In this document: one piece after another, positions 1 to 64,000 of the stretch
Numbering within the stretch: position 1 is the first letter of the stretch
How the letters are laid out: the number at the start of each line of letters is the position of its first letter
NCBI RefSeq assembly: GCF_000085865.1
Contig: NC_013511.1
Location: 124,001 to 188,000 of the forward strand
Direction: 5' to 3'
DNA length: 64,000 nucleotides
DNA from: Metamycoplasma hominis ATCC 23114
GTDB taxonomy: Bacteria; Bacillota_I; Bacilli_A; Mycoplasmatales; Metamycoplasmataceae
Notes under the pieces: model-generated
Told to the model about the DNA's origin: nothing
The model's input: the letters and a program-made list of their open reading frames with translations, nothing else
Database searches by the model: none
Translations under genes and position numbers: made by a program

Positions 1-1
1 T

Positions 2-631
2 TCTAATCAAATAATAAGCAATAATCAAATTAGCATAGATTCAAATGTTGATAACCAAGAAACAACCGATTTACAAATATCGGAAAATTGAAAAGATTTA
101 GTAAATGAGGATTTAATTTCAAAAGAAAATTCAGAAAATAAACATGTTCCTTTAGAAACAATAATCGACTGTTTATTAATAAAACAATATTTGAAAAACA
201 ATATGTTAAATGATGGTCGTAGTAATTTTACAGACATTGATGCTATTAAATATGGTATGTTAAGTCAAAAAATAACAGACAAAAATGAAATTAATATCTT
301 ATCAGACTTTAAAATTATTTTTTCAACGAATGATTTTATTTTGTTAACGTGTGATATAGATGAAAAAGTCTACGATTTAAATATAAATTCACATAATGAA
401 AATATTATGGCTGCATTGAATAAAGTTTTTGATAGATATCTTTATGCTTATGCCATTACAAAAGATGAGATATTAGAAGCAAAGAAATATTGAAAGGCAA
501 ATATAAACGAAATAAGAGCCAAAAAAGTTAAACCTTTGGAAGATTTAAATTTAAAATACAATAAAACAGTTCAAAAAGATGTTGCTTGAGCGCAAGAAAT
601 TTTTGGAGATAAGTTCAAGTTGAACAAATAA
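2..631 (+). CDS. dnaX: DNA polymerase III gamma/tau subunit, C-terminal end (partial)
   Basis: The frame is open from the left edge and ends at TAA 629-631, reading TGA as Trp. Only about 209 residues of the C-terminal, poorly conserved part are present; the AAA+ ATPase half lies outside the window. The product would be the clamp-loader subunit that hydrolyses ATP to place the beta clamp on DNA. The call rests on the neighbours (dnaX-ebfC-recR is a very widely conserved order) and on the Lys-rich end with VAWAQEIFGDKFK, as in mycoplasmal DnaX tails. The first 50 visible residues are a polar Asn/Ser/Glu linker. The visible part alone would not identify the family, so the name depends on context. 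Confidence 0.75.
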
Positions 632-654
632 AAATTAAATAAGGAGAGAGTAAT

Positions 655-954
655 ATGAGTATGAACATGAATGAAATGCTTAAAAAAGCACGTAGAATTC
701 AAACTGAAATGGAAAAAGATGAACAAGAAATTCAAAAGAAAGAATTTACTATTGAAAAGCAAGGTATAACCGTTGTTATGAATGGTTTGAGAAAATTAGT
801 GTCTATAAAATTTAATCCTGCATTAATCGATCCAGATGATCCAGAATTATTAGAAGATTTATTAATGCTTGCAGTTAATGAAGCAATAGAAACAGTTGAT
901 AAGGCTTTTGATGAAATTAATGCTAAATATTCTGATAGTGGCCTTTCATTCTAA
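655..954 (+). CDS. ebfC: YbaB/EbfC family nucleoid-associated protein
   Basis: A protein of 99 residues, the normal size for this family of small homodimeric DNA-binding proteins. The N terminus (NEMLKKARRIQTEMEK) is the typical amphipathic Met/Gln-rich helix. It is followed by a central beta region with VVMNGLRKLVSIKFNP and by the LEDLLMLAVNEAI helix, which matches the family's DLIVAAVNEA block. The start has a strong Shine-Dalgarno (AAGGAG at 641-646) about 8 nt upstream. Its stop overlaps the recR start by one base (TAATG), indicating translational coupling. The dnaX-ebfC-recR block is conserved across bacteria, and the protein is usually linked to recombination or nucleoid organisation without a firmly fixed biochemical role. 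Confidence 0.93.
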   Translation: MSMNMNEMLKKARRIQTEMEKDEQEIQKKEFTIEKQGITVVMNGLRKLVSIKFNPALIDPDDPELLEDLLMLAVNEAIETVDKAFDEINAKYSDSGLSF

Positions 955-1544
955 TGAATAATATTGAGATACAAAAACTAGAAGAACTTTTAAAAACAGT
1001 TTTTGATTTTACTAAAAAACAATCTCAAAAATTTATATTCAACATTTTTAAATCATCAAGTGAAGATATAGATCAAATTTGCAATCAAATAAAAGCATTG
1101 AGAAATTCAATAAAGAAGTGTAATATTTGCAATAGATATAACGAAAATACAATTTGCAATATTTGCTTGGACACTAATCGAACAAAACAACTTATGTTAG
1201 TTGGCAATTCGTTAGATATTGATAAATTTGAAAATATTGGTTTGTATAAAGGAAAATATTTTGTATTTGATCAAAATATAAGCTTAAAGAATGAAGATTT
1301 TATAGTTTCAAGTTTATTAGAAAAATTAATAGATATATTAAAAGATAAGAATGAACTAATTCTTTCACTTTCCCCAACTATTGAGGGTCAATTTAATATG
1401 CATTATATTAAAAAATTCTTGAAAAACAAAATAAATTTTACAAATGTTTTTCAATTGTCAACTGGTATTCCTTTGGGCTCATCAGTTGAATATATTGATC
1501 AAGATACATTAAAAGAATCATTATTGAATAAAATCAAAATGTAG
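954..1544 (+). CDS. recR: Recombination mediator protein RecR
   Basis: A protein of 196 residues, the usual RecR length. A four-cysteine zinc finger is visible (KCNICN...CNICLD, about residues 57-75). It is followed by a Toprim-like segment (LMLVGNSLDIDKFE, then LYKGKYFVF). C-terminal pieces resemble the RecR end (LSPTIEGQFNMHYIKKF; STGIPLGSSVEYIDQDT), matching the family's GIP.G..LEY.D.GTL block. RecR works with RecO, and in many bacteria RecF, to load RecA on SSB-coated single-stranded DNA. It is translationally coupled to ebfC upstream and followed after 14 nt by tmk, whose SD (GGAGGAG) starts right at the recR stop. Confidence 0.95.
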   Translation: MNNIEIQKLEELLKTVFDFTKKQSQKFIFNIFKSSSEDIDQICNQIKALRNSIKKCNICNRYNENTICNICLDTNRTKQLMLVGNSLDIDKFENIGLYKGKYFVFDQNISLKNEDFIVSSLLEKLIDILKDKNELILSLSPTIEGQFNMHYIKKFLKNKINFTNVFQLSTGIPLGSSVEYIDQDTLKESLLNKIKM

Positions 1545-1558
1545 GAGGAGAAACATTT

Positions 1559-2200
1559 ATGTCAAAGGGAAAATTTGTAGTATTTGAAGGGATGGATGGT
1601 TCAGGAAAAACAACTATTATAAAGAAATTAAAAGAATATTTAGAGTCTAAAAATAGACTAGATGATTTCGTATTTACAAGAGAACCAGGAAGCTCACATT
1701 CAAAAGAAGCAGAAGAAATAAGACAGCTAATTTTAGATAATGATAATTCTTTTAGTGTTATGGTGGATGCCTTATTATTTGCAGCAAGTAGAAGGTTAAA
1801 TCTTGAAAAATGTGTTTGACCAGGATTGAAAAAAAATAAAACAGTTATTTCAGATAGGTATTGAACATCATCATTTGTTTATCAAGGAGTTTTAGGTGGT
1901 TTAGGACTTAAAAAAGTAAAAGATATCAACAATATTGCAACTGAAGAAACAACACCTGATTTAACTATATTCTTTGATATGGAGCCAGAACTATCAGTTG
2001 AAAGAATTACGCAAATTCGAAAAACAAAAACTGATAGATTAGAATCTACCAATGTTGAATATTACAAAAAACTAAGAGATTCTTATTGATATGTTATTAA
2101 TCAAGGTAATGAAAAATATGAGATTATAAAATCTGATTGTAATATTGATGAATTATTTAAAAGAGTATTAAATGTATTAAAAGAAAATAAAATAATTTAA
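1559..2200 (+). CDS. tmk: Thymidylate kinase
   Basis: A protein of 213 residues, read through several Trp(TGA) codons. The P-loop is GMDGSGKT at residues 11-18. The DR(Y/H) motif appears as SDRYWTSSFVYQG, and EPGSSHSKEAEEIR corresponds to the TREPGGT block. The enzyme phosphorylates dTMP to dTDP with ATP in the cytoplasm, an essential step for dTTP supply. The middle and end (FFDMEPELSVERI; KTDRLES) match the lid and the dTMP-binding region. It is preceded by a strong SD and followed by a 37-nt gap to holB. This tmk-holB-rsmI order is common in low-GC Gram-positives. Confidence 0.95.
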
Positions 2201-2237
2201 TTTGATTTTGTCTTTTTATATTTAAGGTTGTAAAAAT

Positions 2238-3071
2238 ATGATAAACGAAAATTTGAGTAAAGTATTGGAAAATTCAATAAAAAACAATAAGCTCCAACAA
2301 GTTTATTTACTATTTTCACGTGCAAATCAAGATATTGATTTAGATATTTTAGAATTTGTTAGATTAGTTAATGATGAAAAACAAATAAGCTGGCATCAAT
2401 GTTTGCAAAAAGAATATTGTTTTATTATTGATGGGAGCCAAGGCGAAATATCGAAAGAAAATTTACAGGAATTTTTAAATCGTGTTTCCAAAAGCTCTCT
2501 ATTTGCTAATAAGTATAAATTTTTAATTATTAAGTGTGTTGAAAATATTACACTAAAGGCCGCAAATAGTATTTTGAAATTTTTAGAAAATCCTCCATTC
2601 AATACAATAATATTATTACATACAATAAAGCCCCAAAACGTTTTGAAAACAATCAAATCAAGATGTTTTATTATTGACATTCGTGATGATTTTAATGCTA
2701 TTGTTAGCGTTGAAAGTTTTTTTATTACATATAAAATTGACGTAAGCAAGCAAAAACAATTTAGGGAACTTGCTGATTTAATATACAATTCACCAGCAAA
2801 TCTATTTAATCTTATTTTGTTTTATATTCAACAATTAAATATAGAAAATTATAAAAATATTATTCTTTTTTCTATTTTTATTTTTAAACAAATTTATGAA
2901 TTAAAAAATAGCATAAAAAAAGATAAAAATATTAGTAAATTTGATTCTATTTCAATATTAAATATTATTAATAATTTATATAATTTTGTTGAATTAATTG
3001 ATAACAATAATTGTATTTTCAATATTCAAAAAGCAAAGTTAATTTTAAAATTAAAGGAAGAATATGAATAA
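2238..3071 (+). CDS. holB: DNA polymerase III delta' subunit
   Basis: A protein of 277 residues in the position where holB lies in Firmicutes and mollicutes, between tmk and rsmI. The AAA+-type fold is recognisable from NSILKFLENPP (family NALLKTLEEPP) and LHTIKPQNVLKTIKSRCF (family T..P..LLPTIRSRCQ, sensor 1 region). No Walker A motif is visible, which is normal for delta', the stator of the clamp loader. The N terminus is short and divergent. The ATG is preceded by TTAAGG, and the 3' end overlaps rsmI by 8 nt. The DnaX, delta and delta' proteins together open and load the sliding clamp. Confidence 0.85.
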   Translation: MINENLSKVLENSIKNNKLQQVYLLFSRANQDIDLDILEFVRLVNDEKQISWHQCLQKEYCFIIDGSQGEISKENLQEFLNRVSKSSLFANKYKFLIIKCVENITLKAANSILKFLENPPFNTIILLHTIKPQNVLKTIKSRCFIIDIRDDFNAIVSVESFFITYKIDVSKQKQFRELADLIYNSPANLFNLILFYIQQLNIENYKNIILFSIFIFKQIYELKNSIKKDKNISKFDSISILNIINNLYNFVELIDNNNCIFNIQKAKLILKLKEEYE

Positions 3072-3777
3072 TAAAATTTATATAGTTGGAACTCCAATTG
3101 GAAATTTAGAAGATATAACATATAGAGCAATTAAGGTTTTACAATCCAGCGATATAATTTTGTGTGAAGATATAAGAGTTAGTCAAAAATTATTGCAACA
3201 TTATGAAATTAATAACAAGCGCCTAATTGCATACCATAAATTTAATGAAAAAGAAATGACACCTAAAATTATTGAATTATTGCAACAAGGGATGATTATT
3301 TCATTGATTTCTGATGCCGGTATGCCTTGCATTTCTGATCCTGGTTTTGAAGTTATTAAAGCAGCTAAGGCAGCAAATATTGACATTGATGTAATTGGGG
3401 GCCCGACTGCTCTAATACATGCAATAATAAAGGCTAATTTGGATAATTGCTTCACATTTCTAGGCTTTTTAAAAGATAAGTCAGGTGCAAGACAAAATCA
3501 ATTAAAATCTTTGACATTTGGCACATATGTTGCTTACGTTTCACCTCATAAATTGCTTTCAACTATTAAGGATTTTGAGATTATTTTTCAAGAGCAAGTT
3601 AAATTATTTTTAATTAAAGAAATGACAAAAATGTTTGAAACCTCATTTGAAGGAACACCTCAAGAAGTTCTAACACAACTAAGCAAAGAAGATCAACGCG
3701 GTGAATATACTCTTGTATTTAGTTTCAAAGAACCAAAGAAACTTAAAATTAACAAATATAAAAAAGAAATAAAATAA
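3064..3777 (+). CDS. rsmI: 16S rRNA (cytidine1402-2'-O)-methyltransferase
   Basis: A protein of 237 residues with the tetrapyrrole-methylase-like fold. GTPIGNLEDITYRA sits at the N terminus (family VxTPIGNLxDxT.RA), then CEDIRVSQKLLQHY (family CEDTR.t..LL..). After these come LISDAGMPCISDPGF and VIGGPTALIHA, which form the S-adenosylmethionine pocket. It methylates the ribose of C1402 in 16S rRNA near the decoding site. The start overlaps the holB end by 8 nt with an AAGGAAGA SD inside holB. It is the last gene of the dnaX cluster and is followed at once by a strong bidirectional terminator. Confidence 0.95.
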   Translation: MNNKIYIVGTPIGNLEDITYRAIKVLQSSDIILCEDIRVSQKLLQHYEINNKRLIAYHKFNEKEMTPKIIELLQQGMIISLISDAGMPCISDPGFEVIKAAKAANIDIDVIGGPTALIHAIIKANLDNCFTFLGFLKDKSGARQNQLKSLTFGTYVAYVSPHKLLSTIKDFEIIFQEQVKLFLIKEMTKMFETSFEGTPQEVLTQLSKEDQRGEYTLVFSFKEPKKLKINKYKKEIK

Positions 3778-3800
3778 AAAAGTTCGGACGCGAACTTTTT
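3777..3800. terminator. Bidirectional intrinsic terminator between rsmI and rpsT
   Basis: A perfect stem of about 10 bp (AAAAAGTTCG / CGAACTTTTT) with the four-base loop GACG. It has T-runs on both strands, so it can end rsmI on plus and rpsT on minus. Confidence 0.9.
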
Positions 3801-3819
3801 ATTATTTAATTTTTTAAAT

Positions 3820-4083
3820 TTAGTTGTTATTTTTAGCAATAAATGCATCTAAACGGCTAGCTTTTCTAGAACCATTGTTTTGATGTAAAACGCCCTTTGA
3901 AACAGCTTTGTCAATTTCATGGTGAGCATTAGCTTGAAATTCAGCAGCTTTAGGATCTTTATTAACAGCAGCAATTTTTGCTTTCTTAATAGCTGTTTTA
4001 ACTGATGATTTAACGGCTGAATTACGGATGTTTGCTTTTTCGTTAGATAATATTGCTTTTTGTTTTGATTTAATGTTTGCCAT
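3820..4083 (-). CDS. rpsT: 30S ribosomal protein S20
   Basis: A protein of 87 residues, very basic and alanine-rich, starting MANIKSKQKAIL, the standard S20 N terminus. AVNKDPKAAEFQANAHHEID, KGVLHQN and KASRLDAF are the typical conserved blocks. S20 binds 16S rRNA in the body of the 30S subunit early in assembly. The chosen ATG (4081-4083) follows the SD GAAAGG on the minus strand; an in-frame ATG ten codons upstream lacks family support. The gene stands alone, convergent to rsmI and divergent from the next plus-strand gene. Confidence 0.96.
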   Translation of the reverse strand: MANIKSKQKAILSNEKANIRNSAVKSSVKTAIKKAKIAAVNKDPKAAEFQANAHHEIDKAVSKGVLHQNNGSRKASRLDAFIAKNNN

Positions 4084-4163
4084 TTTTTGCCTTTCATGCT
4101 TAATAATTAGCAATAGTATTTTACAATAAAAAAGCGTTTTATTTAGAAAAATAATATTTTTAT

Positions 4164-4169
4164 TAAAAT
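4164..4169 (+). promoter_or_regulatory. -10 hexamer TAAAAT, probably leaderless start of the next gene
   Basis: TAAAAT ends 7 nt before the ATG at 4177 and no Shine-Dalgarno is visible. The hexamer is weak and the region is AT-rich, so this is a modest call. Confidence 0.45.
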
Positions 4170-4176
4170 ATTCTAT

Positions 4177-4881
4177 ATGGTAACAAAGAAAAAATATGAT
4201 GGATATCTTAAATATTCAAAAAATAATGAATCTGAGTTGATAAATTATTATCTAACTAATAATAAAAATATCTATTTAAAGTTAAACAAGGAACAAGAAA
4301 TCGTAGCCTATGTGCCACATAAGTATATGAATACAATAATATTGGATAATTTTTTAAAATCATCGGTTCCTAAACTTCTAGAAATAAAAATAAAAATTGA
4401 GCAAAAGAAAATACTTGCAATTGATATAGAAAAAAATAAATTTTATTTATGAGGCAAGGAATCAAAATTTTTAATTCAAAAAAATATATTAAATTTATTT
4501 GAATTAAATAAGAATTTGAAAATCTTAAAACAAGGTATAGAATTTACTCTAAATAAATATTTAAAAAAAATATTACTGGAACTATCAACTTTATATGTAG
4601 AAAAATTTTGTAAATTATTATGCATACCATCTGAGTCAATAAAAGTAAGAATTTTGAAGAAAAATAATGCCTGGGGAACAAATCATTTTTTAAAAAGAAC
4701 AATAACTTTTTCAGATCGATTGATTTTTTATAGAAAAGAAGTTTTGGAATACGTTGCTTGTCATGAAGTTGTTCATTTTATTTATCAAAATCATTCAACT
4801 GAATTTTGAAATATGGTAAAAAAATATATTCCTGACTTTAAACAAATAAAAAAGGAATTAAAAGATAAAATTTTTATATAG
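4177..4881 (+). CDS. YgjP-type M48-like zinc metallopeptidase
   Basis: A protein of 234 residues through three Trp(TGA) codons. The C-terminal part holds HEVVH (H196, E197, H200), followed by a third histidine at 206 and then TEFW. This H-E-x-x-H-x5-H-x3-FW spacing is the hallmark of the YgjP/DUF45 family, whose members are called predicted zinc metalloproteases. The upstream block VRILKKNNAWGTNH...ITFSDRLIFY corresponds to the family's R..K.RWGSC...I.ln..L. There is no signal peptide, so it is probably cytoplasmic. The substrate is unknown. It appears to have its own promoter and is followed after 12 nt by the next gene with its own SD (TTAGGAG). Confidence 0.8.
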
Positions 4882-4893
4882 TTAGGAGATTTC

Positions 4894-5532
4894 ATGGAAA
4901 ATAAAACAAAATTTATAAATGGAATTATTATAGGATTAGTTTTGCTATTAACGATAGTTATAATTCTAATTTCAGTTTCTATTGTTCTTTCTAAAAAGAA
5001 TAGAAGATTTTTAAAAGATCAAAAAGGATTTTTAGATTCATACAATGCACAATTAAAAAATATTAGTGAATCTATAAAAAATTGCAATTTTATAGGTGCT
5101 AACGATTATTCTTATGATGATCGAAGAATACACTTAGATGATATATTTGTTACTGATAAAATTATTTTTGTATTAAAGGCTTATATGTATGATTCTGATT
5201 CATCTATTCAAGGTGACTATTTTAGCAACGAATGAATTTTAACTAAATCAAATGGTAAAAAATCTAAGATACCCAATCAATTAATTAGTTTAAAAAAATC
5301 TATGAATAATTTTGGACTATTGTTTTCTAGTGAAATGAGTATATGTTCAATTTTTGTACATAATTTAAGCACGGAATTAAATATAGAAGATTTGCCATCG
5401 TTTCAAGGAATTTGCAATATTAAAGATTTATGTGCTTCAATAAAATCTGTATATAATTCGAATGTTAATTCAATGTATAACCAATCTGTTTCAACTATTT
5501 TCAATGTTTTAAATAATAAAATGGCAAAATAA
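4894..5532 (+). CDS. Membrane-anchored protein with a degenerate NERD-like region
   Basis: A protein of 212 residues with one strong N-terminal membrane segment (about residues 8-34) followed by KKNRRF, so the remainder is most likely cytoplasmic. After it, RIHLDDIFVTDKIIFVLKAY and a following SIQGDYFSNEW resemble the order of a NERD (nuclease-related) domain: D-I-V-x-T...V-x-x-K...G. The Glu of the usual E-x-K catalytic pair seems to be Leu here. NERD proteins are suspected nucleases, and this copy looks inactive or divergent. The assignment is by eye and weak. It lies 12 nt after the metalloprotease gene and is probably cotranscribed with it. Confidence 0.6.
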
Positions 5533-5665
5533 TTGTAAAAATTTAGTATTTTCAATAATTTTTCAATAAAACAACAATATCTTTTTGTTATTTTAGTGTT
5601 TTTGTGTAATAATTTAATTGTAAATATTAATATTTAATTTATTTATAAAATTTTTTAAAAAATAA

Positions 5666-5679
5666 CCTTACGTAAGGAG
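5666..5679 (+). promoter_or_regulatory. Shine-Dalgarno embedded in a 12-bp palindrome
   Basis: CCTTACGTAAGG (5666-5677) is a perfect palindrome and its right half runs into AAGGAG (5674-5679), the ribosome binding site of the gene at 5690. It could be an operator or an RNA element that hides the SD. Confidence 0.5.
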
Positions 5680-5689
5680 TATCTTAAAT

Positions 5690-6274
5690 ATGGCAAAAGA
5701 ACAAAAAACAGTATTAGAAAAATACTATATTTCTGAAACTTTTGATAAAGATAGAAATATTTCATTTAACTTTAAAAAGGCAAATAAGGGCATTTCAGGA
5801 AACTTTTTAAATTTTTCTAGCGCAGTTGAAGAATTTATTAAAGTTAGCGAAAATACACAAAACCCAACCAAATGTTGATTCCACCGTGATGGCGCTTACC
5901 GCGGATGCGTAAACATTGATGGTGCCCGTGTTATTGTTGAAAAAGTTGCTGAAAAACAAGTTAAAAACGAAGAAGCTATTGAATTTATCGAAAGAGAAGA
6001 ATTGGTTGAAAAACCTGCATCAAAGGCTAAGAAAGTTGAAGAACCAAAACAAGAATGTGAATGCTCATGCTCTTGCGATTGTTTAACTGGTATAGAAAAC
6101 AACAAACATTGAAAAGAATATTGAACAAAGAAATCTTCAAATAACATTGTTTGTTCAGGTATACAAGACCACAAAGGCGGAGAAAAACTATTTATTACTC
6201 TAACAGTGCTTTTATCGCTTCTAACAATTATTAATTTGATTTTGATTATTTTGTTAGCAACAAACGTTATTTAA
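5690..6274 (+). CDS. Tail-anchored protein with a cysteine cluster, function unknown
   Basis: A protein of 194 residues, not recognised. It has no N-terminal signal. Residues about 165-192 form a single hydrophobic segment at the very C terminus, so it would be tail-anchored with the bulk of the protein in the cytoplasm. In the middle, CECSCSCDC places five Cys in nine residues, preceded by a Lys/Glu-rich stretch; further Cys lie at KCWF, GCVN and VCSG. Such density is unusual for a mycoplasma cytoplasmic protein and suggests metal binding, though no known motif fits. Part of the coding sequence (5880-5930) has more G and C than its surroundings. It has its own upstream region of 157 nt and its own terminator, so it is monocistronic. 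Confidence 0.8.
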
Positions 6275-6285
6275 TCCAATAAATT

Positions 6286-6321
6286 AAAAAATAAAAACTG
6301 GAATTCCAGTTTTTATTTTTT
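6286..6321. terminator. Bidirectional terminator between the Cys-cluster gene and thrS
   Basis: A long hairpin, AAAAATAAAAACTGG / CCAGTTTTTATTTTT, closed by AATT. T-runs on both strands serve the two convergent genes. Confidence 0.92.
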
Positions 6322-6324
6322 AAT

Positions 6325-8064
6325 TTATTTTAAATTCTTTTTTAATTGTTTTAAGTAATTTACAAATTCTTCTTTGCTGTATGTTTTAGAATCATCTTTT
6401 CCATATTCTCTAACTGATAAGGTATTTGTTTCAATTTCTTTTTTTCCAATTACTACTATAAATTTGGTCTTTAAAATTTGAGCATCACGAATCTTTTTAT
6501 TTATTCTTTCTGGTCTTATATCAATATTAACATTAAAATCTTCATCTAAAAATTCGTTATACAAGTCTTGAGCTTTTTCGTTTAATTCATCATTTATAGG
6601 AATAATTGTTATTTGTCTTGGACTTAATCAAAATGGCAATACACCTTTTGTTTGTTCAAGTAGTGTTGCAATAAATCTTTCATAGGTTCCAATTAAACCT
6701 CTATGAATTAATACTGGTGTTACAAATTGTTCATTGCTATCAACAAATTTCATTTCGAACCTTGAAGGCAATAAGAAGTCTAATTGTAATGTTGACATAG
6801 TAATAATTCTATTTAATGCAGTTTTTACTTGAAAATCAACTTTAGGTCCATAAAAAGCAGCTTCGCCAATAAATTCTTTATATTTAATATTTAATTCGCC
6901 CAAAACTTCACGCAAGTCATTTTCTGCTTTATTTCACATTTCATCATTTTGGAAGAATTTTTGAGTATCTTGTGGATCTCTTAATGATAAAGAAATATGG
7001 TCTATTTCGATATTAAAATCTTTCAATGCTTGTAATATCATTTTATACAAGTGCTTAAATTCTGATCTTATTTGATCTGGTCTAACAAAAATGTGACCTT
7101 CTGTTAGATCCATTCCTCTAACTCTTTCAAGTCCGCTTAAAGCACCCGATGCTTCGTAACGATATAACCTTGATTGTTCTGAATATCTAATTGGCAAGTC
7201 TTTGTATGAACGTCTTGTTGAATTGAATAATATTATATGGTGAGGGCAGGTCATAGGTCTAGCAACTAATGTTTCGTTATCCATTTTAATTGGGGCAAAC
7301 ATAGTATCTTGGTAATGTGCTCAGTGTCCACTTATTTCATAAAGCTTCTTTTCACCAAAGTGTGGAGTTAGCACTTCTCTAAAACCAAATTTTTTATCAA
7401 GTTTTAAAACATAATCTCTAATTGCATTATGAATCTTCATTCCGTCTTCTAATCAAAATGGAAATCCTTGTCCACCTAATTGGTTAAAAGTGAATAAATT
7501 TAAATCTCTTCCTATTTTACGATGATCTCTTTCTTTTCTTTCCCTTAAGATATCTAAATATTTTGCTAATTCATCTTTTGTTTCCCAACAAGTACCATAG
7601 ATTCTTGTTAACATCTTGTTTTTAGAATCACCTCTTCAATAAGCACCGGCTATTCCTAACAATTTGAAGTATTTAATTTCTCTAGAATTTTCAATATGGC
7701 CACCTGCACATAAGTCTGTAAATAGAATTTCTTTTGTTTTTGGATTTCAATATTGAAAGAATGTTATTTCTTTTCCTTCTTTTTTAAATTCTTCATAAAG
7801 TTCTTTTTTATATGGTTGATTTTCAAAAGAATATTGTTCAATGCCAACTTTTCGCATTTCGTAACCTTCTTTTGCTAATTCTTTCATTACTTTTTCAATA
7901 TTTGGAAGATCTGATTCTAAAATTGGATTTTCAAATTCAAAGTCGTAATAGAACCCTTCTTCAATGGCTGGTCCAATTGCCAATTTAGCATTTGGATAAA
8001 GTTTTAATATAGCAGCCGCTAATAAATGGCTTGCTGAATGATTTAATTTTTTATTTGCTTCCAT
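6325..8064 (-). CDS. thrS: Threonyl-tRNA synthetase, without TGS domain
   Basis: A protein of 579 residues, shorter than the bacterial norm of about 640. It begins directly with the editing domain (HSASH, residues 8-12), so the N-terminal TGS domain is absent, as in other mycoplasmas. The editing zinc-type pair is intact: H-x3-H at the start and LCAGGH further on. Class II catalytic blocks follow ([52 protein letters not shown]), then the C-terminal anticodon-binding domain. It charges tRNA-Thr. Its start codon overlaps the trpS stop by one base (TAATG), so the two synthetase genes are coupled. Confidence 0.97.
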
Positions 8065-9065
8065 TATCTTAATCCTATTCCTTTTAATAACATATCTAAG
8101 TTAATTTGGGCAACTTCACTTGCCTTTTTTGCTCCCTCTTTACTCAATGTTTCAATTTGATTTAAGGCATTTTTATACTTATCTTGGATCTTAATTAAAA
8201 ATTCCTTTACACATTGAGCGACAGCATTTTTAAATTCACCGTAATTGCTGTTTTTAAATTTTTCAGCGCTTTCTTGTAATGAAATATCATTTAAAGCACT
8301 ATATATAGTCAAAAGGTTTTTTATGCCCGGCTTTTCATCTGACAAGTATATTTTTCCTTCTGAATCTGTAACAGCTTTTAATATTTTTTTGTATGCATCT
8401 TCTGGATCATCTAATAAATAAATTGCTGATTTAGGATTTGTATCAGATTTTGACATTTTCTTACTTGGGTCAGTTAAAGACATTATTTTGGCCCCAACTT
8501 CTGGTATATATGGTTCAGGTATTTTGTACGTTGTATTGAATTTATTATTTAATCTAATTGCTAAATTTCTAGTCAATTCAACATGTTGCTTTTGGTCGAT
8601 GCCAACAGGAATAATATCTGCATTATATAGTAATATATCGCCAACCATTAAAGTAGGATACATTAAAATTCCTGTTGGAATTGTTTCCATACCATTTGCA
8701 GTTTTTATTTTAGCTGATTTATCTTTAAATTGCGTCATTCTTGACAATTCTCCGATTGTCGTATTTGTCAAAATTAATCAATTCATTAATCCATGTTGAA
8801 TGACATCTGATTGAAAAAATAACACACTCTTTTTAGGGTCAATTCCACATGCAATATAAAGTGCAAAAATATCCTTTTTATTTTTTGATAATTGCTTAGG
8901 ATCAATTGGCAACGTTAGAGCATGTAAATCTGCTATAAAAATGTAATTGTTATATTCTTCTTGCAATTTAACCATATTTTTTATAGCGCCAATATAATTT
9001 GCTAGCGTTAATTTACCAGTTGCAGTAATTCCGCTTAATAACGTCTTCTTTTCAGAATTTTGCAT
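8064..9065 (-). CDS. trpS: Tryptophanyl-tRNA synthetase
   Basis: A protein of 333 residues, a normal bacterial TrpRS length. The class I signatures are visible: TATGKLTLANYIGAI (HIGH equivalent, near residue 20) and KKMSKSDTNPKSAI (KMSKS). VGIDQKQHVELTRNLA and YNADIIPVGIDQ are the usual tryptophan-pocket blocks. It charges tRNA-Trp; in this UGA-Trp organism it should serve a UCA-anticodon tRNA. The SD GAAAGG precedes the ATG on the minus strand. It forms an operon with thrS downstream (one-base overlap) and is divergent from the operon that starts at 9246. Confidence 0.97.
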
Positions 9066-9190
9066 AATTAGCCTTTCTTTTATTGTTTAATACAAATAAA
9101 ATTTTATAACTTTCTAAGATTATAAAATAATTTTATTTTACATTTATAAATTAAATAATATTAATTAATATTAATATATTTTTATTAAAA

Positions 9191-9240
9191 TATAATTATA
9201 TTACTTGCATAAGTTACATAGGCAAAACTATAATAGGAGA
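9191..9240 (+). promoter_or_regulatory. Promoter region and SD of the 9246-15010 operon
   Basis: Two TATAAT boxes lie upstream, at 9191-9196 and 9229-9234. The second runs directly into AGGAGAAACAA-ATG. The first would give a leader of about 40 nt with an SD; the second would give an almost leaderless mRNA. The sequence does not say which one is used. Confidence 0.55.
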
Positions 9241-9245
9241 AACAA

Positions 9246-9620
9246 ATGCTAAACAAAAATAAATTTTTATACATATTTTTAATAATCATTACTCTTGGGT
9301 TAATCTTAATATTTTGAAGAAAAAAATACAAGGTTTTAAAAACTAAGAATTATTTAACAACAGACAATGAAATAACCTTTTCAATGCAAGATTTAATTTT
9401 GTATTTGGGTGGAATTTCAAATATAGTTTCTTCATCAGCAACTCAAAAAATTGTAAGAATTTCATTTAAAAATAAAGCAAATATTTCTATTGAAAAAATA
9501 AAAAAACTTAATGGCATATCAGGTATTGCATTTCAATCTTCAAATATATCATTAGTTGTTGGAAATTGTGCAAATTATTTATCTACATTACTTAATAAGG
9601 AATTAAACAATCATGAATAA
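9246..9620 (+). CDS. Membrane-anchored PTS EIIB-like protein lacking the phospho-cysteine
   Basis: A protein of 124 residues. Residues about 7-24 are a membrane segment ending in WRKKYK. The rest (about 46-115) follows the glucose-type PTS EIIB pattern: LGGISNIVSSSATQKIVRI, then IEKIKKLNGISGIAFQSSNISLVVG, compared with the family's LGG..NI...D.CxTRLR...KD, LK.LGA.GV......VQ.I.G. The position of the phosphorylated Cys is Ser or Ala, so it cannot carry phosphate as EIIB does. It may sense or bind rather than transfer phosphate. Its stop overlaps the helicase start by 8 nt, so the two are cotranslated. I am fairly sure of the fold, not of the role. Confidence 0.7.
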
Positions 9621-12600
9621 CAAAGATTCTAAATATCAAACATTAATGGCTAATTTATTGAATATTGATACATATGATACTTCACTATATACATCTATAA
9701 ATAGTGAAAATTTTTTTGATATTTATAACAATTTTGGCCAAGAAATATTTGATCAAATTTTCAAAAATTACAAATTTAATTGTATTTTAACCGAAGTCAA
9801 AAATAAAGAAATGCGCCAATTGCTAGAAAAGGCACAAAATAAGCAGGAAATAATAACAATTTATAAAGATAATAATGTCAGAATCGAACAATCAATATTT
9901 AAGATGCTATCAACTGATTTTGAAAAAGCTAAAACCTTATTAATTACTAAATTAGAATCAGAATTTCAAAAATCAATAGTAAATTGAAAAAAAATAATAA
10001 ATAAAGCTGAAAATATAAACATTGAAACAAATATCTGACCTTTGCATGTAGGTTTTTTATTTATTTCAATAAAAACGGATAAAAAGACAATCTTTGCTCC
10101 TTTATTATTTAAAGAAGTAACATTAGAAGTTAAAAATTCCTTGGTTTATTTGAAATCGAATTCAGATGTAAGAATAAATAGTAAGTTAGTAACATTTTTA
10201 TCTCAAGAGGGTTTTTTGTTAAATATTGATAATTTAGATTTTTCTAATTTGTCAATCGAATCTATATTTGAGCATTTAAAAAAAATTTGATCTCCTATAT
10301 ACAATATGCCTCAATCACTAAGAAGCAATATTCCGCTTGTATCTCAAAGTGATATTCAAAACGTATCTATCGAATTTCATCCCGGAATGATTTTTGGATT
10401 TTATAACGTTTCTTCTGGATATTTATGAAATCAAATGAAAAAAATTATTGAAAACGATGAATTTGAAAGTATTTTAGTACCCGAAATTAATAAAAATGTT
10501 TATAGAGAAAAAATCAACACAAGTATTTTTAATAATAAATTTAAGTTATTTAAGGTACAAAAAACAAACTTTTCACAAGATGTTGCTACAGTGTCCGCAC
10601 TATGTCAAGATACAATAATTTGAGGACCTCCAGGTACCGGGAAATCTCAAACTATTTCTAATATTATTGTCAATATAATTGCAAGGGGATATACTGCGCT
10701 AGTTGTGTCTCAAAAGAAGGCCGCCCTTGATGTATTGAGAAATAGACTAGGACAATTGAGCTTATTTTGTTTATTTGCTTTAAATGATAAGAATTTAAGA
10801 CAAGAGGTATTTTACGAACCATTAAAAAAATTTATAGAAAAAATTGAGAATTTTTCTATTTCTCAAGTTGAAAAAGGAATTCAAATTTTTTCTGATGAAG
10901 ATAAAGGTTATGTTGATACATTGAATGAAATAGAAGCACTGCCTAACTTAAATAACTTACTTCATTTCTATGCCTCAACATTGAATGCCAATTTAACAAT
11001 AAATGATTTTAATACCCTAAGATTATTGACAAAAGATATAAAATATGATGTTGAAGGACATACTTTTAATGATAAGAAAGAACTTAAAAAATATCTATAC
11101 GAAGTAAATTTAAAAAGAAGACCGTCAATATTTTCAATTTATCCAAGGTCAATAAAAGAAGCTAGTGAATTAATTATTAATGCGCCTGAATTATTTAAAA
11201 TCAATGTAGATGAAGCGGTAAAATACATTGATAAAGTAGAGTTTGCCGAATTGGAAACTTTTGTTGAAAAATATAAAAATTTATTGATTAAAAAAACAAT
11301 AAATGTAAGTAATTCAACCATTTTATCTAACATGCTATTTGCTAAATTAATAAATACAATTTCAAATTTCAATGATGAACAAAAACGTGAATATACATCA
11401 TTTGCAATGTCTATAAGAACAGGTAGCTTAAAGCCATATATGTTTTTCCATAGATATAAAAACATAATTAAAGTATTATTTCCAATAATTGTAACTACTC
11501 CTGAATTAGATTTGTCAATGTGAGGTAAAGAAGAATTTGATTATGCAATCCTAGATGAATCAAGCCAAATCTTTATTGAAAAAGGAATTCCAATTTTATA
11601 CTTAGCTAAAAGAAAGATACTTGCTGGAGATTCAAAGCAAATGCAACCAACACGTTGATTTTCGGTTTCATATAATTTTGAAGATGAAGAAGAATTGGGT
11701 GATATTGAATCTCTTCTAGATTACGCTACTGCTAGAGGAACTTATTCAATATTGCTAGATAAGAACTATCGTTCAAAGAGGGCATCATTAATGACATTCA
11801 GTTCTAAACATTTTTATGATTCCAAATTAGATGTAATAGATGATTTTAAATTAGCATTTTCTAGTGAAAAACCAATTGATGTAATTCAAGTTGATGGCGA
11901 ATGAAATAATAGTTACAATGAAGCTGAGGCTAAAGAAGTATTAAGAATAGCAAAAGAAAATCTAACAAAATATGAAAAAATAATTATTCTTGTTTTTAAT
12001 GTTAAACAACAAGAATATTTGACAAATGCAATATTTAGCGTTGAACCAGAACTAGAAAAAGCCTTATTTTCCGATAAAATAACAATAAAAAATATTGAAA
12101 ACATTCAAGGTGACGAAGCTGATTTAGTCATTATGTCTGTTGTTTATGACAAAAAAACAGCATTGTTTGGAACATACGTTGCAAGGAAGGGTGGAAAAAA
12201 CGCCCTAAATGTTGCCATATCAAGAGCAAGAGAAAAAATTATTGTTGTAAAATCAATTTATGCAGATGATGTTGAAATTAATGAACGTTCAACATCTGAT
12301 ATGCGTTTATTCAAAGAATGGCTAAAATTTTTAGATTTATCAATAATTGAACAAAAAAACTATTTATTTTTAGATAATGAAAATAAAAAATATGATGAAA
12401 AAACACAAACAATATTGTTACCAAAAGTAAGCAACCTTCAAATGGATGTATTGGCAAAATTAAACGAATTATTGAAGGAATTAAATGCTAACAATTTCGA
12501 AATAATTTCGAATTATTCAATAGGAACTAAATTATTAGACTTAGTCTTAATCAATAAAATTTCAAATAATATGATTATTGGTATCAATATTGACGATTTT

Positions 12601-13830
12601 AAATATTTGCCTGATTATAGAAAATATTTAAAATTTAAAGATGATTTTAATTTTTTACTATCAAAATCATATCCAATAATTAATATTTCTAGAATAAGTT
12701 GAATAGTAGAAAACAAACAAATTTTAAATAAGATTAAAATTTTAATTAAACACGAAGAAGAGTTAAATTCTCAAATTTTATTGCCCGAAGAAAATAACAA
12801 TTTAAATGTAGAAGAAATTAAAGAAAACATTATAGAAAATAATGCCTTAAAAAACATAAAATCAAGCCAAATTAAACAAGGTTCTGAATTAAAAGAAATA
12901 GATTTTGAAAATGTTGATGACGAAACTTTTGAAGTTAATCAAGATTCTAATAATAAAATTTATGAATTAAATGAATCTGAGGTTGCTCAATTTGAAGAAT
13001 TCCATAATAAGAATATAAATCATGAATTTAATGACCAAACCGAATCAAGAGCCGAATACTCAAAGGACTATGAAAAAGATTTTTTGATTAATTATAATGA
13101 TGTTGAATTGGATAAAACGCATATTGATCAGGAATTTCACATTGAAAATGAATTTGAATCAGCAATAAATAATAGTAATGTGGTAAAGATTGAAGATGTC
13201 ACTTCATCATCGGCTAACGATGAATTAAAAGTAACTAATTCTAATGAACAAAAAATTTCTACAAAAACAACAAGTGAAGATATTGAATCAGGATTTTCAA
13301 TTGAAGATATAAACAAAGAAAATATTAGCAATTTATTTTCTAATACGTTCGATGATCTTGATATAAATATGGCGCCTGAAAGCGAACAACAAGTTGAGGC
13401 TAAACTTAATTATGATTCAGGCATTATTCAAGATAAGTTGCATGAGCAAGACGATGAATATTTTAATTTAGAAGAAAATAATATTGAAGAGCAACAAAAG
13501 AATGATGATGTTCAAAGTCCAGATGAGACATTAAAATCTCAATTAGTTTATATTGACAATAATAAAGAAGTAAACGATAAACAAAAAAGCTATGATTTTG
13601 CAGGTTTATTTGCTGATGAAAACGAAGAAACTTCTACAGATGTAAAAAACATGATAGACATGAATACTGCAGAATATAATCAATACATGAAAAATAAAGA
13701 TATTGAACAAGATGAACAAAATAAAGAGATAACTAAAAATACTGCTGATGAAGAAATATTGAATTTTGATTTAATCGAAGATGAAAAAACTACGGAATTC
13801 AACGTGGAGGACAACAATGTCAAAAAATAG
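9613..13830 (+). CDS. Superfamily 1 (Upf1/DNA2-like) helicase with long acidic C-terminal tail
   Basis: A protein of 1405 residues, one continuous frame when TGA is Trp. The helicase motifs are all present: Walker A WGPPGTGKSQT (about 337-347), DESSQ (motif II, D648), GDSKQMQPT (III), NIQGDEADLVIMS (V) and NVAISRAREK (VI, 866-875). The DExxQ form and the GPPGTGKS loop put it with Upf1/DNA2-like SF1 enzymes that act on DNA or RNA. The N-terminal 330 residues are family-specific and unknown. From about residue 1050 to the end it is a low-complexity, Glu/Asp/Asn-rich region with no fold visible. It overlaps the EIIB-like gene upstream and the membrane-protein gene downstream, which makes a coupled three-gene unit. 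Confidence 0.9.
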
Positions 13831-15010
13831 CGACCCTCTTGATCAATGAGAGCAAGAAATAAAAAGAAGAGTTTCAATAGAAGATCAATTATTGCATAAG
13901 GATATTGGAACTAAAATCGCAAAGCAAAAAAAGATTAAAAAAATTTTATTCATAACTCTTTCTGTTGCTGGTATCGTTACAATCGTAGGGGCAACAATTG
14001 GAGTTACAAGCAGAAAAAAAATGGAATTAGTAACTTATGATGATTATATTGATGTTTCTCTATATTCACAAATAAATTCTAAATTTAAAGAATTGTATCT
14101 CGATGGAAAACAACCTGACAAAAAAAATTACCCAATTACTTGAAATGTAAACACTAAACCAATTTTAGGTGAGCCTTTTGAAATTCTAAAAAAAATATTA
14201 AGTGAGGGTGCCAATTTAAACAATGAAATCTTTAAAGAATTCAATTTTAAATATGATGCTAGTCAATGAAATCCTAGATTAACTAACTTCTTTTTAGATG
14301 CAATAAATAGAAAGCATTTGCATTTTGATATTTATTTAGAAAACAAGAAAAATTTAAATCAATCATATGTGGTAAGAAATTTTACTATTGAAACAACGAA
14401 TGTTTTAGATAATGAAATGTTTTCTGAAACACAAATTGCCAAGTGAAACGAGCAAGATCCTAATATTTCTAAGGCGGCTTTAACTAAAAATTGAAATTTC
14501 TATTATGTTACTAAAACAAATGCAAACCTAAATTTTGAAAATGATAAAACATTCGAAGAACTTGGAAACAAAATAAGTAATTTTAATAATAAAATTTTGA
14601 ATAATAGTGATTACAATTACGTTGATAAATCGCTTTGGTTAACATCTCATCCTAAAAGAACCGATGAATCCGAATTAAATTATTTTAAGTTGTTTCAGTC
14701 AGATGTAAGAGACTGGTTTGTTCCTTTTAATTTCTTAAGTCAAGGAATTCAATTGAAAAAGATTGAAAAAAATGAAAATAATATTTTTACTAAGACGCTC
14801 AATTTAGAATTCAAGTCAACTTTTTATACTATTGTAAAGAATAAATTAATTTTAAAAAATAAATCTAGTTATGAATATGCTATTTATGTTCCATTTTTTA
14901 CAAATAAGGATAAGACCATTAAACACGGCAAGGAAATTTATCAACCTAGAGTTTTTGAATATAGTTGTCCTATAACATTTGTTAATAGTAATTACAAAAA
15001 ATTTAAATAA
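13817..15010 (+). CDS. Single-pass membrane protein, function unknown
   Basis: A protein of 397 residues, not recognised. A charged N-terminal part (about 40 residues, including KIAKQKKIKK) is followed by one membrane segment (about 42-62), then a large domain that should be outside the cell. The start ATG overlaps the helicase end by 14 nt and has a GGAGG SD inside the helicase gene. The outer domain has no Cys-type lipobox and no visible repeats; aromatic and Asn-rich segments predominate. As the last gene of the operon it is followed at once by a strong terminator. Coupling suggests it works with the helicase and EIIB-like proteins at the membrane, but nothing in the sequence gives its activity. 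Confidence 0.8.
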
Positions 15011-15035
15011 AAAAACCGTTTAAGTCGGTTTTTTT
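15009..15035 (+). terminator. Intrinsic terminator of the helicase operon
   Basis: The stem AAAAACCG / CGGTTTTT with loop TTTAAGT is followed by a T-run, directly after the TAA at 15008-15010. Confidence 0.9.
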
Positions 15036-15041
15036 ATTTAA

Positions 15042-15599
15042 CTAAATTAAATGAGAATTTTTTTCTTGCTTTCAAGGTTGATTTTTATTGATTCTGTCTA
15101 TAAATAATTTTCCTTGCAAGTGGTCATATTCGTGTTGCAATACAATTGCCGGATAGCCAGAAACATCATAAATTTTTTCTTTTTTTTCAAAATACGAATA
15201 TGCTTTTATTACAACTCTTGAATATCTATATACAAAACCTTCTTGACCTGCATCGCTTTCCTTAACACTTAAACATCCCTCCCCTTCTTGCAATGATATT
15301 TTATGGTTTGAATGTGAAAGCATTATTGGATTTATTAAAGCATCTCTAAAAATATAATTATTTTGATCGTCTTTTACCATTACATAAAAAATATTTTTCA
15401 ATATTCCATATTGAACTGCTGCAACTCCAACGGCAGGTCTAAATTTTGTTTGAGGAGTTTGACTATCATCAACATGAAAAATCATTTTTTGTATTAATAA
15501 ATCATCTTCTGCGGTCAATGGGAGTTCAACGTTCTTTGATTTATTTCTCAATACTTTTTCTGGTAATTGAACTAATTTAACATCTTCAAATTTAAACAT
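15042..15599 (-). CDS. def: Peptide deformylase
   Basis: A protein of 185 residues. The three deformylase motifs are visible: GVAAVQYG (family GxGLAAxQ), EGCLSV, and QHEYDHLQGKLF (HExDH). Cys of EGCLS and the two His of HEYDH bind the metal. It removes the formyl group from nascent proteins, consistent with the formylated initiator tRNA encoded further on. Reading TGA at 15072-15074 as Trp adds about ten residues (WKQEKNSHLI) before the TAG at 15042-15044. It is monocistronic, convergent with the helicase operon and divergent from the CNNM gene. Upstream, TGTAATAAT lies about 6 nt before the ATG, so a leaderless mRNA is possible. Confidence 0.95.
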
Positions 15600-15655
15600 A
15601 GTTAAATTATTACATATTTAATTGAATTTAAATGAACTTTTTAAAAATATTTTAT

Positions 15656-15661
15656 TATAAT
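15656..15661 (+). promoter_or_regulatory. -10 box TATAAT of the CNNM/CBS gene
   Basis: TATAAT lies 30 nt before the ATG at 15692 and predicts a leader of about 24 nt that contains the SD AGGAG. It contrasts with the leaderless type seen at other genes. Confidence 0.65.
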
Positions 15662-15691
15662 TAGAGATTATCTTAAATATAGGAGAAATTA

Positions 15692-16996
15692 ATGCCAGAG
15701 CCTCTATCCGGTAACTATAATACTTTAAATTCAGCATCAGGAGCTTTAACTTCAACCGGTGCACCATGACAATACATTTTATATTCAATCATTCTTTTTT
15801 TACTAATATTATTTAGTGCTATATTTTCAGCTTCAGAAACAGCATATACAACTGTTTCAAGGGCTAAGATTGAAAATATGATTGAAAAAAAGCAAAAGTT
15901 CGCTAAATTAATTCAAAAACAACATTTGTTTTTTAATAGAATTTTAGGGACTATTTTAATAGCTAATAATTTGGTAAATATTGCATCTGCAACATTGTTT
16001 TCATATGTTTTATCATTAACAACAATGTCTTCTGGCAAGGCTACTATTATTTCAACTGCTGTTATGACTCCACTTATTGTTTTGTTTGCAGAAATTTTGC
16101 CAAAGCTAATTGCAAAAGCATATCCCGAAAGAGTTATTAGATCAACGTGTTGATTTATTGAAGCATTATATTGAATATTTTTTCCAATTACTTATCCAAT
16201 ATCTAAAATTGGCAAAAAGATTTATATAACAAATACAGAAGAAGATATGAAAAACCTGATTAATATTGCACAAGATGAAGGTGTTTTAGAAATCAATGAA
16301 TCAACTATGGCAAAGAATGTTTTGGATCTTGATTCAAGCAAGGTTTCTCAAAATTACGTTAAGTTAAAAGATATTGATTATTTGAATTATAAAGCAACTT
16401 TGCAAGATGCATTAAACAAGTTTAAAGAAACTAATTATTCAAGATTGCCAATTGAAAAAGATGGAGATATGATAGGCATATTGCTTTTAAAAGATATATT
16501 CTTTTTAAAGCGTGGCAATATTATGAATTATGTTAAAACGGTGCCAAAAATTTCCGCAAATAGTTTACTTTCTATTGCATTAGAAAAATTAAGGAAGGCT
16601 AGAGCACAAATGGGTTTCGTCATTAAAAATAATAATGATGACAGTGTCATAGGAATAATTACAATCGAAGATATCATTGAAGAAGTTGTAGGCGAAATAT
16701 ACGACGAATATGATGATGATGAACAAATTTATGAAATAAGTTTGGAACGCTGTGAGGCCCGCGGAAACGTTAAAATTTCAACAATTTGAAAGCGCTTTGA
16801 GTGAGATGAAATTTTAAATTTAGAAGCTCCTAATGATGAGGATTTAAATTTATCAAATTGACTAAAAAACCGTGTTGGCCACGAGCTACATGTTAATACA
16901 AAATATACTTACGAAGATAAAATTGATTTTCAAGTGATATCATTAAAAAATAAAGATCAAAAATTTGATATTATCGATATAGATTGAAGTAAATAA
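15692..16996 (+). CDS. CNNM-domain protein with CBS pair (HlyC/CorC family)
   Basis: A protein of 434 residues. The first 200 contain about three to four membrane segments with the CNNM-type block FSASETAYTTVSRAKIENM (family F.S.sE.A....) and ILPKLIAKAYPERV (family E..PK..a...pe.). Residues about 225-335 form a CBS pair (NYSRLPIEKDGDMIGILLLKD; MGFVIKNNNDDSVIGIITIEDIIEEVVGEI), followed by a C-terminal CorC-like domain of about 80 residues. Related proteins are Mg2+ exporters or are annotated as hemolysin C. Metal-ion efflux at the membrane is the likely role by family. The ATG has a clear SD (AGGAG), and the gene stands alone with its own terminator. Confidence 0.88.
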
Positions 16997-17024
16997 AACC
17001 TGTTTTTCTTAACGGGTTTTTTAT
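16995..17024 (+). terminator. Intrinsic terminator after the CNNM/CBS gene
   Basis: AAAACCTGTT / AACGGGTTTT form a 10-bp stem (one G-T pair) with loop TTTCTT and a trailing T-run. Confidence 0.9.
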
Positions 17025-17084
17025 ATCTTTATTATTTATTTTATAAATAAACATTCATTTTATACAAAAAAACTATTTTGTGTA

Positions 17085-17090
17085 TATAAT
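17085..17090 (+). promoter_or_regulatory. -10 box TATAAT of the rpsF-ssb-rpsR operon
   Basis: TATAAT sits 80 nt before the rpsF ATG and predicts an RNA start near 17097. That is the first base of an 18-nt perfect palindrome (17097-17114), which would form a hairpin at the 5' end. Confidence 0.7.
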
Positions 17091-17110
17091 GTAGAAGTTA
17101 AAAATATTTT

Positions 17111-17160
17111 TAACAAGGTTTATGACTCCTTGACCGTTAGGTCCAAATGTCCAAAAGGAG
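17111..17160 (+). promoter_or_regulatory. rpsF leader, candidate S6:S18 autoregulatory RNA
   Basis: CTCCTT (17126-17131) can pair with AAGGAG (17155-17160), which is the rpsF Shine-Dalgarno. Inside this stem lies GACC-GTTA-GGTC (17132-17143), which contains the CCG trinucleotide. CAAGG (17114-17118) can instead pair with CCTTG (17128-17132), which would free the SD. Known rpsF leaders in many bacteria carry a hairpin with a conserved CCG that binds the S6:S18 complex. The match here is by eye: the mutually exclusive pairing is seen in the sequence, and the ligand is inferred. Confidence 0.55.
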
Positions 17161-17170
17161 AAAAATTATA

Positions 17171-17611
17171 ATGTCAAATTACGAAATTATGATTCTAACT
17201 AATCCAAAAACAACAGATGAAGAATTACAAAATCTAGTATTTTCAGTATTAGATAAAAATTCATCAAAATTTGAAAGATTAGAAAGAAACGAAACTGCAT
17301 ATCCAATTAAAAAGTTAACTCATGTAAATTACTTTTTAATTACAACAAAGGCAGAACCTCATCTAATGTCTGAATTAACAAGAAAGCTTAATATCGATAA
17401 ATCAGTTTTAAGATCTTTAATTATTAATTTAGATTCTGAAAAAGGTTTAAAGCCAAGAAAAGTTTCTAAGAAATTCAATAAGAGAATTCCTCTAAACCGT
17501 GAAAATAAAAAACCTTATGTAAAAAACAACGAAACTTCTAAAGATGCTAGCGAAGAAAAGAAGGTTGCAAGAAAACCAAGAACTTCAAAAGTTTTAGACG
17601 AAAAGAAATAG
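17171..17611 (+). CDS. rpsF: 30S ribosomal protein S6
   Basis: A protein of 146 residues starting MSNYEIMILTNPKTTDEEL, the classical S6 N terminus, with AYPIKKLTHVNYFLITTKA as the central strand block. The C-terminal 45 residues are a Lys/Arg/Asn-rich extension, common in mycoplasmal S6. The start at 17171 is preferred over an upstream in-frame ATG because the SD AAGGAG (17155-17160) lies 10 nt before it and the family begins here. S6 pairs with S18 on the 30S platform; both genes are in this operon, with ssb between them as in most bacteria. Confidence 0.96.
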   Translation: MSNYEIMILTNPKTTDEELQNLVFSVLDKNSSKFERLERNETAYPIKKLTHVNYFLITTKAEPHLMSELTRKLNIDKSVLRSLIINLDSEKGLKPRKVSKKFNKRIPLNRENKKPYVKNNETSKDASEEKKVARKPRTSKVLDEKK

Positions 17612-17639
17612 TTAAAAAATAATAAGATCGGTAGGAAAA

Positions 17640-18107
17640 ATGAATAAAGTATTTTTAATTGGTCGTTTGTCGGCCAAACCTTATAAAAATGTTACACCTT
17701 CTAATGTTGAATATTCAAGATTTACTATGGCTATTAGACGCGAATACGCCGCCCCTAATTCTGAACCTGTAGTAGACTTTGTCCCATGTGTTGCTTGAAG
17801 ATCTAACGCAACTTTTATTAATAAATATTTAGATAAAGGTTCGCTTCTTCTTGTTGAGGGTACATTTCAATCTTCACGTTTCAATAACGGCGATGGTCAA
17901 ATTTCAACATCATATGTTGTTAGTGTAGAAAAAATTCAATCACTAGAAACACGTGAAATGTCAGAAAATAGACGAAAAAATAACAATGGTAAAGAATTTA
18001 ATATTGCCACAGAAGAATCAAACACTATCGATAATAATTTAGAAAATAATCATCAATCAAATGAATCAAATGATAATCCTTTTGATCAACTTGATTGGGA
18101 TTTATAG
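17640..18107 (+). CDS. ssb: Single-stranded DNA-binding protein
   Basis: A protein of 155 residues; one Trp(TGA) falls in the OB fold (VPCVAWRSNA). MNKVFLIGRLSAKPY at the start, SRFTMAIRREY, and SLLLVEGTFQSSRF are typical SSB blocks. After about residue 110 comes an Asn/Ser/Glu-rich linker. The end is DNPFDQLDWDL: an acidic tip with a PF, but the last residues are not the usual DDIPF, so the partner-binding tip is modified. It coats single-stranded DNA for replication and recombination and would work with RecA, RecR and RarA, all encoded in this window. The SD is GGTAGGA. Confidence 0.95.
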
Positions 18108-18115
18108 GAGTTAAA

Positions 18116-18415
18116 ATGGCAAGAATTGTTCGTAAGAAACCTTTTATTCGTAAACGTCCATGTCAATTTTGTTTAAGTAAAGAACCAGTTGTTTACATTG
18201 ACTACAAAAATGAAGAAGTTTTATCAAAATTAGTAAATTTACAAGGAAAAATTTTATCATCACGTATTACCGGAACATGTGCAAAACACCAAAGAGCAGT
18301 TGCATTAGCAATTAAAAGAGCAAGATTTGTTGGTATTTTGCCATACATCGGTTTAGTGAAAAGAGAATCTAAAAAAGAAACTGTTAAAACTGAAAAAGTA
18401 GAAAAAGCAGAATAA
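18116..18415 (+). CDS. rpsR: 30S ribosomal protein S18
   Basis: A protein of 99 residues beginning MARIVRKKPFIRKRPCQFC. The S18 core is clear: VYIDYKNEEVLSKLVNLQGKI, ITGTCAKHQRAVALAIKRAR. The start is set by AGGAG at 18106-18110, which overlaps the ssb stop; an upstream in-frame start would add non-family residues. A short Lys/Glu-rich tail follows the core. It binds S6 in the 30S platform and, in known systems, the S6:S18 pair represses its own operon. Last gene of rpsF-ssb-rpsR. Confidence 0.96.
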   Translation: MARIVRKKPFIRKRPCQFCLSKEPVVYIDYKNEEVLSKLVNLQGKILSSRITGTCAKHQRAVALAIKRARFVGILPYIGLVKRESKKETVKTEKVEKAE

Positions 18416-18422
18416 AATAATA

Positions 18423-18465
18423 AAAAAATCAAGTGTATGTATTTGCTATATAACTTGATTTTTTT
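18423..18465 (+). terminator. Intrinsic terminator after rpsR
   Basis: AAAAAATCAAGT pairs with ACTTGATTTTTT (12 bp) around an 18-nt loop and is followed by T residues. Confidence 0.88.
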
Positions 18466-18467
18466 AT

Positions 18468-18473
18468 TATAAT
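18468..18473 (+). promoter_or_regulatory. -10 box TATAAT, near-leaderless start
   Basis: TATAAT ends 11 nt before the ATG at 18485 and there is no SD. It sits directly after the rpsR terminator. Confidence 0.6.
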
Positions 18474-18484
18474 TTTTAGTAATC

Positions 18485-18808
18485 ATGAATATAAAAACCA
18501 AGCAAAAACTAGCAATATTTATTGGCGTTGTCAATTTTTTAACAATCGTAATTTTTTTATGTTGATGTTTAACTTATTTTTTAGAAAAGAAAATAGATTT
18601 TAAATTATTTGGTTATATTTGTTTAGGCTTTACATTGGTTGCTTTTTGTGTAAATATAGTTGGATTAATTTACACTACAAAATATGATATTAAAAAACCT
18701 TGAAGAGTTTTTTTTATAAGCCTTTTAATAATACCTTTAGGATTTTTTGGGGCAATAAGCTTAGCGTTAAATTATCCAGAAATTAAAAAAAATAGGAGTA
18801 AGAATTAA
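18485..18808 (+). CDS. Small multi-pass membrane protein, unknown
   Basis: A protein of 107 residues, split by two Trp(TGA) codons and so easy to miss. It has three hydrophobic segments: about 9-32, 43-63 and 74-95. The last is followed by a basic tail (EIKKNRSKN). No family is recognised. The gene begins right after the rpsR terminator with a TATAAT close to the ATG. The next gene starts 6 nt after its stop; its SD (GGAG) lies inside this gene's last codons. The pair is likely a two-gene operon of small membrane proteins, perhaps distant duplicates, although I see no convincing sequence similarity between them. Confidence 0.75.
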
Positions 18809-18814
18809 ATTAAT

Positions 18815-19195
18815 ATGAATAAAAAAATAAGTTTTAGCCAGATGGTTTTAAATTTAGTAGCATTTATTTGTTTCATTGTGCTTATTTGATCTATTGTGGC
18901 TAATATTTCCTTTAAATTTACATATGAAAAAAATTTTCAAAATCAAATTCCAGTTTATGAAACTAATAAATTTAATATGATCAATAGAGTATTAACGACT
19001 TTTTTAGTATTATATATTTTATTTACTATTGCTTCTATTTCGCTGAATATTTATGTTTCAATAATCTTATTTAAAAACAAGCATGCAAAACTCTTTTTAC
19101 TTTCATTGGCAAGCGTTTTAGTTTCAAGAATAATTGGTATTTTTTGTGGAATCATTCTGCTTTTAAATAAAAGACTTTCAACAAGCAAATGCTAA
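18815..19195 (+). CDS. Small multi-pass membrane protein, unknown
   Basis: A protein of 126 residues with one Trp(TGA). Hydrophobic segments lie at about 11-30, 60-84 and 92-117, the first being close to the N terminus and possibly an uncleaved signal anchor. Between the first two is a polar stretch with KFTYEKNFQNQIPVYE that would be on the outside if the N terminus is inside. No family is recognised. The last codons form the left arm and loop of the terminator hairpin (19169-19204), so the stop lies inside the terminator structure. It is probably cotranscribed with the gene at 18485. Confidence 0.75.
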
Positions 19196-19208
19196 AAGTC
19201 TTTTATTT
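19169..19208 (+). terminator. Terminator overlapping the end of the preceding gene
   Basis: AAAAGACTTT / AAAGTCTTTT form a 10-bp stem followed by ATTTTTT. The left arm is within the coding sequence that ends at 19195. Confidence 0.85.
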
Positions 19209-19236
19209 TTTAATAAAATAAAAAAATTAAATATTT

Positions 19237-19242
19237 TATAAT
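19237..19242 (+). promoter_or_regulatory. -10 box TATAAT, leaderless start of rarA
   Basis: TATAAT ends 8 nt before the rarA ATG and there is no SD. Transcription would start at or next to the A of ATG. Confidence 0.7.
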
Positions 19243-19250
19243 TTAACCAT

Positions 19251-20465
19251 ATGGATTCTAACTTAGCAAATTTAATAAGGCCGAAAATTTTAGAAGATTT
19301 TATTTGCCCACAAGAACAAAAAAAATTATTTCAAAAAATTATAGAAAATAATGATTATCGTTCATTTATTTTTTATGGAAAGCCAGGTACCGGAAAAACA
19401 ACTATTTCCTATATTCTTGCCAATGCCTTAAAAGTAAATTACGAATATTTTAATGCGGCTATTGAAAATAAAGAAGATCTTGTACATAAATTAAAGTTGA
19501 ACAAGATTTTGATCATTGATGAGATTCATAGATTAAACAAAGATAAACAAGATATATTGTTACCATATCTAGAAAACGATTTAATCACAATTTATGCAAC
19601 TACAACGGAAAATCCATATTTTAAGCTTAATCCTGCATTACGTTCAAGATGTTCAATAATTGAAATTACTAAGCCAACAATTCAAGATTTATCAAGTTGT
19701 TTAAAAAATGCCTGCCTTAAAACTTTTGGTGTGGATCTTAATAAGGATATTGCTGATTATTTAGCCCTACAGGCTAATGGCGACTTTAGATCAGCATTAA
19801 ACAATCTTGATTTGATTATGTTAATTTTTAAAGATCAAGAATTTTCATTGGAGGCAATTAAAAAGATTATTCCCTCAATTCAATTTAGTTCAGATGAATC
19901 AGGTGATAATCATTATGATTATTTAAGTGCTTTTCATAAATCACTACGCGGTTCGGACATTGATGCAGCATTATATTGAGGATTTATCATTATTAAATCC
20001 GGAGATTTTGATGGTTTGTTTAGAAGAATGTTGTGTGCAAGTTACGAAGATGTTGGAATGGCAAATCCTAAATTGGGATCAGAGGTTTTGTCAGCAATTG
20101 AATGTTTTGAAAGAATAGGAATGCCTGAGGGGTATTTACCAATAACACAAGCAATATTAAATATTTGTTTAAGTCCAAAATCAAACACTGTTTATAGCTC
20201 ATCAACATTAATAAAATCTATAATTGACAGTGGAAATATTTTTGAAGTGCCAATTCATTTAAAAGATGCTCATTATAAATCGGCAGCAAAACTAAAAAGA
20301 GGATTAAATTATAAATATCCTCATGATTATAAAAATAATTATATTGATCAACAATATCTACCAAATGAATTAAAAGATAAAATTCATATTGAATTAAATG
20401 GGCAAGGTTATGAACAAAAAATTAAACAATACTGAGATTTAATAAAAAACAAAGGAGAAAAATAA
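19251..20465 (+). CDS. rarA: Replication-associated recombination protein A (AAA+ ATPase)
   Basis: A protein of 404 residues, close to the usual RarA/MgsA/WRNIP1 length. The AAA+ motifs are YGKPGTGKTTISYI (Walker A, about 43-52), LIIDEIHRLNKDKQD (Walker B) and IYATTTENPYFKLNPALRSRC (sensor 1 and arginine finger). The C terminus has the RarA block LCASYEDVGMANPKLG and the conserved YKYPHDYKNNYIDQQYLPNEL. It acts at stalled forks together with SSB and RecA. The reading frame ends at TAA 20463-20465 after a Trp(TGA) near the end. The pheS ATG follows one base later, with its SD (AAAGGAG) inside rarA, so the three genes rarA-pheS-pheT form an operon. Confidence 0.95.
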
Positions 20466-20466
20466 A

Positions 20467-21408
20467 ATGGAATTTGATTTAAATAAAATAAATACATTGG
20501 AAGATTTAAAGTTAGCTAAAAATGCTTTCAACAATTCAGATGAGTTAAAAGAATTAATGTCTCAAATTAAAACAGCAGATCCATTGCAAAAAGCAGAACT
20601 TGGTAAAAAAATTCAACTACTAAAAAAGCAAGCAGAAGATTTTTTTGATTTAGCAAAGCAAAAACTTGAAGATATAAAAATTCAAGATTTAATTAATCAA
20701 GAGTATGTAGATTTTGCAAATCCTATAAATACAACTGGAGGAATTCATCCAATTAATTTGGTTGCAAATAGATTTAGAGAATGATTATTGGCAAATGGAT
20801 ATTTTGAATATACGGGACCCGAAATAGAAAATGAAGAATATAACTTTGAACGTTTGAATATTCCTCAATCTCACCCCGCAAGAGAGATGCAAGATTCACT
20901 ATATATATCAGAAAAAGAATTGCTTAGAACTCACAATACAGGATTTAGTGCAAGAGCATTAGAGGAACATAAAAATCAAGAGTTTTCACAATTTGCTATT
21001 GGAAAAGTTTATAGAAATGATGAAGAAGATAGAACACATACTCACCAATTTACTCAATTAGATTTTGTTAGTGTTGGTAACCATTCATTTGGAACATTAA
21101 TTTATACATTGACTGAATTATTTTCTTATGTTTTAGAACAAAAGGTAAAAATTAGACTACGTCCTTCTTATTTTCCATTTACTGAACCTAGTGTTGAAGT
21201 TGATGTTTTGTTTAATGGAAAATGAGTTGAAGTTTTGGGTGCTGGTATGTTGCATGAAAACGTTTTAAAAATGGCCGGATATACCAATGATATGAATGGC
21301 ATTGCTGCAGGAATTGGTATTGAAAGAATAACAATGATAAAGTATGGCATTGACGATATAAGAGAATTGTATGGAAATGATCAAAGATTTTTAAAACAAT
21401 TTAAATAA
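20467..21408 (+). CDS. pheS: Phenylalanyl-tRNA synthetase alpha subunit
   Basis: A protein of 313 residues. The N-terminal 90 residues are the helical arm that contacts tRNA. Class II motifs follow: [13 protein letters not shown], then [24 protein letters not shown] (motif 1/2 region), [28 protein letters not shown], and motif 3 as [21 protein letters not shown] and the FTQLDFV block are typical of PheS. It forms a heterotetramer with PheT and carries the amino-acid activation site. It is translated from an SD within rarA, and its own stop is 11 nt before pheT. Confidence 0.96.
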
Positions 21409-21419
21409 AAGGAGCAAAA

Positions 21420-23594
21420 ATGTTATTTTCTTATAAAAAAATAGTTAAATTGGCAAATATAACTGACAAAAGTGTAGAAGAGGTTGTTGGAGCAATTAAT
21501 TCAATAGGCTTTGAAGTTGAAGAATATCATAAGTTTCTAGATGCCGAAGGTATGAAGTTCTGTCATGTATTAAAGGCATACAAAAATCCTAATTCCGATC
21601 GTTTAACAGTTTGTGAGGTTGAATTTGGTAATGGTGATCATTCAATAATTCAAACCAATGCAACAAACATGCATGAAGGCGATTATGTAATGGCTTATGT
21701 TCCTGGATCAAGATCTGGAAAAAATATATTTGCTGCCAAGGAACTAAAAGGAATCATCTCTGAAGGAATGTTTGTAAGTTTGAATGAAATTGGTATTCCA
21801 GAAGAATTTCATCCTTTAGATTCAAAAGATGGTATTTTTCAAGTTGGAAAAATAGATTTAAATTTAGACCCTGTTCAATATTTTGATCTTGATGATTATT
21901 TGATTGATGTAACGATTTTATCTAATAGAGCTGATGCATTGTGTTATTTAATTTTAGCTAAAGAAATTTCAGCATATTTTGAATCATATGTTGAACCTCT
22001 TTCAAAACCAAAACCTACTTTGGAAAGCGATATTGTTGTAAGTAAAAATTTAGTTGCTACAAACTGTTTTAGTTTAGTTGAAGCAACTACTAAACAACCT
22101 ACTATTTCTCTTCAAGATGAATTTCTTTTATGAAAACATGGAATAAAAACATTTAGAAATGCAGTTGATATAACTAATTTGGTCTTATTGTATGCGGGAG
22201 TTCCTTGTCATGTATATAATAAAAATTCTTTAAGTTCAAATGAGTTTTCTACATCATTGAGCAATGAAACATTAAATGTCTTAGGCAATAAACAAGTTAC
22301 ATTAAACAACAATTTGGTTGTAAAAAATGGAGATCAAACTGTTTCAATAGCAAGTGTTATAGGACTAGAAAATTATGAATATAGACCCGATGGTGGACAT
22401 TGCGTCTTTGAATTAGCATCATTTTCGTTAAAAGAAGTTAGAAGAAGTATAAAAACAGTCAAATTAGAAACATTGGCATCTTTACGGGGCTCAAAAGAAA
22501 TATCATGTGGTCAAGTTGTTATGGCATATGAATTTTTAACTAAATATTTAGATCAATATTCAGTTCAAATAAACGCACCAAAGCAAAGAAAAACAAATAT
22601 ATTAATTGATAGTCATTATATTACTAAATATGCGGGCTTTAATATTACAAAAACCAAAAAATATATTCAAGTCTTAAATCAATTAACTCTTTTGGGCTTT
22701 AAAATAAAGGAAGATTTATCATCAGTAATTTTTCCGACTTATAGATACGATTTAAAAAATATGCAAGATTTTGTTGAAGAAGTGTTTAGATTTTATGGAT
22801 ATGATAATTTCCCAGCTAAATCTCCAAAAATTACTAGATTATTAATTAAAGAAAACAAAGAATTTAAATTTATTGAAAACTTCTGTGCAAAAGGATATTT
22901 CAATGTTAGAACATACACGTTAATTAATCCTGAAAAAAACATTTTTAATCCATTTGATTTTAAAACTAATTTCAATGCAATTGCAGCAAAGAATTATGAT
23001 CATTCTCAAATTAGAAATTCAATGATTTCTTCATTATTAGAAGTCTTGGATACAAATATCAAACAAGGTTTGCCAGCTGCTTCTTATTTTGAAATTGCTA
23101 TGATTAATAATAAAATGAATGTATTAGGAATTGCTTCATTAAATAAAACTATTGATGATATAAAAGCTGATATTTATTCAATAACTAATGAAACATTGGA
23201 ATTTAAACCAAGTAAATTAAAAATTTTTAATCCAAATGCAGCACAAGAAATTTATTTAAATAACGAATTAATTGGATATGTTGCAAAATTAGACCCTCAC
23301 TATTGTCAATATAATGCAGTGTTTAGCGAAGTCTTTTTAGATAAAATTAATAGCAACGTAATTAAATATAAAAATTACAAGCACACACCTCTTAAATCTA
23401 GGGATGTTACTATATCTGTTTTAGATAAACAATCTATTGAAGAAACAATTAAAAAAATACAAAGTATTTTTGGCGTGTACAAAATTTCAATTAAGGATGT
23501 TTATAATAAAGATAATGGCACAAAAAATATTACATTAGAAGTAATTTTAGAAGATTGAGCAACCAAGAAATTTGATTCAATTTTTAATAAATAA
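21420..23594 (+). CDS. pheT: Phenylalanyl-tRNA synthetase beta subunit with degenerate editing region
   Basis: A protein of 724 residues; bacterial PheT is about 790-800. An EMAP-type tRNA-binding domain is near the N terminus (about 40-150: CHVLKAYKNPNSDRLTVCEV, NMHEGDYV). The B3/B4 editing region starts at GIKTFRNAVDITN, but the usual PLHAFD is PCHVYN and the VALAGVMGG-type loop is VSIASVIGLEN. The B5 region (FPTYRYDLKNMQDFVEEVFRFYGYDN) is standard and the end (about 640-724) is the FDX-ACB domain. PheT holds the editing site that removes Tyr from tRNA-Phe. Mycoplasma PheRS enzymes are known for relaxed editing, and this sequence fits that. The SD AAAGGAG is right after the pheS stop. Confidence 0.95.
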
Positions 23595-23598
23595 AATT

Positions 23599-23627
23599 AA
23601 AAAATGGTAAAAAAAGCCATTTTTTCT
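23599..23627 (+). terminator. Intrinsic terminator after pheT
   Basis: AAAAAATGG / CCATTTTTT stem with an A-rich loop and trailing T residues. Confidence 0.88.
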
Positions 23628-23691
23628 TTATTTTTTCTCTATTTTAAATTTTTAGGATATTTTATGAATATACTTAATTGCAGGAGTGAGA

Positions 23692-24705
23692 ATGAAAGAA
23701 ACAACAAATGATAATCTTCAAAAAGAAAAGAGCATTATTGCTGAAACATTAAAGGAAATAGAAAAGAAATTTGGCAAAGAAGCCGTTATGATTTTAGGAG
23801 AAAAGCCAAGCATAATTCCCGAAACTTTTAGTAGTGGTTCGTTGACTATTGATAGAGCGTTAGGAATAAATGGATGACCAAAAGGTAGAATTATTGAAAT
23901 ATATGGTCCAGAAAGTAGTGGAAAAACAACATTAGCGTTGCACGCTATTGCCGAAATACAAAAAACTGGTGGAATTGCAGCATTTATTGATGCTGAGCAT
24001 TCTATAGATCCAATATATGCCAAAAATTTAGGGGTTGATATTGACAATTTAATTTTATCTCAACCAGATTCAGGAGAACAAGCATTAGAAATTGTTGATA
24101 CATTGTCTAAATCCGGGGCAATAGGACTAATTGTTGTCGATTCGGTTGCTGCATTGGTTCCTGAGGCTGAGTTGAATGGAGAAATGAAAGACCAAGTAGT
24201 AGGTGCACAGGCAAGGCTTATGTCTAAAGCCTTAAGAAAAATAACTGGATCATTATCAAAAAACAAGACAACAGTAATATTTATTAATCAAATAAGAGAA
24301 AAAATTGGAGTTATTTTTGGCAATCCTGAAACAACAACCGGCGGAAGAGCATTGAAATTTTATTCAAGTATTCGCCTTGAAGTTAGAAAAATTCAAAATG
24401 TAACCAATAACGGAGACATTACAGGTAATCAAATTAAGTGTAAAGTTGTAAAGAACAAATTAGCTGCTCCATATAAAACTGCTCAAATTGATATTATTTT
24501 TTCAAAAGGTATTTCAAAAGAGCTTGAAATAATTAATTTAGCAGAAGAATTAGGAATTTTAGTAAAAAAGGGCTCGTGATATAGTTTCAATGGTGAAAAT
24601 ATAGCACAAGGAGTGTTAAATTTACAATTTATTTTGCAAACTAATAAAGAATTATTCGATAAATTAAAACAAGAAGTTTTAGACAAATTAAATTCGATAA
24701 ATTAA
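23692..24705 (+). CDS. recA: DNA recombinase RecA
   Basis: A protein of 337 residues. Walker A is GPESSGKTT (72-80). [20 protein letters not shown] is the Walker B and L1 loop, and [21 protein letters not shown] is the L2 DNA-binding loop. It forms ATP-dependent filaments on single-stranded DNA and performs strand exchange. ATG 23692 is chosen over the in-frame GTG two codons upstream because the SD AGGAG (23682-23686) would overlap that GTG. The C terminus is shorter than in E. coli and lacks a long acidic tail. Monocistronic, between the pheT terminator and the promoter of ymdB. I see no convincing LexA/SOS box upstream. Confidence 0.97.
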
Positions 24706-24731
24706 AATAGAAATTTAAACATATAAATGTT

Positions 24732-24737
24732 TATAAT
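24732..24737 (+). promoter_or_regulatory. -10 box TATAAT, leaderless start of ymdB
   Basis: TATAAT ends 7 nt before the ATG at 24745. No SD is present. This is one of the clearest leaderless cases in the window. Confidence 0.75.
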
Positions 24738-24744
24738 TTAAACT

Positions 24745-25551
24745 ATGAAAAATGAAAATATAAAAATTCTATTTTTGGGAGACATATTTGGTTTACCAGG
24801 AATTAGATTTGTTGAGCAACAATTGCCAAACATAATAAAACAAAATAATATTGATTTTGTAATCGCTCAAGCAGAAAACGTTTCAGGAAGAAAGGGCTTT
24901 GAGCCTAAGGATTATGAAAGATTAAAAAGAGCAGGAATAAATGCATTTACATTAGGAAATCACGTTTGAGCTAAAGAAAAGATTCATCAAATAATAAACA
25001 ACGGAGATTTAATAAGACCAGCAAATATAAATAGTTCATATCCTGGCAAAGGCATAAGAATATTTGATATTAAAGGCCATAAAGTCGCAATTATGTCTTT
25101 TATGGGCATAACATTTAATCCTCTATTAGAACCATGAAAAGAACAAAGTGCAAATAATTTCTTTGACGAATTTGATGAGCTATATGAAAATAATGGCGCA
25201 GATTATTACATAATAGATTTTCATGCTGAGACAACATCTGAAAAAGCAGTATTTTCACTATACGTTGATGGTAAAGTTGATGCAATTTTTGGAACGCATA
25301 CGCACGTTCAAACAAACGATGCAAGAATTTTGCCTAAGGGTACATATTTTGTAACTGATGCCGGAATGTGTGGTCCAAGAGATTGCGCTATTGGTTCTGA
25401 CTTCCAAGAAGTATATGAAAAAATGCGTTACGCAGCATTTTCTGCATTTAAAGTATCAAAAAATAAATGTCAATTAAATGGAGTTATTTTTACATTAACT
25501 AAAGATCCAACAGCAAAGCATATTGAGTTAGTAAATATAAAGGAGCAATAA
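24745..25551 (+). CDS. ymdB: YmdB-family metallophosphodiesterase
   Basis: A protein of 268 residues. The N terminus KILFLGDIFGLPGIRFVEQQ has the GDI metal motif; IAQAENVSGRKGF and TLGNHVW give the Asn and His metal ligands. IDFHAETTSEKAV and AIFGTHTHVQTNDARILPKGT complete the binuclear site. The family (TIGR00282 in type) hydrolyses cyclic nucleotides such as 2',3'-cAMP in B. subtilis and influences RNA turnover there. No membrane segment. It starts an operon of at least seven closely spaced genes (ymdB-nusB-tlyA-sufS-iscU-dinB-nadD) and its stop is 1 nt before the nusB ATG, with the SD AAGGAG in its last codons. Confidence 0.93.
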
Positions 25552-25552
25552 T

Positions 25553-26026
25553 ATGAATAACGATTCATCATCAAAAATCAGTGAGAAGGATAAACGAATT
25601 TTATTTCTACTCAATAAATATAAGGCAAGGATGCATATTATTAATTGCATATATCAGAGCGAGCTATTTAATAAGAATCTTTCAATACAAGAAATTTTGG
25701 AAAATTGTGGAGAAAATCAATTGAATGCCAATGAAATAGAATCTTTAAAAATAATTGAAGCTAAATATGATGTTTTTACTAGAATAGCAAAAAAATTTAT
25801 TAGTGAAGACTGAGAATGAAATAGAATTTTACCACTATCGAGAGCCATAATAATATACGGTGAATATGAATTATTATTTAATGACCCAAGGGTGGTAATT
25901 AATGAGATGGTTAATATTTCAAAAATATACAGTCCTAATAATGATTATAAATTTATCAATAAGGTTCTAGATCTTGTTTCTAAAAATGTAATTAAAAAAA
26001 ATACTAAAGATGAAAAAGAAAATTAG
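25553..26026 (+). CDS. nusB: Transcription antitermination factor NusB
   Basis: A protein of 157 residues, slightly longer than the usual 130-150. The all-helical NusB pattern is recognisable: KARMHIINCIYQSELF at the start (family R..a.q.LYq.e), KKFISEDWEWNRILPLSRAIIIYGEYELLF near the C-terminal half (family W...Rl...d..iLrla.yEl). NusB with S10 binds boxA RNA and supports rRNA transcription. Sequence conservation is low, so the call also rests on order: in many low-GC genomes nusB lies by tlyA. Two Trp(TGA) are close together at DWEW. The 3' end overlaps tlyA by 17 nt. Confidence 0.8.
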
Positions 26027-26744
26027 CGAGATAATAACCAATATTTTTAAATACGATTTGAAAATTTCAGAAGCGTTAATTAGAGAAGGAAGAGTAATTG
26101 TAAATAATGAAAAGATAATTATTCCATCATTAAAATTTGAAGAAACCGATGTAGATATAAGATTCATTAATATGAAATTGCCCTATGTTTCAAGAGGCGC
26201 TTATAAATTATTAGAAGCAATAGAAAAATTTAATATAAACTTAACGGATAAAATATGTCTTGACATAGGATCGTCTACTGGGGGATTTGTTGATGTAATG
26301 TTAAGGCATGGTGCTAAAAAAGTATATGCCGTAGATTGTGGCACAAATCAACTAGCATATGAACTTAGGATAAATGATAAGGTTGTTGTTTATGAAAAAA
26401 CTAATCTTAAAAATTTAAAAAAGGAAATGTTCCTTGAAAATATTGAATTTGTATCTTGCGATGTTTCATTTATAAGCTTGAAATATGTATTTGAGGTTTG
26501 CAATAAATTATTAAATAATAATGTAAATGTAGTTTTTTTAATTAAACCCCAATTTGAAGCTTCTAGCAAATATGTCGAACCTGGAGGGTATGTTAACCAA
26601 GAAAATCATAAATATATTATTGATAAAGTAATTTCATATGCAAAAAATAATGGCTTTGTTTTGATTAATTTAATAAAAAGCCCTATTTTAGGAGAAAAAT
26701 CAAAAAACATTGAATATTTAGGCTTTTTTAGAAAGGATAGTTAA
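26010..26744 (+). CDS. tlyA: TlyA-family rRNA methyltransferase (hemolysin A-like)
   Basis: A protein of 244 residues. The N-terminal 60 form an S4 RNA-binding domain (ALIREGRVIVNNEK), followed by PYVSRGAYKLLEAIEKF (K of the catalytic KDKE set). The SAM-binding motif is CLDIGSSTGGFVDVMLRHGA. VSCDVSFISLKYV and FLIKPQFEASSKYVEPGG are further catalytic blocks. TlyA proteins 2'-O-methylate 16S and/or 23S rRNA; some are described as hemolysins. Cytoplasmic. It overlaps nusB by 17 nt and sufS by one base (TAATG). Confidence 0.93.
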   Translation: MKKKISEIITNIFKYDLKISEALIREGRVIVNNEKIIIPSLKFEETDVDIRFINMKLPYVSRGAYKLLEAIEKFNINLTDKICLDIGSSTGGFVDVMLRHGAKKVYAVDCGTNQLAYELRINDKVVVYEKTNLKNLKKEMFLENIEFVSCDVSFISLKYVFEVCNKLLNNNVNVVFLIKPQFEASSKYVEPGGYVNQENHKYIIDKVISYAKNNGFVLINLIKSPILGEKSKNIEYLGFFRKDS

Positions 26745-27913
26745 TGAATTATAAGGATTTATTTCCTATGTTTAAAAATAATCCCGGTATTGTATATTTC
26801 GATAATTCAGCACTCACTTTTAAACCACAAACCGTAATAAATTCAGGTATTGATTTTTATGAAAAATATTCAATTTCTACAAGGACTGCTGATAGCGTTT
26901 TAGGAATACAAACAGAAGAAGTAATGCATGAAACTAGAAAAAAAATTGCAGATTTGATTGACGCTTCTGCCGATCAAACCATATTTACTTCAGGAACGAC
27001 TGATGGATTAAACTTAATATCTTTAATGTTAAAAGATATAATAAAGGATGGCGAAATAATATTTAGCTATTTTAATCACAGCTCAGCAATCGTTCCATTC
27101 ATTGAAAATCTTAAAAACAATAATATAACATTTAAATATGCAAAAGATAACGAGGAAGTTTTAAATTTAATAAATGAAAAAACGAAGTTAATTGTATTAC
27201 CTCAATTAACTAATAATTTTAATGTATTTTTTGATTTAAAAAAAATTCATCAAAAATCTAAAAAATATGGTGCATATTTGATAAACGATGCCGCACAAGC
27301 TATTGCTCACGAAAAAGTTTCATTGAACGACTGCGATGTAATTGTTTTTTCAAGTAATAAAATTTATGGTCCTACTGGTATGGGGGCTTTAGTAATTGAA
27401 AAAGATTTACTAAAAAAAATAGTTCCTCAAAAATGAGGTGGTGGTCAAGTTCAATCTATTGGTTCTGGTTGCGAATGAAGTGCCAAGAATGATATAAAAA
27501 AATTTGAACCTGGAACTCCTAATTTTGCCGGGATTTTTCAATTTAACGCTGCAATCGATTTTATAAATAGTTTAGGTTATGAATTAATAAATAAACTAGA
27601 AACAGCTGTTGCAAATTATTGCTATGATGAATTAAAAACAATAGATGGAATAGAAATAGATTCAAAAAGAGGGGATAAAATTATTTTATTTAATATAAAA
27701 AATATTCCTTCTCAGGATATTGCATCATATTTAGGACATAATAATATTTATGTAAGATCTGGGGTTTTTTGTGCACATAAATTTCATGAATTGAAACAAT
27801 ATGGCAATAGTTATGTAAGAATTTCAATTTCATTTTATAATGATTATAATGATGTTGATAAATTCATTAAACTTTTAAAAGAAATGGGGGCTAATTTTCT
27901 TGAATTTTTATAG
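26744..27913 (+). CDS. sufS: Cysteine desulfurase, SufS type
   Basis: A protein of 389 residues, fold-type I PLP enzyme. YFDNSALTFKPQTVI at the start, SGTTDGLNLI and NDAAQAIAHEKV are PLP-pocket blocks. The PLP lysine is K206 in SSNKIYGPTGMG, and the catalytic cysteine is C343 in VRSGVFCAHKF. It removes sulfur from L-cysteine as a persulfide and passes it on to acceptors such as the adjacent IscU-like scaffold and, in thio-modification of tRNA, to MnmA (encoded at 32121). Its end overlaps the next gene by 14 nt. Confidence 0.93.
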
Positions 27914-28349
27914 TAATATTGAAAAACAAAGAATAATTTTTGATGCATACGAAAACCCAAAATTTAAAATAAAAAATGATGAAGATTTTAAGAAAACTGA
28001 TAAGACATTATTTGAACATTCAAATGTATGCGTTGACGATATTAAGTTAAATTTTTTATTTGATGAAAAAAATACTTTGAAAAAAGTGGAATATTGTGCT
28101 AAAGGGTGTTCAATTTTTTTGTCATCTGTTGAATTAATGATTCAGCAAATTTTGAATAAAAATAAATTAGAAATAAATGAAATTTTAAATGAATATAAAA
28201 CAATGATAGATACATCTACAATTTCACAACGTGGTGGAGAAATATTGGGAAAATTGGTTGTATATCAAAATGTAAGAGTTCATTTAAATAGGTTAGAATG
28301 TGCATCAATAATTTTTAGGTTAATAAAAAAAGCTGTTTCTAATGAATAA
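27900..28349 (+). CDS. iscU: IscU/SufU-like iron-sulfur scaffold or sulfur acceptor
   Basis: A protein of 149 residues if started at TTG 27900; no ATG exists near the expected start. MNFYSNIEKQRIIFDAYENPKFK fits the family's N terminus (L...YR..I.DHY..PRN). Three cysteines match the scaffold ligands: VCVDDI, KGCSIF and LECASI. The Asp after the first Cys is also kept, but the usual G is V. As a SufU-type partner it would accept sulfur from SufS, whose gene it overlaps by 14 nt. Few iron-sulfur proteins are expected in mycoplasmas, so a sulfur-relay role toward tRNA thiolation is equally plausible. The start codon is the uncertain part. Confidence 0.85.
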   Translation: MNFYSNIEKQRIIFDAYENPKFKIKNDEDFKKTDKTLFEHSNVCVDDIKLNFLFDEKNTLKKVEYCAKGCSIFLSSVELMIQQILNKNKLEINEILNEYKTMIDTSTISQRGGEILGKLVVYQNVRVHLNRLECASIIFRLIKKAVSNE

Positions 28350-29598
28350 GATAATTTTTCACATAGATATGGACTCCTTCTTTGTTAGTTGCGAACGTTC
28401 TATTAATACAAACTTAATAGACAAGCCTGTTGTAATTGCTAAACGATACAAACGTTCAATAATTAGTGCAATGTCTTACGAGGTAAAAAATCTTGGATAT
28501 AGAGTAGGAAGTTCTTTATACACCGTTTTAGAAAAGGTTCCTAATTTGCTTATAGTAGAACCACACTATGATTTATATTCTCTAATTTCTAAAAAAATTT
28601 TTGATTATCTAAAAAATAAGTATTGTACACAACTAGAAATATATTCAATAGACGAATGCTATATTGATTTTAGCAACACTGTTAGCAATTGGGAGGAAGC
28701 TAAAAATCTTGCCCAACAAATTAAAGATGATATTTTAAAAACATTTATGATTCCTTGTTCAATAGGAATTTCCTTTACAAAGTTTTTGGCAAAAATGAGT
28801 ACAAATAAAGCAAAACCATCAGGAATTTTAATAACAAAAAAGGAAGATATTGAAAGAAATTTTTACTCATTGCCGGTGGAAAAAATATTTGGGGTAGGAA
28901 AAAATATTTCACAACAATTAATAAAAAATAAAATTTCTACTTATAAAGATTTGCTAGAATGCAATAATGAAATTTTTTTAAGAAAATTGTTTAAAAAAAA
29001 TTTTTTCTTATTTATTGAACAACTAAAGGGAATCAATGCAACCGACCACATCTTAAATCTTGAAACAAAAGGAATAAGTAACACGATAACTTTTATGGAA
29101 AAAGATTCTGATGATATTGTTTTTTTGAAAAATGAATTGTTTAAATTGGCAAGAAATGTTGCTAATAGGGCCGTAAACAACAATTATGAATGCAGATGTG
29201 TTGAAGTTTTAATAAGAAAACAAGACAAAAAATGAATGTCAGAGCAAAAAAAAATTGATTTTTTTACAAATGATATTGACATTATTTTTAAAATTGCGTT
29301 AAAACTTTTTTTAAATTTATGAAATGAAAAAGAATGTTTAAGGGGTCTTGGAATTAGAATCTGCGATTTGAGGTCGATATTTCAAGAAAACAAACAAATC
29401 GATTTGTTTGAAGATAATAATCAAAAATCAATAGTAAATTCAATATTAAATGAGGTTAATGCAAAATTTGAGGGTAAAATTTTAATAACAGGGAAACAAT
29501 ATTTGTTAGAGAATTCAATCGATATTGATAATATAAAGTTTTTAAGAAAAAACAATCAACCATATGATAAAAAAATAAATTTAGAGGAGAAAAAATAA
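28342..29598 (+). CDS. dinB: DNA polymerase IV (Y-family)
   Basis: A protein of 418 residues. The Y-family catalytic blocks are HIDMDSFFVSCE (D7, D9 region) and IYSIDECYIDF (DE pair), with IGISFTKFLAKMSTNKAKPSG and PVEKIFGVGK (helix-hairpin-helix in the thumb). The C-terminal 120 residues are the little-finger part. It performs translesion synthesis with low fidelity. No UmuD or LexA-like gene is near. The start overlaps iscU by 8 nt and the end overlaps nadD by one base (TAATG), so it is expressed with the sulfur and NAD genes rather than as a stand-alone damage-response gene. Confidence 0.93.
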
Positions 29599-30680
29599 TG
29601 AAGATAGGAATATTTGGCGGAAGTTTTGATCCTGTTCATAAAGGACATATTTTAATTGCTAATGATGCAATTGAATTATTAAAACTAGATAAAGTTATTT
29701 TTGTTCCTGCTAACAAAAATCCTTTTAAAGATAAGCAAGATTATGCATCTAATGAACATAGAATAAATATGATTAATATTGTTATAAACAAGAGTAATAT
29801 GGAAGTTTCACAATTTGAAACAAAAAGAGGTGGCACCTCATACACAATTGATACTGTAAAATATTTTGCTCAAAAGTATCCAAACGATGAGCTATATTTT
29901 TTAATTGGATCGGATAACGTTGGCAGTTTAAACAAATGAAAAGATATAGAAGAAATTTCAAAAATTGTAAAAATTGTTGTATTTAATAGAAATAATATTT
30001 ATTCAAAAATCAATATTAAAAAATACAATTGTTTAGTTTTAAAAAATTCTTTTCATCCTTTTTCTTCAACTTCTTATAAAAATGGAAATATAAATGTAGT
30101 AGATGAAAGGGTTCAAGAATACATAGGAAAGAATTATTTATATTTAGAAAATATTGCCAAAAATACTCTTTCTATTCCTAGATTTAAACATTTAAGATAT
30201 ACTGCCGAATTTTCTGCACAATTGGCTAAAAAAAATAATTTTGATGTTGAATTAGCATATAAAACTGGTTTTATGCATGATATTACTAAAGAGTGAGACA
30301 TAAACAAGGCATATAAATTTTTAAGTTCATATGGGTATAATGAACAAAATTTGCCAGAATATATGCTACACCAAACTACGGCCTATTATTGGTTGAGGGA
30401 TGTATATAAATATCAAAATGATGAAGCGTTACAAGCAATCAAAATTCATACATCATTAGATTTTAAAATATCTTTATTGGCAAAAATTTTATATATTGCT
30501 GACAAAATTTGTGAAGGAAGAAAATGACCGGGAATTCAAAAAATTAGAGAGCTTGCCTTAAATAATTTAGAAGAAGGTTTTAAGGAAGTAATTAGAATAT
30601 GCGGTCTTAAATTTAATGAACAAAAAGGCATTATTTTTGATGAAAAGCAAAAAGAAATATATAAGTTATTATTAAAATAA
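29598..30680 (+). CDS. nadD: Nicotinate-nucleotide adenylyltransferase fused to a YqeK-type HD hydrolase
   Basis: A protein of 360 residues, about twice the size of plain NadD. Residues 1-190 are NadD: GIFGGSFDPVHKGHILIA holds the GGSFDPxHxGH nucleotidyl-transfer motif, with GGTSYTIDTVKYF and FLIGSDNVGSLNKW. Residues about 195-355 match YqeK: RFKHLRYTAEFSAQLAKK (His at the family position), TGFMHDITKEW (HD), and SLLAKILYIADKICEGRKW. NadD makes deamido-NAD; YqeK-type HD proteins hydrolyse Ap4A. In B. subtilis these are separate adjacent genes. Mycoplasmas often carry the fusion. Last gene of the ymdB operon; no clear terminator follows before the infC promoter. Confidence 0.92.
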
Positions 30681-30684
30681 AATG

Positions 30685-30693
30685 TGTTATAAT
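30685..30693 (+). promoter_or_regulatory. Extended -10 promoter of infC-rpmI-rplT
   Basis: TGT-TATAAT (TGn extended -10) is followed about 7 nt later by the predicted RNA start, near 30700. No good -35 is needed with this type. Confidence 0.8.
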
Positions 30694-30696
30694 GTA

Positions 30697-30829
30697 TATG
30701 CTTTAACTAGCATAAAGTAGATTCATTTCTCACCTTAGTGATTTTTTGCTGGGTTGCTACAATAAAGAATTTGTAGTTTTTGGGAAGTGGATTAATACCA
30801 CTTTTTTATTTATAAAAGAAGGAGGAGTT
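30697..30829 (+). promoter_or_regulatory. infC leader with terminator-like hairpin (attenuator)
   Basis: Three hairpins precede infC: TATGCT / AGCATA (30697-30714), CTACAA / TTGTAG (30757-30776), and AAGTGG / CCACTT followed by a T-run (30785-30807), the shape of an intrinsic terminator. The infC-rpmI-rplT operon is autoregulated by L20 through such a leader in B. subtilis; the same logic is inferred here. No strong antiterminator pairing was found by eye. The SD AAGGAGG (30819-30825) follows. Confidence 0.6.
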
Positions 30830-31435
30830 ATTATCAATAACCAAAAAATTGGAGACGATTTAAATAACAATCAAACAAATCGTAAACCAAAGTCAGAACA
30901 TGTTATCAACAATGCTATTCCATACAAAAAAGTTTTTGTTCTAGGACCTAGTGGGGAAAAAATTGGTGTGTTAACCAAAGAAGAAGCTTTAGAAAAAGCA
31001 TCTGAATATAATATGGATTTAGTTTTAATTGCAATAGAAAACAATAAGCCAATAGTTAGAATATTAGATTATGGCAAATTTAAATATGATAAGAAAAAAC
31101 GCCAAAAAGAAGTTAAAGAAAAACAAGCAGTTACTGTTAACAGAGAAATTCGCTTAACTCCATTGATTGGTGATCATGATTTGAAAACGAAGGCAAACAA
31201 AACTAGAGAATTTATTTTAGATGGTAATAGAGTTAAAGTTTCAGTTAAGTTCCGTGGTAGAGAAAGAGCAAGAATCGAATTAGGGGAAGAAATATTAAAA
31301 AAGTTCTTTGCCTTAATTGAAGATGTTGCAAAAATTTCAAAAGAAGCAACATTAGTTAATGATAGATTTTTAGATATGTATGTAGAAAAAGATAAACGAA
31401 AAGTTGATACATTAACCAATAAAAAAGATAACTAA
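30830..31435 (+). CDS. infC: Translation initiation factor IF-3, non-ATG start
   Basis: About 201 residues. The core is standard: AIPYKKVFVLGPSGEKIGVLTKEEALEKA, PIVRILDYGKFKYDKKKR (N-domain and linker), RLTPLIGDHDLKTKANKTREFI and VSVKFRGRERA (C-domain). There is no ATG or GTG near the family start. After the strong SD AAGGAGG the in-frame codons are GTT, ATT (30830), ATC (30833), AAT. ATT is the classical IF-3 start that IF-3 itself discriminates against, so ATT or ATC is the start; I give ATT, with an uncertainty of one codon. A frame extending upstream to 30746 is not supported. IF-3 binds the 30S subunit and proofreads the start codon. Confidence 0.93.
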   Translation: MINNQKIGDDLNNNQTNRKPKSEHVINNAIPYKKVFVLGPSGEKIGVLTKEEALEKASEYNMDLVLIAIENNKPIVRILDYGKFKYDKKKRQKEVKEKQAVTVNREIRLTPLIGDHDLKTKANKTREFILDGNRVKVSVKFRGRERARIELGEEILKKFFALIEDVAKISKEATLVNDRFLDMYVEKDKRKVDTLTNKKDN

Positions 31436-31461
31436 ACCTTCAATAGCATAAGGAGAATAAA

Positions 31462-31650
31462 ATGCCAAAAATGAAAACCAAAAGCGGTTTGAAAAAAAGA
31501 ATTTCAATCACTGAATCAGGAAAAGTAAAACGTGGACAAGCGTTTAGATCACATTTAGCACAAAACAAAACAACAAAACAAAAACGTCACGCTCGTAAAG
31601 CAACAACTTTATCAAGTTCAGATTTTAAAAGATATAAAGAATTAATTTAG
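31462..31650 (+). CDS. rpmI: 50S ribosomal protein L35
   Basis: A protein of 62 residues, [20 protein letters not shown] at the start and the very basic tail typical of L35. The SD AAGGAG lies 6 nt before the ATG. It sits between infC and rplT in the universal order infC-rpmI-rplT and is a late-assembling protein of the large subunit. Confidence 0.96.
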
Positions 31651-31662
31651 AAAGGATAAATT

Positions 31663-32022
31663 ATGCGTACTAGAGGCGGAATTGTAACAAGAAGAAGACG
31701 TGCAAAATGAATAAAATTAGCTAAAGGATATTGAGGACACAAATCAATAGGATATAAAGTAGCTAAACAAGCAGTTGTTAAATCATGGACATATGCATTT
31801 AGAGACAGAAAACAAGTTAAACGTGAATTCAGAAAATTATGAATTGCTCGTATTAACGCAGCTGCAAGACCACTAGGAATTACCTATTCAAGATTAATTG
31901 AAGGTCTTAAAGAAGCTAACGTGTTAGTAAATAGAAAAATGTTATCTGAATTAGCAATTAATTATCCTACATCATTTGCTAAATTAGTAGATCAAGCAAA
32001 ATCAGCTTTAGCAAAAAAATAA
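31663..32022 (+). CDS. rplT: 50S ribosomal protein L20
   Basis: A protein of 119 residues, interrupted on the standard code by three Trp(TGA) codons ([32 protein letters not shown]). The conserved L20 blocks are all present, ending [12 protein letters not shown]. The SD GAAAGG lies 7 nt upstream. L20 is needed for early 50S assembly and in low-GC bacteria represses its own operon by binding the infC leader. It is followed by a terminator. Confidence 0.96.
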
Positions 32023-32045
32023 ATCTGTAATGGATTTATTTTTTA
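32015..32045 (+). terminator. Intrinsic terminator after rplT
   Basis: AATAAATC / GATTTATT stem (32018-32025 with 32033-32040) and a T-run; the left arm overlaps the rplT stop. Confidence 0.75.
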
Positions 32046-32087
32046 TTATATTTATTAATAATTTATTAATAAATTAATTAAGTTCTT

Positions 32088-32093
32088 TATAAT
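32088..32093 (+). promoter_or_regulatory. -10 box TATAAT upstream of mnmA
   Basis: TATAAT predicts an RNA start near 32100 and a leader of about 20 nt with the SD GGAGGA (32113-32118). Confidence 0.65.
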
Positions 32094-32111
32094 TTTATTT
32101 ATATTGCGTAA

Positions 32112-33233
<1,122 letters not shown>

Positions 33234-33249
33234 AGGAAAGGAAAATAGA

Positions 33250-35913
33250 ATGTTAACTTCAAAAGAAATTAGAAAAATGTGATTAGATTTCTTTAAATCT
33301 AAAGGACATTTAGTGGTACCTTCAAAATCTTTGATACCACAAAATGACCCTTCTTTGTTATGAATTAACTCAGGAGTTGCAACATTAAAAGATTATTTTA
33401 GTGGTAAAAAAATACCTCCTGCTAAAAGAATTACCAATTCTCAAAAATCAATTAGAACAAATGATATTGAAAATGTTGGAATAACAGCAAGACACCATAC
33501 ATTTTTTGAAATGCTTGGTAACTTTTCAATAGGCGATTATTTTAAAAAAGAAGCAATTGCTTTTGGATATGAATTTATTTTTAATGTTCTAAAACTAAAT
33601 AAACAAAATATTTATATAACTTATTATTCAGAAGATAAAGACACTTATAATTATTGAATTTCAAATGGTATTGATCCTTCGCATATGATAAAAGGCAGTA
33701 GAGATACAAACTTCTGAGATGTTGGCCAAGGACCATGTGGCCCTGATACCGAAATTTTTTATGACCGTGGGACAAAGTATGATACCCGTGGCATTGAATT
33801 GCTAGAAAACGATATTGAAAATGATAGATATATTGAAATTTGAAATATCGTATTTTCACAATTTAATAATGATGGTGAAAACAATTACACCGAATTAGCA
33901 ACAAAGAATATTGATACTGGTGCAGGGCTTGAAAGAATAACATCAATCTTGCAAGATGCTCCAACTAATTTTGATACTGACTTATTTTTACCAATAATTC
34001 ATGCGACAGAAAAATTAACAAACAAACATTATGATATTAATAACTATTTTACAAAAGAACCAATTCAAATGAAAATTAACACCCAATTTAAAATAATTGC
34101 TGATCACATTAGAGCTTCAGTTAATGCAATAAGTGACGGTGTTAAACCTTCAAATATTGGTCGTGGTTATATTATTAGACGTCTAATAAGAAGAGCATAT
34201 AGGGCCGGTATTTCTCTTGGCATAACTCAAAAAGCATTTTTATATGAACTTGTTCAAATAGTTAAAGATTCATTAATTTATGACATTGATGTTGAAGAAG
34301 TTAAAAAAGTTATTTTGGATGAAGAAAATCTTTTTGCTAAGACTATTAATGAAGGCGAAAAACTATTAAATCAAGAAATTGAAAAAAATGGTACTATCGA
34401 TGTTAAAATAGCCTTTAAAATGTTTGACACATATGGCTTTCCTATTGAACTAACAAGAGAAATTCTACAAGAAAAAAACATTGACATCGATATGAATGAA
34501 TTTAACGAATTTTTAAAGCAACACCAAGAAAAATCAAGAGGAAATATTGAAGCCGGAATGCAAAAAGTTATTAATTCACTTTCATTAATAACTGATAAGA
34601 TATCTGAATTTGTGGGATATGATCACACTAAAACAACTTCAAAAATTTTATATTTATTAAATAGCGAAGAAAAAATAAATAATGCGGGCGAAGATGAAGT
34701 TTCTTATTTAATATTAGATAAAACTCCTTTCTATGCTACAAGTGGTGGCCAAAATCATGATGAAGGTTACATTTTACAAGGAAATAACAGAATTGAAGTT
34801 TTAGATGTATTTAAAGACAAATATTGAAATCATGTTCATGTTGTAAAAGGCAAAATAAATTCAAATGAACCAGTTCAATGTTTTGTTGATGAAGATAAAC
34901 GTATTAATTTTGCAAGAAATCACTCTTCAACTCACTTGATGTTTAGTGCATTAAGAGAAACATATCCAAACGAAATTATCAAGCAATTAGGTTCGAATAT
35001 TACATATGAACATTTTACATTTGATTTCGGTCTTGATCATAGGCCAACTAAAGAAGAGATAAAATTAATTGAACATAAAATGAGGCAATATATTGCTAGA
35101 GATGTAAAACGTAATTACATAATAACTTCGCTTAAAAAAGCAGAAGAAATGGGCGCATACATGACAATTGATGAATCAGAATATCATGATGCAAATTATA
35201 TAAGAGTTGTTGAATTTGAAGGTATTACCAAAGATTTATGTGGTGGAACACACGTTCCTCATTCAGGTATAATTGAAGATTTTAAAATAGTTGCCGTTGA
35301 TTCAAAAGGTACAGGAATATATAGACTTAGAGTAGTTACTTCATATGATTTAGTAAGAAAATATTTATTATCAGAAATTCAAGAAAAACAAAAAATATTG
35401 GATACATTAATTAAAAATAATCAAAAACTAAATGAAGGCTATAACTTTAAATATACAAAGGAAATTATTTCTAATAAGACATCTGATTTAGAAGAATTAC
35501 TTGAAGAATATGATAAGTGCGAAGAAAAATTAAGAAACGATTATCGAGCATTATTAAAACAAAAACAATCAGAAGATGTTGATTTAAGTTTGTATAATTA
35601 TGAAACCATCAACGATAAAAAAGTATTCTTATTAATTAACATAGAACAATCATTAATTAAAAAAGTTTCAATCTCATTAAGAGAAGCAAATCCTGATTCA
35701 ATTATTATTATCTTAAACAAGAGCAAACAAGATTCATATTATTTTGCAGTAGCATCTAAAAAATATGATTCAAATGCAATATTTAAAAACTTGGGCAAGG
35801 TTTTAAATATTCATGGTGGTGGAAATGCAATAATTTCTCAAGGTTCATTGGCTTCAAACTTGAAACAAGAAGAAATTATTGAAATTATTAAGAGCAATTT
35901 ATGCGAATTTTAG
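33250..35913 (+). CDS. alaS: Alanyl-tRNA synthetase
   Basis: A protein of 887 residues, full length. Class II catalytic blocks include [38 protein letters not shown] and DTGAGLERI. The editing domain has its zinc ligands in [12 protein letters not shown] (HxxxH) and [12 protein letters not shown] (CxxxH). The C-terminal end ([14 protein letters not shown]) matches the C-Ala glycine-rich region. It charges tRNA-Ala and edits Ser/Gly. The 3' end overlaps ruvX by 13 nt. The encoded tRNA-Ala (41817) would be its substrate if it has the G3-U70 pair, and it does. Confidence 0.97.
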
Positions 35914-36335
35914 CATTGGATTTAGGCACAAAAAGTTGTGGCTTTGCAATAAGTGATCCTAATAATATAATTGCAAGTGGACTTGAAAATTTTAGATTTG
36001 AATTGAACCATTTTAACTTAGTTATTGAAAAAGTGTTACATTATTTAAACAAAAGTGAATATCAAGGTTCAATTGGTACAATAGTTTTAGGATATCCCTT
36101 AAGAATGGATTTATCAAAAAGTCAACGAACATATATGGTTGAAAGATTTGGAGAAAGATTAAAAAAAGTTGTTGATATTCCAGTTGTATTTCAAGACGAA
36201 AGACAAAGCACTATTGGAGCTCAAGAAATATTGCAGAGCGCTGGATGAAACACTAAAAAATCTAAATCAAAGAAAGATTCACTAGCAGCGCAACTTATAT
36301 TAGAAGATTATTTAAAAGGAATTAAATATGAATAA
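35901..36335 (+). CDS. ruvX: YqgF/RuvX family Holliday-junction resolvase-like protein
   Basis: A protein of 144 residues. [20 protein letters not shown] is the typical first strand with the catalytic Asp. IVLGYPLRMD, VERFGERLKK and VVFQDERQSTIGAQEIL (DER) complete the RNase H-like site, and SKKDSLAAQLILEDYL has the last Asp. The family is tied to 16S rRNA 5'-end processing and in mollicutes is suggested as a RuvC substitute. It overlaps alaS by 13 nt and the DUF1292 gene by 8 nt. This alaS-ruvX-DUF1292 order is conserved in Firmicutes (alaS-yrrL/yrrK-yrzB area). Confidence 0.94.
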
Positions 36336-36639
36336 AAATATTATTAATTTAGATGTAGTTGATAGGCAATTGACTACAAGCGATGGCGAAAAACTTTATG
36401 TTATTTTTGATATTGAAGAAAACGGCGAACATTATCTTGTTTTAACAGATTATGACGCGATTATTTTTGCTAAAGAACAAGATCAAAATTTAATCGAAGT
36501 AACAGATGAAGGTGAAATTGACATTCTTGTTGATTTGACAATGGAATTTGCAGAAAATAATTTTGTTTTAGATAAAGATGGAAAATCAGATTTAATGAAG
36601 AAATTAATTGGCAACGATCAGGGTGAAAATGAAGCATAA
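36328..36639 (+). CDS. DUF1292 (YrzB-like) protein
   Basis: A protein of 103 residues, acidic and soluble. YVIFDIEENGEHYLVLTDYD corresponds to DUF1292's f..ef..eg..Y.vl....d. Its function is unknown, but it usually follows alaS-ruvX in low-GC bacteria, as here. It overlaps ruvX by 8 nt and the following gene by about 11 nt. Confidence 0.8.
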   Translation: MNKNIINLDVVDRQLTTSDGEKLYVIFDIEENGEHYLVLTDYDAIIFAKEQDQNLIEVTDEGEIDILVDLTMEFAENNFVLDKDGKSDLMKKLIGNDQGENEA

Positions 36640-37348
36640 GGGTTCAATATTTAGCGCTAATACAAAATTAGGTTTAATAATCTCTGTCGTCGTTGTATTT
36701 ATTTTAATGTGTGTAATTTTGTTAATAACTATTTTAGCACGTAGACATTTCTTAAAAAGCACAATAACATCAAGTGAAGAACGAGAACTACAAAATTTAA
36801 AAACAAAAAATCCAAATTATGGAATTGTTTTGAGTGGCATTAAAAAATATTATGATAATGTTTTAGGCGACCATTTGATTGCGTTTTTAATTAATACAAT
36901 ATATTTGAATAATTTTCTAAACGTTAGTCTTATTGAAAAAAATGACTATGCTTCAATTTCAATAGCAGCATTATCTATGGCTAATGTTTATTCAAAAAAT
37001 CAATATTTAATTCAAAAGCAAGGTTCAAATATTCAAAACGAAAATCAAGATTTAGATTTATCTAGATTAAATTATGCTGATGAAATTTATAATCCTTCAG
37101 ATATGATAATATCTTTATGTGATGATCTTTCAATAGAACAACAAATTAATTCAAATTTACCTTATTTAAGTGATAGAGGTATGCTAATTGTTTCGTTTAA
37201 GACTATAAAAGACTTTAAAAATCAAAAAAATGTTATTTTAGATAATAATTTAAGATACGAAACTGTTAAAATTAGTAATAAAAATGTTATACTTTTAGCA
37301 AAAAACAATATGAATTCAAACAATGAAAATTCTAAGGAGCAACAATAA
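36629..37348 (+). CDS. Membrane-anchored protein with a methyltransferase-like C-terminal half
   Basis: A protein of 239 residues. One membrane segment at about 13-40 (LGLIISVVVVFILMCVILL) is followed by basic residues, leaving about 195 residues in the cytoplasm. VSLIEKNDYASISIAALSMAN and PSDMIISLCDD...GMLIVSF are spaced like beta strands 2, 4 and 5 of a Rossmann-type SAM methyltransferase, but no glycine-rich SAM loop is intact. This is a faint resemblance. ATG 36629 is chosen over an in-frame TTG upstream because only it fits the membrane segment with a short basic N terminus. The stop overlaps the greA start by one base (TAATG). Confidence 0.65.
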   Translation: MKHKGSIFSANTKLGLIISVVVVFILMCVILLITILARRHFLKSTITSSEERELQNLKTKNPNYGIVLSGIKKYYDNVLGDHLIAFLINTIYLNNFLNVSLIEKNDYASISIAALSMANVYSKNQYLIQKQGSNIQNENQDLDLSRLNYADEIYNPSDMIISLCDDLSIEQQINSNLPYLSDRGMLIVSFKTIKDFKNQKNVILDNNLRYETVKISNKNVILLAKNNMNSNNENSKEQQ

Positions 37349-37818
37349 TGGCTAATAATGATAATAAGATTTATTTAACAGAAGAAAGTTTAAAGCAATA
37401 TCAAGAAAAATTAAAATATTTACAAGAAGTTGCAAGACCTCAAGTTATTGAAGAAATTAAAGAAGCAAGAAATCAAGGTGACTTGTCAGAAAATGCTGAA
37501 TATGACTCAGCTCGTGATAAACAAGCTGCTATTGAAAATGAAATTTTAGAAATTCAACATATTCTTGAAAATGTTGAAATTATTAAATCAACATCAACTC
37601 ATACAATTAGAATTGGTTCAACTGTAAAATTAATAAATATAAACACAAACGAAATAAGCGAAGTTAAAATTGTTGGTGCATTAGATGCCGATCCATTCAA
37701 CAATAAAATTTCAAATACCTCACCGCTTGCAATTGCATTAAATGGCAAAAAAGTCGGACAAGTGATTGAAGTTGAAGCTCCTAAAAAATATAAAGTTAAA
37801 ATTGAATCAATTTTATAA
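37348..37818 (+). CDS. greA: Transcription elongation factor GreA
   Basis: A protein of 156 residues. The coiled-coil N domain (about 1-75) holds RNQGDLSENAEYDSARDKQA with the acidic tip (D and E at GDLSENAEY). The C domain ends SPLAIALNGKKVGQVIEVEAPKKYKVKIESI, which is diagnostic. It enters the RNA polymerase secondary channel and stimulates transcript cleavage. The SD AAGGAG lies just before the stop of the previous gene, and the start is coupled (TAATG). It is followed by a strong terminator, ending the mnmA-to-greA gene run. Confidence 0.96.
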   Translation: MANNDNKIYLTEESLKQYQEKLKYLQEVARPQVIEEIKEARNQGDLSENAEYDSARDKQAAIENEILEIQHILENVEIIKSTSTHTIRIGSTVKLININTNEISEVKIVGALDADPFNNKISNTSPLAIALNGKKVGQVIEVEAPKKYKVKIESIL

Positions 37819-37821
37819 TTT

Positions 37822-37852
37822 AAAAATATTTGCACTGTGCAAATATTTTTTA
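37822..37852 (+). terminator. Intrinsic terminator after greA
   Basis: AAAAATATTTGCA / TGCAAATATTTTT pair over 13 bp with a three-base loop CTG, then a T-rich run. Confidence 0.92.
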
Positions 37853-37908
37853 TTGTTATTTTATAAAATAAAATATTTTATTTAATGAAACAATTTCACA
37901 CATTAATT

Positions 37909-37914
37909 TATAAT
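37909..37914 (+). promoter_or_regulatory. -10 box TATAAT, leaderless start of the methyltransferase gene
   Basis: TATAAT ends 8 nt before the ATG at 37923. There is no SD. Confidence 0.75.
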
Positions 37915-37922
37915 ATCTAATA

Positions 37923-38705
37923 ATGAAAAATGAAGTTGTTAAAAATAATTTAGGATATAGCGGAGATTTATTTGTATATCAAGATAAATCAATGTTTAAT
38001 TACTCTGTTGATACTATTTTACTCGGCAATTTTGTATCAATAAACAGAAAAGTAAGAAATATTTTGGAAGTAGGCACGAATAATGGAGCCCTTTCTATTT
38101 TTATTGCTGCAAGAGATAAACGTTTGAACATTGATGCTATTGAAATCCAAAGCAAAGCTGTTGAACTTGCAAGAAAAAATATTATTTTAAACAAACTTGA
38201 AAATCAAATTAATCTTATTGAAGGCGATTTTCGGATGTGGGCTAATCAAAAGGCATACGACTGTGGTAATAAATTAGCCAAAAAATACGATTTAATTGTT
38301 GCTAATCCGCCTTACTACAATGAAGATTATAATCAACAAAGAAAAAACTCAACTCTTGAACAAAAACTAGCAACACATGAAATAAATTTAAATTTAGAAC
38401 AATTAGTTGCTAATAGTGCAAGAATTATTGAACAAAAAGGATACTTAGCAATTGTTTTGCCAATGGCAAGATATATTGATTTAATTTGTTTGCTAAGAAA
38501 ATACAATTTTGAACCAAAAAGAATTCAATTAGTTTATCCAAGAATCACTGATTTACCAAAATTCTGTTTAGTTGAAGCTAGATTTAATTCAGGTTGAGGA
38601 ACATATTTTGAAAGTAATATTTATTTACATAATGAAGATAAAAATGATCACAGTTATAGCCAAAAAGTAAAAGAATTATATAAACCAAAAAAATCAAATT
38701 TTTAA
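37923..38705 (+). CDS. tRNA1(Val) (adenine-N6)-methyltransferase family protein
   Basis: A protein of 260 residues. ILEVGTNNGALSIFIAARD is the SAM-binding motif I, VELARKNIILN the acidic-loop region, and LIVANPPYYNED the N-P-P-Y catalytic motif of N6-adenine methyltransferases. The opening GYSGDLFVYQDKSMFNYSVDTILLGNF matches the YabB/TrmN6 group that methylates A37 of tRNA-Val in E. coli. The exact substrate in this organism is inferred. It is preceded by a leaderless-type promoter and followed after 22 nt by metG, which has its own SD (AAAGGA). Confidence 0.88.
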
Positions 38706-38718
38706 ATATAAACATTGA

Positions 38719-40293
<1,575 letters not shown>

Positions 40294-40301
40294 ATTATTG
40301 G

Positions 40302-40307
40302 TAAAAT
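40302..40307 (+). promoter_or_regulatory. -10 box TAAAAT, leaderless start of obgE
   Basis: TAAAAT ends 6 nt before the obgE ATG at 40314. No SD is visible in the 20 nt between metG and obgE. Confidence 0.6.
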
Positions 40308-40313
40308 TAGTTC

Positions 40314-41588
40314 ATGAAATTTATAGATGAAACAAATGTAATAGTAATAGCTGGCAAAGGTGGCGACGGCATAATTAGTTTTAGAAGAGAAGCTAATGTT
40401 GACAAAGGTGGTCCTGATGGTGGCGATGGTGGCGATGGTGGCGATGTTTATTTTGTAGGTGATCCTGGCCAAAATACACTTCTACCATTTTATTATCAAA
40501 ATAAATTGGTCGCTGAATCAGGAGAAAATGGAAGGCCAAAAAATCAATATGGGGCTGATGGCCAAGATTTAATTGTAAAAGTTCCACTTGGAACAATGGT
40601 TTATAATGGCGATGATTTAATAGCCGATGTAGTTAGCCAAGAGAAATACTTAATAGCAAAAGGTGGACACGGTGGCAAAGGAAATCCTAGATTTAAATCT
40701 AGTACTAACACTGCTCCTAGAATATGTGAAAATGGTACACCTGGTCAAAAATTTGAACTTCACTTAGTTTTAAAGGTTTTAGCAGATGTTGGCTTTGTTG
40801 GAAAACCTAGTGCTGGCAATAGCACTATTTTAGGCGAAATATCTAATGCAAAGCCTAAAATTGCAGATTATGATTTTACTACATTGGTTCCTCAACTAGG
40901 TTTGGTAAAATATTTTGACAACTCATACGTTGTAGCCGATTTACCAGGACTTATTGAAAATGCTCATTTGGGCAAGGGCCTTGGAATTCAATTTTTAAAG
41001 CATATTGAAAGATGTAAAATTATTGCTCATGTTATTGATTTTGGTAGCGAAGAAAAGAATCCAATAGATGATTATGAAATAATTAATAATGAATTAAAAT
41101 CATATAATTTGTTGCTTGAAAAATTACCACAAGTAGTAATAGCAAACAAAAAAGATCTACCGGCTTTTTCACTAAACTTATCAAAATTTAAAGAAAAATA
41201 TCCAAATATAAATGTATTTGAATATTCAGCATTAATGGCTGAAAATTTAGATGAATTAAAAGGCTACTTGTTTGAAACATTGCAATCTGCTAAAGATTCA
41301 ATCGCTGTTCAACAAATTCATGAAAGTCAAAACATTGTAAAAATAACATTAAATAAAAAACCTATTCAAATTAAAAAAATTGATAATGAAACATATGAAT
41401 TGTTTGGTGATGATATAGATAATATATATAATAAGATACCAGTGATTTCATTAGATAATTTATGAAGATTTAATGCCAAATTAAAAGCATTAGGTGTATT
41501 TGAATTAATAAAACAAAATAATATTAAAGATGGTTCTACAATAAAAATTCATGATTATGAATTTATTTGGAATGCTGAAGAATTTTAA
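40314..41588 (+). CDS. obgE: GTPase Obg
   Basis: A protein of 424 residues. The N-terminal Obg domain is glycine-rich (GKGGDGIISFRREAN, DKGGPDGGDGGDGGD, KGGHGGKGNPRFKSSTN). The G domain has GFVGKPSAGNSTIL (P-loop), VADLPGLIENAHLGKGLG (G3) and VIANKKDLP (NKxD). A C-terminal OCT domain follows (VKITLNKKPIQIKKID...WNAEEF). Obg binds the 50S subunit late in assembly. The GGDGGDGGD run looks like a small repeat at DNA level (GGTGGCGAT) but is the normal Obg glycine loop. It lies directly before the tRNA cluster, read in the same direction. Confidence 0.96.
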
Positions 41589-41677
41589 AATTTGTCAAGA
41601 TTTTATTATTTTTTAAAAATTGTATATTACTATGTAATAAAAAAAATTTTAATTTTAAAACTTTTAAAAAAATAATA

Positions 41678-41683
41678 TATAAT
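41678..41683 (+). promoter_or_regulatory. -10 box TATAAT of the tRNA operon
   Basis: TATAAT lies 52 nt before the first tRNA base, in a very AT-rich gap of 146 nt after obgE. No clear -35 was seen. Confidence 0.65.
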
Positions 41684-41734
41684 AATTAAGCATTAAGCAA
41701 AAGCAATAAGTATTTATTTATAAACAACAATTGT

Positions 41735-41811
41735 GGGGAAGTAGCTCAGCTTGGTAGAGCACTTGACTTGGGCTCAAGCGGTCGCAGGTTCGAATCCTGT
41801 CTTCCTCACCA
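41735..41811 (+). tRNA. tRNA-Pro (TGG)
   Basis: Full cloverleaf. Acceptor GGGGAAG / CTTCCTC with discriminator A, encoded CCA. Anticodon stem CTTGA / TCAAG encloses loop CTTGGGC, anticodon TGG. It is the first of eight tRNAs in the order Pro-Ala-Met-Ile-Ser-fMet-Asp-Phe, a sub-order also present in the large B. subtilis rRNA-linked tRNA cluster. Confidence 0.96.
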
Positions 41812-41816
41812 TTTAT

Positions 41817-41893
41817 GGGGGGGTAGCTCACCTGGCCAGAGCGCCTGCCTTGCACGCAGGAGGTAGAGGGTTCGAGTCCCTTCCTCTCCACCA
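41817..41893 (+). tRNA. tRNA-Ala (TGC)
   Basis: Seven-G acceptor strand pairs with CCTCTCC and gives G3-U70, the alanine identity pair. Anticodon stem CCTGC / GCAGG encloses CTTGCAC, anticodon TGC. CCA is encoded. Confidence 0.96.
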
Positions 41894-41897
41894 TTAT

Positions 41898-41974
41898 GGC
41901 ACTGTAGCTCAGTCGGTTAGAGCGTCCGGTTCATACCCGGAAGGTCAAGAGTTCGATTCTCTTCGGTGCTACCA
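41898..41974 (+). tRNA. tRNA-Met (CAT), elongator
   Basis: Acceptor GGCACTG / CGGTGCT (G1-U72 wobble), anticodon stem TCCGG / CCGGA, loop TTCATAC, CCA encoded. The TTCATAC loop and GCTACCA end resemble low-GC Gram-positive elongator tRNA-Met rather than tRNA-Ile2 or the initiator. Confidence 0.85.
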
Positions 41975-41998
41975 AATGCAACAAGCCTAACGGGCTAC

Positions 41999-42074
41999 GG
42001 ACCCATAGCTCAATGGTTAGAGCAACCGGCTCATAACCGGTCGGTTACAGGTTCGAGTCCTGTTGGGTCCACCA
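41999..42074 (+). tRNA. tRNA-Ile2 (CAT, expected lysidine-34)
   Basis: Acceptor GGACCCA / TGGGTCC, anticodon stem ACCGG / CCGGT, loop CTCATAA, CCA encoded. The sequence resembles B. subtilis tRNA-Ile(CAU), which TilS converts to read AUA. The identity is inferred by similarity and order; the anticodon as written would read AUG. Confidence 0.8.
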
Positions 42075-42076
42075 TT

Positions 42077-42167
42077 GGGCAATTACCCAAGAGGCTGAAG
42101 GGAGCAGTCTTGAAAACTGCCAGGGGCTTTACGGCCCGCGGGGGTTCAAATCCCTCATTGCCCGCCA
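42077..42167 (+). tRNA. tRNA-Ser (TGA)
   Basis: 91 nt with a long variable arm (AGGGGCTTT...GCCCGC region) as in class II tRNAs. Acceptor GGGCAAT / ATTGCCC with discriminator G, anticodon stem GCAGT / ACTGC, loop CTTGAAA, anticodon TGA. Confidence 0.96.
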
Positions 42168-42173
42168 TTATAT

Positions 42174-42249
42174 AGCGGAGTAGAGCAGGCGGCAGCTCGT
42201 TGGGCTCATAACCCAAAGGTCATTGGTTCAAATCCAATCTCCGCAACCA
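42174..42249 (+). tRNA. Initiator tRNA-fMet (CAT)
   Basis: The anticodon stem TTGGG / CCCAA has three consecutive G-C pairs next to loop CTCATAA, the initiator hallmark. The acceptor is A + GCGGAG against CTCCGC + A, so positions 1 and 72 are A and A, unpaired as required for formylation and initiation. CCA is encoded. Confidence 0.9.
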
Positions 42250-42250
42250 T

Positions 42251-42327
42251 GGTCCAGTGGTAAAGTGGTTTAATACGCTTCCCTGTCACGGAAGAGATCG
42301 CGAGTTCAATTCTCGTCTGGACCGCCA
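42251..42327 (+). tRNA. tRNA-Asp (GTC)
   Basis: Acceptor GGTCCAG / CTGGACC with discriminator G. Anticodon stem CTTCC / GGAAG, loop CTGTCAC, anticodon GTC. CCA encoded, one base after the previous tRNA. Confidence 0.96.
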
Positions 42328-42328
42328 T

Positions 42329-42404
42329 GGCTCTGTAGCTCAGTTGGTAGAGCAACGGACTGAAGCTCCGTGTGTCACTGGTTCGATTCCTGTCGGAGCC
42401 ACCA
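42329..42404 (+). tRNA. tRNA-Phe (GAA)
   Basis: Acceptor GGCTCTG / CGGAGCC (one T-G pair), anticodon stem ACGGA / TCCGT, loop CTGAAGC, anticodon GAA, CCA encoded. Last tRNA of the cluster. Confidence 0.96.
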
Positions 42405-42417
42405 TTTCAGAGATGAC

Positions 42418-42440
42418 TAACACCTTAGGGTGTTTTTTTA
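42418..42440 (+). terminator. Terminator of the tRNA operon
   Basis: AACACC-TTAG-GGTGTT followed by seven T residues, 14 nt after tRNA-Phe. Confidence 0.93.
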
Positions 42441-42475
42441 TTTTTTATGTTTAATAAAAGATAAAAAAAGTAAAG

Positions 42476-42481
42476 TATAAT
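42476..42481 (+). promoter_or_regulatory. -10 box TATAAT, near-leaderless start of the PQ-loop gene
   Basis: TATAAT ends 10 nt before the in-frame ATG at 42492. An out-of-frame ATG lies at 42487. No SD is present. Confidence 0.6.
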
Positions 42482-42491
42482 AATACATGTT

Positions 42492-43289
42492 ATGAATATT
42501 AATAGTATAAAAATTGCAATTCAATTATTTGGAATTTTTGGTTCAATTGTAACGATTTGTTTAGTAATTCCACAATTAATTAGATTAAAAAAAACAAAAA
42601 ACACGGGCAAAGTTAGTTTTGCAGCATTTTGAGTTTTTTATTATGGAATTTTAGCGTGACTAGTTTTAGGAGTATTTACTTCTAGCGAAAATTCATGATA
42701 TTTATTCCTATCAAACTTTGCATGTGTTACAATAACATCCTTTACAGTATTTTACTTGTATTGATATTATGAAAAATTAACTAAAAAAATGTTAATAAGG
42801 GCTATTGTTGGAATAAGCATTAATCAAGTTATTTCATTAATTTTCTTGTGCTTATTTTTTGTTACGGTATATCAAAAGTTGAAATTTGGTAAATTTTATC
42901 CCGATAATTCAATTATTCCTGTTCTTCCGGGTAATGCACAACTTGCATTTGGACTAATATGTCCCGCCTTTACAAGTGCAGCATTTTTCCCTGGATTAAT
43001 TGTTAGTTTAATTAAAAAAGAAGAAATAAGTTTAAGCCCATGAATGGCTCTTGTTTATATGCTAAATAATACTTTTTGAATATTGTATTTCTCATTAAAT
43101 ATTGTTTATTCGAAGTTTGGCGTGGATCAAGCAGCTCTTAATAGTATGCCAGGATTTATCGGGGGACTAGTTTGACAATTACTAGCATTAGGAATGTTTG
43201 CTTTCCAATTTGGAGTTACATTACACTTTGATATTAAGCACAAAAAACAACAAAAGCAAGCAATGGTTAACGTTATCAATCAAAATTAA
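42492..43289 (+). CDS. PQ-loop repeat membrane protein
   Basis: A protein of 265 residues with about seven membrane segments. TICLVIPQLIRLKKTKNTGKVS near the N terminus is a PQ-loop (Pro-Gln followed by a basic segment and T-x-x-x-S). This loop is found in SWEET/SemiSWEET sugar carriers and in lysosomal amino-acid exporters such as cystinosin. A second clear PQ pair is not seen, although a duplicated seven-segment layout is plausible. The substrate is unknown. It follows the tRNA terminator with its own near-leaderless promoter and ends at a terminator shared with the convergent YigZ-family gene. Confidence 0.75.
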
Positions 43290-43292
43290 TCA

Positions 43293-43330
43293 AATTAAAA
43301 GTAGCAAATTACTGATTGCTACTTTTAATT
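43293..43330. terminator. Bidirectional terminator overlapping the YigZ-family gene end
   Basis: A 15-bp perfect stem (43293-43307 with 43316-43330) with an 8-nt loop that contains the minus-gene stop codon at 43309-43311. The right arm codes for the last residues of that gene. Confidence 0.88.
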
Positions 43331-43665
43331 TCATCATTTGCAACTTTAGAATATGCTCTAATTAATTTGCTAGCGCCTAATTTTATTCCGCCAAAATATC
43401 TAACTACAAACAACACACAATTATTTAATTTATTTCTTTCTAGTAAAAAATATAAAGGTTTGCCTGCTGTTCCTGATGGTTCACCATCATAACTCATTCC
43501 ACCACTTTGAACGCCATTTTCAATAACTAAATAAGCATAAACTATATGTCTTGCTTTTTGATGTTGATTTTTTAATTGCTCTTTTAAAAGTTTCACATCA
43601 TCTTTACTTTTAATATTAAATTTATAAGAAATAAATTTAGACTTTTTAATTTCTAAAGTTGCCAT
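43309..43665 (-). CDS. YigZ/IMPACT family protein, N-terminal domain only
   Basis: A protein of 118 residues, only the UPF0029 N-terminal domain; typical YigZ proteins are about 200 residues with a second domain. KKSKFISYKFNIKS, HIVYAYLVIENGVQSGGMSYDGEPSGTAGKPLYF and VVRYFGGIKLGASKLIRAYS are diagnostic. The family's function is uncertain; eukaryotic IMPACT modulates translation control. The ATG at 43663-43665 is chosen because a minus-strand TATAAT lies 6 nt before it and the family starts here; an in-frame ATG 14 codons upstream would be beyond that promoter. Divergent from rluD, with only 40 nt between the two starts. Confidence 0.9.
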   Translation of the reverse strand: MATLEIKKSKFISYKFNIKSKDDVKLLKEQLKNQHQKARHIVYAYLVIENGVQSGGMSYDGEPSGTAGKPLYFLLERNKLNNCVLFVVRYFGGIKLGASKLIRAYSKVANDEIKSSNQ

Positions 43666-43671
43666 AGTTTT

Positions 43672-43677
43672 ATTATA
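43672..43677 (-). promoter_or_regulatory. -10 box TATAAT (minus), leaderless start of the YigZ-family gene
   Basis: On the minus strand TATAAT is followed after 6 nt by the ATG at 43665. Confidence 0.75.
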
Positions 43678-43692
43678 ATAAAAATTATTGTA

Positions 43693-43698
43693 TATAAT
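43693..43698 (+). promoter_or_regulatory. -10 box TATAAT (plus), leaderless start of rluD
   Basis: TATAAT is followed after 7 nt by the rluD ATG at 43706. It is the partner of the minus-strand box 15 nt away. Confidence 0.75.
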
Positions 43699-43705
43699 TA
43701 CTAAC

Positions 43706-44599
43706 ATGTTAAAAATTATTTCAAATTATTCAGACAGAATAGATAAATATGTTGCTAATAATAGTGAGATTTCAAGAAACGATATTAAGGAATTGATTGA
43801 AAATGGCGCAGTATTTGTAAATTCAATAAAGATAAATAAACCTAAATTCGTTGTTAAAGAAGGCGATGAAATTTTAATTGAAAGATTATTAGATAAACAA
43901 ATAAAGGTTGAACCTCAAAACATTCATTTAGATATAGTTTATGAATGCGATGATTATTTAATAATTAATAAGCCATCAGGGTTAGTTGTTCACCCAGCTC
44001 CTGGACATCATGATAATACATTAGTCAATGCTTTGATGTATCATTTTAAAAATAATTTAAGTGATGTTAATGGCTTATTACGTATGGGGGTTGTTCACAG
44101 AATCGATAAAGATACTAGTGGCTTATTATTAATTGCTAAAAATAATAAAGCGCATAACTACTTTGCTTCTCTTTTAAAAACACATGAAATTAAAAGGAGC
44201 TATTATGCTATTGTTGAAGGCAAGATTGCAAATGAAGAATTACATATTGAACTTCCAATAGGCAGAGATACTAAAAATCGCCAAAAATATGCTGTTAGTG
44301 AAACAAATTCAAAACCTGCTTATACAATAGTAAATGTTGTCAAATATTTTAAAATGAATAATAAAGATTTTTCATTGGTTAAATGTAATTTAAAAACTGG
44401 TCGTACTCACCAAATTAGAGTTCACTTAGCATATATTAAACATCCTGTTTATGGCGATCCAATTTATGGTCACAAAATTGATGATTTCAATCAAAGGCTT
44501 CATGCATTTGCTTTAGATTTTGTTGATTTAAATGGAAACAATAAACATTTTGAAGCAGAAATGCCTGAAATTATGAAAAAAGAAATAACTGGCGAATAA
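43706..44599 (+). CDS. rluD: 23S rRNA pseudouridine synthase, RluD family
   Basis: A protein of 297 residues. The N-terminal 70 residues are an S4 domain (RIDKYVANNSEISRNDIKELI, GAVFVNSIKINKPKF). The catalytic motif is GVVHRIDKDTSGLLLIAK with the catalytic Asp; further blocks are NKPSGLVVHPAPGH, LKTGRTHQIRVHL and HPVYGDPIYG. It isomerises uridines in 23S rRNA helix 69 or related sites. The ATG at 43706 is preferred over an in-frame one six codons upstream, which would include the promoter hexamer. Monocistronic or read into the next gene across a short AT-rich gap. Confidence 0.94.
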   Translation: MLKIISNYSDRIDKYVANNSEISRNDIKELIENGAVFVNSIKINKPKFVVKEGDEILIERLLDKQIKVEPQNIHLDIVYECDDYLIINKPSGLVVHPAPGHHDNTLVNALMYHFKNNLSDVNGLLRMGVVHRIDKDTSGLLLIAKNNKAHNYFASLLKTHEIKRSYYAIVEGKIANEELHIELPIGRDTKNRQKYAVSETNSKPAYTIVNVVKYFKMNNKDFSLVKCNLKTGRTHQIRVHLAYIKHPVYGDPIYGHKIDDFNQRLHAFALDFVDLNGNNKHFEAEMPEIMKKEITGE

Positions 44600-44657
44600 A
44601 AAAACCTAAATTAAATTGCAATTTAAAATATAATTATTAAATATAAAAGGAGTTTTA

Positions 44658-45623
44658 ATGAAATCAATAAACATAAATGAATATAATTCTACAAATGAAT
44701 TATATACAAAGAACAAAAAAGTTTTTTGGGCTTGATTCATTGCATGAAGCGTTTTATTTGCAACAATTTTAATATTTGTAATTGCTTCTTTTATTCAATT
44801 TGCAGTTGAAAAACAAAACTATTTGAATAAATATGCTGAACTTTTTGGCCAAATCCAAAAATTAAATCCAAATTTTCAAGGAGATGTATTCGCACTAGCC
44901 AATAATGAATATGTAAAATCTTTGGCAATGTCAGGCGTTTTACTTGTAATTTTAATTGCGGTTTATGTTTGACATATTGTTTCCATAGCATTGGTTGCCA
45001 AAAACAAAGATTTTTCTGCTTATTCAAGGATTTTAACAACATTATATTTATTTGTAATTATTTATGAAATAATAACATTAATCTTTTCTGGATTTCAATC
45101 ATTTTCGTTAGCAATTTGACAAGTAAATAAAATTTTAAATTTAGTGGCAACATTGTTATATATAGTTTCATATTTTGCTGTGTTTTTAAAATGTTCTTAT
45201 GTTGCAAAATTATTTTTAATTTTAAAAAGAAATTTAGCATTTAAGGCATTAAATAACTCAAGTTCAATGGATGATATTTTAAGATCATATTTCTATGGTC
45301 AAGAATCTCCTGAACCAACACTAAATACCAATAATACATTTGATTCAAATCAAAAAACCGATGAAAACAAATCTGAAGATTTAAACAAAGAAGAAGATTC
45401 AAAATCAATTGAATATCGTAGTAAATTAGAACAATTAAATGATGAACAATTGCAAAATATGGCTAAAAAATTAAATATTTTTGGAATTGAAACATTTTCA
45501 AGAGAACAATTGATTTCAAAAATTAGCGATATTTTTGAACAATCAGCCAAGTCTCAAAATCAACAATCAAAACCTGATAATTCCGATGAAGACAACAACG
45601 ATGGAAGTCAAACCAGCAATTAA
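44658..45623 (+). CDS. Multi-pass membrane protein with a C-terminal SAP/Rho_N-like domain
   Basis: A protein of 321 residues, several Trp(TGA). Four membrane segments are visible at about 25-52, 93-118, 129-150 and 158-185. After them is a polar, Asn/Glu/Lys-rich linker (about 215-250). Then LNDEQLQNMAKKLNI and ETFSREQLISKISDIF form the two-helix pattern of SAP or Rho N-terminal domains, which bind nucleic acids in other proteins. The tail is acidic and Ser/Asn-rich. Such a domain on a membrane protein is uncommon. It has its own SD (AAGGAG) and promoter-like TATAAT (44630 area), and is followed after 42 nt by another membrane-protein gene. Confidence 0.75.
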
Positions 45624-45665
45624 TTTTTTGTAATTTTATAATTACTATTTAACAAGGAAAAAACA

Positions 45666-46841
45666 ATGAATAATCAAACATCATTAAAACAACATATTTT
45701 TACTTTTTTTTCACAAAATTCTCCTGCTAGTCCAATAAAAAATGGTGATCAAAAATTATGAATTCCTGCATTAGTTTGCATTATATTAATTTTATTTTCT
45801 CTATATCTAGCAATAAAATTTTTTGTTAATTTTAAACGTAGCATTGCTAAAACTAAATCTATTTTAAAAGACGATCTTGTTAGTGCCTATATACAAGGCT
45901 TTAACATTAAATCCTCAGCAGTTTTTAATTTTATATTAGCTAACATAATTTCTTTAGTTTCAATTATCATTTCTATAATATCAATAGTTAAACATTTTTC
46001 AGCAAGCTCAACGTTAGGTAAGTCTTCGTTTCTAGCGTTGTTTATAGCAGTAATTGCGCTTTCAATTGTTTTAATAATATCAATTAATTTATCACTATTA
46101 GCAATTTATTTTGTTTCATTTAAAGAAGCTAAGTTTGTTAATAAAAAAAATTTAGAAGATGAGCTTATTTCTTTGAAGTATAAAAAATCCAAAGAATTAA
46201 ATGATTTAAATGCCCCTGAAAATATTAAACTAGATATTAAAGCAATGGAATCACACAACCCATTAGCTCCTAGAGTGTTAGCAAAATTTATTGATTTTTA
46301 TAACAAAATGTCAAGTATTGAATTATTTAAGCGTTATAAGAATTATTTAAATCAAACATTCAAAATTAGATATTTTAATGAATCTCTTGAAGTAATTGAA
46401 GGAAAAAATGAAATGGAAGATAATCTTGAAAAATATCTAGACAACATAAATAATAAAGATCCTGAATCACAAAAAAATTCTCTAATTTTAAAAGAAATTG
46501 CTTGAATGAATGATATGGATAAAAAGGTTAAAATTATTAGAGAAGCAGATAAAAATATAACCATGTCTAAAAAAGAATTTCAAGAAAAATATGATGAATA
46601 TGTTTATTTGCAAAGATCACAAGATCCTGCATATCAACAAACTCAAAAGAATACATGACTTACATATCGTGATTCTGATATTGAAGATCTATTTTATAAC
46701 ACAAATACATCAGTTATTTATACCATTGATAACGGCAAGACAATTTTAGAAAAACCAATGAATGAATTTTTAAATGAATATGGGCAATATTTAGAAACTA
46801 AATTTTTTGCATCAATTAAAGAAAATGAAGAACTTAAATAA
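45666..46841 (+). CDS. Membrane protein with long cytoplasmic coiled region, unknown
   Basis: A protein of 391 residues. Three hydrophobic segments lie at about 31-52, 82-104 and 120-146. The remaining 240 residues are charged, Lys/Glu-rich and probably helical, with no recognised domain (DELISLKYKKSKELNDL; EKYLDNINNKDPES). The C terminus has tyrosine-rich stretches. The SD AAGGAA lies 8 nt before the ATG. The stop is 9 nt before the ATG of a lipoprotein gene, so the two are coupled. Together with the gene at 44658 they form a three-gene operon of surface-associated proteins of unknown role. Confidence 0.75.
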
Positions 46842-46850
46842 GAGATTGTA

Positions 46851-47450
46851 ATGACTAAGAAACACAAAAGAATTTTATTTTTATCAACATTAGCATTACC
46901 CGTAGCCCTTGTACCAGCAACTATGGTTTCGTGTTCAAAAAAAGATATTGAAGAAATAAAATTGGATATGATCACAATAGCAAAAAATCAAATGCTAAAT
47001 TATTTACAAAAATTTGAATCATTTTTTAAAAATGATGATGATCCTGATGTTAGAAATTTAGAAGTAGAATTTAATAAAATTATAATTTCATTAAAAAAAA
47101 TGGATATAACACCTGATTTTAATATGGATCAATTTATTCAAGAAATGACTAAAAAATTCAGCGATGTAGCAAATAATTTTTTGAATATAAAATACAATAA
47201 GGCCAAATTGACAAGTGAATATTATATTTCAAAAGTAAAAGCTCAGCTAATTTTGGAGCAATTTAAAAATTCTGGTATTCTTCCAGAAAAAAATGAATTT
47301 GCCAAGATTTTAGAGCAAGAATTATCAAAAGTTTCCGATCCAACTATTAAAACCTCCGAAGAAGAGTTAAAAAATTCAATTAAATTTTTAGATGATTTAA
47401 ACAAAAAATATAATGAAATTTTAAAAAAGCAAGTAATGATTTCAAAATAA
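46851..47450 (+). CDS. Small lipoprotein, unknown
   Basis: A protein of 199 residues. A lipoprotein signal is clear: basic KKHKR, hydrophobic core (FLSTLALPVALVPAT), then MVSC with the lipidated Cys at position 28. The mature part is helical, Lys/Glu/Asn-rich and has no recognised domain or repeats. It would be anchored to the outer face of the membrane, as most mycoplasma surface antigens are. It is the last gene of the operon that starts at 44658, and the terminator begins inside its last codons. Confidence 0.85.
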   Translation: MTKKHKRILFLSTLALPVALVPATMVSCSKKDIEEIKLDMITIAKNQMLNYLQKFESFFKNDDDPDVRNLEVEFNKIIISLKKMDITPDFNMDQFIQEMTKKFSDVANNFLNIKYNKAKLTSEYYISKVKAQLILEQFKNSGILPEKNEFAKILEQELSKVSDPTIKTSEEELKNSIKFLDDLNKKYNEILKKQVMISK

Positions 47451-47467
47451 AATTTCTTGCTTTTTTT
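47423..47467 (+). terminator. Terminator after the lipoprotein gene
   Basis: AAAAAAGCAAG / CTTGCTTTTTT (11 bp) around a 22-nt loop that contains the stop codon; a T-run follows. Confidence 0.8.
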
Positions 47468-47526
47468 ATTTTTTGTTTTTATTTAAAAAAGTTTAATTTT
47501 TTTAAAAAACACCGGGTTAGTTGTTG

Positions 47527-47532
47527 TATAAT
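47527..47532 (+). promoter_or_regulatory. -10 box TATAAT of the str operon
   Basis: TATAAT predicts an RNA start near 47539 and a leader of about 73 nt before rpsL, with SD GAAAGGA near its end. No convincing autoregulatory fold was found by eye. Confidence 0.7.
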
Positions 47533-47611
47533 TGTACAGTATTTATCTATTAAAATACCAAAGACCATATAAAAATACAATATATAATTTAAATTTTAGA
47601 AAGGAAAAAAT

Positions 47612-48028
47612 ATGCCTACAGTTGCACAATTAGTAAAACAAGGCCGTAAAGATAAAACAACAAAATCTAAAGCTCCTGCTTTAGGAAAAATGTATAACTC
47701 TTTACAAAAAAAAGAAACTGCTATGCCCGCACCATTTAAGCGTGGCGTATGTACTCGTGTGGCAACAATGACACCTAAGAAACCTAACTCAGCTATTAGA
47801 AAATATGCCCGTGTTAGATTATCAAATGGTCAAGAAGTTACTGCCTATATTCCCGGTGAAGGACACAATTTACAAGAACACAGTGTTGTTTTAATTCGTG
47901 GAGGTAAGGTTAAAGATTTACCCGGAGTTAGATACACAATTGTTCGTGGAACACAAGATGCTGCCGGAGTTAATAACAGAAAGCAAGCTCGTTCTATTTA
48001 TGGAACTAAAAAACCAAAAAGTAATTAA
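47612..48028 (+). CDS. rpsL: 30S ribosomal protein S12
   Basis: A protein of 138 residues. [21 protein letters not shown] at the start, and the decoding-site blocks [18 protein letters not shown] and [19 protein letters not shown], are diagnostic. Residues at the usual streptomycin positions are TPKKPNS (Lys, wild type) and the [11 protein letters not shown] loop. First gene of the str operon rpsL-rpsG-fusA; the tuf gene that follows in many bacteria is absent here. Confidence 0.97.
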
Positions 48029-48058
48029 TTATAGTTAGAAATTAGAAAGGAAAATCAT

Positions 48059-48529
48059 ATGTCAAGAAAACATAAAGCGCCTGTTAGAGATGTCTTAGCA
48101 GATCCAGTTTTTAACTCTAAGATAATTACTAAATTAGTAAATACCATTATGTTAGATGGTAAAAAATCTATTGCTGAAAACATTTTATACAGTGCATTTG
48201 ATATTATTAAAACAAAAACAGGAAAAGAACCAGTTGAAGTATTTAATCTAGCATTAGAAAATGTTAGTCCACAACTAGAAGTTAGATCAAGAAGAGTTGG
48301 TGGTTCAAACTACCAAGTTCCTTGTGAAGTTTCTGCAAAAAGAAAACAAACTTTAGCATTAAGATGAATTATTCAATATGCAAGATTAAGAAACGATAAA
48401 ACTATGGAAGAAAAGTTAGCAAATGAATTAATAGATGCCTCAAACAAAGTTGGTGGAGCTATTAAGAAACGTGAAGATACCCATAAAATGGCTGAATCTA
48501 ACAAAGCATTTGCTCACTTTAGATGATAA
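48059..48529 (+). CDS. rpsG: 30S ribosomal protein S7
   Basis: A protein of 156 residues. [31 protein letters not shown] and [17 protein letters not shown] are diagnostic; the end is [12 protein letters not shown]. The final Trp is a TGA codon directly before TAA, a clear example of UGA as Trp, because S7 of low-GC bacteria ends in this way. S7 nucleates assembly of the 30S head. The SD GAAAGGA is 7 nt before the ATG. Confidence 0.97.
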
Positions 48530-48541
48530 TAGGTTGGTTGT

Positions 48542-50635
48542 ATGTCTCGTGAATATAAATTAGAAGATTACCGCAATATCGGAATTATGGCTCACATTGA
48601 TGCCGGAAAAACCACAACTACTGAACGTGTGTTATATCACACGGGAAAAATTCATAAAATTGGTGAAACACACGAAGGTGCTTCACAAATGGACTGAATG
48701 GTTCAAGAACAAGAAAGAGGTATAACTATTACCTCAGCTGCTACCACAGCTTATTGAAAAGGAAAAAGATTAAATATCATTGATACTCCAGGACACGTTG
48801 ATTTTACTATCGAAGTTGAACGTTCGTTAAGAGTATTGGATGGTGCAGTTGCTGTTTTGGACGCCCAAAGTGGTGTTGAACCTCAAACAGAAACAGTTTG
48901 AAGACAAGCAACAAATTATCATGTTCCAAGAATAGTTTATGTTAATAAAATGGACAAAATGGGTGCTAACTTTAAAGCATCTGTTGAATCACTTCATAAA
49001 TTACTTGGTGCTAATGCTCACGCTATTCAATTAAATATTGGTGAAGAAAACCATTTTGTTGGAATCATTGATTTAGTTGAAATGAAAGCATATTCATATG
49101 ATGGCGAAGTTGATGAAAACGCTAAAGAAATTGCTATTCCAGAACATTTAAAAGATGAAGCTCATATTATGAGGGCTGAATTAGCTGAATCACTTGTTGA
49201 TTATGATGAAGAACTTATGACTTTATTATTAGAAGAAAAAGAAGTTCCAGTTGACATTTTAAAAAGAGCAATTAGAACTGCTACAATTTCTTCTGAATAT
49301 TTCCCAGTTGTTTGCGGAACATCATTTAAAAACAAAGGTGTTAAGTTAATGCTTGATGCAATTGTTGATTATTTACCAAGTCCTTTAGATATTCCTCCAA
49401 TGAAGGCATATAAAGGCGAATCAGAAATTCATATCCCTGCCTCAGATGACGAATTTTTCTCAGCTTTAGCATTCAAAGTTATGAATGACCCATTTGTTGG
49501 AAACCTAACATACTTTAGAGTTTACTCAGGAATTGTTTCAAAAGGTTCTTATGTATTCAACTCAACAAAAGGTGAAAAAGAAAGACTAAGTAGAATTCTA
49601 TTGATGCATGCTAATAGTCGTACAGACATTGACGAAGTTAGAACAGGAGATATTGCTGCAGCAGTTGGTTTAAAAGTAACAACTACTGGAGATACATTGA
49701 TTGATGAAAAACAAAAAGATGTTGTATTGGAAAATATGAATTTCCCTGAACCAGTTATATCTCAAGCTATTGAACCAAAGACCAAAGATGCTTCTGAAAA
49801 ATTATCATTAGCATTGCAAAGATTGGCTGCTGAAGACCCAACATTTAAATACTACACCGATGAAGAAACAGGACAAACAATTATTGCAGGTATGGGTGAA
49901 CTTCACCTTGACATTATTGTTGACCGTCTAAGACGTGAATTTAAAGTTGAAGTAACAGTTGGCGCACCACAAGTTTCATATCGTGAAACCATTACAAAGA
50001 CTGCCGATGTTGAAGGTATGCACAAAAAGCAATCTGGTGGTAAAGGTCAATATGGACACGTTTGAATTAAATATGAACCAAACCCAGATGGAGGATTTGT
50101 ATTTATTGACAAAATCGTTGGTGGTAAGATTCCTAAAGAATATATAAAATCTATTGAAAAGGGACTACGCGAAAAAATGGCTATTGGTATTTTAGCAGGA
50201 TACCCTATGATAGATATCAAAGCTACTTTATTTGATGGATCATACCACGAAGTTGACTCGTCTGAATTAGCATATAAAATTGCCGCTTCTAAATCACTTA
50301 CAAAAGGCCGTGAAGCCTTGGGAACAGTATTACTAGAACCTATTATGGATGTTGCTGTTGTTGTTCCTGAAGACTTCTTTGGAGATGTTATGGGTGATAT
50401 TTCTAGAAGAAGAGGACAAGTTAGAGATAACGAAACAAGAAACGATGGAGCTCATGTTATTAAAGCATATATTCCATTGAGTGAAATGTTTGGTTATGCA
50501 ACTCAATTACGTTCAATGACTACAGGTCGTGGAACATACCAAATGTGATTCGATCACTATGAAAAATTACCACGTAATTTATCAGAAGAAATTATTAAAA
50601 AACGTGGTGGAAAATTAGTAGCTGACGAAGATTAA
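48542..50635 (+). CDS. fusA: Elongation factor G
   Basis: A protein of 697 residues. G-domain motifs: [16 protein letters not shown] (P-loop), DTPGHVDF (G3), NKMDKMGAN (NKxD). [11 protein letters not shown] is the switch 1 region, and domains II-V follow with [16 protein letters not shown] and [14 protein letters not shown]. It catalyses translocation with GTP. No strong SD is present; GGTTGGTTGT before the ATG is weak, so coupling to rpsG (12 nt upstream) is likely. The str operon ends with the terminator after this gene. Confidence 0.97.
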
Positions 50636-50640
50636 TAATA

Positions 50641-50677
50641 TTAAAAAAGATGCTGCATTTTGTAGTATCTTTTTTAA
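50641..50677 (+). terminator. Terminator after fusA
   Basis: TTAAAAAAGATGCT pairs with AGTATCTTTTTTAA (one G-T pair) around a 9-nt loop. Confidence 0.9.
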
Positions 50678-50698
50678 TAACTAACTTTAAAAAATTTA

Positions 50699-50704
50699 TA
50701 TAAT
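50699..50704 (+). promoter_or_regulatory. -10 box TATAAT, leaderless start of the next gene
   Basis: TATAAT ends 6 nt before the ATG at 50711 and no SD is visible. Confidence 0.75.
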
Positions 50705-50710
50705 TGTTTT

Positions 50711-51658
50711 ATGCCTTCAATTAAAAAAAATACTAATTTAAAAGATTATCAATTAAATAATAATAAAAAATTGCTAAAAGCAAGACACCGTCTAACTTTT
50801 TGATTTGGTGTAGTGATTTTATGTTTATTTGTTATAACTTTTGTATGTTCATGAATTAGCGATGGACATGAATTAAAAGTTGCTTTTTCTAAATTGAGTC
50901 AAGAAACTCGAGATAAATTAATCTTAGCTAATGCCTTGCCTTCTGTTTCGGGTGCAATGTTACAAGTTAGATTTACATTTACCTATATTAGTAACATTTT
51001 AATAGGTTTTGCATTAATATTTTATGGTTTACTTCCTAATTATCTATGGACAAAAAGAGGATTTTTTTTGGCAACTGTTTATATAAATATAACATTCTTT
51101 ACTTTTTGAGGTTTAATAATACCTTTTGTATTCATTAATCCAAATATATGATATGAAATTCCTTGAAATTGAAAAGTTTTAACTGTTCCAGTTCATTTAA
51201 TAAATCCCGTTATAGGAACAACATTTTTTATAATAAATAGACGAGAATTGGTAGTCTCTCATAAGACAATGCTTTTAAGTTCAATTTTTATGTTGGGATA
51301 TTATTTATTTGCTGTCTTAATTTTTTGAATTGGTGTGCAAGTAACTAATTTATTTTTAATTGAACAATTTAATAAAAAAACAACTGGACTTGATATTTTT
51401 ACAAAAACTAAGGTGGCAATCTATCCCTTTTTAAATTTAAAATATCCTCTTGGCTATCACGGCAATAATTTAGTTTATAAAATTTTATTAAATTTATTTA
51501 TTCCAATATTTGGAATTATTGTATGTATATCTGTTGCTTATTTTTTAAAATTTATTTGTAAGATTCAAACGTATTCAAAAAAAGATTTTGAAAATCCTGT
51601 GTTTTTAAGAGAAAATAAGCTCTTAATAAAATCAATAAAATCACAAATTTTTAAGTAA
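50711..51658 (+). CDS. Multi-pass membrane protein, unknown
   Basis: A protein of 315 residues with about seven hydrophobic segments (near 30-52, 92-114, 118-143, 160-180, 192-215 and 255-280 among others) and basic loops between them. WYEIPWNWKVLTVPVHLINPVIGTTFFI is an aromatic-rich region with Trp encoded by TGA. No transporter signature is recognised. It has its own leaderless-type promoter after the fusA terminator, and the DUF1846 gene begins 11 nt after its stop with an SD (AAGGAAA), so the two are an operon. Confidence 0.75.
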
Positions 51659-51669
51659 TAAGGAAAATC

Positions 51670-53148
51670 ATGACGGCTTTTAATTTAAAAAAATATTTTG
51701 AGTTACAAACAATTGAAATTAAAAATAGAATTAAGCAATTTAACAATAAACTATATTTAGAATTTGGTGGCAAAATTTTTGACGATTTACATGCCTCAAG
51801 GGTTTTGCCTGGCTTTTTAAGTGATAGCAAATTACAATTATTGTTAAAATTAAAAAACGAAGCAGAAATTGTAGTTGTAATTTCTGCTAATGACATTGAA
51901 AACAATAAATTACGTGGTGATCTAGGAATCAAATATGAAGACGATGTATTGAGACTAATTGATAACTTTAAAAGTTACGATTTAATTGTAAATAATGTAG
52001 TTATTACCCAATATCAACCCACCTTTAGAGTTAATAAATTGCAAAATATTCTTGGCGAACATAATATCAATGTCGTTAAACACTATAAGATTGACGATTA
52101 TCCTAATAATTTAGATTTAATAGTTTCAAAAAATGGATATGGTAAAAATGAAACTATAAAAACTCAAAAACCATTAATAGTAATTACTGCCCCTGGACCA
52201 GGTTCTGGAAAATTAGCAGTTGCATTAAGCGAACTTTATCATGATGCAATAAATAATATAGATTCTGGTTATGCAAAATTCGAGACATTTCCCGTTTGAA
52301 ATTTAGCGGTTGATCATCCATTGAATTTAGCTTATGAAGCTGCAACAACAGATTTAAATGATCAAAACAAAATCGATCCTTATTATTTAAAAAGTCGCAA
52401 TAAAATAGCAACAAATTATAATCGTGATATTCAAGCATTTCCAATTTTAAGTCAAATAATGAACAAAATTCAAAAGCGTAATATTTATGATTCACCAACA
52501 TCAATGGGAGTTAATATGGTTGGATTTTGTTTTAATAATGAAGAGGAAATTAAACAAGCAGCAAATAAAGAAATAATCCGTCGCTACTATCAAAGTGCTG
52601 TTGCTTTTAAAAAAGGTATGATTTCTAAATCAGTATTAATAAGAAATGCAAACTTAATATCTAAAAATAATATTAATTTTTCAATTAGACCTTGCATTGA
52701 AATTGCTAACAAATTAGCAAATCAATTGAATATGAATATCACAACCTTTACCTTAAATGGCAATATAAATATTATAGGTAAAACATCAGCGCTTCTTGGC
52801 TCATCATCAGCTGCGCTATTAAATGCCTTAAAATATTTAGCAAATATTCCTAAAGAAATCCATTTGCTATCAAAAGAAGCAATTGAATTAGTTCAAAATC
52901 TTAAAGTAAATGTTTTTAAAAGCAAAAATCCCCGCTTACACATGAATGAAACTTTAATAATTTTAGCAATGTCTGCTAAGAGCAACCAATATGCAAAATT
53001 AGCCTATGATCAATTAAAAAATTTGGCAGGTATCGAAGCACATTGCAGCGCAATACTTTCTATGCAAGATATTGAAACATACAATCATTTAAATATTAAC
53101 ATTACCCAAGAACCAAAATACGATAATGACACCCTATATCATAAATAG
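51670..53148 (+). CDS. DUF1846 family protein
   Basis: A protein of 492 residues, the family's typical length. LEFGGKIFDDLHASRVLPGF at the start and ISANDIENNKLRGDLGIKYEDDVLRL are diagnostic for DUF1846, as are [19 protein letters not shown] and [34 protein letters not shown] looks like a nucleotide-binding loop. The family is widespread in Firmicutes with unclear biochemical function. Cytoplasmic. Coupled to the upstream membrane-protein gene and ended by a long terminator shared with the convergent dCMP deaminase gene. Confidence 0.88.
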
Positions 53149-53152
53149 AATA

Positions 53153-53200
53153 TTTAAAAAACATCAAGTTGTATTGTTAACCGCTTGATGTTTTTTAAAT
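53153..53200. terminator. Bidirectional terminator between the DUF1846 and dCMP deaminase genes
   Basis: AAAAAACATCAAG / CTTGATGTTTTTT (13 bp, extended by two A-T pairs) around a 15-nt loop. Confidence 0.92.
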
Positions 53201-53201
53201 A

Positions 53202-53747
53202 TTATTTTATATGAAAATCTAAATCAAAATCGTTTTCTATTGCTTTACATTCGATATTAAATGCAGCAAAAATTTTATTTGAAGCTTTAAAATCATCTGA
53301 ATCAGGCTTATATGCAACTGCATAAACAACTTTAGAAATCTTAGATTGGACAATTAGCTTAGCACAGTGGTAGCATGGTGAATGTGTTACGTATAATATA
53401 GATCCTGGTATAATCTTTGAATTTGTAATATTTGCATTTATTATTGCATTTGCTTCGGCATGGACAACGTAAGTATATTTGGAATTTAAGACATCGTTTT
53501 GGGTCGTAGGTCTATTCCAAGTGAATAAATCATCATTGTTAACTTCTTTATTTAAATAACTTGTTGGCATGCCATTATATCCTAGCGATATTACATAATT
53601 ATCTGGACTTACAATACAAGCTCCCACCTTAGTTAAAGGATCTTTCGAACGTAATGCACTTAATTTGGCAAGTGACATAAAATAAATATCCCATTTTAAA
53701 TTATCTTTATGGTTGTTAAAAATTAATTTTCTTGTTTTATTATTCAT
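53202..53747 (-). CDS. dCMP deaminase family protein
   Basis: A protein of 181 residues. The zinc site is HAEANAIINA (His and catalytic Glu) and HSPCYHCAKLIV (two Cys). ALRSKDPLTKVGACIVSPDN and GYNGMPTSYLN are typical of deoxycytidylate deaminases, which make dUMP for dTMP synthesis. The ATG at 53747 is chosen because a minus-strand TGTTAAAAT lies 8 nt before it; the in-frame ATG six codons upstream would lie over that promoter. Convergent with the DUF1846 gene. Confidence 0.93.
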   Translation of the reverse strand: MNNKTRKLIFNNHKDNLKWDIYFMSLAKLSALRSKDPLTKVGACIVSPDNYVISLGYNGMPTSYLNKEVNNDDLFTWNRPTTQNDVLNSKYTYVVHAEANAIINANITNSKIIPGSILYVTHSPCYHCAKLIVQSKISKVVYAVAYKPDSDDFKASNKIFAAFNIECKAIENDFDLDFHIK

Positions 53748-53755
53748 AATAAAAT

Positions 53756-53764
53756 ATTTTAACA
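53756..53764 (-). promoter_or_regulatory. Extended -10 (minus), leaderless start of dCMP deaminase
   Basis: TGT-TAAAAT on the minus strand ends 8 nt before the ATG at 53747. Confidence 0.65.
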
Positions 53765-53774
53765 TAATAAAGAC

Positions 53775-53878
53775 AAAAACAGGCCCCTCAAGTCCTGTTT
53801 TTAATTATTCAGTGAAATAAGCTATAAGCTCTGTTAAGACATTAACTATGTTAATCCAATTTACTTGAAATTGAATTG
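53775..53878 (-). ncRNA. Candidate small RNA of about 104 nt, not identified
   Basis: On the minus strand a TATAAT (53889-53884) is followed 7 nt later by a 10-bp stem (53868-53877 with 53853-53862, loop of five). The stretch ends in AAAAACAGG-CTTGAGGGG-type hairpin with CCTGTTTTT and a T-run (53802-53775), the form of an intrinsic terminator. No ORF with an SD lies within it, and the terminator comes before the dCMP deaminase promoter, so it is not that gene's leader. A small AGCT-ATAA-AGCT repeat sits in the middle. It does not look like 4.5S RNA, tmRNA or RNase P RNA to me. Confidence 0.5.
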
Positions 53879-54012
53879 CTATAATTATAATAAAAAATTA
53901 AAAAAATTTTTATTTTTTGTAATATTTTGTTTTTAATGGCTAATTAATGCAAAAAATACACCTTAATGTTAAAAAAAGTATACAAATTTAAAAATAAAAA
54001 CTTAAATTGTTG

Positions 54013-54018
54013 TAAAAT
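54013..54018 (+). promoter_or_regulatory. -10-like TAAAAT before the two small ORFs
   Basis: TAAAAT predicts an RNA start near 54025 and a leader of about 26 nt with SD GAAGGAAAAAG before the ATG at 54051. The hexamer is weak. Between 53890 and 54012 I see only AT-rich sequence with no clear feature. Confidence 0.5.
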
Positions 54019-54050
54019 AAGTCTATAAAAAAAAGAAGGAAAAAGAAAAC

Positions 54051-54248
54051 ATGAATCAGAGTTTGAAAAACCAAAGAAACTTAAAGAATATGTTTAAACC
54101 AGCTATGTCTGGCTTTTTCGCTATATCAATTATTAGCTTTATTATGAAGAATGTTATGAATTGCGTTATGTCTAGAAACATTAACTATATTATGACAAAC
54201 ATCATTTGAGGAGCGAATAATGACTATCAATTTTTCAACTATAAATAA
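54051..54248 (+). CDS. Small ORF (65 residues) upstream of opp, one membrane segment
   Basis: Reading one TGA as Trp gives a 65-residue protein with an SD (GAAGG, about 10 nt upstream). Residues about 16-34 are hydrophobic (KPAMSGFFAISIISFIMK); the remainder is Met/Asn-rich (NVMNCVMSRNINYIMTNII), with unusually many Met codons. No homology is recognised. It overlaps a second small ORF. It could be a real small membrane protein, a regulatory leader peptide of the opp operon, or the remains of an older gene. Distance to the oppA ATG is 378 nt, with another promoter in between. Confidence 0.45.
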
Positions 54249-54321
54249 TTTTTTTAACAATCAATATATTAAGACAAAAAATAATCTTAAAAACTGAATA
54301 ATGGCTTTTAGAGGTTCATAG
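54220..54321 (+). CDS. Small ORF (33 residues) with strong SD, upstream of opp
   Basis: MTINFSTINNFFNNQYIKT at the start, 33 residues, one Trp(TGA) near the end. The SD GAGGAG is 6 nt before the ATG, stronger than that of most genes here, and it lies inside the preceding small ORF, as in coupled genes. No family is known and it is soluble and polar. The SD argues for translation; the short length and lack of any family argue against a conserved protein. A long hairpin begins 6 nt after its stop. Confidence 0.4.
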
Positions 54322-54326
54322 CTTCG

Positions 54327-54371
54327 TTTAATATTTTTATATTTTGTATTTGATAATATAAAAATATTAAA
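54327..54371 (+). repeat. Long inverted repeat (16-bp stem) upstream of oppA
   Basis: The arms 54327-54342 and 54356-54371 pair completely, almost only A-T, around a 13-nt loop. No T-run follows on the plus strand, so it is not a standard terminator. Confidence 0.75.
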
Positions 54372-54462
54372 AACATAAATTTATTAAACTAGCTAATATT
54401 AATATCAAAAGCCAAATATTTCAAATATTAAGTTTATTATTCAATTATTTAATAAAATTACT

Positions 54463-54504
54463 AACATTTTTAATTACTTAATGACCTTTAAAATTAAAAA
54501 TGTT
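54463..54504 (+). repeat. Inverted repeat (13-bp stem) just before the oppA promoter
   Basis: AACATTTTTAATT (54463-54475) pairs with AATTAAAAATGTT (54492-54504). The right arm ends on the first base of the extended -10 of oppA. Confidence 0.75.
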
Positions 54505-54512
54505 GGTATAAA
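54504..54512 (+). promoter_or_regulatory. Extended -10 promoter of the opp operon
   Basis: TGG-TATAAA at 54504-54512 fits TGn-TATAAT in all but one base. The RNA would start near 54519, giving a leader of about 108 nt. A 9-bp hairpin TTTAAACAA / TTGTTTAAA (54527-54547) lies close to its 5' end. Confidence 0.6.
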
Positions 54513-54626
54513 TTACAATAACATTCTTTAAACAATTATTGTTTAAATATTTACAAACAAGATATTTGTATATCAACAAAGATATGCAAAGCAAATATAT
54601 AAAAATTTAAAATTTTAAGGATAAAA

Positions 54627-57512
54627 ATGAAAACTAAATCAAAATTATGATTACTTGGTCTTGGATCCTTACTAGCAGTAGGAGTACCAGGATTAGTAGC
54701 CGCTTCATGTAAAATAGATCCGGCATATGAAAAAGGCGAATTCGTATATGAATTCAACGCAGTAAACAAAGAACCTATATTTGATGCAGACGTTTCAAAT
54801 TCATATGGTCCATATATAAACTCATTGCCTGCAACATATACAGGTAGTGAACTTGTTAGAAAACAAGCCTTAACTCAAACAAAAACTATAACCATAACAG
54901 AAAAAGGCACTAAAAAAACCACTACCTATTTAGTAAAACCTACTTTTGCCAAATATAGATTAGAATTAGCAGAAGCTATTGTTTTAACTGAAAAAGAAAC
55001 TAATAAACAATATGTATTTGATTCAGATGAAATTCCAAGTGAATCTGAATATCCACAACCAACTAAAACTGTAACAGACGATAAAGGCAATGAATACAAG
55101 GTTTATGAAAAAACAAACGTTTTTGTTAAAACAAAAGGTGACAAGAGCGTTGAATCAAGATCAATTAATAGTGCATTCTTTTTAGACAAATTAGCTAAAG
55201 CCTCAAAATTACAATTTGTAATTAGAAAAGGTGTTAAATGAGTTGATCACAACGGAAAAGACACTGGATATGAAGTTAAAGCAAAAGACTTCTGATATTC
55301 ATGACTAAGAACATATTCAAGAAACTTAGACTATCGTTTAAGCACCGGTGGATCAGAAGAACTAGATAAAGCATTGAAATCAAAATTAGCTGAAGAAAAT
55401 TCACCAGTTTATGGTGAACAATGATCATTTGGTAACATATATACTTATGCATTGTTCGGTATTGATGCTAATAAATTATTTGAAAAAGATAAATTTATTC
55501 AAAAAGTATCAGCTGAAGGCAATTTAAAAAATAGAGAAGCAATTACTTTCGAATCAATTACTGGAAAAGAAAATAATGCCAACATTTCAAGCTTCTTTGA
55601 AACTCAATTTGCATCAGGAACATATGAATTTATGCCAGCTCCATCTGACTACATTGATGCATTAAATGCTAAAAATGAACAAGTTGTTTTAAAATCAAAT
55701 GGCATTGCTTTATCAAAATCAGAAACAGAAGCATATCGTAACGCTTTAAATTCAATGAATAAAGAAAGCTTACAATACAAAATTGGTCAATACTGATATG
55801 GAACATCTGCTAAATCTACATTGTACTCAGGCTACTACTACAACAAAGGTATAGAAAACCAAATCCAAAAATTACCAAAGAATACACTATACTGGGATAA
55901 GAAATGAGTTGAAGATAATTCAACAATCAAAACAATCGTTTTCAACTTCCAATCAAAAGCAGTTGAACCTGCATTGTACAACCAAACATCATTTAGAAAA
56001 TATAGCCAAGGAACAATTAGCCAAATCGGTTTTAGTAGTTTAACAGAACCACAAAAGAAAGAAGTTTCTTCAGAACCAGAAAAATTTGGATTGAAATTAA
56101 ATGAACGTTTGAATGTTCAAACTTCAATCTTTGGATTTGTTAGAACACCATTCATTTCTTCAAAATTAGGCAAAAATTACAAATTCAATGAAAACTTTGC
56201 TAAATTAGTATATGGATCTTCACTAGAAGATCTTGACAGTGGAAAAGCAGACACTTCAGAATCATATCTATTTGGTAAAGGTTTAAGCTTCAGAACACTT
56301 CTATATGCAGCAGTAAACTGAGATACATATGCAGCCCAAGCATCTTCTGGCCAAGCAACTCACTGACTTGCAAAAGTTCCAGAAGGTTCAAATTTAGGTG
56401 GTTCAGATCAAGGCACTGCAAAATTGAACACCGTTACAGACTTTAGAGACCAAGCTAACTCACTATTTGCAATTGACAAAGATGGAAACAAAGTTGATTT
56501 CGGTGCTGAACTAGGTAAGGAATTAAGTCCTTCTGAAAACGCTAAAGCTTCAGAAACTGAATCATCAATTTCTGACAAGATGAAATCAGCAGGATTTAAA
56601 GTTCTTCAAACAAAAATGAAAGAATTACTAGATGAATTCTTTAAAGAACAAAAAATTACCGATCCTGAAAAACAAACAATTGAATTTGAAGTAGGATTTA
56701 GATATTTAAATGCTCCACAACTATACATGAATGCATGAGAAAAAGTTAAAAACGTTGTTTCTGAACTAGATCCAAGAATTAAAGTTACAGTTAAGAGCTT
56801 TGATGATCCACGTGATCCAAACTTCAACGCATATAGATTTGATCGCTTGACAGGTGAAAACTTATTAGCATGATCAGCAGACTATAACGGTGCTGCTTCA
56901 ACATACGACGGACTTTCATGAGGTGCTGCATTAGTTCCAACATTGGTAAAGATTGCACACAAAAATGGCACTGAAAAAACTAAATTCAAACAAGCCTTCC
57001 CAGAAATTACTAAATTGGCTGAAAAATTGTTAGAATATGCAAATACAAACAAACCAAATTTATCATTGGATTTTGAAAAAATTGATCAAATTGACAATAG
57101 ATATTTAAATTCAAACTTGCCTGCAATTTTAGCATCATATAAATTAGAAAAAGATCCTAAAACTGGAAAATATGTAATTGCTAAAAAAGATGTTAGAGGT
57201 TCAAAACCAAAACCAATCGAATTCGATTTTGGAAAAGACAATTCAGGAAAATCAATAGAACCAACCGATCTATATCAATGATCTGCAATATTCTGAGCAA
57301 GCACATTTAAGAACTTTAAAAATGAAGAAATTTCTAAGATTGTAGAAGAATTTACAACATTTGTAACCTTAGGATATACTAGTGACGTGTTTGTTGGCCG
57401 TGATAAATTTGTTAAAACTTTAATAAACAAACACTACGTTTCACCAACTCTTGCAGGATCATTAGTTGATTCATACCAAGACTGAAGAATAATCAAAGAT
57501 ACTAAAAAATAA
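54627..57512 (+). CDS. oppA: Oligopeptide ABC transporter substrate-binding lipoprotein OppA (P100-like)
   Basis: A protein of 961 residues with a lipoprotein signal (KTKSK, hydrophobic core, VAASC; lipidated Cys at 28), so it is on the outer membrane face. Parts typical of peptide-binding proteins: IRKGVKWVDHNGK...VKAKDFWYSWLR and NLLAWSADYNGAASTYDG. A P-loop-like GKDNSGKS sits at residues 869-876. M. hominis OppA (P100) is a cytoadhesin and the main ecto-ATPase of that species, with a Walker A motif in this region, and this sequence fits that description. It captures oligopeptides and passes them to OppBC. The leader contains hairpins (see above). oppB starts 15 nt after the stop without a clear SD. 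Confidence 0.93.
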
Positions 57513-57527
57513 TTAATTCAATAAAAA

Positions 57528-58673
57528 ATGACAAAATATATTTTACAAAGAATAGCGTTTGCTATTCTTACTCTATTTATTATCTCTATTTTCGTTTATG
57601 TGCTAGTTGCTGCATTTGGAAACAATCCAGTTAATGACTTAGCACAAGCACAATTTCAAGCAAGCAAAAAATCAGGATTAACATATACTGAAATATTGCA
57701 TAAACTTGAAATTGAAAACGGATTAAGATATAAAGATAACCCGGACATTTTAGTTCCTATAATTGTTAGATACGGCAATTATATGAAAAACATTTTTACG
57801 AAGGGCGATTTTGGATTTTTATATAATCCAGCTAACAACCCAAACTCTGCTTTATATACAAATATGGTAAAACTATTCTTTACCCCCTTACAATATTCAT
57901 TAATAATCACTGTTCCAACATTCTTTATTAGTTCAATATTGGGTATTGCAATAGGTGTCATTGCTGGATATAAGCGTGGAAAATGATTTGATGTGTCTTC
58001 AAATGTTTTTGTATTAATATTTGTTGCTATACCATCATTTATATTGGCTCCTATTGTAATAACTATTTCGGTGGCATTAGGAATTTCTAGCGTTGTGCCT
58101 AGACCTGGTGAACAATCATTTGGAGTAATGTTTGTTTCTTATTTACCTCCTATATTTGTTATGTCAATAACCTCATTAGCAGGTTATGTAACATATACAA
58201 GAAATCAAGTTATTACAGTATTAACATCAAATTTCGTTTTAATAGCTAAAACAAAAGGATTGAGTTCTTCACAAATTTTCTTTAAATATGTTTTAAGAAA
58301 TATTTCAATTCCTTTATTTAGCTTAGTTTTTGGGTCATTTATTGGTCTACTATCAGGATCAATAATTATTGAACAATATTGACAAGTACCAGGAACATCA
58401 CAAATAATAGTTAATGCCTTCCCTACAGGAGAAATTAATGTTGTTATGTTCTCTACATTATTCTTTACATTTATATCGCTAATTGCCGATATTATTATTG
58501 ACGTTTCATATGCAATATTAGATCCTAAGATTAAATATTCTACTAATAGCAAGAGAAACTATTGATTATTTTTCTTGGCATATAGAGAACGTTCTAAACT
58601 TGCAAAAGATTTGTTTAAATCACAATTAATAAACAAAGCAAGTCAAAATACAACTGTTAAAGGAGATAACTAA
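57528..58673 (+). CDS. oppB: Oligopeptide ABC transporter permease OppB
   Basis: A protein of 381 residues with six membrane segments. The N-terminal LQRIAFAILTLFIISIFVYVL is the standard first segment, followed by a long outer loop with GNNPVNDLAQAQ. The EAA-type coupling loop is LIAKTKGLSSSQIFFKYVLRN (family E.AR..G...I...H.lrna.). IIEQYWQVPGTSQIIVNAF matches the ..ie.vF..PG.G.l...A block. It forms the membrane channel with OppC. Several Trp are TGA. The C terminus is longer than in E. coli OppB. Confidence 0.94.
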
Positions 58674-58674
58674 T

Positions 58675-59949
58675 ATGAATATAAATGAAGTTAAAGCCTT
58701 TAACAAAGAATATAAAATTAATACTGAATTAGAGAAAAAATTTAAATTTGTTGCACCAGAAGATAGAATAGTAATTTCTTCTGTTGCAGGTAAGCCTAAG
58801 AAATTAGGTATAGAAATTTTAAAGAGATTTTTTACTAAACCAGTAGTATTAATAGCACTAGCAGTATTTATAATTATTTTACTGTTATCTATATTAGTTC
58901 CTGCTAATGGAATTTCTTACTATAAACCAAACGATCCAATTTCAGATAATGCATTTGTAAAGAATTTACCTCCCGCATCTTCTCCAATTGTTACTCAAGC
59001 ATTAGAATCAAATGATCCCGTATTCAAATTTTATCAATTTGTCTTAAATAGGTCAGAAACCGATCCTGTATATAAGGCTAGAATGGCATTTTTCTTAAAT
59101 GGCTTTCAAGCAAAGGTTAATGATATTGGGATCTATGTTGCAAAATATAATGCTTATGATTTAGTAGTTGCTAATTACATAAATGGAATTATTTCTAAGA
59201 ATCAAATAACAGATGCTGAATATTTAAAAATATTTAATGAACAAAAAAACTTCTATTCTCATGTTTTATTAGGAACATCATCAATAGGCTACGATATTTG
59301 AACTACTGCATGATATGCAACATGAAGGGCAATTAAAATTGCTTTAATAGTTGTAATATTGGAAGCAATTATTGGGATATCAATAGGAGCATTTTTAGGA
59401 TTCTATGCTGGAAAATTAATTGATACCATTATAATGCGTGTTATTGAAATATTCCTAGCACCTCCTACATTAATATGAATCTTATTATTTGTTTCAATTA
59501 TTGGAGCAAATGAATGGTCATTAGTTTTAACGTTAACAATAGTTGGATGACCAGGATTTGTTGGAATAACTAGAATGTTCATTATTACAGTAAAAGATGA
59601 AGAATTCATCATTGCTGCAAAAGCAATTGGAGTTGGTACACCAAGAAGAATTTTCGTTCATGCATTACCAACTATAATTGGAAAAATTGCAAATAATATA
59701 GTAAGATCAGTACCAGGTGTTATTCTATGAATAGCATCACTAGCATTCCTTGGATTCTTTAAAGAAAAGAAGGATACTAACTTAGGACAAATGTTAATTG
59801 AAGCTTCACAAGAAGTTGGCTCAAATATTTGGATTATTGCTTTGCCTACAATTATTTTATTGTTTTTATCATTATCATTGAATTTCATTGCTCTAGGTGT
59901 GCATGATGCACTTGACCCACGTGTAATGAACAAAGGAAAAGGTAAGTAA
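58675..59949 (+). CDS. oppC: Oligopeptide ABC transporter permease OppC
   Basis: A protein of 424 residues. An extended cytoplasmic N terminus (about 55) leads to a first segment (about 57-78, ALAVFIIILLLSILVPA), then a large outer loop of about 120 residues, longer than in model bacteria. GTSSIGYDIWTTAWYATWRAI is the LGTD..GRD...R...G.R-type block. The EAA loop is FIIAAKAIGVGTPRRIFVHALP. Its stop is 1 nt before the oppD ATG and its start 1 nt after the oppB stop, with SD AAAGGAG in oppB. Confidence 0.94.
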
Positions 59950-59950
59950 A

Positions 59951-61117
59951 ATGGCAAAAATTATTAATAAACACGACAATTTAGACAAAAACAACTCAGA
60001 TACTATAAAACATCAAAAAATTAATAAAAGTACCAGAGTTTTAGATTCAATTCGTGTTGAACCTCTAAAAAATAATCAAATATTAAAAGTTAGAAATTTG
60101 CATGTTAGTTTCCCTCAAGGTCATAAGAAAAGTATCCATATTGTTAGAGGTGTTGATTTAGATGTCCATAGAGGTGAAATAATTGGCCTCGTTGGAGAAT
60201 CTGGTTCTGGCAAGTCAGTAACTTCAAAAACCTTAATTAATGTTAATGAATCAGGTATTATAAGTGCTGATCAAATTCAAATTGGCAAATATGAACTAAC
60301 AAATATTAAAAAACAAAAATATTGACAATATATAAGGGGACAAAAAATTGGTTATATTCCACAAGACCCCTTAACTAGTTTAAATCCAACAAGAACAGTT
60401 GGAAAGCAATTATTAGATGCATTAAATAATAATGAAGATTGAAAAAACTCAACTTATACTGAAAAGAAAAATTATTTAATTGGTTTATTAAAAACATTTG
60501 GATTGCGTTCGGCTGAAAAAATATTTTATGCATACCCTCACACTCTATCAGGGGGTATGAAACAAAGAATTGTTATTACAATGGTTGTTGCTTTAAAGCC
60601 AGAATTAATAATTGCTGATGAACCAACAACAGCATTAGACCCAACAGTTCAAGCCAGCGTTTTGGCATTATTTGAAGATATTAGACAAAAAATGGGAATT
60701 TCAATAATTTTAATAAGTCACAATATATCTGTTATTGCAAAATTTTGTGATTACATTTATGTTATGTATGCTGGTAGAATTGTTGAAAAAGGAACCAAAC
60801 AAGAAATCTTTACAAATCCTGCCCACCCATATACTTGAGCATTAATTTCGGCCATACCTGAATCAAAAGATGAAAAACTATACACCATTCAAGGAACCCC
60901 TCCTGATATGGCAAATTTACCTCTTGGTGATCCATTTGTATACCGTAATGACTACGCATTAGAAATAGACTATTTAAAAGAACCTCCTCTAATTCCAATT
61001 ACTGAAACCCATGCTGCCGCAACATGATTATTATCTCCTGAAGCACCAAAAATTGAAAAATCAAAAGAATTACAAAAACGTTTAGACTTATTTAAGAAGG
61101 CATTTAACAATGAATAA
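59951..61117 (+). CDS. oppD: Oligopeptide ABC transporter ATP-binding protein OppD
   Basis: A protein of 388 residues. ABC motifs: Walker [17 protein letters not shown]-loop [20 protein letters not shown], signature LSGGMKQR, Walker [13 protein letters not shown], and H-loop SHNISVIA. The C-terminal oligo/HPY domain begins at [20 protein letters not shown]; where most OppD have conserved cysteines (GCPF...RC), here are GDPFVYRND, so the usual cysteines are missing. The N-terminal 40 residues are a polar extension. It pairs with OppF to drive uptake. The 3' end overlaps oppF by 8 nt. Confidence 0.95.
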
Positions 61118-63638
61118 TAAAAATTTTAAAGATAAAAAAGTTATCTTATCGATAGATAATCTAAAAAAATACTTCGTTAATCAAGGAATGATAAATAAGG
61201 CTGTTGATGGAGTTTCTTTTGATGTACATGAAGGAGAAATAGTTGGTTTAATTGGAGAATCAGGTTCAGGTAAAACAACCGTTGGTTCAACAATACTTAG
61301 ACTATATGATGATTACAATGGATTTGTAAGATTAGAAGACAAAATAATTTCAGGTAAGCGCATTAGTGAATCCTTAAATCGTTTTTTAAGAAAAAATGTA
61401 CAAATGATTTTCCAAGATCCTCATGCTTCATTAAATAGTCAACAAAATATTTATTCAATTTTAAAAGAACCTTTATTAGTTAATGGAGTAATGAAGGACA
61501 AAATTAAAGATATTTTTAAAGATTGATTAAATGTTAAAAAGAATTTTAAATACACATTTCAAATCGAAGCAATGAGATTGGAATTACAAAATTATTTAGA
61601 AATTAACAAATTAGCTGAACCTTTATTTAAAAAGTGAACAGAAAACCTAAATAAGCTAGAATTCAATTTTGACATTTCTAGAGAAGATAACTTTAGCTTA
61701 TTCTTTGGATATTTAGAAGAAAAGCAAAACGTTGAAAGCATTATTATTAATAATATGTATGCAAATGTTGATAGGTTAATTAAATTTTATTATGAAACAC
61801 AACGTAAATATCGTAATAAAGAATTACCTGGCCCACAAATTGCTTTAAATGAAAAAGAAGAAAAATTAAAATACATTAAATGTTTAAGCAAGACTTCAAA
61901 GATTGCTTATGAAGCTTCACTTGAATTAAAAGAAGTTAAAAAACAAATATTTAATTTAAGACATAAAATTGAAAAAATATCTTCTGAAAGCAAGAATACA
62001 TTTGCAAACTATATTCATGAATCAAAAAATGAAAAGAGTTTAATTGACATAGCAAGATTAATGTCATGTGATTTAGACTTTTATTCATATAATTTAAAAA
62101 GTGAATTGTTGATGAATAAAAGGGGTCAAGTATTAGCAAAAATAAAACCATTTAATAAATTCCTAGGATTTAATAATATAAAGAAGTTAATTAATGAACT
62201 AGATGAATATATTAATGAATTTTATAAAACAAAATTAGCCCCATTGCCATATTCAAAAACATTGAAATCTGACATTAAAAATGTTTTAGAAAAAGACTTT
62301 GATTTTAAATTCGATGAATATACTAAAATATCAGAATTAGAAAAACAAAAGTTAGATTCAGAATTAAAACAATTACTATCAAGAGAAGTTGAAATTAAAA
62401 AAGTAATAAAAGAAAATCCAAATCCTGAAATTACTTCAGAACAACTTCAAGAAGCCAAAAACGATCTAGAATTAGGAAAACAAGCATATCTTGAAGGCAG
62501 ATCTAAATATTTAATTTCATATAAAGCTGAACTTGAAAGCTTGTATAAAAATCTTGAAGAACAAAAGAAATTCTATCTTGAATTGCGCAAGCAACAAGAT
62601 TATTGCAATAACAAATATAAAGAATTGAAACAAAAATTCTTTGAATATGTTGAACAATTACGTCAAAAAGAAAAAGATAAGATTTTATTAAAAATAGCTG
62701 AATTAAAACAAAATCAAGACAAATCAAACAAAGATAAAAAGTCATTAGCAAAATTACAAAGCAAATTAAAATCAATTAAGGTTCAATACAATACAATATT
62801 AAAAATGTACCATTCAGATATTTCATTAAAAGAAGATACATTGAAATCATTTGATATTGAAAGAAAATATCTTGATAAAGATATAAATAATATTTATGTT
62901 TTATTAGGAATTGACCACAAGTGAGTAGAAACTAATTTAAAAACAGCTGATGCTATGGCTGGAGTTGACGCTAAACATATGAAGTGGGTATGACGTAAAA
63001 GATATTTTGATAGTAAAGTTTCATATCCTATTGCAAAATTATTAATTTCTTCAATATTGTATAAAACAATAATTTATAAAGCATTGGAAGATGTTGGATT
63101 ATTAAAACAATTTGCTTATCGTTATCCTCATGAATTTAGTGGGGGTCAATTGCAAAGAATTGTTATTGCAAGAGCATTGATAGTTGAACCTCAAGTTATT
63201 GTGGCCGATGAACCTATTGCCTCACTAGATATATCAATTCAAGCACAAGTTGTTAACTTGCTAAAAGAATTATGTATTAAAAAGAACATCGGTCTTATAT
63301 TCATAGCACACGACCTTTCAATGATTGAATATGTTGCTGATGAAGTTCAAATAATGCACCTTGGAAAAATTGTTGAAAGTGGAAAAACCGAAGCAATATA
63401 TGCAAATCCAATTCACCCATATACAATAAACTTATTTAAAGCTATTCCTAAAATTTCTAATGCTAATGAAAAATTCCAAAATGTTTCATTTGCTTTAGAT
63501 TACTTAGATGAACAAAAATTCCCTAATGTTCCTGAAACATTTAAAGTTGGCGAAGATCACTATGTTTATGGAACTGCTAGTCAACTTAAACAATGAACAC
63601 ATAATGCAAAATTAGAGAAAGAACATAAAGAATTATAA
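61110..63638 (+). CDS. oppF: Oligopeptide ABC transporter ATP-binding protein OppF with about 500-residue insertion
   Basis: A protein of 842 residues, while OppF is usually about 310-330. Walker A GESGSGKT is at 49-56 and the Q-loop [14 protein letters not shown] near 98-111. Then comes an insertion up to about residue 620, rich in Lys, Glu and Leu with heptad-like runs (coiled coil). The domain resumes with [27 protein letters not shown] (signature near 677), [12 protein letters not shown] and [11 protein letters not shown]. Large insertions are also known in OppF of M. pneumoniae and M. genitalium. Reading through TGA is required, so it is not a pseudogene. Its start overlaps oppD, and it ends the operon. 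Confidence 0.94.
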
Positions 63639-63662
63639 AAATAATTTACCATTAAACTAAAT

Positions 63663-63708
63663 AAAAAAATTAGACTCTTGACTAAAAACTTAAGAGTCTA
63701 ATTTTTTT
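63663..63708. terminator. Bidirectional terminator after the opp operon
   Basis: A 17-bp stem, AAAAAAATTAGACTCTT / AAGAGTCTAATTTTTTT, with a 12-nt loop, one of the strongest in the window. It also ends the minus-strand gene that follows. Confidence 0.95.
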
Positions 63709-64000
63709 ATTTCTTTATATAAGCTAATAATTTATTAATTTCGCTTGAAGTTAAATTTCTATATTGACCTATTTTTAAATTACTATCATCAATGCATCCA
63801 AAAGATTTTCTATGTAATTTTTTAACATAATTATTTACTAACAAAAATAAATTTTTAACGTGATGGTTTCTGCCTTCATATAGCAGAACTTCATATTTAA
63901 AAGCACTTAATTTTGTAACTTTTTGTTTTGAAATTTTGCCATTTAATAATACGTGATTTGAATTTAATAAGTTTAATTCACCATCAAGCATTTCACGTTC
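63707..64000 (-). CDS. RsuA/RluB-family pseudouridine synthase, C-terminal end (partial)
   Basis: Only the last 97 residues are inside the window; the gene continues past the right edge, so the start is not visible. YEGRNHHVKNLFLLVNNYVKKLHRKSFGC is split here as YEGRNHHVKNLF and VKKLHRKSFG; it matches the family's .EGrnrQvRrm....g..V..L.R...G block at the end of the catalytic domain. The catalytic Asp is outside the window. RluB, RluE, RluF and RsuA cannot be told apart from this piece. The stop is TAA at 63707-63709, inside the terminator. Confidence 0.85.
   Translation of the reverse strand, partial: EREMLDGELNLLNSNHVLLNGKISKQKVTKLSAFKYEVLLYEGRNHHVKNLFLLVNNYVKKLHRKSFGCIDDSNLKIGQYRNLTSSEINKLLAYIKK

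Follow-up and report, generated by a model that had tools for sequence, protein, structure and literature searches.

A coupled EIIB-like and Upf1-like helicase gene pair in Metamycoplasma hominis, possibly a membrane-tethered RNA-remodelling unit

What brings a degenerate sugar-transport domain, a large helicase and a further membrane protein together in overlapping genes is the question raised by positions 9246-15010 of the window, by which we mean the whole stretch of 64,000 nucleotides analysed here from the genome of Metamycoplasma hominis ATCC 23114 (665,445 bp, 1 contig). An earlier note on this DNA had proposed a membrane-located nucleic-acid process, with defence among the options. The conserved, coupled EIIB-helicase unit described below agrees with the general proposal, but its defence variant is not supported. 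Instead, we tentatively favour, at a probability of about one in three, the reading that the pair is a housekeeping, membrane-tethered Upf1-like unit for RNA remodelling.

The locus and its three proteins

With TGA read as Trp, the translation of the window gives three plus-strand ORFs at 9246-15010, and the locus is laid out as follows.

9066..9245, plus strand: intergenic region separating the operon from the divergent minus-strand trpS, with AGGAG right before the ATG at 9246
9246..9620, plus strand: gene of the EIIB-like membrane protein, 124 aa, MG_129 ortholog
9613..13830, plus strand: gene of the helicase (DUF4011, Upf1-like SF1 helicase, REase-like domain and acidic tail), 1405 aa
9652..10200, plus strand: DUF4011 domain, helicase residues 14-196
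10558..12342, plus strand: SF1 helicase core, residues ~316-910, motifs intact
12445..12747, plus strand: REase_MTES_1575-like domain, residues ~945-1045, catalytic Glu of IExDG lost (GINIDD)
12760..13830, plus strand: acidic low-complexity tail, residues 1050-1405, ending near EKTTEF
13817..15010, plus strand: third gene, single-pass membrane protein, 397 aa, alternative start 13781
15003..15041, no strand assigned: A/T-flanked 16-pair hairpin between the operon and the convergent def, possible shared terminator

The ORF coordinates bear out the three genes and the overlaps claimed for them, namely 8 nt between the EIIB and helicase genes (9613-9620) and 14 nt between the helicase and third genes (13817-13830), the latter counted from the start at 13817, which is preferred because GGAGG lies just 5' of it and the N-termini of orthologs agree. 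Shine-Dalgarno-like sequences precede all three starts (AGGAG for EIIB, AAGGAA for the helicase, GGAGG for the third gene), those of the helicase and third gene within the preceding coding region, and the overlaps suggest coupled translation. The hairpin is possibly a terminator common to the operon and def; in the scanned stretch, there was 1 such site on the minus strand versus about 1 expected by chance. Elsewhere in the window, positions 4177-4881 encode a YgjP-like metallopeptidase (Pfam E 1.1e-26) and positions 5690-6274 a 194-aa protein with a Cys-rich CECSCSCDC segment followed by a C-terminal membrane helix, which has relatives elsewhere in the genus and no Pfam match.

The first protein carries an N-terminal membrane helix (residues ~8-23), then RKKYK and an EIIB-Glc-like domain (residues ~47-120), and since RKKYK follows the helix, the positive-inside rule would place this domain in the cytosol. 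As a single sequence it matches PTS EIIB families weakly, and its profile matches the PTS glucose EIIB among PDB chains with E 1.5e-12; this EIIB-Glc match and the single helix confirm the degenerate sugar-transport domain on a membrane anchor that had been described. The column of the phospho-acceptor Cys holds Thr in both the window protein and the profile consensus, and the Cys is present in 0 of 21 aligned family members. Matches were obtained in all 51 good genomes across the order, although ordinary PTS domains probably account for some of the weakest.

The protein is an ortholog of the mollicute orphan EIIB MG_129. It is itself not new, being the MG_129/MPN_268 of M. genitalium and M. 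pneumoniae, which likewise consists of one membrane helix and an EIIB-like domain and is orthologous across the order. Both MG_129 and the window EIIB gene lie beside trpS; the M. genitalium copy (G045) is divergent from trpS, stands 3' of spx and nadK and is followed by rny with an 11-nt overlap, whereas the gene that follows EIIB in the family of the window is the helicase. The EIIC and EIIA partners are reported to be absent in M. genitalium (PMC13047044). Outside the family, the genes that neighbour EIIB in the same direction are mostly spx and nadK, with pnp and RNase J following in some outgroup genomes, and the idea of an order-wide RNA-decay operon containing EIIB was considered weak on account of these main neighbours, despite the pnp, RNase J and rny cases.

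Regarding the second protein, the earlier description as a 1405-residue Upf1/DNA2-like helicase was correct both in length and, by sequence and fold matches, in the SF1/Upf1-like assignment. Its DUF4011 match scores 31 bits (cut-off 22.2), AAA_11/AAA_12 matches lie at residues 318-381 and 700-879, and the REase_MTES_1575 match at residues 952-1041 is under its cut-off. The motifs GPPGTGKS, DESSQ, AGDSKQMQP, NYRS and ALNVAISRA are all intact, as they are, in the forms GPPGTGKS, DE(A/S)SQ, GDxxQMxP, NYRS and ALNVAISRA, in the aligned mollicute homologs (n=38). The AlphaFold2 model has a mean pLDDT of 83 and the REase-like domain retains its fold position in it (strands 962-994). Foldseek against the PDB placed Setx, Upf1 and Aquarius on top (E down to 8e-18), and most of the closest solved folds are Upf1-like helicases that act on RNA (Setx-ssRNA, Upf1, Aquarius, Sen1, Ighmbp2), although Dna2, a DNA enzyme of the same fold group, is among both the sequence and the fold matches. 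Core, motifs and fold are thus common to the window helicase and the Upf1-like SF1B helicases (Upf1, Senataxin/Sen1, Ighmbp2, Aquarius and Dna2). Unlike these, the window helicase is bacterial and coupled to an EIIB-like membrane protein, and it combines a DUF4011-type N-terminus, an apparently dead REase-like domain and an acidic tail, where the eukaryotic helicases have other accessory domains.

The REase site reads GINIDDFKY in the window helicase versus GIECDGATYH in the other DUF4011 protein of the genome; it is GFIIDN-like in relatives, and GIEVDGYxYH in the outgroup G039 and in G030. The Glu of the IExDG motif, which from knowledge of the family we take to be catalytic, is gone in every EIIB-linked helicase aligned across this site and retained in G039 and G030, and the domain looks nuclease-dead. 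In G016 (L046, G016:C1:674411-677535), the helicase frame ends after the SF1 core at 917 aa, with the REase-like part in a separate broken frame, and because the frame stops before it, this part may be dispensable. The acidic tail (26% D+E, 9% K+R) is of different lengths in the orthologs, and in several species KTTEF stands close to its end. KTTE-type motifs occur 9 times in the tails versus 0.15 expected from shuffled tails, an enrichment that is inflated because the motif was noticed first and counted afterwards; as the codons vary, the motif looks like a feature of the protein. The other DUF4011 protein is an intact helicase of 1572 aa with the full REase motif IECDGATYH (G000:C1:290493-295211; L068:5493-10211, minus strand), adjoins tpiA and a ribF-like gene, and may be a relative of the window helicase that belongs to the defence type.

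The third protein has a conserved N-terminus predicted to be cytosolic, one membrane helix (residues ~43-62) and a divergent domain that the positive-inside rule places outside, in agreement with the large outer domain ascribed to it earlier. Domain and profile searches recognised no domain in this protein, and AlphaFold2 with 2 sequences reached a pLDDT of 32. A cytosolic partner is hinted at, since the N-terminus is better conserved than the outer domain (40% mean identity versus 22-29%). The protein evolves fast and forms 1 family restricted to one genus: 23 of the 24 genus genomes have it, it was not detected among 58 relatives outside, and its gene accompanies the EIIB-helicase pair in 22 of the 23 genus members having the helicase. 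Domain and profile searches of the three operon proteins found no ComEA/ComEC/ComFA-type domains.

Conservation and inheritance of the gene set

The mollicute helicases form an A and a B clade in the tree. Our survey comprised 119 genomes of the family, 104 of them with an A-type helicase match, where A and B were split by score (above or below ~700 bits), an assignment confirmed by the tree solely for the sequences in it; matches were incomplete in three genomes (G087, G096, G114). A helicase scan of named genomes had few mollicute loci among the matches listed. EIIB lies directly upstream of the A-type helicase in 69 of the 104 genomes, distributed over six genera (g1 23/23, g2 3/3, g4 3/3, g6 15/15, g12 5/5 and g3 20/44), often overlapping it or a few bases apart, and in the whole survey the low-scoring B-type paralog was never found beside EIIB. 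The flanking genes change between genera while the pair stays, and the two genes lie apart in 24 of the 44 genomes of g3 and throughout g27. B-type helicases (L061-L067, e.g. G011:C1:559524-562676) were found in seven genomes of the genus at ~31% identity, in several of them between rpsO and a trmL-like gene, and have lost the nuclease Glu too. In three g3 genomes (G120, G081, G123; L188-L190), the pair is followed by a gene for a small ArsR-like protein (SSDVKLKLIIHLYSC) that overlaps the helicase end.

Within the genus, the order EIIB, helicase, third gene is found 3' of divergent trpS/thrS in nearly every genome, with def downstream in most, and helicase identity across these loci is 43-63%. 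The arrangement is not a chance one, and a neighbourhood search for the trio, as suggested earlier, shows it recurring in nearly all genomes of the genus, with the pair splitting in part of g3 and in g27. Of the three-gene unit originally proposed, the EIIB-helicase pair thus holds well beyond the genus, but the third gene is limited to it. Both the helicase and the third gene can be lost singly: in G019 (L089:1406-2794), EIIB is followed directly by the third gene and the helicase is missing, a natural deletion separating the partners, and in G013, the helicase is present and the third gene was not found.

Helicase distances follow those of the housekeeping trpS/thrS (r 0.87-0.89), and the helicase occupies the same locus in 23 of 24 genus genomes. 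From such comparisons, the pair is old and vertically inherited, joined by a genus-level accessory, and not a mobile module. A mirror-tree analysis gave a partial correlation of 0.52 between helicase and EIIB given trpS/thrS, which is uninformative because the def and hlyC controls give similar values; the distance correlations hold no EIIB-helicase signal above that of neighbouring control genes.

Rival readings of the pair

The anti-phage helicase-nucleases Hhe, ProA and PDC-S37 have the same order of DUF4011, SF1 helicase and REase_MTES_1575 as the window helicase, and the profile matches (ProA E 1.1e-68, PDC-S37 2e-66, Hhe 1.5e-47) would fit a defence system of this type with a membrane sensor. 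However, the scores are far under the curated cut-offs (ProA 232 of 1500 bits, Hhe 161.8 of 2000 bits), the catalytic Glu is lost where an intact REase site (D...ExDG...H) would be expected, and the gene sits at a single, syntenic, vertically inherited locus that is nearly universal in the genus, and not in a patchy, mobile or defence-island distribution. The same genome, moreover, encodes the separate 1572-aa protein with an intact nuclease motif elsewhere. Vertical inheritance, synteny and the dead nuclease make a defence role of the operon unlikely, and together with the failed cut-offs they led us to rule it out as the main reading; for a system of the Hhe/ProA/PDC-S37 type in particular, we see very little chance. 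A DNA-maintenance role, in which a Dna2-like helicase serves for example chromosome segregation or repair at the membrane, agrees with the Dna2 matches and with the wider DUF4011 helicase-nuclease family, which has among its members anti-phage proteins with DNA as the presumed target. We regard it as doubtful, as the nuclease that would make the helicase Dna2-like looks dead in the EIIB-linked branch and it is not obvious what an EIIB partner linked to the membrane would do in repair.

Two further readings leave the helicase without a role in bulk RNA decay or the pair without a joint function. According to a pooled-AlphaFold3 study, MG_129 is predicted to contact FtsY, and there is 1 crosslink between MPN_268 and FtsY, spanning 33.4 A in the predicted complex and thus slightly more than the paper's limit of 30 A (PMC13047044). 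The EIIB-like protein could accordingly bind FtsY while the helicase works on mRNA or ribosomes that have stalled at the translocon, and the near-universal presence of the EIIB-like protein in the family, even without the A-type helicase, speaks for such a targeting role. Against it stand the crosslink distance and the fact that nothing connects the helicase itself to ribosomes. The FtsY of the window genome also retains its own amphipathic-looking N-terminus (MGFWSNLKDKLFG) and may need no anchor, and EIIB as an essential FtsY anchor was set aside for this reason; we consider the targeting reading improbable. Alternatively, the helicase gene may have landed behind EIIB once and slow genome rearrangement may have kept the two together. 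The separation of the pair in g3 (24 of 44 genomes) and g27, with neither gene lost in those read, and the separate losses of the helicase in G019 and of the third gene in G013 are as expected from linkage without function. The overlaps, in contrast, suggest coupled translation, and in seven genomes without the trpS neighbour (G024, G025, G034, G065, G081, G120, G123), where the flanks read are unlike those of the window genus, EIIB and helicase are still adjacent, and we hold mere linkage to be unlikely as well.

RNA enzymes of the family and the proposed role

In Bacillus subtilis, a membrane RNA-degradation network comprises RNase Y with the DEAD-box helicase CshA. The likeness of the EIIB-helicase pair to it lies in a proposed principle, a membrane-anchored protein gathering an RNA helicase; the anchor and helicase are unrelated to RNase Y and CshA, and the link between them is here a proposed one. 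RNase Y was found in 0 of 35 genomes of the family in the set of relatives, while many genomes of other families have it, and searches for DEAD-box proteins found none in g1 (24/24), g2, g3, g4 and g6, the genera of 64 of the 69 EIIB-helicase-linked genomes; DEAD-box proteins occur in 5 of the 69. DEAD-profile matches over the cut-off in the window genome are SecA, a restriction subunit and UvrB. DEAD-box helicases are present in g12, in part of g27 and in several lineages without the A-type helicase. Across the 119 genomes, 93 have the A-type helicase without a DEAD-box protein, 11 have both (among them g12), 6 the DEAD-box protein alone and 9 neither (among them G019 and G085). The Fisher p of 0.008 takes no account of shared ancestry and is not readable as a test, as the loss of one and the presence of the other share one tree and are not independent. 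A lack of DEAD-box helicases in mollicutes has been noted earlier and ascribed to A+T-rich RNA (PMC4014445).

The housekeeping RNA-remodelling reading builds on observed features, namely the order and coupling of the genes, the domains they encode, helicase motifs that are intact, nuclease and PTS residues that are lost, vertical inheritance and distribution. The EIIB-like protein would be a non-catalytic dock, held by its one helix at the inner membrane face, which recruits the helicase to the membrane. The helicase, still active as an ATP-driven SF1 (Upf1-like) translocase but with its nuclease lost, would act on RNA near the membrane, in co-translational insertion and/or mRNA turnover, and the predicted MG_129-FtsY interface and crosslink would place the EIIB-like protein at the site of co-translational targeting (PMC13047044). 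It would assume part of the role that the membrane RNase Y and a DEAD-box helicase have in other Firmicutes, with the third protein as a membrane-spanning, genus-specific accessory.

The earlier statement that no described system has this composition stands in that we found none with an EIIB-like protein, an Upf1-like helicase and the third protein, with the amendment that the EIIB-like part was already known as MG_129/MPN_268; the literature on M. hominis transposon mutants and on MG140/MPN153 held nothing on these genes. A bolder version of our reading, which we think unlikely, is that of an undescribed membrane RNA machine, in which a dead sugar-transport domain serves as the membrane dock and a former DUF4011 helicase-nuclease, its nuclease lost, is now the cell's main RNA helicase, the two jointly taking the place of RNase Y and of DEAD-box helicases in the greater part of the family. 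Of the 102 family genomes surveyed that lack a detected DEAD-box protein, 93 have the conserved Upf1-type helicase, which offers a testable alternative, and, if true, the orphan EIIB protein, which occurs throughout the order, M. genitalium included, would gain a role.
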